This document shows, one piece after another, positions 1-30,625 of a stretch of 30,625 bases of DNA. A program made the position numbers and the translations under genes. The stretch lies in assembly GCA_947258805.1 (NCBI GenBank), contig CAMYJV010000054.1, positions 1 through 30,625 of the forward strand, read 5' to 3'. Within the stretch, counting starts at the first letter, position 1; each line of letters starts with the position of its first letter. Under the pieces are notes generated by a model. That model was not told the origin of the DNA. It was given only the letters and a program-made list of their open reading frames with translations, and did no database searches. This DNA comes from an uncultured Gammaproteobacteria bacterium (GTDB lineage Bacteria; Pseudomonadota; Gammaproteobacteria; GCA-2729495).

Positions 1-1314
1 GGCGGCCTGATACTCGGCGAGTCGGGCGCCGCGGGCGTCTACTATCCGCTGGTTCTCGGCGCGGTTTCCATCGTAGCCTCGATCATCGGCAGTCTGTTCG
101 TCAAAACGAAGGAAGGCGGCAGCGTGATGGGAGCGCTCTACAAGGGCGTGATCATCTCCGGTGTGATCGCCGCGATCGCTTTCTATCCCGTCACCACGAC
201 GATGATGAGTGACATCGAAGGCTTCACTGCAAACAATCTTTACTTCGCGTCGCTGCTCGGCCTGGTTCTGACGGCCTTCATGGTCTGGATCACCGAGTAC
301 TACACCGGTACCGAATACAGCCCGGTGCAGAAGATTGCGCAAGCCTCCATCACCGGCGACGCCACCAACATCATCGCCGGTCTCGGTATTTCCATGAAAG
401 CCACAGCAGCGCCGGTCATCGCCGTGTGCATCTGCATGTGGGGCGCCTTTGCACTGGCTGGCATCTACGGTATTGCAGTTGCCGCGACGGCCATGCTGTC
501 CATGACCGGCATGATTGTGGCGCTGGACGCTTTCGGCCCGATCACGGACAACGCCGGCGGTATTGCCGAGATGGCGGGGCTGGACGAGAAGATCCGCAAC
601 ATTACCGACCCGCTCGACGCTGTGGGTAATACGACCAAGGCGGTTACCAAAGGTTATGCCATCGGCTCTGCCGGCCTCGCCGCGCTGGTGCTGTTTGCCG
701 ACTTCACCAACAACCTGCGTACCGAGGGCAAGCTGGAAGATTTCGTGCTGAATGATCCAGCCGTGATCATCGGCCTGTTCATCGGCGGCATGGTGCCCTA
801 TCTGTTTGGTGCGATGGCCATGGAAGCCGTGGGCCGCGCGGCGGGTGCCGTGGTGGAAGAAGTGCGTCGCCAGTTCCGCGAGATCAAAGGCATCATGGAA
901 GGCACGACCAAGCCCGACTACACGCGCGCTGTGGACCTGCTGACGCGCGCCGCCATCAAGGAGATGGTCGTGCCGTCGATGCTGCCGATCCTGGTACCCG
1001 TCGTGCTGGTGGTGGCCGCGAACCTCGCCTTCGGCGCAGGCGGCGGCATTCGTGCGCTGGGCGGCATGCTGATCGGCACGATCATCACCGGCATCTTCGT
1101 CGCGATTTCCATGACCGTGGGCGGCGGCGCATGGGACAACGCCAAGAAGTACATCGAAGACGGCAACTGCGGCGGCAAGGGCACCGCCGCCCACAAGGCC
1201 GCGATCACCGGCGACACGGTGGGCGATCCCTACAAGGACACCGCGGGCCCGGCCATCAACCCGCTGATCAAGATCATCAACATTGTCGCGCTGCTGATGG
1301 TGCCGCTGCTGTAG
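1..1314 (+). CDS. hppA: Membrane-bound proton-translocating pyrophosphatase, C-terminal part
   Basis: The 3' part of an integral-membrane H+-pumping inorganic pyrophosphatase, which couples PPi hydrolysis to proton export across the inner membrane. The frame is open from base 1, so the N-terminal third lies outside the window; about 437 residues are present. Family motifs are visible: [32 protein letters not shown], and the C-terminal block [20 protein letters not shown], with several hydrophobic segments between them. In this family a Lys in GNTTKA with a Thr three residues later (K..T rather than A..A) marks the K+-independent, proton-pumping subclass, so I infer this type. The gene ends just before a strong terminator. 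The family call is very secure; the subclass rests on the known K/A rule. Confidence 0.96.
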
Positions 1315-1341
1315 GAGCTTCGCTGTTAAGCCTGCTGGCCT

Positions 1342-1369
1342 AAAACCCCGGCCTTGGCCGGGGTTTTTT
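1342..1369. terminator. Bidirectional intrinsic terminator between hppA and the EAL gene
   Basis: A 12-bp perfect inverted repeat (AAAACCCCGGCC / GGCCGGGGTTTT) with a 2-nt centre and a run of six T. The A-run on the left gives a U-tract on the other strand, so it should stop both hppA and the convergent c-di-GMP gene, whose stop codon lies at its right edge (1370-1368). Confidence 0.9.
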
Positions 1370-2183
1370 ATTGCAGCGCAGATCTCCGCCCTTCGCCCAG
1401 CGGTGTCGGGCGCTCGACAAAGTAACCCTGGATGAAATCCACCTGCAGTTCACGCAGCGCATCGAAGTCCGCCTGGTCTTCCACCTGCTCGGCGACGACG
1501 CGGAAGCCCATCGTGCGAGCGAGACGGGTAATGGCCGACACAACCTGGTGATTGACGCTGTCGTTTTCCAGGTCACGCGTGTAGGCGCCGTCGATCTTCA
1601 GGTAGTCAATGGACAGTTCGCGCAGGCTCGCCAGCGAACCGATGCCACTGCCGAAATCGTCGATCCCAAACCGGCAGCCGATGCCGTGCAGCACCCCGAC
1701 AAAGCGCCGGGCGTGACTGAGGTCCGACATGACGGCTCGTTCGTCGATTTCGAAGGACACGCGTGACGGTGGCACCTGGCTGTGATCGAGGCATTCCACC
1801 ACGAATTCCAGGAAGTCCTCGTCGCCCAGTGTTTGTCCAGACAGGTTGATACTGCAGCTGCGCTGGTCGGGCAGCCGGATCATGCCCTGACCCACCGCGG
1901 CCAGGGTCGCGCGTACGACCCAGCGGTCGATCTGCCCCATCAGGTGGTAGCGCTCGGCGGCCTTCAGAAATTCCTGCGGTGGAACCAGCGCGCCGCGCTC
2001 GTCGCTCATCCGCAGCAGCACCTCGGCGGCCGGGCCGTCGGCGACCCGCCCGCCGACGGAGATGACGGGCTGGGTAAAGAGCTCGAATCCGCCGTCTTTC
2101 AGCGCCGACTGCAGCTGCTGCAGCCAGTGAATCTCGCCCCGCTGGCGAGCCTGGGCCTCATCTTTCGCCGAATACACGTGCAC
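1368..2183 (-). CDS. EAL phosphodiesterase domain, C-terminal fragment of a frame-broken PAS-GGDEF-EAL protein
   Basis: The EAL domain (c-di-GMP phosphodiesterase) of the protein encoded on the minus strand between 3620 and 1368. The catalytic set looks intact: the EAL signature as EVLLRM, the Asn in INLSGQ, the Glu in FEIDE, the DDFGSG metal motif, the Lys in LKIDG, the Glu in VVAEQVED, and a closing QGYFVERP. The domain could therefore be active. It is not a natural stand-alone gene: its first residues (HVYSAKDEA) are the usual end of a GGDEF domain and directly continue the upstream fragment in another frame. The apparent start at 2183 is an internal codon with no clear ribosome-binding site. 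The stop overlaps the shared terminator. Confidence 0.85.
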   Translation of the reverse strand: MHVYSAKDEAQARQRGEIHWLQQLQSALKDGGFELFTQPVISVGGRVADGPAAEVLLRMSDERGALVPPQEFLKAAERYHLMGQIDRWVVRATLAAVGQGMIRLPDQRSCSINLSGQTLGDEDFLEFVVECLDHSQVPPSRVSFEIDERAVMSDLSHARRFVGVLHGIGCRFGIDDFGSGIGSLASLRELSIDYLKIDGAYTRDLENDSVNHQVVSAITRLARTMGFRVVAEQVEDQADFDALRELQVDFIQGYFVERPTPLGEGRRSALQ

Positions 2184-2857
2184 CCGGCCGCGGCCTTATA
2201 ACAGGCCGAGTCAGCCGCTGCCAGCAGTTCCTTGATGGTGCCGCTCTCCTGACCCACTTCCACCAGCCCCACGCTGGCACCCACCGTAAAGATCTTGTCC
2301 TGCCACACGAAACGATGATCGCGCACCACCGTGCACACGTCGTCGGCAATCTGCCGGGCTTTCTCCAGTGGACAGCGAATCAGCAGGAGGCCGAACTCGT
2401 CGCCCCCGAGCCGGGCCACGCAATCAGACTCGCGCACCTGCTCCTGGATCAGGCCCGCAATCTCCCGCAGCAGATTGTCGCCGGCGAGGTGGCCGCAAGT
2501 GTCGTTGACCGCCTTGAAGCGGTCGAGATCGAGGTAGCAGAGCACGTGTGACGCGTTGTCGTTGCGCACGGTGCGTAAGGAGTCTTCCAGGCGCCGCTCG
2601 AATTCACGCCGGTTGACCAGCCCGGTCAATGCATCGTGCGCGGCCTGGTAGCTCATGCGCTGGGTCAGGCCGCGCACTTCCGTCACGTCGTGCATGATCA
2701 CGACAACGCCCGCCACCTGGTCTTCGGGACCCTTGATCGGTGACGCCGTGAGTTCCACCGACAGTTCGCGTTCGTTATCGGCCGGGATCATCAACGCCCG
2801 CCGGCCGACGTTCACCCGCCGGCGATCCGACAGCGCACGGTCCACCGGATCGGCCAA
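2099..2857 (-). CDS. PAS tail plus GGDEF diguanylate cyclase domain, middle fragment of the same broken gene
   Basis: The middle reading-frame piece. It starts with the end of the second PAS domain (ELTASPIKG...IMHDVTEVRGL) and continues into a full GGDEF domain: HDALTGLVNRREFERR, a DLDRFKAVND metal site, and the active motif GGDEF. The feedback inhibitory I-site (RESD, five residues upstream of GGDEF) is present. The frame goes wrong after AADSACYKA, where the family continues with about AAGRNRVHVY; here only RVHVY survives, in another frame. Roughly 13 nt appear lost around 2183-2195, and the residues after that point are out-of-frame translation. Upstream, the frame break near 2865 separates it from the N-terminal fragment. 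Confidence 0.85.
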   Translation of the reverse strand: MADPVDRALSDRRRVNVGRRALMIPADNERELSVELTASPIKGPEDQVAGVVVIMHDVTEVRGLTQRMSYQAAHDALTGLVNRREFERRLEDSLRTVRNDNASHVLCYLDLDRFKAVNDTCGHLAGDNLLREIAGLIQEQVRESDCVARLGGDEFGLLLIRCPLEKARQIADDVCTVVRDHRFVWQDKIFTVGASVGLVEVGQESGTIKELLAAADSACYKAAAGCTCIRRKMRPRLASGARFTGCSSCSRR

Positions 2858-3620
2858 CGCGCGACTTCACGCCCGTGAGTTGTTCGGCCGCCGCGTTCAG
2901 ATAGTCGATTCGGCCCTGGGTGTCGGTGGTAATCACCCCTTCACCAATAGACTCGAGCGTGAACTGGGCCTGCTGCTTGCTGCGACCAAGGGTGGCTTCG
3001 ATGCTCTTGCGGTAACTGATGTCGCGGGCAATGGTGAGGATTACCTCCTGCCCCCGGTAGTTGATGGGCGCACTGCTGAGTTCTACCCAAAGGCCACGCT
3101 CGTCGGCCGTCACCAGCTGCACTTCCGGACGATCTGGCGCGGCTTCGCCGGCCAGCAGGCTCTCGATGCGCTTGCGTGTCATTGCGCGGTAGGCTGGCCG
3201 CAGCAGGTCCGCCACCGGCCGGCTGACCAGCTGCTCCGGAGTCACGCCCAGCAGGCTGGCCGCGGCCGAATTCGCAAACACCACCCGGCTACGGTGCACG
3301 AGCACCACTTCGGGCATTGTGTTTGCCAGGTCCTGGAACAGGCTCTCGCGCTGGTGCAGCGCCTGTTCTTTATCATGCAACGCGTCGAAGAGACTGTTGA
3401 TGCTGGAGCCCAGCTCGGCGAATTCCGCCGGCACCGCGGTTTGTGAAATTCGCTTGCCAAAGGCGGCTTTCTCCGCCGCGTCTACCAGCTCGACGTGCAG
3501 TGCGCGCACCCGGTCAAGATCGTCCCGCCGCGCGCGCCAAAGCCACACGCACAACCCCCCCAGGCCGACGACGACGACGGCAAGCAGGTAGAGGGGCCAG
3601 GCTTCAATCATGAGCATCAC
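2775..3620 (-). CDS. Membrane-anchored tandem PAS sensor region, N-terminal fragment of the broken PAS-GGDEF-EAL gene
   Basis: The start of the c-di-GMP gene. One transmembrane helix (about residues 8-28, LYLLAVVVVGLGGLCVWLW) anchors it in the inner membrane. A short coiled linker, a first PAS domain (about 90-210, with FQDLANTMPEVVLVHR and VFANSAAASLLGV) and the beginning of a second PAS domain (LESIGEGVITTDTQGRIDYL) follow. After EQLTGVKSR the frame changes: the family-like continuation ALADPVDRAL is found one base out of frame near 2860-2870, and the remaining residues here are Gly/Pro/Arg-rich out-of-frame translation. The start is a GTG at 3620 with ATGs at 3617 and 3611; no strong ribosome-binding site decides among them. 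Together the three fragments would make a bifunctional c-di-GMP enzyme of about 740 residues. Ligand unknown. Confidence 0.85.
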   Translation of the reverse strand: MMLMIEAWPLYLLAVVVVGLGGLCVWLWRARRDDLDRVRALHVELVDAAEKAAFGKRISQTAVPAEFAELGSSINSLFDALHDKEQALHQRESLFQDLANTMPEVVLVHRSRVVFANSAAASLLGVTPEQLVSRPVADLLRPAYRAMTRKRIESLLAGEAAPDRPEVQLVTADERGLWVELSSAPINYRGQEVILTIARDISYRKSIEATLGRSKQQAQFTLESIGEGVITTDTQGRIDYLNAAAEQLTGVKSRVGRSGGPCAVGSPAGERRPAGVDDPGR

Positions 3621-3708
3621 TTAGCACGGTTAGGTGGGTACCGCGAGTGACGCCGCCGGCGCGCCAGATTCGCGGAACGACCGGCAGAGTTAGGATAGCC
3701 CACGGCCC

Positions 3709-3737
3709 CTGACGGCAACCCGGGTATTCACCATAAT
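3709..3737 (+). promoter_or_regulatory. Candidate sigma70 promoter for the pcm-like gene
   Basis: CTGACG (-35 like), a 17-bp spacer and CATAAT (-10 like), about 45 bp before the pcm-like start. The rest of the 167-bp divergent gap 3621-3787 shows no other clear element. Confidence 0.35.
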
Positions 3738-3787
3738 GCGAAGCCGTTACGATTCGGCGGCATCGGTCTGAACAGGGGAGACGCAGG

Positions 3788-4441
3788 ATGAGTTTGAACG
3801 TGGAACAGGCTCGGGAGGTCATGCTGCAACAGCAGCTGCGTGCCGGCGCCGTGCTCGACCCGCGGGTCCTGGACACGCTGGCGTCCGTCCCCCGCGAGCA
3901 GTTCGTGCCGCCCGCATACAAGGGCGCCGCTTTTGCCGATGAACCTATTCCTCTCGCCTGCGGGCAGTGGATGATGACTCCGTTGCAGGAAGGGCTGTTG
4001 CTGCAGGCCCTGGACATCCGTCCCATCGATCACATTCTGGAAATAGGCACCGGTAGCGGTTATCTCACCGCGTGCCTGGCGCGCCTGGGGGCACAGGTGA
4101 CGAGCGTTGAACTGTACCCGGAGCTGGCTGACGCGGCGCGCAAGAGTCTGGAGGCCCATCACGTAGCCAATTGCGATGTGGTGCTGCGAAATGTTTTTGA
4201 GCTGGACGCCCGGCGCGCCGACGTGATCGCGGTGACCGGCTCCCTGCCCGTGGACGAGGCGCCCTTTGCGAACTGGTTGAACATCGGCGGCAGGCTGTTC
4301 CAGGTAACCGGCCGGTCGCTGCCCATGCTCGCCTGGCGCATAGAGCGCAGCGCCGACAACGAGTTCCGGCGCGACCGGCTGTTCGAGACGGCGGTGCCGG
4401 CCCTGGTGCACGCACCCACGGCCGAGGATTTTGCCTTTTGA
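3788..4441 (+). CDS. Protein-L-isoaspartate O-methyltransferase family protein (Pcm-like)
   Basis: A cytosolic SAM-dependent methyltransferase of the PCMT family, 217 residues. SAM motif I is clear (ILEIGTGSGYLTACLA, followed by the acidic VTSVELYP). Catalytically important PCMT enzymes carry a GxxxSxP-type loop near residue 60; here that position reads GQWMMTPLQEG, so the usual Ser is replaced and repair of isoaspartate is not assured. This divergent form directly upstream of tolC is a recurrent arrangement in gammaproteobacteria; its role there is unclear. The ribosome-binding site is good (GGGGAG about 10 nt before ATG). The family is secure, the substrate is not. Confidence 0.85.
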   Translation: MSLNVEQAREVMLQQQLRAGAVLDPRVLDTLASVPREQFVPPAYKGAAFADEPIPLACGQWMMTPLQEGLLLQALDIRPIDHILEIGTGSGYLTACLARLGAQVTSVELYPELADAARKSLEAHHVANCDVVLRNVFELDARRADVIAVTGSLPVDEAPFANWLNIGGRLFQVTGRSLPMLAWRIERSADNEFRRDRLFETAVPALVHAPTAEDFAF

Positions 4442-4551
4442 CGCGGCAGCCCTGCGGTCACACCTGCCGCCGGCTCTGGGTTAGCATGGCTCGTCGCCAC
4501 TCCCGGCCGACCCTGTATCGACGCTATATATATCGGAGCCTTGGAGCTGAC

Positions 4552-5937
4552 ATGAGAATCCTGCCCTCCTTACTGTTGGCCGCGAGCCTTGTCGCGAGCG
4601 CGCCCACTCATGCTACAGACCTGATCGAGATTTATTCCATCGCGCTGACCAGCGATCCACTACTCCGGGAAGCGGATGCCAACCTGCAGGCCACTATGCA
4701 ACGCAAGCCCCAGGCCATCGCGCAGCTGCTGCCGCAGGTGTCTGCAGGCTGGACCTACGACGACAACAAGAACAACACGCGCGCGATTCGCGGCGTGGGT
4801 GCCGTCGTGGCGCCGAGTATCACCGACACCACGTCCGACGGCTGGGGCTGGAGCGTCGACCTGACCCAGACGCTGTTCCGCGCGGACCAGTGGCTGCGGG
4901 TACGCCAGGCCGACAAGGAGGCCGCCCAGTCCGAGGCCGACTACCAGGCGGCCCGGCAGAATGTCATCACGCGAGTGGCCACGGCGTACTTCGACGTACT
5001 GGCCGCCCAGGACACGCTGGAGTCCGAACAGGCCGCAAAGGAAGCCATCGGCCGGCAACTGGAGCAGGCGCAGAAGCGCTTCGAAGTCGGCCTGATCGCC
5101 ATCACCGACGTCCAGGAAGCCCAGGCCGGTTATGACGAGGCGGTGGCCGCAGAAATCACCGCGAAGCGCGTGCTGGCCAACCGCCGCGAGGTGCTGCGGG
5201 AAATCACCGGCCAGTACACGCCGGACCTGGACGGGCCGAAAGAAGTGATCCCCCTCGTGAGCCCGAACCCAGTGGACGAAAACCAGTGGGTGGAAATCGC
5301 ACTGCAGCAGAACCTGTCGCTGATGTCGGCGGACATCGCAGTGGACATCGCGCGCGACGACGTGCGTATTGCCCGCTCCGGCCACCTGCCGACGCTGGAC
5401 CTGGTGGCACGCCGGCAGGTCCAGGACATCGACGGTTCCGGCACCAATACTGCGCAGGATTTCACCAGTGGCGCTATTGAACGTCAGCTCGTCGATACGC
5501 TGAATGATTCCACGTCGGAAGTCATCTCGCTGCAGTTCTCCGTGCCCATCTACGCCGGGGGTGCCATCCGGTCGGCCTCCAGGGAGGCTGTGTGGCAGCG
5601 CCGTGCGGCCCTGGAGCGCCTCGAGCGCACCGCACGGGAAGTGGAGCGCAGCACCCGCGACTCCTACCTGGGCGTGATCTCTGAGATCGCCCGCGTGAAA
5701 GCGCTGCGTCAGGCGCTCAAGTCCGCACAGACCGCGCTGCAGGCAACGGAAGCCGGTTTCGAGGTGGGCACCCGGACGACGGTGGACGTGCTGGACGCGC
5801 GCCGCCAGCTGTTCCTGGCTGAAACCAACTACGCGCGCAGCCGCTACGACTACATCGTCAACGTGCTGTTACTGAAAGAAGCCGCGGGCACGCTAAATGA
5901 GGCCGACCTGACTGAGGTCAACGGCTGGCTGGAGTAA
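4552..5937 (+). CDS. tolC: TolC-family outer-membrane efflux channel
   Basis: An outer-membrane trimeric channel subunit that connects inner-membrane ABC, RND or MFS pumps to the outside; 461 residues, normal for the family. A Sec signal peptide is clear (MRILPSLLLAASLVASAPTHA, cleavage before TDLIEIY). The mature start matches TolC (DLIEIYSIALTSDPLLREADA), and two OEP repeats of long alpha-helices follow, with the typical QARYEVG-like blocks QKRFEVGLIAITDVQEAQ and EAGFEVGTRTTVDVLDAR. I chose ATG 4552 because GGAG lies about 5 nt upstream and the signal peptide begins there; longer in-frame extension to 4438 is not credible. Convergent with nrdJb, stops 5 bp apart, with no obvious terminator between. 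Confidence 0.95.
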   Translation: MRILPSLLLAASLVASAPTHATDLIEIYSIALTSDPLLREADANLQATMQRKPQAIAQLLPQVSAGWTYDDNKNNTRAIRGVGAVVAPSITDTTSDGWGWSVDLTQTLFRADQWLRVRQADKEAAQSEADYQAARQNVITRVATAYFDVLAAQDTLESEQAAKEAIGRQLEQAQKRFEVGLIAITDVQEAQAGYDEAVAAEITAKRVLANRREVLREITGQYTPDLDGPKEVIPLVSPNPVDENQWVEIALQQNLSLMSADIAVDIARDDVRIARSGHLPTLDLVARRQVQDIDGSGTNTAQDFTSGAIERQLVDTLNDSTSEVISLQFSVPIYAGGAIRSASREAVWQRRAALERLERTAREVERSTRDSYLGVISEIARVKALRQALKSAQTALQATEAGFEVGTRTTVDVLDARRQLFLAETNYARSRYDYIVNVLLLKEAAGTLNEADLTEVNGWLE

Positions 5938-5941
5938 GAAT

Positions 5942-6652
5942 TCAGCCGCACTTCGACTCGCCGCAGTTCAGGCAAGTCATGCAGCCGTCCATCATGACGA
6001 CGGCCGTCACGCTGCACTTGCCGCACAGCTGGGCGCCAGCTGGATATTCGCTGGTCACAAAGGCGTCCTGCTGCTTGGACCGATCTTCGAACTCGCGCCG
6101 CTTGGTCTCCACCAGGCGCTGCTGGTGCTCGTCGAGCCCGCTGTCCGGGAGCATGCCGATGAAGCGCAGGTGCTTTTCGATGATGTGTCCCAGTTCGGCG
6201 ATGATCGACGGCATGAACTTGCCACCCGGCTGCCAGTAACCGCCCCGGGGATCGAACACGGCCTTCAGTTCGTCAACGATGAAGGTCACGTCGCCGCCTT
6301 TGCGGAACACGGCCGACATGATGCGCGTCAGGGCGACAATCCACTGGTAGTGATCCAGGTTCTTCGAGTTGATGAAGATCTCGAAGGGCCGGCGCTGCTC
6401 GAACTCGGTGTCCGGATTCAGGATCAGGTCGTTAATGGTCACGTACATCGCGTGGTCGGAAATGGGGGTTTTCACCTTGTAAGTGGAACCCCGCAGCATT
6501 TCCGGGCGCTCGAGCTTCTCATGCATGCGAACGACTTTGCCGTCGGCGCTGGTCTCCAGGGGCTGCGGCCGCTCCGCCGGTTTCTCCGCGCCTGCCGATT
6601 CCGCTTCGACGCGGAAATCGACGATCGTCTTGCTAATTCGAATCTCTGCCAT
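5942..6652 (-). CDS. nrdJb: Class II ribonucleotide reductase, C-terminal subunit NrdJb (TSCPD domain)
   Basis: 236 residues. It starts with AEIRISKTIVDFRVEA and carries a TSCPD-type domain (about 60-190: RGSTYKVKTPISDHAMYVTIN). It ends in a cysteine cluster, CGKCSVTAVVMMDGC and MTCLNCGESKCG, which probably binds Zn and holds the mobile redox-active C-terminal pair that re-reduces the reductase active site. In single-chain class II enzymes this region is the tail of NrdJ; here it is a separate gene 51 bp downstream of nrdJa, like the split NrdJa/NrdJb of Pseudomonas aeruginosa. It is probably co-transcribed with nrdJa and needed for turnover. A GAGG motif about 10 nt before ATG supports the start. 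Confidence 0.85.
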   Translation of the reverse strand: MAEIRISKTIVDFRVEAESAGAEKPAERPQPLETSADGKVVRMHEKLERPEMLRGSTYKVKTPISDHAMYVTINDLILNPDTEFEQRRPFEIFINSKNLDHYQWIVALTRIMSAVFRKGGDVTFIVDELKAVFDPRGGYWQPGGKFMPSIIAELGHIIEKHLRFIGMLPDSGLDEHQQRLVETKRREFEDRSKQQDAFVTSEYPAGAQLCGKCSVTAVVMMDGCMTCLNCGESKCG

Positions 6653-6703
6653 GGTTGCCCAGCCTCACTTGCCTCGTGCGCCATCGGCGGCGACGAGTCA
6701 GAT

Positions 6704-9700
6704 TTAAAACTTGCCGTAGTAGCCTTCTTTCAGTGCGTCGAACAGGTTCGCCGCGGTGTGAATCTCGCCGTCGTACTCAACTTCCTGATCACCCCGGGCT
6801 TCGATCTCGGTACCGTCTTCGAGCACGAAAGTGTAGGTGGTGTTTTGCAGATCTTTTTCCTTAACGAGCACGCCCTGGAAGGCTTCCGGGTTGAAGCGGA
6901 AGGTCGTGCACCCTTTCAGCCCTTTTTCGTGGGCATACAGGTAGATGTCCTTGAACTCTTCGTACGGAAACTCCGTGGGCACATTGGCCGTCTTGGAGAT
7001 GGATGAATCCACCCACTTCTGCGCCGCCGCCTGAATTTCTACGTGCTCGGTGGGCGTAATGCCGTCCGCTGTCACAAAGTATTCCGGCAGCTGTTCGCCG
7101 GGCTTGTCGGACTCCGGCATGGCTCGCGTGTTGATCAGTTCGCGGTAGGCCAGCATCTCAAAGGAGTACACGTCCACCTTCTCCTTGGTTTTCCTGCCCT
7201 CGCGAATCACGTTGCGGAAATAGTGGTGCGCAAAGCTCGGCTCTATTCCGTTGCTGGCGTTATTCGCCAGCGACAGGGAGATGGTTCCGGTGGGCGCGAT
7301 GGAACTGTGGTGAGTAAAACGGGCACCCGTCTGCTCCAGCTCTTTGACCAGTTCCGGCGCCACCTCTGCCATGCGCTGCATGTAGCGGCTGTAACGCGCG
7401 TGCAGTACCCGTCCCGGAACCTTGTCGCCCGCCTGCCAGCCGTCGGCCGCCATCTCAGGTCGCCGCCGCAGCATTTCCGGCGTCACCCGGAAATCTTCCA
7501 GCATGATCGGGGCCGCGCCCTTTTCGCGGGCCAGTTCCAGGCCGGTCTCCCAGCCCGCCTGGGCCAGCTCCCTTGCCACGGTTTCCGTGAACTCCACAGA
7601 TGCCGTCGACCCATATTTCATGCGCAGCATCGTAACGGTGGAACCGAGCCCCAGGAAGCCCATGCCGTGGCGCCGCTTGCGGAAGATTTCGTGGCGCTGG
7701 CCTTCCAGTGGCAGCCCGTTGACCTCGACCACGTTGTCGAGCATGCGTGTGAATACTTTCACGACCTTGCGAAAATTATCCCAGTCAAATTGCGCCTTGT
7801 CGGTGAACGGGTCGGCGACGAACTTGGTCAGGTTGACCGAGCCCAGCAGGCACGATCCGTACGGCGGCAAAGGCTGCTCGCCGCAGTTGTGGGCCCAGAT
7901 GCCGTTGGCGTCGAAGGCGTTGATGCCCGGCACCTGGCAGTCATAGACCGCCTCCGAGCCGTCGGCCTCTACTGCCTTGACGCGGGCCACGAAACGTTCC
8001 GTGCCCTGGATTATGGCCGGATGGGTCAACGCGTCTTGCAGCCGCTCGCTGCGTTCGGCATCACTGAAACCGATTAGCTTTGCAAACTGCGCCAGGTTGC
8101 TGGCAGCAATCCACAGGCAGCCCCCCGTGACCGCCGACGACCGCTGGCCGCTGCGCCGGGCCACGATGCCAAGCCGCAGCAGCATGCGCTGGATGCCCGG
8201 CAACGCGTCGTCGCGCACATCCGTATACCGGATCGCAGGCCCGGCGGAGCCTTCTGCGACGAGTTCACCCCGCAGGTCGAAAGCCGCCTTGAGAAAGCCC
8301 CGGTAAAACTCGCTGGAGGTTTTTTCCACGCCCGCCGTCAACGCCGCGGCATCGGCGGCAAGATCCAGCGCCGCGGCTACGCGCCCCAGCCCGGGAACCG
8401 TCAGCTCGCTCTGCCCGGTATCGGTCTGGGCCTGCCAGCCAATGCCGGCAGCATGGGCAACCATGGCCCGCGCGGCGCCCTCGGCGGCACTCCTCAACCG
8501 CTGGGTGCCCGCCGCCACCGGCGCCGTGGACCCGTTAGCCACCGCCGCCGCCTCGCCCAGCCGGATACTGGCATCCGTAGTGGCGATCTGGCCGGCCTCG
8601 CCCCGCAGCAGGCCAAGCAAATAGCCCTCTTCGCGGCCGAAAGCCCCCGGCCAGTGCGCATGCGCGCGGTGGTCGTTCAACAAGACACGGTCGCCCGGGC
8701 GCAGCTCGCCCGCTGCACACCAGTCCGTTTCGGTGGCGTCGGCGTCGAAGCGAACCACGCGGCGCACACGATGATCTTCCGTGAGCCGGAGGCTGCATCC
8801 ACCGGCGGTTTCCAGTCGCACGATGGGCTTGGTGGCCGTCTGGAAAAAGCCCTCCGGCGCGGCGGGCCAGGCCTCGCCGTCCAGCAATGCGGTGAAGGGC
8901 CGGCCCACGAGTTCTGCCACCTGCCGCGGCCCGTCGACTGTCTGCACCCACGTGTCGGCGGTCACGCAAGGATTGGTGGCGCGAATGTTTTCGCAGAACC
9001 AGTTGTTGTTCATCTCGTTCACGCGGTCCACCAGGACGAAACCGGGTTCGGCAAAATCGTAAGTGGAGGCCATAATCATGTCCCACAACCGCCGTGCCGG
9101 CAGCTTGCGGAAAATCTTGCAGGCCACCTGGCCCTGCTCATTGGTCACATAACCGTTCGCGGGCCAGTCGCGCCATAACACCTGTTCAGAATCGTCCAGG
9201 TCGATATCGCTCTGGTCGTACTCGCGCTGGTCGATGGGAAATGCCAGGGCCCACTCGCCGTTGGCCCGCACCGCGTTCACGAAATCGTCGGTGATCAGCA
9301 GCGACAGGTTGAACTGGCGGAGCCGGCCGTCTTCACGCTTGGCGCGGATGAAATCGAGGACATCGGGATGGCCCACGTCGAAGGTGCCCATCTGGGCACC
9401 GCGGCGGCCGCCCGCAGACGACACCGTAAAGCACATCTTGTCGTAGATATCCATGAACGACAGCGGGCCCGAGGTGTAGGCGCCGGCGCCGCTGACGTAA
9501 GCACCCTTCGGGCGCAGCGTCGAGAACTCGTAACCAATGCCGCAACCGGCTTTCAACGTCAGCCCGGCCTCGTGAACCTTGTCCAGGATGTCGTGCATCG
9601 AATCACCGATGATCCCGGAGACCGTGCAGTTGATCGTGGAGGTGGCGGGCTTGTGGTGCCGCGCCCCCGCATTCGACACGATCCGGCCCGCCGGCACCGC

Positions 9701-9931
9701 GCCGCTGCGCAGCGCCCACAGGAACGACTCGAACCACTGCTCGCGTTCAGCCTCCGCTTCGACATCCGCCAACGCCCGGGCCACCCGCTTGTAGGTGTCG
9801 TCCATGGTTTCGTCCACCACGTCACCGGACTTGGACTTAAGCCGGTACTTCGTGTCCCAGATGTCCATGGACGCTTCCTGGAAGCCGATGGCGGAGACCT
9901 TGACCTGACTGACCTGCGCTGCAGTTTTCAT
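6704..9931 (-). CDS. nrdJa: Adenosylcobalamin-dependent ribonucleotide reductase, catalytic subunit NrdJa, containing an intein
   Basis: Catalyses reduction of ribonucleotides to deoxyribonucleotides using coenzyme B12 to generate the thiyl radical; independent of oxygen. The 1075-residue precursor is 714 residues of reductase plus a 361-residue intein. Family landmarks: DIWDTKYRLKSKSG near the start, INCTVSG (redox Cys, about residue 102), KAGCGIGYEFSTLRP, AGGRRGAQMG, ENIRATNP followed after the intein by CGEQPLPPYGSC (catalytic Cys and second redox Cys), and a C-terminus LFDALKEGYYGKF. I chose ATG 9931 because family members have a short extension before DIWD; ATG 9868 has a better ribosome-binding site (AGGA, 7 nt) and is an alternative. 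The open frame to 10114 lacks family similarity and crosses the NrdR box. Its partner subunit NrdJb follows downstream. Confidence 0.95.
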   Translation of the reverse strand: MKTAAQVSQVKVSAIGFQEASMDIWDTKYRLKSKSGDVVDETMDDTYKRVARALADVEAEAEREQWFESFLWALRSGAVPAGRIVSNAGARHHKPATSTINCTVSGIIGDSMHDILDKVHEAGLTLKAGCGIGYEFSTLRPKGAYVSGAGAYTSGPLSFMDIYDKMCFTVSSAGGRRGAQMGTFDVGHPDVLDFIRAKREDGRLRQFNLSLLITDDFVNAVRANGEWALAFPIDQREYDQSDIDLDDSEQVLWRDWPANGYVTNEQGQVACKIFRKLPARRLWDMIMASTYDFAEPGFVLVDRVNEMNNNWFCENIRATNPCVTADTWVQTVDGPRQVAELVGRPFTALLDGEAWPAAPEGFFQTATKPIVRLETAGGCSLRLTEDHRVRRVVRFDADATETDWCAAGELRPGDRVLLNDHRAHAHWPGAFGREEGYLLGLLRGEAGQIATTDASIRLGEAAAVANGSTAPVAAGTQRLRSAAEGAARAMVAHAAGIGWQAQTDTGQSELTVPGLGRVAAALDLAADAAALTAGVEKTSSEFYRGFLKAAFDLRGELVAEGSAGPAIRYTDVRDDALPGIQRMLLRLGIVARRSGQRSSAVTGGCLWIAASNLAQFAKLIGFSDAERSERLQDALTHPAIIQGTERFVARVKAVEADGSEAVYDCQVPGINAFDANGIWAHNCGEQPLPPYGSCLLGSVNLTKFVADPFTDKAQFDWDNFRKVVKVFTRMLDNVVEVNGLPLEGQRHEIFRKRRHGMGFLGLGSTVTMLRMKYGSTASVEFTETVARELAQAGWETGLELAREKGAAPIMLEDFRVTPEMLRRRPEMAADGWQAGDKVPGRVLHARYSRYMQRMAEVAPELVKELEQTGARFTHHSSIAPTGTISLSLANNASNGIEPSFAHHYFRNVIREGRKTKEKVDVYSFEMLAYRELINTRAMPESDKPGEQLPEYFVTADGITPTEHVEIQAAAQKWVDSSISKTANVPTEFPYEEFKDIYLYAHEKGLKGCTTFRFNPEAFQGVLVKEKDLQNTTYTFVLEDGTEIEARGDQEVEYDGEIHTAANLFDALKEGYYGKF
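7886..8968 (-). other. Intein in NrdJa with degenerate LAGLIDADG endonuclease domain
   Basis: An in-frame 361-residue protein-splicing element between exteins ending ATNP and beginning CGEQPL. Splicing residues are all visible: Cys1 (CVTADTWVQTVDG, block A), TEDH at 63-66 (block B), a VYDCQVPGINAFDANG block F at about 341-356, and the terminal HN at 360-361 followed by Cys+1. It should therefore be a class 1 splicing-competent intein. Between the splicing halves lie two LAGLIDADG-like helices: EGYLLGLLRGEAG (114-126) and FYRGFLKAAFDLRG (221-234). In the first the catalytic Asp is replaced by Glu; in the second the penultimate Asp is replaced by Arg. The homing endonuclease is thus probably inactive. 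Base composition resembles the host gene, suggesting long residence. Confidence 0.93.
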
Positions 9932-10052
9932 TGCGACGAAACAACCCCGTATCTGAAGGCGGCCCGGGCCTGCCAAGCCGCGAGTCGCTGCCGTTTTGTC
10001 GGGTTCACCCCTGACCCGTTCCCCTTTTTCAACGGACAGTCGTCCCCTGCAG

Positions 10053-10080
10053 CCACGAGCAACACCCTCGGTCCTCGTGG
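10053..10080 (-). other. Hairpin in the nrdJa leader
   Basis: CCACGAG and CTCGTGG form a 7-bp perfect stem with a 14-nt loop inside the roughly 200-nt leader between the predicted nrdJa transcription start (about 10131) and ATG 9931. No B12-box-like sequence is seen, so I do not call a riboswitch. Confidence 0.35.
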
Positions 10081-10108
10081 CCGATACGACGGTCCTGAAG
10101 AAAATCGC

Positions 10109-10128
10109 CGGCACAAGATATTGTGCCG
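10109..10128 (-). promoter_or_regulatory. NrdR box at the nrdJa transcription start
   Basis: The near-perfect palindrome CGGCACAAGATATTGTGCCG matches the NrdR repressor box pattern (ACAC-A-TATAT-GTGT type). It lies immediately after the -10 element of the nrdJa promoter, covering the predicted start of transcription, where an ATP/dATP-responsive repressor would block initiation. Confidence 0.72.
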
Positions 10129-10137
10129 ACGTCCGCT

Positions 10138-10166
10138 AGATTATGACTCCGGGAAAATTCTGTCAA
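10138..10166 (-). promoter_or_regulatory. Sigma70 promoter of nrdJa-nrdJb
   Basis: On the minus strand TTGACA (10166-10161, perfect -35), a 17-bp spacer and TAATCT (10143-10138, -10). It sits directly upstream of the NrdR box and faces nrdJa. An AT-rich tract at about 10185-10240 lies just upstream and could act as an UP element. Confidence 0.65.
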
Positions 10167-10287
10167 GGGCTTCCTTGCTTTTGGCTTCCGATCTCTTTAT
10201 TTTTAAAAACAATAACTTATCAATCTTTTCAAAAACAGCCGGCAGAACAACATGCATTGTCTGTAGTGTGGTCGCCAGCCACGCCAA

Positions 10288-10304
10288 CCACAACATCTTG
10301 TGTT
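10288..10304. promoter_or_regulatory. Second NrdR-like palindrome, distal
   Basis: CCACAACATCTTGTGTT has the same ACAA-N-AT-N-TTGT core as the proximal box. It lies 177 bp away from it, on the degQ side of the 10132-10505 gap, instead of the usual 31-42 bp spacing. A weaker palindrome ACAACATGCATTGT (10247-10260) is centred 42 bp from it. The remainder of the gap holds the AT-rich tract and no recognisable gene. Confidence 0.4.
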
Positions 10305-10505
10305 CAGCCTATACCCGGATAATCCCCAGCTTTTCCACCGGATATTCCATTGGAGGGCCCCAGACGGGCGCCACCGTTGCGACCAAAGCCGGCACCGGCG
10401 CATCCAGACAGGGACTCATGGGCGAAACCCTGCATCACCGCAGCCGGCGCCGCGACCCGCTATGATTCGCCTCTTGTCCACCGTTTTCCCGGGAAACAAT
10501 CCAGC

Positions 10506-11879
10506 ATGACGACCAAGCTAAAGCTGCGGGACGCCCTCGCCGCCACGACCCTGTTGTTCGCGTCCTCCGCATGGGCCGCTTTACCCGCCAAGCTAGGCGA
10601 CCAGGAGTTGCCAAGTCTCGCCCCATTGGTGAAGGAGGTCTCGCCGGCCGTGGTCAATATTGCGACCCAGGGCACCCGGGAAGCGCCGAACAACCCGCTG
10701 ATGGACGACCCGTTCTTCCGCCGTTTCTTCGGTTTCCCGGAACGGCAGAACCAGCGCCCGGTGCGCAGCGCCGGCTCTGGCGTCATCATCGACGCTAGTA
10801 AGGGCTACATCATTACTAACCACCACGTTGTCGAAAACGCCGACAAGATCGAGGTAACGCTGGTAGACGATCGATCCTTCAGCGCTGAAGTGGTGGGCTC
10901 GGACCCCGGCACCGATATCGCGGTGCTCAAGGTTGAAGATGCGAAAAATCTGACGGCAATGGACCTCGGCGATTCCGAACGCATCGAAGTAGGCGACTTC
11001 GTGCTGGCCATCGGCAACCCCTTCGGTCTGCAACACACGGTGACCTCGGGAATCATCAGTGCGCTCGGCAGGCGCGGCATCAGTCGTGACGGCTACGAAG
11101 ATTTCATTCAGACCGACGCGTCCATCAATCCCGGCAACTCGGGCGGTGCCCTCGTCAACCTGGACGGCCAACTGATTGGCGTGAACTCGGCGATCTTCAG
11201 CAACAGCGGCGGCAACATCGGGATTGGCTTTGCGATTCCGGTGAATATCGCCAAGTCGATCATGCTGCAGCTCATCGAGTTCGGTGAAGTCCGCCGCGGC
11301 CTGCTGGGTGTCAGCATCAGCGACTTCAACGCCGAAACCGCCGAAGCTATCGGCGCCGGTGAGGGCATCCAGGGCGCCCTGGTGCAGGAAGTCGTGGCCG
11401 GATCTGCCGCCGAAACCGCCGGCCTCAAGGTGGGCGACATCATCGTCGAAGTCGATGGTGAAGAAATCACCAGCGCCAACGATCTGCGCAACACCATTGG
11501 CCTGCGTCGCAGCGGTGAGGCCGTGAAGATTCAGGCGGTGCGCGACGGCAAGCGCAAGAAGTTCAATGCCGAGCTGCAGGAACTGGCGTCCATGCAGCAG
11601 ATGTCTGCAGAAGACGTCCACCCGGGGCTGGCCGGCGCGGAACTGGCCGACTACCCCGATGAAATCGAGCGGCTCGGTGCTGGTGCGGTGCGCGTTGACA
11701 GCACGGCGCCCGGCAGCCCGGCAGCCATGCGTGGGCTCGAGGAAGGTGACCTGATCATTTCCGTGAACCGCGTGCGGGTTCGGTCCGTGAAGGAAATGCA
11801 GGAGGTCGCCAGCGGGCAGAACCTGCTGATCCTGGGTCTCCGGCGCGGCAATCGTGACCTGCTGCTGCAAGTGAAATAA
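10506..11879 (+). CDS. degQ: Periplasmic trypsin-like serine protease with two PDZ domains (DegQ/DegP type)
   Basis: 457 residues; an envelope quality-control protease and chaperone. A Sec signal peptide covers about residues 1-25 (ATTLLFASSAWA). The protease domain has the catalytic triad His107 (TNHHVVENAD), Asp137 (GSDPGTDIAVL) and Ser212 (NPGNSGGALVN). The first PDZ domain is at about 265-355 (RRGLLGVSISDF, VVAGSAAETAGLKVGDIIVEVDG) and the second runs to the end (PGSPAAMRGLEEGDLIISVN). Length and two PDZ domains fit DegQ/DegP; it lacks the long DegP Q-linker, so DegQ/MucD-type is preferred. ATG 10506 is used because the signal peptide starts there; the in-frame extension to 10350 is not protein-like. 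The promoter is not obvious; TATGAT at 10461-10466 lacks a good -35. Confidence 0.93.
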   Translation: MTTKLKLRDALAATTLLFASSAWAALPAKLGDQELPSLAPLVKEVSPAVVNIATQGTREAPNNPLMDDPFFRRFFGFPERQNQRPVRSAGSGVIIDASKGYIITNHHVVENADKIEVTLVDDRSFSAEVVGSDPGTDIAVLKVEDAKNLTAMDLGDSERIEVGDFVLAIGNPFGLQHTVTSGIISALGRRGISRDGYEDFIQTDASINPGNSGGALVNLDGQLIGVNSAIFSNSGGNIGIGFAIPVNIAKSIMLQLIEFGEVRRGLLGVSISDFNAETAEAIGAGEGIQGALVQEVVAGSAAETAGLKVGDIIVEVDGEEITSANDLRNTIGLRRSGEAVKIQAVRDGKRKKFNAELQELASMQQMSAEDVHPGLAGAELADYPDEIERLGAGAVRVDSTAPGSPAAMRGLEEGDLIISVNRVRVRSVKEMQEVASGQNLLILGLRRGNRDLLLQVK

Positions 11880-11894
11880 CCCGCCGCTCCTGCC

Positions 11895-12860
11895 ATGAAT
11901 GCGCAGTCAGCAACCGCAGGCGGCACGATTTGCGTGCTCGGCGGCACCGGCTTCCTCGGCTCAAGGGTGGTGGCTCACCTGGCTGCGGCCGGCTACCGCC
12001 TGCGGCTGCCCACGCGCGATACGGCGCGGGCGCGCCACCTGGCGGTATTACCCAACGCGCGATTATTGTGCGCCGACGTGCACGACCCGGACACGCTGGC
12101 GCGCCTGGTGGCCGGCTGCGACCGGGTCATCAACCTGGTGGGCATCCTGAACGAAGCCGGCTATGACGGCAGCGGATTCCAACACGCCCATGCCGAGCTG
12201 ACCGCGAAGCTGGTGCGCGCGTGCGAAACAGCCGGCGTGCCAAAACTGGTTCAGGTCAGCGCGCTGAACGCCCATGTGAACGGCCCGAGCCACTATCTGC
12301 GTTCCAAGGGCCAGGCCGAGGCGGCCATCGCCAGTGCAGAGTCCCTGCGCTGGACGATATTGCAGCCATCGGTAATTTTTGGTCCCGGCGATTCTTTCCT
12401 GAACCGCTTTGCAGGTTTGCTGGGCCAGCTGCCGCTGGCGCTGCCGCTGGCCTGCCCCAACGCACGCTTCGCGCCGGTGCACGTCGACGACGTCGTCGGC
12501 GCAGTGGCCCTGGCGGTTCGCGACGGCGCTACGGATGGGCGTACTTATGAGCTTTGCGGGCCGGAGATCTACACGCTGCGTGAACTCGTGCAGATGATTG
12601 CTGCGGCGACGGACCGGCGACGCTGGATCATTGGTCTGCCTGGTTGGGTGGCGCGCCTGCAGGCCCGCGTCATGGAGCGGCTGCCCGGGAAAATTTTCAC
12701 GCTGGACAACTACCGGTCCCTGGGCGTGCCGAGCGTCTGCCGCAGCAACGGTTGCGCCGAACTCGGCATCGCGCCGCGCTCCCTGCAGCTCAATCTGGCC
12801 GCCTGCCTGGGCGTGCCGCCACCGCCGGCAGACAATTCTCCGACCGCGCCGGCGCACTGA
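11895..12860 (+). CDS. Complex I NDUFA9-like atypical SDR, NAD(P)-binding protein
   Basis: 321 residues with an N-terminal Rossmann fold (ICVLGGTGFLGSRVVAHL, GxxGxxG type), INLVGIL after the fourth strand, YLRSKGQAE in the place of the SDR YxxxK motif, and a substrate half ending with RFAPVHVDDVVGAV. This is the atypical extended-SDR family related to NADH:ubiquinone oxidoreductase subunit NDUFA9. In bacteria the family's reaction is mostly unknown; links to quinone or respiratory-chain function are by homology only. It starts 15 bp after degQ, so co-transcription is likely. Its last 71 bp overlap the 3' end of the convergent aminopeptidase gene. Confidence 0.85.
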   Translation: MNAQSATAGGTICVLGGTGFLGSRVVAHLAAAGYRLRLPTRDTARARHLAVLPNARLLCADVHDPDTLARLVAGCDRVINLVGILNEAGYDGSGFQHAHAELTAKLVRACETAGVPKLVQVSALNAHVNGPSHYLRSKGQAEAAIASAESLRWTILQPSVIFGPGDSFLNRFAGLLGQLPLALPLACPNARFAPVHVDDVVGAVALAVRDGATDGRTYELCGPEIYTLRELVQMIAAATDRRRWIIGLPGWVARLQARVMERLPGKIFTLDNYRSLGVPSVCRSNGCAELGIAPRSLQLNLAACLGVPPPPADNSPTAPAH

Positions 12861-13938
12861 CTGCTACCTGCCCCAGCGCCTCCAGCGCAGCTGTCCGCGC
12901 ATCGCCGTCTTTGTTGCCGATGACCTCGGCCGCCGCGTAGAACGCCGGGAAATCGCCACCCTGCTGCGCCAGCAGCGCGGCGAAGGCCGGGACGTACTGG
13001 TCGTAGGTGGCCAGGGCGGCAAGGCTGGCGTTATTCAGCTCCGGCCCGAACCAGCCGTCGAAATACGGCGGCCCCGCCCAAACCGCGCGCAATGCCTGGT
13101 AGTCGGCCCGGATGTTGTCCATTGCCGCGCTCTTGCCGGCGGCCAGCGCGTCGACATTATCGGTCCCGGCATACACCACCTCTAGCTGCATCCGGCCGCG
13201 GCCGAGTACCTCGCGCACCGCGTCCCGCCGGGCGAGCCAGCGTTCGTACCTGCACAGTCCGTCGCCGTCGCCGCGCCCGCGCAGCCAGCGCCGGATGCCC
13301 GCCTGCTCTACGGCGCTGGCAAATGATTCGTTGAAGGCGGAATCGCCGGCGATATACAGCTGCTGGTGGGCAAGCTCATGGAAGATCAACCCGGCCAGGC
13401 GATAGTCCGGCATGCGCAGCATGACATTGGTCAGCGGGTCGGCGAATTTGCCCAGCGTGGAATAGGCTGTCGCGCCGCCGACGAAAACGTCGTCGCCGTA
13501 AGCCGCGCGCCCGGCCGCAAATTCCCGTGCATCGGCCTCGGCGAAATAGCCGCGATAGCTGACGCAGCCGGCCACGGGGAAACACCAGGTGCGCGGCTCC
13601 AGCGACCATTCTGGCGCTGCGACCACGTTCCAGACCAGGTAAGACCGGCCGGTGTCGGCGTACTGTCGATAGCTGCCATTGTCAGGCAAGCCCAGCTCCG
13701 CGTGCGCGAAGTCCACCGCTTGCTGGGCGAATTCCAGCTGTTCACGGGTTTTGGCCGCGGTGTCAGGGTCGGCCAACACTTCGGCGACCGGCTCACGCTG
13801 CCCCATCAGCTCCATGTGGCCGCGCATGGCCTGCCAGTAGTAACAGCCCCCCAGGGCCATGCAAGCCATCGCCAACAAGGCAAGGCGCGGCAGGCGGCGC
13901 AGCGCAGGACCCGGGCGAGTGAGACATTCAACCAACAT
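12790..13938 (-). CDS. Putative zinc aminopeptidase lipoprotein (PF10023-like)
   Basis: 382 residues. An N-terminal signal ends in a lipobox (MACMALGGC, Cys32), so the protein is probably lipid-anchored in the envelope. A zinc-peptidase motif HELAHQ is at 187-192, followed by NESFAS (203-208), where the Glu can be the third zinc ligand, as in gluzincin-type enzymes. This matches the putative aminopeptidase family found beside cca in gammaproteobacteria; the substrate is unknown. It is divergent from cca with only 33 bp between starts, so any shared promoter is very compact. The 3' end overlaps the convergent NDUFA9-like gene. The last 20 residues are low-complexity and may be an extension past the conserved domain. 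Confidence 0.82.
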   Translation of the reverse strand: MLVECLTRPGPALRRLPRLALLAMACMALGGCYYWQAMRGHMELMGQREPVAEVLADPDTAAKTREQLEFAQQAVDFAHAELGLPDNGSYRQYADTGRSYLVWNVVAAPEWSLEPRTWCFPVAGCVSYRGYFAEADAREFAAGRAAYGDDVFVGGATAYSTLGKFADPLTNVMLRMPDYRLAGLIFHELAHQQLYIAGDSAFNESFASAVEQAGIRRWLRGRGDGDGLCRYERWLARRDAVREVLGRGRMQLEVVYAGTDNVDALAAGKSAAMDNIRADYQALRAVWAGPPYFDGWFGPELNNASLAALATYDQYVPAFAALLAQQGGDFPAFYAAAEVIGNKDGDARTAALEALGQVAVSAPARSENCLPAVAARPGRRPD

Positions 13939-13971
13939 GCGAGATCAACAGATAGCTCTTAGAATGCAGCC

Positions 13972-14955
13972 ATGCAAACCTACCTCGTCGGCGGTGCGGT
14001 GCGCGACCGCCTGCTTGGCGAACCGGCCGCTGAACGCGACTGGGTCGTCGTGGGCGCGACGCCGGCGGAACTCGAACAGGCCGGCTTCCGCCGCGTGGGC
14101 CGCAGTTTTCCGGTATTTCTGCACCCGGACACGGGTGAGGAATACGCGCTGGCGCGCACCGAACGCAAGACCGGCCCCGGCTACCACGGCTTCGAATTCT
14201 GCACCGACTCCGGCGTGACCCTCGAGCAGGACCTCCAGCGCCGCGACCTGACCATCAATGCGATCGCCGAAAACGCCGACGGCGAATTGATCGACCCATG
14301 GGGCGGCCAGCGGGATCTCGACGCCCGCCTGCTCAGGCACGTAGACGACGCTTTCCGCGAAGACCCGGTGCGCATTCTGCGCGTGGCAAGATTCGCGGCC
14401 CGATTTCACCGGCTGGGATTCCGCATCGCCGCTGACACGCTCCAGCTCATGACGGAGATGGTGGCGGCGGGTGAAGTGTCTGCGCTAATGCCGGAACGGG
14501 TCTGGAAAGAAACCGACACCGCGCTGGGCACGGATCACCCCGAGGTCTTCTTCCAGGTACTCCGTGACTGCGGCGCCCTGAGGATCATCTACCCGGAACT
14601 GGAGGCGCTGTTCGGCGTGCCGCAACCCGAGCGCTATCACCCCGAGATCGATACCGGCGTTCACACGCTGATGTGCCTGCAGCAGGCAACGCGACTCAAC
14701 GCCAGCCGGGAGGTGCGTTACGCAGTGCTGGTGCATGATCTCGGCAAGGCCACCACGTCGCCCGACCTGTGGCCGAGCCATCCTGCCCACGAGCAGCGCA
14801 GCGTGGAACTGGCGCGCCTGCTATCCCGCCGCATTGGCGTCCCACGCCCCGCAGCCGTCACCGCCGGGGATCTGAAGGACTCGGGGCTCGAAGGCGAAGC
14901 CCTCGGCCAAGCCATGCGCGAGGCCCGCCAGCAAGCCATCGCCGCCATCAAATAA
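13972..14955 (+). CDS. cca: CCA-adding tRNA nucleotidyltransferase with an internal deletion
   Basis: Adds or repairs the 3' CCA of tRNA. The nucleotidyltransferase head is complete ([46 protein letters not shown], and [18 protein letters not shown]). The HD-domain start is present ([24 protein letters not shown]). After LLSRRIGVP the sequence jumps within a few residues to the normal C-terminus ([16 protein letters not shown]...AAIK). Compared from memory with E. coli Cca (412 residues), about 85 residues are missing in frame, taking the second half of the HD domain and part of the tail. The product is 327 residues. The first active-site carboxylate of the DxD pair is Glu21 here (ERDW), possibly a natural variant. 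CCA addition may persist, since the head is intact; HD phosphohydrolase activity is doubtful. Confidence 0.88.
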
Positions 14956-14993
14956 TCCGTCTGGCAGTGCCCGACTCCGTCCCGCTCGCCCCA

Positions 14994-15014
14994 CCCCACC
15001 GATTGCTGGTGGGG
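14994..15014. other. Hairpin between cca and uppP
   Basis: CCCCACC / GGTGGGG, a 7-bp stem with a 7-nt loop in the 110-bp convergent gap. There is no T-run downstream on either strand, so it is not a classical intrinsic terminator, though it may stabilise mRNA 3' ends. Confidence 0.4.
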
Positions 15015-15065
15015 AAAAACACCCGCCACGCGATCCCGGGCGGTGCGGCAGGCCGGAAGGGCTTC

Positions 15066-15866
15066 CTACCAGAACACCACCACAATCACCGCCGCCAAAA
15101 TCAATCGATAGACCACAAACGGCACCATCCCAATCCGCTGAATCGCCGCCAGGAACAACGTGATACACAGCCACGCACTCACCGCCGCAACCACAAGGCC
15201 CAGCGCAATCCCTCCCCAAGGTACCGGCCCAACAGACTGCAACAACTCAACCAGCTCCAGCAGCGATGCCCCGGCAATGGCCGGAATCGCCAACAGGAAC
15301 GAGAAGCGTGCCGCAGTCTCCCGATCCAGGCCGAGGGCCAGGCCTGCGGTCATCGTGATGCCCGAACGAGACGTTCCGGGAATCAGCGCAAGCACCTGCG
15401 CAAGACCGATCAGCACCCCGAGGCGCAGGTTGACGGCACCCAGGCGCCCCACGCGGTCCGGTCGCCGGTCGGCGACCCACAGCAGCACGCCGAAAAAAGC
15501 CGTCGCGCCGGCAATCACCAGGGGAGAACGCAAGGTGGTGCCCACCACGTCCTCCAGGAACAGCCCGGCAACGACCAGCGGGACGGTGGCCGCCAGCAGG
15601 GTCCAGCCCAGCTGGGCGTCCTGCACGTCGTGGGGCCGGCGCAGCACCGCGCGGGTCCAGCCCGTCAGGATCGCGACGACTTCGGCACGGAAGTAGTAGA
15701 CGACCGCCAGCAGAGTGCCCAGGTGTACGGCCACGTCGAAGGCCAGGCCCTGATCAGCCCAGCCGAGAAACCGCGGCACCAGGATCAGGTGCGCGGAGCT
15801 AGAGATCGGCAGGAACTCGGTGATGCCCTGGACCAGCGCCAGGATAATGGCGTGCAGGCTATCCAC
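15066..15866 (-). CDS. uppP: Undecaprenyl-diphosphate phosphatase (BacA/UppP)
   Basis: Inner-membrane enzyme that dephosphorylates undecaprenyl diphosphate, recycling the lipid carrier for peptidoglycan and O-antigen; overexpression gives bacitracin resistance in other bacteria. 266 residues, the usual length. Both signature motifs are present: ALVQGITEFLPISSSAHL at the N-terminus and ALIPGTSRSGITM at about 165-177, with roughly eight hydrophobic segments. I chose the GTG at 15866 (VDSLHAIILAL) because family proteins start here and GGAG lies about 6 nt upstream; the longer frame to 15956 would translate the inverted repeat at 15892-15940. Confidence 0.93.
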   Translation of the reverse strand: MDSLHAIILALVQGITEFLPISSSAHLILVPRFLGWADQGLAFDVAVHLGTLLAVVYYFRAEVVAILTGWTRAVLRRPHDVQDAQLGWTLLAATVPLVVAGLFLEDVVGTTLRSPLVIAGATAFFGVLLWVADRRPDRVGRLGAVNLRLGVLIGLAQVLALIPGTSRSGITMTAGLALGLDRETAARFSFLLAIPAIAGASLLELVELLQSVGPVPWGGIALGLVVAAVSAWLCITLFLAAIQRIGMVPFVVYRLILAAVIVVVFW

Positions 15867-15891
15867 GGCCACTCCACAAAAAATGGAAAAG

Positions 15892-15940
15892 CGGGGACAT
15901 TCTGCTTTTTCCGCCAGGCGGAAAAAGCAGAATGTCCCCG
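15892..15940. repeat. Perfect 24-bp inverted repeat, REP/MITE-like element upstream of uppP
   Basis: Arms of 24 bp (15892-15915 and 15917-15940) are perfect reverse complements around a single A. The arm core is GGGGACATTCTGCTTTTTC. Its form, and its position between two genes, recall the short palindromes mobilised by REP-associated Y1 transposases, but no transposase is in the window and only one copy is seen. It lies 26 bp before the uppP start, inside its probable leader, so it could form a very stable RNA hairpin there. Confidence 0.75.
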
Positions 15941-15982
15941 GTGATTCTGGCGACAAACCCTAAACGAAGCGTGTCACCGCGA

Positions 15983-17122
15983 CTAGAGGAGGTGTCGCAG
16001 ATCACGGCCCACCTGCAGCTGGCCGTCCGGAAGTGACCGACTCAGGGCCAGCACCTTGAAGCGCTCACCCATTTCTCCCGGCAGTAGCAACCGGCGCAGG
16101 TTGCCGGCGAGACGGGCCTGCTCGATGGGGTCTTCCGGTGGCGGGACGTCGAGCAGACCGTTGGCCATCAGGAACTGCGCCTGCGTCGTATAACCGGCCA
16201 GCGTCAGCCCGGCCGCGACGCCGGCCTGGGCCGCGGCAGTGAAATCCACCCAGGCCGTGATGTCCTGCAAACCCGGCCAGCGGAACGGGTCGGCATGGGC
16301 ACGATGGCGGTAATGGCAAAGCAGCGTGCCGTCGAGCCGCTGCGGGTGGTAATACTCGCGTGCCGGCAAGCCATAGTCGCTGATCAACAGCAGGCCACGG
16401 GTCAGGCAGGCCGCTAGCGCCGCAATCCACGGTTCGAGGCCCGGACAGAACTCCGACGTGTAACCCGCCGGCCACGAACCGCCCGCTGTGGCGAGCCGCG
16501 CGCTGACCTCGGCGGCCAGCGCTGCGTCTGCGTCCCGCGCGGCCCAATGGAAGCCCTGCCCGGCGCGCACGACACCAAGCGCCTGAGTGCCGGACGGCTG
16601 CCAGCGGAAACGCCGCACCGGCAACGCGTCGACAACCTCGTTGGCCAGGATTACGCCGCGCAAGCCCGCCGGCGGCAGCGCGTCGAGCCAACGCACGGGG
16701 TAGGCGCTCAACCTGTGCTGCTGGCGGTGGCGCAATTCTGCACTGACCTCGAGCACCTGGTAATCAACGGCCGGTGCGCCGGACTGCGCCAGCGCGTCGA
16801 GCACCGCGGCGGCCAGGGCTCCGGTCCCGGCCCCGACTTCCAGGATTGAGTCACCGGCTTGCAGCAGCGGCGCGATGCACCGGGCTATGCAAGCGCCAAA
16901 CGCCGGTGTGAGTTCCGGCGCGGTGACGAAATCGCCGTCGGCACCGAACTTGCGCGCGCCTGCGCTGTAGTAGCCGAGACCCGGTGCGTAGAGCGCCAGA
17001 TTCATGTAGGCCGCAAAATCGAGCCAGCCGCCTGCGGCGTCGATACGCGCGCCGATCTGCTCGGCGAGCTGGATGCTCAGTGCCAGGGCCTCCGGCGGCG
17101 GGTCCGGCCAGTCAGCGGCCAT
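15983..17122 (-). CDS. Class I SAM-dependent methyltransferase, MidA/NDUFAF7-like
   Basis: 379 residues. Conserved blocks: FAAYMNLALYAPGLGYYSAG and GADGDFVTAPELTPAFG near the start, SAM motif SILEVGAGTGALAAAVL, ILANEVVDALPVRRF, LLISDYGLPAREYY, and DITAWVDFTA. This is the family whose mitochondrial member NDUFAF7 (MidA) methylates an arginine of a complex I subunit; the bacterial target is not established. ATG 17122 is preferred because the conserved region begins about 30 residues later and the longer frame to 17299 runs antisense through the start of folM. Divergent from folM. Confidence 0.88.
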   Translation of the reverse strand: MAADWPDPPPEALALSIQLAEQIGARIDAAGGWLDFAAYMNLALYAPGLGYYSAGARKFGADGDFVTAPELTPAFGACIARCIAPLLQAGDSILEVGAGTGALAAAVLDALAQSGAPAVDYQVLEVSAELRHRQQHRLSAYPVRWLDALPPAGLRGVILANEVVDALPVRRFRWQPSGTQALGVVRAGQGFHWAARDADAALAAEVSARLATAGGSWPAGYTSEFCPGLEPWIAALAACLTRGLLLISDYGLPAREYYHPQRLDGTLLCHYRHRAHADPFRWPGLQDITAWVDFTAAAQAGVAAGLTLAGYTTQAQFLMANGLLDVPPPEDPIEQARLAGNLRRLLLPGEMGERFKVLALSRSLPDGQLQVGRDLRHLL

Positions 17123-17128
17123 GATGCA

Positions 17129-17157
17129 TTGCCTGGTCCGGACAGTTATCGTATCTG
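17129..17157 (+). promoter_or_regulatory. Candidate sigma70 promoter for folM
   Basis: TTGCCT, a 17-bp spacer and TATCTG, about 36 bp before the folM start, within the 70-bp divergent gap to the methyltransferase gene. Confidence 0.35.
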
Positions 17158-17192
17158 GCTCCGCGCAACGCCCCGGGACGAACCAAGACTCT

Positions 17193-17948
17193 ATGCAGAC
17201 TGCAAAACACACGCTGGAAGACCAATGGGTTCTGATCACAGGCGCCGGTAAACGCATCGGCGCGTGCATCGCCCGCACGCTGCACGCGGCCGGGGCCAAC
17301 GTGGCGGTGCACTACCGGGCGTCGGCCGACTCGGCCAATGAAATCGCGGCAGAACTCAATGCCCGGCGCGCCAATTCGGCACTGACGGTGCAGGGCGATC
17401 TGCTCGACGTCGGCCGGCTCGCCGAGATCGTGGCGCATGTCGTCGAGCAGACCGGCAGGCTCGACATCCTGGTAAACAACGCGTCCAGCTTCTACCCCAC
17501 TCCACTGGGCGAGATTACTCCGGAGCACTGGGAAGACCTCATGGGGACCAACCTGAAAGCGCCGCTGTTCCTGAGCCAGGCGGCCGCGCCGCACCTCAGG
17601 GATCAACAGGGCAGCATCGTGAATATTGTCGACATCCACGCGCAGCGGCCGCTGCGCCACCACACCGTCTACGGGCCAGCCAAAGCCGCGCTTGCCATGC
17701 TCACCCGCACGCTGGCCCGGGACCTCGCCCCCGCGGTGCGGGTCAACGGCGTGTCGCCGGGCGCTATTCTGTGGCCGGAGGACGGCGTGTCCGACAGCTA
17801 TCAGCAAAGCGTGTTGAAACAAGTCCCGCTGGGCCGCGCGGGCGCGCCCGAAGACATCGCCGACTGCGTGCTCTACCTGGTGCGCGACGCTCACTATGTG
17901 ACCGGACAGATCATCGCGGTGGACGGCGGGCGCAGCATCGGCTGGTAG
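17193..17948 (+). CDS. folM: Pteridine reductase / dihydromonapterin reductase (SDR)
   Basis: 251 residues, short-chain dehydrogenase. It has the pteridine-reductase cofactor motif TGxxxRxG (TGAGKRIG, residues 16-23) in place of the ordinary TGxxxGxG, NNASSFYPTP after the fourth strand, and catalytic Tyr160-Lys164 (VYGPAKAAL), closing with VTGQIIAVDGGRSIGW. The family reduces dihydrobiopterin, dihydrofolate or dihydromonapterin with NADPH; next to folK and folB this supports a role in folate or tetrahydromonapterin supply. I chose ATG 17193 because the fold begins about 10 residues later; the extension to 17073 overlaps the divergent gene. Convergent with folK, with 2 bp between stop codons. 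Confidence 0.9.
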   Translation: MQTAKHTLEDQWVLITGAGKRIGACIARTLHAAGANVAVHYRASADSANEIAAELNARRANSALTVQGDLLDVGRLAEIVAHVVEQTGRLDILVNNASSFYPTPLGEITPEHWEDLMGTNLKAPLFLSQAAAPHLRDQQGSIVNIVDIHAQRPLRHHTVYGPAKAALAMLTRTLARDLAPAVRVNGVSPGAILWPEDGVSDSYQQSVLKQVPLGRAGAPEDIADCVLYLVRDAHYVTGQIIAVDGGRSIGW

Positions 17949-17950
17949 CC

Positions 17951-18463
17951 TCAACCCGCCGACAGATCTGCGGCCACCCGTTCGATGGGCTCGTCGCGGC
18001 CCGGGAATTCCTCCCAGAGTTCGCCCATGGTCCGACCCGACACCGGGTGGCGGAGCGCCGGTGCAATGTCTGCCAGCGGTTTCAGCACAAACGAATATTT
18101 CGTGATGTCGTCCCTGGGCACCTTCACCGGCGGCTCCGGAATGATTGCATCACCGTAAAGGAGCAGATCGAGGTCCAGCGTCCGCGGCGAGAAGGAACTG
18201 GGCCCGCGCACCCGCCCGGCCAGGGTGTGCAGGCCTTCCAGGCACTCCACGACGGCAACAGCGGACTCCCGAGTCGTCAACTTGAACACGCAGTTGAGAA
18301 ACGGGTCGCCGACGAAGCCCACGGCGGCGGTTCGATACACCGGGGACACGCACACGTCGCCAAAGCGGTTTTTCAACTCCCGAAAAGCAAGCCGCAGGTT
18401 ATCTTCCGGTGCAACGTTGCTGCCACCGCTGATGTAGACCACCACGCCGTCGCCGGCCGTCAC
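17951..18463 (-). CDS. folK: 2-amino-4-hydroxy-6-hydroxymethyldihydropteridine pyrophosphokinase
   Basis: Transfers pyrophosphate from ATP to 6-hydroxymethyl-dihydropterin in folate synthesis; 170 residues, near the usual 160. HPPK motifs: ISGGSNVAPEDNL at the N-terminus, VSPVYRTAAVGF, and the signature PRTLDLDLLLYGD with the Mg-binding Asp pair, then VPRDDITKYSFVLKPLADI. The start is GTG 18463: its GTGA overlaps the folB stop by 4 bp, a classical coupling arrangement, and the family N-terminus begins a few residues later. Upstream in-frame sequence belongs to folB in another frame. Confidence 0.92.
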   Translation of the reverse strand: MTAGDGVVVYISGGSNVAPEDNLRLAFRELKNRFGDVCVSPVYRTAAVGFVGDPFLNCVFKLTTRESAVAVVECLEGLHTLAGRVRGPSSFSPRTLDLDLLLYGDAIIPEPPVKVPRDDITKYSFVLKPLADIAPALRHPVSGRTMGELWEEFPGRDEPIERVAADLSAG

Positions 18464-18813
18464 CTTGCGCCGCGCTCGATGCTGAGGCCGACATCCCGCG
18501 AACCGCGAATCGCGAAGGGCTTGTGCACCGTCACCCGCACCCACGGCACCGCGAATTCGCCCGTCACGATCTGGGCAATTCCCTCGGCCATCGTCTCTAT
18601 CAGCTGAAAGCGCGACTCTTCTACAAAACTGATGATTCGCTTGGTCACCGCCTTGTAGTCCAGGGTGGCGTCGATGTGGTCGCGGGCTGCAGCCGCCGCT
18701 ACGTCGGCGGCCATTTCGAGATCGATGCTGACCGTCTGGGGCACCGCCCGCTCCCAGTCCCAGATACCGACCACGGTCTCGATGCGCAGGTCTGTCAGAA
18801 ATATCGTGTCCAA
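18460..18813 (-). CDS. folB: Dihydroneopterin aldolase
   Basis: 117 residues, normal length. Converts 7,8-dihydroneopterin to 6-hydroxymethyl-dihydropterin and glycolaldehyde, the step before FolK. Motifs: FLTDLRIETVVGIWDWER, the DYKAV tyrosine, the LIETMAEGIA glutamate and the catalytic Lys in VTVHKPFAIRG. It is translationally coupled to folK and begins 13 bp after tsaD, so tsaD-folB-folK is probably one transcript. Confidence 0.93.
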   Translation of the reverse strand: MDTIFLTDLRIETVVGIWDWERAVPQTVSIDLEMAADVAAAAARDHIDATLDYKAVTKRIISFVEESRFQLIETMAEGIAQIVTGEFAVPWVRVTVHKPFAIRGSRDVGLSIERGAR

Positions 18814-18826
18814 GACAATGTCCTTT

Positions 18827-19879
18827 TCAGACCAGGGTCGCCAGGTCCCAGCGGGGGTGCACCTTGACGACCCGGCTCGGCGCCGTGCCAGCCTGCAGCC
18901 GCAGGCAACCGGTCAGGGCCACCATCGCGGCGTTGTCCGTGCAAAAAGCGATGCGCGGATAGTAGACGCGCCCGCGGCGCGCTTCCAAGGCGGCGCGCAG
19001 AGTGGCCCGCAGTTGCTCGTTGGCGCCCACACCCCCCGCCACCACCAGTCGCTCGCGGCCGGATGCGTCGAGCGCGCGCAGGCTCTTGGCCACCAGCGTA
19101 TCCACCACGGCAGCCTGGAATGAGGCGGCCAGGTCGGCCCGGTCCTGGTCACCTGGCCCACCCAGCTGTTCCAGTTCGCGTACCTGCATCATTACCGCGG
19201 TCTTCAGCCCGCTGAAACTGAAGTCCAGGCCCGGCCGTTTCAGCATCGGGCGCGGCAAGTCATACCGCTGCGGGTCACCGGTCCCGGCCAGCCTGGCAAG
19301 TTCCGGCCCACCCGGGTAAGGCAGGCCCAGGAGTTTCGCGGTCTTGTCGAAGGCCTCGCCGGCCGCATCATCCAGGGTCTGACCCAGCACGTCGTAGGCG
19401 CCGAAATCCGCAACGTCGACCAGCATCGTGTGGCCCCCCGACACCAGCAAGGCCACGAACGGAAACGGCGGCGGCGAGTCCTCCAGCAGCGGTGCCAGCA
19501 GGTGGGCCTCCATGTGATGCACGGCGATAGCTGGTATGTCCCAGGCCCGGGCGAGGCCCATGCCCGCCGTCGCGCCCACCAGCAGGGCGCCAATCAGACC
19601 CGGACCCGCGGTGTAGGCGACCCCGCCCAGGTCCCGACCCTCCAGGGCGGCCTCGTCCAGGACCCCGGCTACCAGCGGCAGCAGGCGGCGCAGGTGGTCA
19701 CGCGATGCCAGTTCGGGCACCACGCCGCCATAGCGGGCGTGCAGTGCGACCTGGCTGTGCAGGGCATGGGCCAGCAGCCCGCGGCCGGGGTCGTACAGTG
19801 CCACGGCCGTCTCGTCACAACTGGTCTCGATTCCCAGGATGGGGCCTGTCGGCGCAGCGGGATTTTTTTGCAATTCCAT
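18827..19879 (-). CDS. tsaD: tRNA N6-adenosine threonylcarbamoyltransferase
   Basis: 350 residues. Transfers the threonylcarbamoyl group to A37 of ANN-decoding tRNAs (t6A), with TsaB and TsaE. ASKHA fold: [17 protein letters not shown] at the start, [13 protein letters not shown], the metal site H122-M-E-A-H126, [31 protein letters not shown], and [12 protein letters not shown] near the end. Divergent from rpsU with 69 bp between starts; the rpsU promoter overlaps the tsaD start codon region. A candidate promoter of its own was not identified. Confidence 0.95.
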
Positions 19880-19896
19880 GATTCAGCGGCTATATT
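19868..19896 (+). promoter_or_regulatory. Sigma70 promoter of rpsU (macromolecular-synthesis operon)
   Basis: TTGCAA (19868-19873), a 17-bp spacer and TATATT (19891-19896), reading toward rpsU and overlapping the first codons of the divergent tsaD. Predicted transcription start about 19903. Confidence 0.62.
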
Positions 19897-19907
19897 CCAC
19901 GCCCGCT

Positions 19908-19929
19908 CCGGCCTCCCGCCGGTTTTTTT
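19908..19929 (+). terminator. Terminator-like hairpin in the rpsU leader (possible attenuator)
   Basis: CCGGC / GCCGG stem of five G-C pairs, a 5-nt loop, then seven T (19923-19929). It sits between the predicted rpsU promoter and the TTG start, so it could end transcription early. The stem is short and the leader before it only about 5 nt, so this is tentative. Confidence 0.45.
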
Positions 19930-19948
19930 GGTGCCGAGGATCAGCACA

Positions 19949-20164
19949 TTGCCCAGCGTCCGAGTGCGAGAGAACGAAAACTTTGACGCCGCCCTGCGGC
20001 GTTTCAAGCGTGCCTGTGAAAAAGCCGGCGTCCTGACGGAAGTTCGCCGGCGCGAGTTTTACGAAAAGCCGACCCAGGAACGTAAGCGGAAAAAGGCCGC
20101 GGCGGTGAAGCGCCAGGCCAAGCGGATCGCGCGCGATACCACCCTGCGCCGCCGGCTGTACTGA
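19949..20164 (+). CDS. rpsU: 30S ribosomal protein S21, TTG start
   Basis: 71 residues, exactly the family length: M(P)[18 protein letters not shown], then [16 protein letters not shown] and a basic tail ending TTLRRRLY. It binds near the 3' end of 16S rRNA and aids mRNA engagement. The only start giving the conserved N-terminus is TTG at 19949, with GAGG about 9 nt upstream; no in-frame ATG lies near. It is the first gene of the rpsU-yqeY-dnaG-rpoD block, which links translation, priming of replication and transcription initiation. The longer open frame upstream to 19430 is a GC-rich shadow of tsaD. Confidence 0.95.
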
Positions 20165-20183
20165 GCCGCGCCACTGGCCAGTC

Positions 20184-20630
20184 ATGGCCCTGAAAGACCA
20201 GATCCTCGACGACGTCAAGGCAGCCATGCGCGCAGGCGAGAAGACCCGCCTGGTAACGCTGCGCATGCTGACTGCTGCCATCAAGCAGCTCGAAGTGGAC
20301 TCCCGAACTACGGCGGAGGATGCTGACACGCTGCGCATCGTCGAAAAACTGGTGAAGCAGCGGCGCGAGGCGGCGGAACAATACCGCCAGGCCCGTCGCA
20401 CCGACCTCGCCGATAAAGAACTCGCTGAAGCCGACATTCTCAAAGCTTACCTCCCCGAGCCCCTGGATGACGCGACACTGGATGCGCTGATCGACGAGGT
20501 CATTGCGGCCACCGGCGCTGAATCGCCCCGGGACATGGGCAAGGTCATGAATGCCATCCGGGCCCAGGCGCAGGGCCGGGCCGACATGGGCGCCGTCAGC
20601 AAGCGCGTCAAGGCACGCCTCGCCGGCTGA
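20184..20630 (+). CDS. yqeY: GatB/YqeY domain protein
   Basis: 148 residues, typical. Begins ALKDQILDDVKAAMRAGEKTRLVTLRML and has ILKAYLPEPLDDATLDALI and PRDMGKVMNAIRAQAQGRADM..VSKRVKARL. This small all-helical domain is shared with the tail of the GatB amidotransferase, where it contacts tRNA; the function of stand-alone YqeY is not established. Placement between rpsU and dnaG is common in gammaproteobacteria without implying a known link. It starts 19 bp after rpsU. Confidence 0.93.
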   Translation: MALKDQILDDVKAAMRAGEKTRLVTLRMLTAAIKQLEVDSRTTAEDADTLRIVEKLVKQRREAAEQYRQARRTDLADKELAEADILKAYLPEPLDDATLDALIDEVIAATGAESPRDMGKVMNAIRAQAQGRADMGAVSKRVKARLAG

Positions 20631-20710
20631 CCCACTCGGCCAACGTCCCGGCGGTGCTAGACTGCCGCCAAACCGCGCCGCGCACCGCGACGCCGATAAC
20701 GACATAGCTA

Positions 20711-22453
20711 GTGGCTAGCCGCATTCCGCAGGATTTCATCGACGACCTCGTCGCCCGCGCCGACATCATTGATGTGGTGGGCTCACGCGTGCAGCTGAAA
20801 AAGGCCGGCCGCGAATACAAAGCCTGCTGCCCTTTCCACAACGAGAAGACGCCGTCTTTTACGGTGAGCCCGGAAAAGGGGTTCTATCACTGCTTTGGCT
20901 GCGGCGCGCACGGCACCGCACTGGGTTTCCTGATGGACTACGAACGCCTGGAGTTCGTTGATGCGGTGGAGGAACTGGCCCAGCTGCTCGGCCTCGAAGT
21001 GCCGCGGGAAGCCAGCTCGGAAGCGCGCTCACCGGTGGCGCCGATATTCGACATCATGGGCGCTGCGGCCAAGCTCTACCAGCAGGCCCTGCGCGAACAC
21101 CCGATGGCCGTGGACTATTTGAAAGCCCGCGGTATCGACGGCGAAAGGGCCCGGGATTTCTGCATCGGCTACGCACCGGCCGGCTGGGACTTCCTGCTGC
21201 AGCGGCTGGGCGACGGCGACGATAAACGGCAGCTCCTGCAGTCGGCCGGGCTGATCACGGCGCGGGAAGGCGGCGGCTTCTACGACCGCTTCCGCGATCG
21301 CATTATCTTTCCGATCCGCGACAGCCGCGGCCGGACCGTGGCCTTCGGTGGCCGCGTGCTGGGCGAAGGCGAGCCGAAGTACCTGAATTCGCCGGAGACC
21401 GCTGTCTTTCACAAGGGCCGCGAGCTTTACGGGCTCTACGAAGCGCGGCGCGCCGCCCGGCGCCTGGATTCAATCCTCGTGGTCGAGGGCTACCTGGATG
21501 TCGTGAGTCTCGCCTGCCACGGCGTGACCAATGCGGTGGCGACGCTCGGCACCGCCACCACGGCCGAACACCTGAAACGGATATTCCGGGTCACACCGGA
21601 ATTGGTCTTCTGTTTCGACGGCGACCGGGCCGGGCTCGATGCGGCCTGGCGCGCGCTGCAAAATACGCTCGCGGAAATGCGCGAGGGGCGCCAGGTGCGC
21701 TTTCTGTTCCTGCCCGATGGCGAAGACCCCGACTCGCTGATTCGCAGCGAGGGCGCTGCAGCATTTCAGTCGCGCCTCACCACAGCGCTGCCGTTGTCGG
21801 ATTATTTGCTCAAGGAATTGAAAAGCCGCGCCGACATCACCACTACAGAAGGCATGGCGCGGCTGGCTGAACTGGCTCGTCCGCTGCTGTCGCAACTGCC
21901 CCCGGGCGTGTACCGGGAACTGCTGACGGACCGGGTGGCTGCCGAGGTCAAGATTGGCCCGGACAGGCTGTCGGCGCTGGTTGCCGGCGATGCGGCTGCG
22001 ACGAGACCGCCGCGACGGCCGCGGCGCGGGCCGGCTCCGGCAGGTCGCCCCAGCCTGGTGAGGCGGGCCATACAGATTTTGCTGCACCACCCGACTGCGG
22101 TGCAGCAAGTCCAGGTGCCGTCCGACCTCGGCGATGCCCGGCAACGCGGGGTGCCGCTGTTACAAGAACTGCTGGCCCTGCTGGCAGAGCACCCGGAGCT
22201 GAGCAGCGCGGCGGTGCTGGAGCGCTTCCGGGACCGGCCGGAAGGGCCGCACCTGGAAAAGCTCCTGGCCGAGGAGTTGTTGATCGGCCAGGATGCTGCA
22301 GCGCAGGAATTTGACGGCTGCCTCGCGCGGCTCGCCGAGCGCGGGCGTGAAGACCGGCTGGCGGAGTTGGTCCAGAAAGCTGAGTCCGGGGCGCTGAGCG
22401 ACGCCGAGCGCGAGGAATTGCGGGGTATCCGGCGGGGCGGGGCCGGCCCCTGA
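20711..22453 (+). CDS. dnaG: DNA primase
   Basis: 580 residues. Synthesises RNA primers at the replication fork together with DnaB helicase. N-terminal CHC2 zinc domain with ligands Cys40, His43, Cys61, Cys64 (CCPFHNEKTPSF, YHCFGCGAHG); catalytic core with FRDRIIFPIRD and FGGRVLGEGEPKYLNSPET; TOPRIM metal motifs VVEGYLDVVSLA (about 257) and CFDGDRAGLDAA (about 300); a C-terminal helicase-binding domain after an Arg/Pro-rich linker (PRRPRRGPAPAGRP). GTG start at 20711; ATAGCTA lies before it and no strong ribosome-binding site is seen, which fits the known low translation of dnaG in this operon. Confidence 0.96.
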   Translation: MASRIPQDFIDDLVARADIIDVVGSRVQLKKAGREYKACCPFHNEKTPSFTVSPEKGFYHCFGCGAHGTALGFLMDYERLEFVDAVEELAQLLGLEVPREASSEARSPVAPIFDIMGAAAKLYQQALREHPMAVDYLKARGIDGERARDFCIGYAPAGWDFLLQRLGDGDDKRQLLQSAGLITAREGGGFYDRFRDRIIFPIRDSRGRTVAFGGRVLGEGEPKYLNSPETAVFHKGRELYGLYEARRAARRLDSILVVEGYLDVVSLACHGVTNAVATLGTATTAEHLKRIFRVTPELVFCFDGDRAGLDAAWRALQNTLAEMREGRQVRFLFLPDGEDPDSLIRSEGAAAFQSRLTTALPLSDYLLKELKSRADITTTEGMARLAELARPLLSQLPPGVYRELLTDRVAAEVKIGPDRLSALVAGDAAATRPPRRPRRGPAPAGRPSLVRRAIQILLHHPTAVQQVQVPSDLGDARQRGVPLLQELLALLAEHPELSSAAVLERFRDRPEGPHLEKLLAEELLIGQDAAAQEFDGCLARLAERGREDRLAELVQKAESGALSDAEREELRGIRRGGAGP

Positions 22454-22455
22454 GC

Positions 22456-22479
22456 CGGCGACTTTATGAAGAGTCGCCG
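22456..22479 (+). other. Hairpin between dnaG and rpoD
   Basis: CGGCGACT / AGTCGCCG, an 8-bp perfect stem with an 8-nt loop just after the dnaG stop and no T-run. In E. coli the dnaG-rpoD junction is an RNase processing point, and this hairpin is a plausible counterpart. The rest of the 101-bp gap shows only the rpoD ribosome-binding site (GAGAGGG). Confidence 0.45.
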
Positions 22480-22554
22480 CATCTAAAGCATGGATCGGAC
22501 GAATACTGATGTACACTTACGCGTTTTTTTACGCCAACTAGAGAGGGCCGCCGG

Positions 22555-24375
<1,821 letters not shown>

Positions 24376-24381
24376 ATCGCC

Positions 24382-24399
24382 CGGGGGCTCAGGCCCCCG
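24382..24399. terminator. GC hairpin between the convergent rpoD and glutamate-synthase-like genes
   Basis: CGGGGGC / GCCCCCG with loop TCAG, a 7-bp all-GC stem only a few bases past the rpoD stop. The loop contains the stop codon of the minus-strand gene. No T-run, so termination may be weak or Rho-assisted. Confidence 0.45.
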
Positions 24400-25885
24400 A
24401 CGGCGCTTCCCGGTACGGGAACAGTTCGTCCAGCGCCTGCGTCCTGCCGTTTTCCTGCATGACCCGGCAGTGATAGCGCCGCAGCTTCCGCGGCTCGGAG
24501 GCGCCGCAAGAATGGGCGATCACGCACACTTCTTTCTCCATGTTCTGGTGATAGCGCATCACCCGCGTGGCCTTGGCTGTCGGGTCGAGCCCGCGTTGCA
24601 GCCGCTTGTCGTGAGTGGTGATACCCGTGGGACAAGTGTTCCGATTGCATTTCATGGCCTGGATGCAGCCCAACGCAAACATGAAGCCGCGCGCCGACGC
24701 CACGAAATCGGCGCCTGCGCAAAGCGCCCAAGCCACGCCTGCTGGGTTAATCAACTTGCCGCTCGCAACGACACGCACCCGCTCGCGCAGACCGGTCTTC
24801 ATCAACGCATCAACCACCAGCGGCAGACTCTCGCGAACTGACAAGCCCACATGATCCATCAGGGTCATGGGCGCCGCACCCGTGCCACCGTCACCGGAGT
24901 CCACGGTGATGAAGTCTGGCGTGTAGTCGGACCCCCGTGCGCTGGCTTCCCACAGCACGTCCTCGAGCCAGCCAAAGCCACCCATAACTGCCTTGAAACC
25001 GACGGGCTTGCCGGTAATTCTCCGCACCCTTGCGATCATATCCAGCAGGTCACCGGGCGAGTCGATTTCCGGGTGGCGGTTCGGGCTGATGGAATCGTGC
25101 CCGACTTCGATGCCGCGGATGCCTGCAATCTCCTGGGTGACTTTCGCCCCGGGGAGGATGCCGCCCTTGCCGGGCTTGGCGCCCTGGCTCAGCTTGAGCT
25201 CGAACATACGGACCTGCTCGTGGGCCGCCGCCGCGCGCAGCCGCGCTTCATCCAAACCGCCCTCGGGCGTGCGCACGCCGTACTTCGCGGTACCGATCTG
25301 GTACACGATGTCCGCGCCCCCTTCCAGGTGATAGTCGGACAGTCCGCCCTCACCCGTATTCAGCCAGCAGCCGGCCATCTTCGCACCCCGGGACAGCGCA
25401 ATGACCGCCGGCTTGGAGATTGCGCCGAAGCTCATCGCGGAGATGTGAAAGAAACGGTCCGTCGTGTATGACGTCTTGCAGTCAGGCCCGATGGTCACCG
25501 CCGCAGTGGGCGCAGCATCCTGGTCAAGCGTAGGCCAGGCGGTGTTTACAAATACCAGTGCACCAATTCTTTTTATGTCCAGCGTGGAGCCAAAGGCCAC
25601 CGTGTTATCCAGGTCTTTGGCAGCGCGATAGGCCCAGGAACGTTCGGCACGATTGAAGGGCATCTCTTCACGGTCCATGGCGAAGAAGTATTGGCGGAAA
25701 AACTCACCAATTTCCTCGAACAGGTAGCGGAAGCGGCCGATGACGGGGTAGTTGCGCCGAATCGCGTGTTCGGTCTGGGTCACGTCGATGACATAGAGCA
25801 CGACCAGCGCCAGCGCGCCGATGCCAAGCGCCAGCACGAACAGCGTGACGATCACGGTCAGCGCGTCACTCACGAAATCCATCAT
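24389..25885 (-). CDS. FMN-binding glutamate-synthase-domain protein, membrane-anchored
   Basis: 498 residues. An N-terminal transmembrane helix (about 8-32, LTVIVTLFVLALGIGALALV) precedes a domain matching the FMN/Fe-S barrel of the glutamate synthase large subunit: ISAMSFGAISKPAVIALSRGA, NTGEGGLSDYH, FELKLSQGAKPGKGG, TVDSGDGGTGAAP, and the [3Fe-4S] cysteines in CIQAMKCNRNTCPTGI. It lacks the glutaminase and other GltB domains, so it is not classical glutamate synthase. Members of this family are common as single genes; their substrate is uncertain. The start at 25885 (MMDF) is supported by the TM helix immediately after it. Confidence 0.88.
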   Translation of the reverse strand: MMDFVSDALTVIVTLFVLALGIGALALVVLYVIDVTQTEHAIRRNYPVIGRFRYLFEEIGEFFRQYFFAMDREEMPFNRAERSWAYRAAKDLDNTVAFGSTLDIKRIGALVFVNTAWPTLDQDAAPTAAVTIGPDCKTSYTTDRFFHISAMSFGAISKPAVIALSRGAKMAGCWLNTGEGGLSDYHLEGGADIVYQIGTAKYGVRTPEGGLDEARLRAAAAHEQVRMFELKLSQGAKPGKGGILPGAKVTQEIAGIRGIEVGHDSISPNRHPEIDSPGDLLDMIARVRRITGKPVGFKAVMGGFGWLEDVLWEASARGSDYTPDFITVDSGDGGTGAAPMTLMDHVGLSVRESLPLVVDALMKTGLRERVRVVASGKLINPAGVAWALCAGADFVASARGFMFALGCIQAMKCNRNTCPTGITTHDKRLQRGLDPTAKATRVMRYHQNMEKEVCVIAHSCGASEPRKLRRYHCRVMQENGRTQALDELFPYREAPSGA

Positions 25886-25927
25886 CAGTCGCGTCTCCAG
25901 GCAGCGTGGGCTGGCAACATGGCGGCG

Positions 25928-26908
25928 TCAGCCCGCCGGCGCAAGCGTAATCTCCAGCGGAAAGTGGTCAGAACCGATGTCAGGACCGGTGCGCACGTCC
26001 AGGACACCCGCGGATGCGTCGGCCAGCGCATGATCGATGGGGATCCACACTGGCACGGGCAGCGCCGGCCACGTGATCTGCAGGCCCTGGGGCTTGCGGG
26101 CGTCGCGCAGGCCCGTGTTGTCCAGCAATCGGCCAAAATGCGGCGAGAACGGAGTGAGATTCAGGTCGCCGGTCACCAGGCGGGGGCGCGATGAACGCGC
26201 CAGCACCTGGCCGAGCGCTGCAAGCTGCCGGTTGCGGTCGCGAGCCAGCTGCTGGGACATGGGCGGCGTCAGGTGCACGGCGTAGACTTCCAGGTCCCGG
26301 TCTTCCAGTAAGACCCGAAGGTTGTCGCTGCCCGGCACGCCGAGGTCGAGCCACTCCACGTCGCGCAGCGGGGTGCGGGCGTAAACGGCCATGCCAAAGG
26401 GCGTTGCGCGCGCCCGCATCGCCCGATACGGCCATGCCGACAGGGCCCTTTCCAGCTCGGCATGCCAGGCCGGCGTATATTCTGAGAACACAATCAGCTC
26501 GGGCTGCAAGCCGTCGATGTAATCGACCACCTGCCCGAATTCCGCATTACGGTAGGACAGGTTCACGGTCACCAGCTGAGGGCCCTCGTGCGCCGATGCC
26601 TCATGCGTAGCCGCAGTGAACAGCGGCAGAAGGTAGGGCCCCACGTACCACGCATTCGGCGCCGCGAGCAGCACGGTCAATGCCAACCACGCGTAGCGCC
26701 GGGTGTTCAGGAATGCGATTACGAGTAGCCCCTGCGCCAGCAGGTAGTACAGCCGGAAATGCGCGAACAGGTCGGCGGTCCACGACCAGTCCGCCGCCAG
26801 GGAAATCAGGCTGCCCATGCTGGCGCCAGCAAAGATCAGCCAGAGCAACGGCCGCGCGACACGCCGGGGGCGCGGCACGGCGGGCTTCCTGTTAATGCGT
26901 ACCCGCAT
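25928..26908 (-). CDS. Membrane-bound endonuclease/exonuclease/phosphatase (EEP) family protein
   Basis: 326 residues. Two or three N-terminal transmembrane segments (LLWLIFAGASMGSLISLAA, YYLLAQGLLVIAFL, AWLALTVLLAAPNAWYVG) are followed by an EEP fold: LVTVNLSYRN, LIVFSEYTPAW (metal Glu), RLVTGDLNLTPFSPHF, IPIDHALA and GSDHFPLEITL (catalytic Asp-His). The domain therefore faces one side of the inner membrane; substrate unknown (nucleic acid, phosphoinositide-like or other phosphodiester). I use ATG 26908, overlapping the upstream yqcC-like gene by 17 bp; GTG 26932 is an alternative. The overlap suggests coupling. Confidence 0.82.
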   Translation of the reverse strand: MRVRINRKPAVPRPRRVARPLLWLIFAGASMGSLISLAADWSWTADLFAHFRLYYLLAQGLLVIAFLNTRRYAWLALTVLLAAPNAWYVGPYLLPLFTAATHEASAHEGPQLVTVNLSYRNAEFGQVVDYIDGLQPELIVFSEYTPAWHAELERALSAWPYRAMRARATPFGMAVYARTPLRDVEWLDLGVPGSDNLRVLLEDRDLEVYAVHLTPPMSQQLARDRNRQLAALGQVLARSSRPRLVTGDLNLTPFSPHFGRLLDNTGLRDARKPQGLQITWPALPVPVWIPIDHALADASAGVLDVRTGPDIGSDHFPLEITLAPAG

Positions 26909-27269
26909 CCGCGGCAGCACTCCCGTCGCCACTGACCAGCTGGTCGAGGGTTTCGATCAGGAACAGCAGCTCCCGCGTGTCTTCTTGCCGCACAGCCAGG
27001 CACTCTTCTGCGTAAGGGTGAATCGCGCAATGCAACGGCCAGTCTTCGCGCCCTGCAAGCACGTCGTCCATGCGCGGCAAAAAGCGCCACTGCAGCCACT
27101 GGTGAAACCCCAGTGTGTCCCAGCTAAACGGCTGCTCGCTCGTCAGCTCGTGGTCTGAAGGTCGCGCAGTATCCCAGAGCCCCAGGCGCTGCAGTTCCAG
27201 TTGCAGGCGTGCCAGCACGGCGGCCACCGCGCGTCGCTGCTGGCCCGGGGATTGTTGCAGGTCCGTCAT
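26892..27269 (-). CDS. YqcC-like protein (DUF446)
   Basis: 125 residues. Contains the family core: ALGLW-like LQRLGLWDTARPS, TSEQPFSWDTLGFHQWLQWRFLPRM and LHCAIHPYAEECL. Small soluble helical proteins of this type are widespread in gammaproteobacteria, often near tRNA pseudouridine synthase truC; no biochemical function is known to me. It lies upstream of, and overlaps, the EEP gene on the minus strand, so the pair is probably one transcript. Confidence 0.8.
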   Translation of the reverse strand: MTDLQQSPGQQRRAVAAVLARLQLELQRLGLWDTARPSDHELTSEQPFSWDTLGFHQWLQWRFLPRMDDVLAGREDWPLHCAIHPYAEECLAVRQEDTRELLFLIETLDQLVSGDGSAAADAGTH

Positions 27270-27349
27270 GGCGTGCGGTCATTTTGGCACAGTGGCACGC
27301 TCGCCGGGCCGCGCTACCCGCAGGTGGGTGCGTCGTTTACAGTGCGACC

Positions 27350-28000
27350 ATGAAAGACCTGCGCCGATGGCGTCCGATCGCTTTGCTGGCCGTGAGCAGC
27401 ACGCTGGCGGCCTGCGGTGCGGCCGATGAGCCCTCGCGATCGGCCGCGGACCCCGCGCGCCCGCCTCCGCCCGCCATGACCCCGGCGGATCGCGCTCGCG
27501 CCGTCGTGGCCGCGCGCCTGGAAGTGCCGACCGACAACGTGGCGGTTATCACCGTCACCCCCCGAGACTTTCCGGATTCGAGCCTCGACTGCCCGGACCC
27601 CGACATGATGTACCAGCAGGTGATCACGCCCGGGCACCAGGTCATTGTCGAGGCGGAAGGACGACGCTTCGACGTCCGGGTAGCCGGCGCCGGCGCGCGA
27701 ATCTGCCACCGCCGCAAGGGCGGTAGCGGCGGCGACAAGCGCCCGACACCGCTTCAGCGGCTGGCAGAGCAAGCGCGCGCCGATCTGGCAGCCCGCCTGC
27801 AGTGCGAGGTAAACGCCATCACCATCAGCAACCTGCGCGCGCTGCAGCCGGGTGACGAACTGAGTGGTTGCACACTGAACTGCGAGCCCCTTGAGTCGAT
27901 ATGTGGCTACGCGGTAGCCCTGATCCACGACGGCCGCCGCTACGATTACCTGTTGACGGAGTCTGAACTCAGCCCCTGCCCACCCATCGTGCCGAGCTGA
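27350..28000 (+). CDS. Hypothetical lipoprotein
   Basis: 216 residues. A lipoprotein signal is clear: MKDLRRWRPIALLAVSSTLAAC with the lipobox LAAC (Cys22). A Pro/Ala-rich linker follows, then two similar halves. Each begins with an Ala/Arg-rich helix: DRARAVVAARLEVPTDNVAVITV (first half) and EQARADLAARLQCEVNAITI (second half). Each continues with a Cys-containing, DxxLxC-like segment (FPDSSLDCPDP; LQPGDELSGCTL). This suggests an internal duplication of a roughly 80-residue unit, envelope-located. Function not recognised. The start at ATG 27350 is fixed by the signal peptide. Several Cys in the second half could form disulfides. Confidence 0.75.
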   Translation: MKDLRRWRPIALLAVSSTLAACGAADEPSRSAADPARPPPPAMTPADRARAVVAARLEVPTDNVAVITVTPRDFPDSSLDCPDPDMMYQQVITPGHQVIVEAEGRRFDVRVAGAGARICHRRKGGSGGDKRPTPLQRLAEQARADLAARLQCEVNAITISNLRALQPGDELSGCTLNCEPLESICGYAVALIHDGRRYDYLLTESELSPCPPIVPS

Positions 28001-28030
28001 CGGTCAGTCGGTTAAACTTGCGCGCTTCGC

Positions 28031-28062
28031 GGGCCCTTAGCTCAGTTGGTTAGAGCAAGCGA
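28031..28062 (+). pseudogene. Truncated tRNA-Met-like 5' fragment
   Basis: GGGCCCTTAGCTCAGTTGG and the following TTAGAGCA reproduce the acceptor 5' strand, U8-A9, D-stem and D-loop of a gammaproteobacterial tRNA-Met. After AGCGA, where the anticodon stem should continue to CTCATAA, the sequence runs into lipoprotein-coding DNA; no anticodon, T-arm (GGTTCAA) or 3' acceptor follows. A TAAACT (-10 like, 28013-28018) and a GC-rich discriminator upstream look like a retained tRNA promoter. Confidence 0.75.
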
Positions 28063-28145
28063 GCTCAACCCAGCGGGTCGTTGCGCTGCTCGCCGCAGGC
28101 CTGCTGGCCGGCTGCCAGCCGTCGCCGCCGGCTCCGGAAACCACC

Positions 28146-29108
28146 GTGCCTGACGCTGAAGCGCTGCCGCCCCCGGCGCTCGGGGCCTTCAGCCACGTCA
28201 CCGTCGGCACCGCCGACCTCGACGGGGCGCTGGCCGTGTGGCGCGACCACTTCGCGCTGGCCGTGGTGGCGACGCGCAACGGTCCGGATCCGGCCCTCGC
28301 GAAGTTGTGGGACGTTGATGCGGGCGACATTTCGCGGCAGGCGCTGGTACGCACGCCCGGGCTGCAAACCGGAGCACTGCATTTGGTGGAATTCACGACT
28401 CCGGGCGCGCCGGTGCGCGACGGCGCGCAAGTCTTCGACAGGGTGCCGAAGAACCTGGATGTCTACGCGCGCGACCTGCCGGCACGCTACGAAGAGCTGC
28501 GCGCAGCGGGCCTGGAGTTTCGCGCGCCGTGGGTCGAAATGCCGGCGCCGGGGGGCCTCACCTTCCGCGAGGTGCAGATGCCCGGCCACGACGCGACGAA
28601 CATCGTGCTGATGGAAATTCTGGACACGAATTACCGGCACAGCCCGGCGGGTTATGCCGGGGTCGGCCCGCTGATCATCGTGGTGGGCGACGCCGAAACG
28701 GAGGTTGCTTTCTACCAGGACGTGCTGGGCCTGGAAATGATCATGCAGGACCTGCTGGCCGGGCCCGAAATCGAGCGCATGGTCGGCTTGCCGGCAGGCG
28801 CGGGCATCGACTTCCGGGTGCTCGGCGCCGAGGCGGACCCGATGGGCCGTATCGAGGTCATCGAGTATCAGCGTACAGGCGGCGCGGACCTGTTCCAGCG
28901 CGCCCGCGCGCCGGCCACCGGCGCGCTGCACGCGGGCTGGCAGGTCGAGTCCCTGGACCCGCTGCGCCGGCAGCTGGACGCGCGCGGCATCGACTACGAG
29001 GCCGTCGACGCCCTGGACACGATCTACGGCAGCGGGCCGGTCATCGCATTCCGCACGCCGGCGGGCTGCCGGATCGAAGTGCAGGAAATCAGCCAGGCCG
29101 GGCCCTGA
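28146..29108 (+). CDS. Double-VOC (glyoxalase-like) lipoprotein, native start lost
   Basis: Two vicinal-oxygen-chelate modules in tandem: the first begins FSHVTVGTADLDGALAVWRDHF, the second GVGPLIIVVGDAETEVAFYQDVLGL, ending with IAFRTPAGCRIEVQEI. Members are metal-dependent lyases, isomerases or dioxygenases, or binding proteins; the substrate cannot be told. The conventional start here is GTG 28146, but the open frame continues upstream to 28041 (after TAG 28038) and encodes QRVVALLAAGLLAGC, a lipoprotein signal with lipobox Cys at 28113-28115. No ATG, GTG or TTG exists in that stretch: the true start and ribosome-binding site were removed at the junction with the tRNA fragment. The natural protein was therefore an envelope lipoprotein; its present expression is doubtful. 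Confidence 0.8.
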   Translation: MPDAEALPPPALGAFSHVTVGTADLDGALAVWRDHFALAVVATRNGPDPALAKLWDVDAGDISRQALVRTPGLQTGALHLVEFTTPGAPVRDGAQVFDRVPKNLDVYARDLPARYEELRAAGLEFRAPWVEMPAPGGLTFREVQMPGHDATNIVLMEILDTNYRHSPAGYAGVGPLIIVVGDAETEVAFYQDVLGLEMIMQDLLAGPEIERMVGLPAGAGIDFRVLGAEADPMGRIEVIEYQRTGGADLFQRARAPATGALHAGWQVESLDPLRRQLDARGIDYEAVDALDTIYGSGPVIAFRTPAGCRIEVQEISQAGP

Positions 29109-29215
29109 CCCTTTTTGACATAATTCTCGGTCTGGCCACGGCGATTGCCGCAGGCTTGCACGGGCCCTGAAAGCCGCGTAACTTCTACGTCTGAGAATAA
29201 AAATAACGGTCTATA

Positions 29216-29292
29216 AAGGCAGTGTCGGATCCCGATCCACACCCGATGACGCTGCTTTGATCCGCCACTCCTTACGGACCTTGCGTAAGGAG
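29216..29292 (+). promoter_or_regulatory. Structured leader, copy 1: 11-bp stem plus Shine-Dalgarno-sequestering hairpin
   Basis: Stem P1: AAGGCAGTGTC (29216-29226) pairs along all 11 positions (two G-U) with GACGCTGCTTT (29248-29258). It encloses a small hairpin GGAT-CCCG-ATCC (29227-29238). Downstream, CTCCTTACG (29268-29276) is perfectly complementary to CGTAAGGAG (29284-29292), which contains the Shine-Dalgarno TAAGGAG of the esterase gene. GATCC at 29259-29263 could alternatively pair with GGATC at 29227, giving a possible switch. Copy 2 lies at 30342-30419. Confidence 0.65.
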
Positions 29293-29299
29293 CAAGACC

Positions 29300-30283
29300 A
29301 TGAAGTTCTCCCTGACCCGGCTTGGACTATTCGCCGCGGTTTACCTGTGGGCGGCCGTTGCGTCGGCAGCGGGCCTCGCGCCCATATCCCAGGTTTTCGT
29401 ATTTGGCGACAGCCTGTCGGACACTGGCAATGCGTTCAACGCCACAGGCGGTGCGTTGCCGCCCTCGCCGCCCTATTTCGCGGGTCGCGTCACGAACGGT
29501 TTGATCTGGGTCGAGCCCATGAGCAGCGACCTGGGTGTGTCGTTCACCAACTACGCCGTTGCCGGCGCACAGACTGGCAATGGCAACGTCAACTCCGACA
29601 ATTTTCCAGTGCTGGAAGACACTGGTCTGCAAAACCAGGTGACACAGTTCGGATCCGACCTCGGCGGCGTTACGGCCGATCCGGGTGCGCTCTACGTCGT
29701 GTTCGCCGGTTCGAATAATTTTTGCCTCACGTGCTTCACGCCCGGCGTGGACGATCCCATTGCGTTCATCAACCAGGGCGTCACGGAGATCCTGACGGCT
29801 GTCGGTACCTTACAAGCCACCGGGGCACAGAAGTTCCTGGTGTTCGGCCTGCCCGACCTCGGCCTGAGCCCGCGAGCGGCGGCCATCCCGATCCCGGGCA
29901 TCCAGGAACAGCTCAGCATGCTGACGGACGGCTGGAACCAGGCCCTGTTCGGCAACCTGCCCAGCCTCGGCCTCGGCGACAACCTGGCAACGGTGGACAC
30001 CGCCCAGGTACTGCGGGACGTCGTTGCCGACCCGGCGAGTTTCGGCTTGTTCAATGTGACGGACCCTTGCCTGCTGGTTGGCTGCAACGCGCAGACGAAG
30101 GACCCGCTGCTGGACCCGGACGGCTTCCTGTTTTGGGACGACATTCATCCGACGCGTGCTGGCCACGCAATCCTGGCGGATGCCGCTTATCACGCAGTGC
30201 TGATCCCGGTACCGCCGGCGGCACTGCTGTTTGGTTCAGCCTTGGGCTTGCTCGGGTGGGTACGCCGCCGCGCGGCAGCCTGA
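29300..30283 (+). CDS. Secreted GDSL/SGNH esterase with PEP-CTERM-type sorting tail
   Basis: 327 residues. Signal peptide MKFSLTRLGLFAAVYLWAAVASA; then the SGNH blocks: FGDSLSDTGN (block I, nucleophile Ser), NYAVAGAQTG (block II Gly), VVFAGSNNF (block III Asn), and WDDIHPTRAGH (block V Asp and His), so a lipase, phospholipase or carbohydrate-esterase activity is expected. The C-terminus IPVPPAALLFGSALGLLGWVRRR is a PEP-CTERM-like signal (Pro motif, hydrophobic helix, Arg cluster) for exosortase processing and surface or matrix delivery; no exosortase is in the window. The start is set by a consensus TAAGGAG 7 nt upstream, which is hidden in a hairpin. Substrate unknown. Confidence 0.88.
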   Translation: MKFSLTRLGLFAAVYLWAAVASAAGLAPISQVFVFGDSLSDTGNAFNATGGALPPSPPYFAGRVTNGLIWVEPMSSDLGVSFTNYAVAGAQTGNGNVNSDNFPVLEDTGLQNQVTQFGSDLGGVTADPGALYVVFAGSNNFCLTCFTPGVDDPIAFINQGVTEILTAVGTLQATGAQKFLVFGLPDLGLSPRAAAIPIPGIQEQLSMLTDGWNQALFGNLPSLGLGDNLATVDTAQVLRDVVADPASFGLFNVTDPCLLVGCNAQTKDPLLDPDGFLFWDDIHPTRAGHAILADAAYHAVLIPVPPAALLFGSALGLLGWVRRRAAA

Positions 30284-30341
30284 GCATTTTAGAGACAAAG
30301 AAGAGAATAGAGACGCTTTTGACTTGAGTAACTGGTCGACG

Positions 30342-30419
30342 AAGGCAGTGTCGGATCTCGATCCACACCCGATGACGCTGCTTTGATCCGCCACTCCTTG
30401 CGACCCCGGTAGTAAGGAG
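30342..30419 (+). promoter_or_regulatory. Structured leader, copy 2
   Basis: P1 arms 30342-30352 and 30374-30384 are identical to copy 1; the inner hairpin GGAT-CTCG-ATCC differs by one loop base. The Shine-Dalgarno hairpin is CTCCTTGC (30394-30401) with GTAAGGAG (30412-30419): one A-U pair of copy 1 has become G-U, while the loop sequence differs completely. Ribosome-binding-site to ATG spacing (7 nt) is the same. Confidence 0.65.
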
Positions 30420-30426
30420 ACCGACC

Positions 30427-30625
30427 ATGAAGTTCGTCATGCCCCGAATGGGGGTATTGGCTGCGATCTGTTGCTGGGCCAGCGCCGCGCACGCTGCCGG
30501 CATCCCCCCCGTCGCGAGCGACGGCGGCAGCCATGGGGCCGCTGACAAGCCGTATCTGGCGGCCCACGGAACACCAGTGGGGCAGCAACGCGCTCAGCTC
30601 GTGGCAATACCTGCGTCTGCTGATT
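30427..30625 (+). CDS. Second secreted protein with a related signal peptide, 5' end only
   Basis: Open to the window end. The signal peptide MKFVMPRMGVLAAICCWASAAHA resembles that of the upstream esterase (both MKF...AA...A-AG), and the gene carries the same leader, so the pair may be paralogous at least in their 5' ends. After AGIPPV the text no longer resembles FVFGDSLSD. The following frame is less codon-typical than the +1 frame, which reads MGPLTSRIWRPTEHQWG and SNALSSWQYLRLLI; a run of seven C (about 30506-30512) could be the slip point. Product not identifiable from this fragment. Confidence 0.6.
   Translation, partial: MKFVMPRMGVLAAICCWASAAHAAGIPPVASDGGSHGAADKPYLAAHGTPVGQQRAQLVAIPASAD

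Follow-up and report, generated by a model that had tools for sequence, protein, structure and literature searches.

A duplicated leader of two exported-protein genes and a possible base-pairing RNA circuit for PEP-CTERM surface proteins

Introduction

What is the role of a leader that stands, almost letter for letter, ahead of two neighbouring genes for exported proteins? The question arises near the end of the window, by which we mean the whole 30,625-nt stretch of gammaproteobacterial DNA analyzed here. A direct repeat of 69 nt, its copies 93% identical, lies at 29208-29276 and 30334-30402, and the two leader copies are 1,126 nt apart. We regard it as an evenly balanced proposition that the leaders are targets of a base-pairing RNA circuit serving PEP-CTERM (exosortase-sorted) surface proteins. 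The features of the locus, all on the plus strand, are as follows.

29208-29299, +: leader copy 1, GGTC clamp through the last base ahead of the start codon (repeat, fold and alignment)
29216-29273, +: invariant core of copy 1 (four-copy alignment)
29216-29231, +: 5' switching arm AAGGCAGTGTCGGATC of copy 1, its alternative predicted partners being the box region (OFF) and 29259-29273 (ON)
29242-29252, +: 11-nt box CCCGATGACGC of copy 1, complement of array hairpin loops in relatives
29246-29260, +: possible tiny upstream frame ATG ACG CTG CTT TGA within the core (a rival reading)
29259-29273, +: strand GATCCGCCACTCCTT of copy 1, the predicted ON-fold partner of the 5' arm; CTCCTT within it is the anti-Shine-Dalgarno
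29287-29292, +: Shine-Dalgarno AAGGAG of copy 1, masked by 29268-29276 in the predicted OFF fold
29300-30283, +: gene for a GDSL esterase/lipase of 327 aa with a PEP-CTERM-like tail VPPAALLFGSALGLLGWVRRR (PF00657 match)
30334-30426, +: leader copy 2, GGTC clamp through the last base ahead of the start codon (repeat, fold and alignment)
30342-30399, +: invariant core of copy 2 (5' arm 30342-30357, ON-fold partner 30385-30399)
30368-30378, +: box CCCGATGACGC of copy 2, complement of array loops
30414-30419, +: Shine-Dalgarno AAGGAG of the second gene, masked by 30394-30401 in the predicted OFF fold
30427-30625, +: second exported-protein gene, truncated by the end of the window

Conservation of the leaders

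Both leaders recur ahead of the same two genes in CP070671.1, the metagenome-assembled genome Chromatiales bacterium bin74 (G001, locus L003). Aligned with their counterparts there, the two window copies yield 57 invariant columns out of 58 (29216-29273), the sole variable one being C/T at 29232/30358, and the near identity of the copies reported in the original prediction thus stands. A 49-nt core pattern allowing up to three mismatches finds exactly these two sites in the window and none in 100 shuffles. Among 99 relatives, the 58-nt core has a match below E 0.002 in CP070671.1 only. An exact pattern scan of one genome per species (84,980 species) returned nine stretches, of which L003 alone resembles the window.

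The coding regions just behind the leaders had been described as sharing only a loose signal-peptide pattern, but the proteins are related. In CP070671.1 the counterpart of the truncated second gene encodes 201 aa ending in a PEP-CTERM-like tail, and it overlaps a stretch that matches the GDSL protein of the window, residues 183-326, with 45% identity; because of this match, the second gene looks like a shortened GDSL paralogue. Two tandem paralogues invite the reading that the repeat is a mere leftover of recent tandem duplication or gene conversion, with no regulation attached. Tandem duplication does account for the presence of two copies, but not for a core that stands still between species: it is identical in two species that are about 19% apart in the DNA around it (81.4% identity over 2,457 nt), and a part of it recurs before other PEP-CTERM genes. 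As the two-species comparison already disfavours it, we hold this reading to be highly improbable. Outside the core, two pairs have changed on both sides: U-A has become G-C in the outer clamp, and G-C has become A-U in the hairpin covering the Shine-Dalgarno.

No Rfam family matches the window leaders at gathering score. A search of 29110-30500 at E values up to 5 gave two chance-level matches, both outside the leaders. Sequence comparison therefore supports a structured leader, conserved well above its surroundings in two species, as a candidate cis-regulatory RNA. The claim of a selected new element is partly supported, by the conservation in two species, the lack of an Rfam match and an element shared with other PEP-CTERM genes, but this shared part turned out to be an 11-nt box and not the stem or hairpin.

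Two further observations were made elsewhere in the window. The plus-strand segment 28036-28066 resembles the 5' half of a tRNA (TTAGCTCAGTTGGTTAGAGC); it lies at a break in the alignment with CP070671.1 and has no Rfam match at gathering score. On the minus strand at 6704-10114, a ribonucleotide-reductase-like frame of 1,136 aa has an apparent intein insert, judged by eye (CVTADTWV ... IWAHNC).

Predicted folds

The leader was originally drawn as an 11-bp stem enclosing a GGAT/ATCC hairpin. The stem is indeed predicted in both window copies, while only copy 1 has the hairpin in its minimum-energy fold and copy 2 favours a different inner pairing. The stem is invariant in the four copies, and so covariation speaks neither for nor against it. 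In the predicted fold each leader continues into a further hairpin, by which the Shine-Dalgarno is masked (CTCCTTAC/GTAAGGAG; 29268-29292 and 30394-30419).

A second arrangement is suggested by the 5' arm AAGGCAGUGUCGGAUC, which has two mutually exclusive predicted partners, the box region (-16.7 kcal/mol) and GAUCCGCCACUCCUU (-17.8 kcal/mol). Dinucleotide shuffles gave an equally good arm-box stem in 67 of 1000 cases, so that its energy is not unusual, and an equally good ON helix in 18 of 1000. The arm-box stem has no covariation across the four copies. The edges of the invariant core coincide with the ends of the second (ON) helix. When the fold is taken as far as the last base of the anti-Shine-Dalgarno strand, the two predicted states are close in energy, at -16.5 and -15.2 kcal/mol in window copy 1 and at -16.6 and -16.5 in the other three.

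In the predicted fold of the whole core the Shine-Dalgarno is hidden. When the pairs of the box are forbidden in silico, at a cost of 6.8-7.9 kcal/mol, the minimum-energy fold flips in all four cores and the pairing of the Shine-Dalgarno falls to 0.31-0.65. The outcome depends on the ends of the transcript: with the GGTC flank included, Shine-Dalgarno pairing is 0.07 and 0.18 in the second copies, a clear predicted switch, and 0.83 and 0.87 in the first copies, where the switch is weak. A -10-like TATAAA lies at 29212-29217, and the orthologous CP070671.1 site scores 7.1 against 5.4 ± 2.2 for shuffles. If this were a real promoter, copy 1 would start near 29224 and its 5' arm would be cut; folds from this putative start have no switch, the Shine-Dalgarno being 0.88-0.93 paired in all four.

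A box shared by PEP-CTERM genes

The stem pattern GTGTC-N-CGATGACGC was discarded as the common feature, matching 84 of 99 genomes and mostly coding sequence where examined, although it led to the box. The word CCGATGACGC stands upstream of GDSL relatives in two genomes. PEP-CTERM genes were then picked with the TIGR03370 model and words were counted de novo in their upstream regions. For the genomes sampled, the number of regions taken and of model matches was 16 of 20 in G001, 9 of 10 in G002, 17 of 26 in G003 (plus L164, picked for having the box), 16 of 27 in G004, 11 of 16 in G005, 10 of 21 in G006, 20 of 37 in G010, 10 of 29 in G014 and 7 of 9 in G017.

The top 8-mer in G001 is GATGACGC, found in 13 of the 16 regions, the best unrelated word reaching 8. 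It is again the top word in G010, outside the training set (10/20), and in G003 (7/18, including the region chosen for the box); in G004 it is absent from the top words in the gene direction. The original prediction had asked whether the element precedes PEP-CTERM genes in relatives, and the box does so in these 13 regions of G001 and 10 of G010. G002 has it in 7 of 9 examined PEP-CTERM regions, and the share is low in G005 (2/11), G006 (1/10) and G014 (2/10); none was seen at the four loci examined in G044. Of the 117 sampled regions of the nine genomes, with three array loci set aside, 49 contain GATGACGC in the gene direction and 2 in the opposite one. The regions hold some coding sequence, and a few of the counted sites (e.g., L166, L280 and L290) are probably at or in frames. 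A profile trained on G001 approximates CCCGATGACGCA[AC].

Genome-wide, G001 has 42 sites of CCGATGACGC, and 3 of the reversed word. On manual reading, 15 of these sites stand before genes with a PEP-CTERM tail, 6 in a hairpin array, 16 inside reading frames or where one starts, and 5 in other non-coding positions. What the window leaders have in common with other genes is thus the 11-nt box CCCGATGACGC and includes neither the 11-bp stem nor the GGAT/ATCC hairpin. A role for the box as a general anti-Shine-Dalgarno element was rejected, since box-to-RBS complementarity passed p < 0.05 in 4 of 34 leaders, about what chance would give. Many box leaders have neither a terminator nor an evident switch.

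Could the box instead mark the beginning of a small upstream frame (ATG ACG CAN), with a ribosome on that frame opening the hairpin behind it? In the window such a frame, MTLL (29246-29260), stops 7 nt ahead of the anti-Shine-Dalgarno arm, and where the box has ATG, four low-scoring variants of it (L142, L255, L248 and L265) have TTG or GTG. However, no Shine-Dalgarno is seen by eye ahead of the ATG, the peptides are dissimilar beyond the box, and both the conserved CC before the ATG and the complementary arrays described below would be left unexplained. We therefore consider this reading of the box improbable.

Several observations made among the box sites deserve mention in their own right. 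Rfam searches of the other leaders gave c-di-GMP-I cases, a tRNA and otherwise weak matches. The PEP-CTERM-like leader at L208 (minus strand, 1453-1577; G001 near 1817840) has a c-di-GMP-I-GGC-like riboswitch scoring 32.5 bits, below the gathering score of 59, and its P3 insert contains the box CCCGATGACGCAAC and GTGGGAAG. A c-di-GMP-I riboswitch of 74.4 bits lies in L135 (plus strand, 368-453) on the strand opposite a G001 PEP-CTERM gene. A second element, [GT]GGGAAG, lies downstream of the box, at most 160 nt away, at 10 of 48 sites (L130, L135, L139, L147, L157, L158, L341, L342, L344 and L346) and is found in none of the upstream control stretches. L221 and L222 of G001 are non-coding box sites, both with GTGGGAAG and with no PEP-CTERM-tailed gene seen behind; L222 also has a GGACGGTCGTCC hairpin. 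Finally, L202 (plus strand, G001 near 1431742) is a lone hairpin with GCGTCATC in its loop, off the array and not before a PEP-CTERM gene.

Terminator-like leaders

In a class of box leaders the box is built into a second kind of structure. In 11 of 53 leaders, by an automatic test, GACGC of the box forms the 5' base of a hairpin with a T-run behind it, against a mean of 0.35 and a maximum of 3 in 60 shuffled sets; nine motif rows judged coding or weak had been removed before this and the anti-Shine-Dalgarno counts, and six G001 leaders found by the box (L199, L201, L208, L218, L221 and L222) had been added to the terminator count. The pattern GATGACGC-N-GCGTN-T5 has ten matches in G001 and none for its control there, and in 368 other genomes of the class it has four scattered matches against one for the control. 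One of the ten, L305, has no recognisable PEP-CTERM gene behind it. Three more terminator leaders come from G002, with different stem sequences. L136 contains two units in tandem, while in L144 and L130 a unit is followed by a second box. When the box is blocked in silico, the base of the stem is shortened in all 16 attenuator leaders chosen, and the mean energy rises from -19.9 to -12.2 kcal/mol. The window leaders have no T-run and are hence unlike these.

Hairpin arrays carrying the complement of the box

If the box is a target, what would recognise it? Arrays of three to six hairpins whose loops hold its complement GCGUCAUCGGG are present in five related genomes, G001-G005, all of which also have the box. 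Six of the 42 box sites of G001 make up its array, with spacings of 112, 225, 107, 112 and 225. Read on the strand of a neighbouring CopG-like gene, each G001 unit is a long hairpin with the box complement in the loop. It is this strand that folds better, in 6 of 6 units of G001 and in 8 of 10 units of the G003, G004 and G005 arrays.

A covariance model built from 16 units was searched against 196 relatives. It returned the arrays of G001-G005, including units that were not part of the input (three in G002 and the fourth in G003), and one weak single match in G035. Because the search applied strict filters and scored few candidates per genome, the absence of arrays elsewhere is not firm. G010 and G017 have box leaders and no convincing array (best E 1.09, and none, respectively). 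Applied to the window, the array model (R1) gave five weak matches with E at least 0.045, two of which are the leaders read backwards. Rfam searches of the five array loci reached a best E of 0.35, all matches being far below gathering scores.

In the 20 units collected, 92.3% of cells are paired and 13 of 17 pairs have changed on both sides. None of 500 shuffles pairs as well, and slid structures pair at 28-47%. G-U outnumbers A-C in the stems, 38 cells to 5, which fits an RNA of the strand carrying the complement. GCGTCATCGGG is present in all 20 loops. The base that follows is mostly T, the complement of the common GCA leaders; in one G001 unit and one G004 unit it is A, the complement of GCT leaders such as those of the window, so a loop reading AGCGUCAUCGGG would match the window form of the box, CCCGAUGACGCU. 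We took as the mark of a trans-acting base-pairing RNA that structured units expose the complement of their target, and all 20 do so in their loops. A complementary RNA is the likely input to the leaders.

The array follows a gene resembling CopG/ribbon-helix-helix proteins in G001, G002, G003 and G005; no such frame was seen in the array stretch of G004. Behind the array of G003, G004 and G005 comes a PEP-CTERM-tailed gene. The CopG-like protein had 40 relatives in a search, one of them named as CopG family, and no Pfam or NCBIfam match above cut-off; a PutA RHH match is among three marginal ones. Its structure model is mostly helical, with a mean pLDDT of 77. No relative of this protein is encoded within the window.

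A DNA-binding regulator, possibly this very protein beside the arrays, might alternatively recognise the box as a DNA site near the start of transcription. Putative -10 elements, searched for with approximate sigma-70 matrices, cluster 6-9 nt (8/35) and 18-20 nt (10/35) upstream of the box, about one helical turn apart, and this clustering suggests that the box is probably near the transcript start. Promoter matches are, however, on average just slightly above shuffles (mean z 1.1). No column from -60 to -3 is conserved, and the box is therefore not half of a fixed promoter pair. It lacks symmetry and almost always points the same way as the gene, and the inverted repeats of the arrays covary and carry the excess of G-U over A-C that is a mark of RNA. 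On this evidence a DNA site is unlikely, if less so than the upstream frame.

A possible circuit

How might array and leader act together? The leader transcript would display the box as CCCGAUGACGC, and a second RNA, from the hairpin array, would show the exact complement in its loops. In the predicted OFF state of the window leaders, the 5' arm would lie on the box region while CUCCUU masks the Shine-Dalgarno. Were a hairpin loop to take the box, the arm would be freed to capture its downstream partner, and the Shine-Dalgarno would be exposed. In the terminator leaders the same pairing would prevent termination, as the box is the 5' base of the terminator-like hairpin. The loop-box duplexes are predicted at -24.4 to -28.5 kcal/mol, values exclusive of the cost of pairing from within a hairpin loop.

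The same pairing could carry another sign or direction: the loops may repress or destabilise PEP-CTERM messages, or the array may be a sponge for short leader RNAs from the attenuators. Complementarity and covariation are silent on direction, and terminated leaders would be short RNAs, about 40-60 nt in length and starting close to the box, as a sponge would have it. Against this, blocking the box shortens the terminator stem in all 16 chosen leaders and opens the Shine-Dalgarno in the window cores, and both effects suggest activation. We judge a different sign or direction unlikely, though the strongest of the alternatives considered here.

The preferred reading, activation through the box, can be extended to an undescribed regulon. 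An antisense hairpin array, mostly behind a CopG-like gene, would switch on many surface-protein messages through the shared 11-nt box, and its outputs would be intrinsic-terminator leaders and a bistable Shine-Dalgarno switch, a natural toehold-type riboregulator, with the two genes of the window included. Our confidence in this fuller proposal is tentative and falls a little short of even. The sequences show the repeat and its constancy in two species, the box ahead of many PEP-CTERM genes, the terminator arrangement, covarying arrays with complementary loops in the genomes that have the box, and two alternative predicted folds; from these we infer the expression of arrays and leaders, their pairing in cells, the activating sign and the presence of an array in the window's own genome.

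Relation to known systems

CsrB/RsmZ-type RNAs have loops that copy an mRNA site and thereby titrate a protein. The arrays share with them repeated hairpins with an invariant loop, but here the loop is the complement of the mRNA site. In the case of rpoS with DsrA, and in synthetic toehold switches, a hidden Shine-Dalgarno is likewise uncovered when an RNA acting in trans pairs with the leader at the 5' end. What would differ here is one box per regulon, two outputs (translation and a terminator) and a trigger array behind a CopG-like gene.

LhrC of Listeria, as described in one paper (PMC4132741), is likewise a multicopy base-pairing RNA that acts on the message of a cell-surface protein; there it uses CU-rich sites and impedes lapB translation. 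The arrays differ in having one long hairpin per unit, an 11-nt loop match, a box common to many messages and a predicted activation.

For PEP-CTERM genes themselves, control by sigma-54/PrsR is described in passages of Haft et al. (2006; PMC1569441), according to which many PEP-CTERM upstream regions fall outside its class, and in those of a 2023 paper on an RpoN-dependent PEP-CTERM gene. The PrsR/sigma-54 motifs resemble the box in being a cis element common to many PEP-CTERM genes of one genome. They consist, however, of a pair of DNA motifs separated by about 63 nt, with a -24/-12 promoter (passages of PMC1569441), whereas the element described here is 11 nt long and near the transcript start. 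The box was rejected as a part of that system: not one of 51 PEP-CTERM upstream regions, the G001 leader copies included, matches the strict -24/-12 pattern. PrsR is above cut-off in 8 of 9 genomes, so that the two systems may coexist. Antitermination by an RfaH/LoaP-like NusG paralogue was also rejected, since 8 of 9 genomes have one NusG domain gene and G010 has two. No paper on such a circuit is among the matches listed for RNA control of PEP-CTERM genes or for the box sequence.

PEP-CTERM proteins have been tied to exopolysaccharide and floc formation, and their regulation is described, in passages of two papers, as a sigma-54 system. If the proposed circuit is true, an RNA layer would explain how many unlinked genes are raised jointly, and it would amount to a regulon with one target box and two outputs, a natural and evolution-tested riboregulator.
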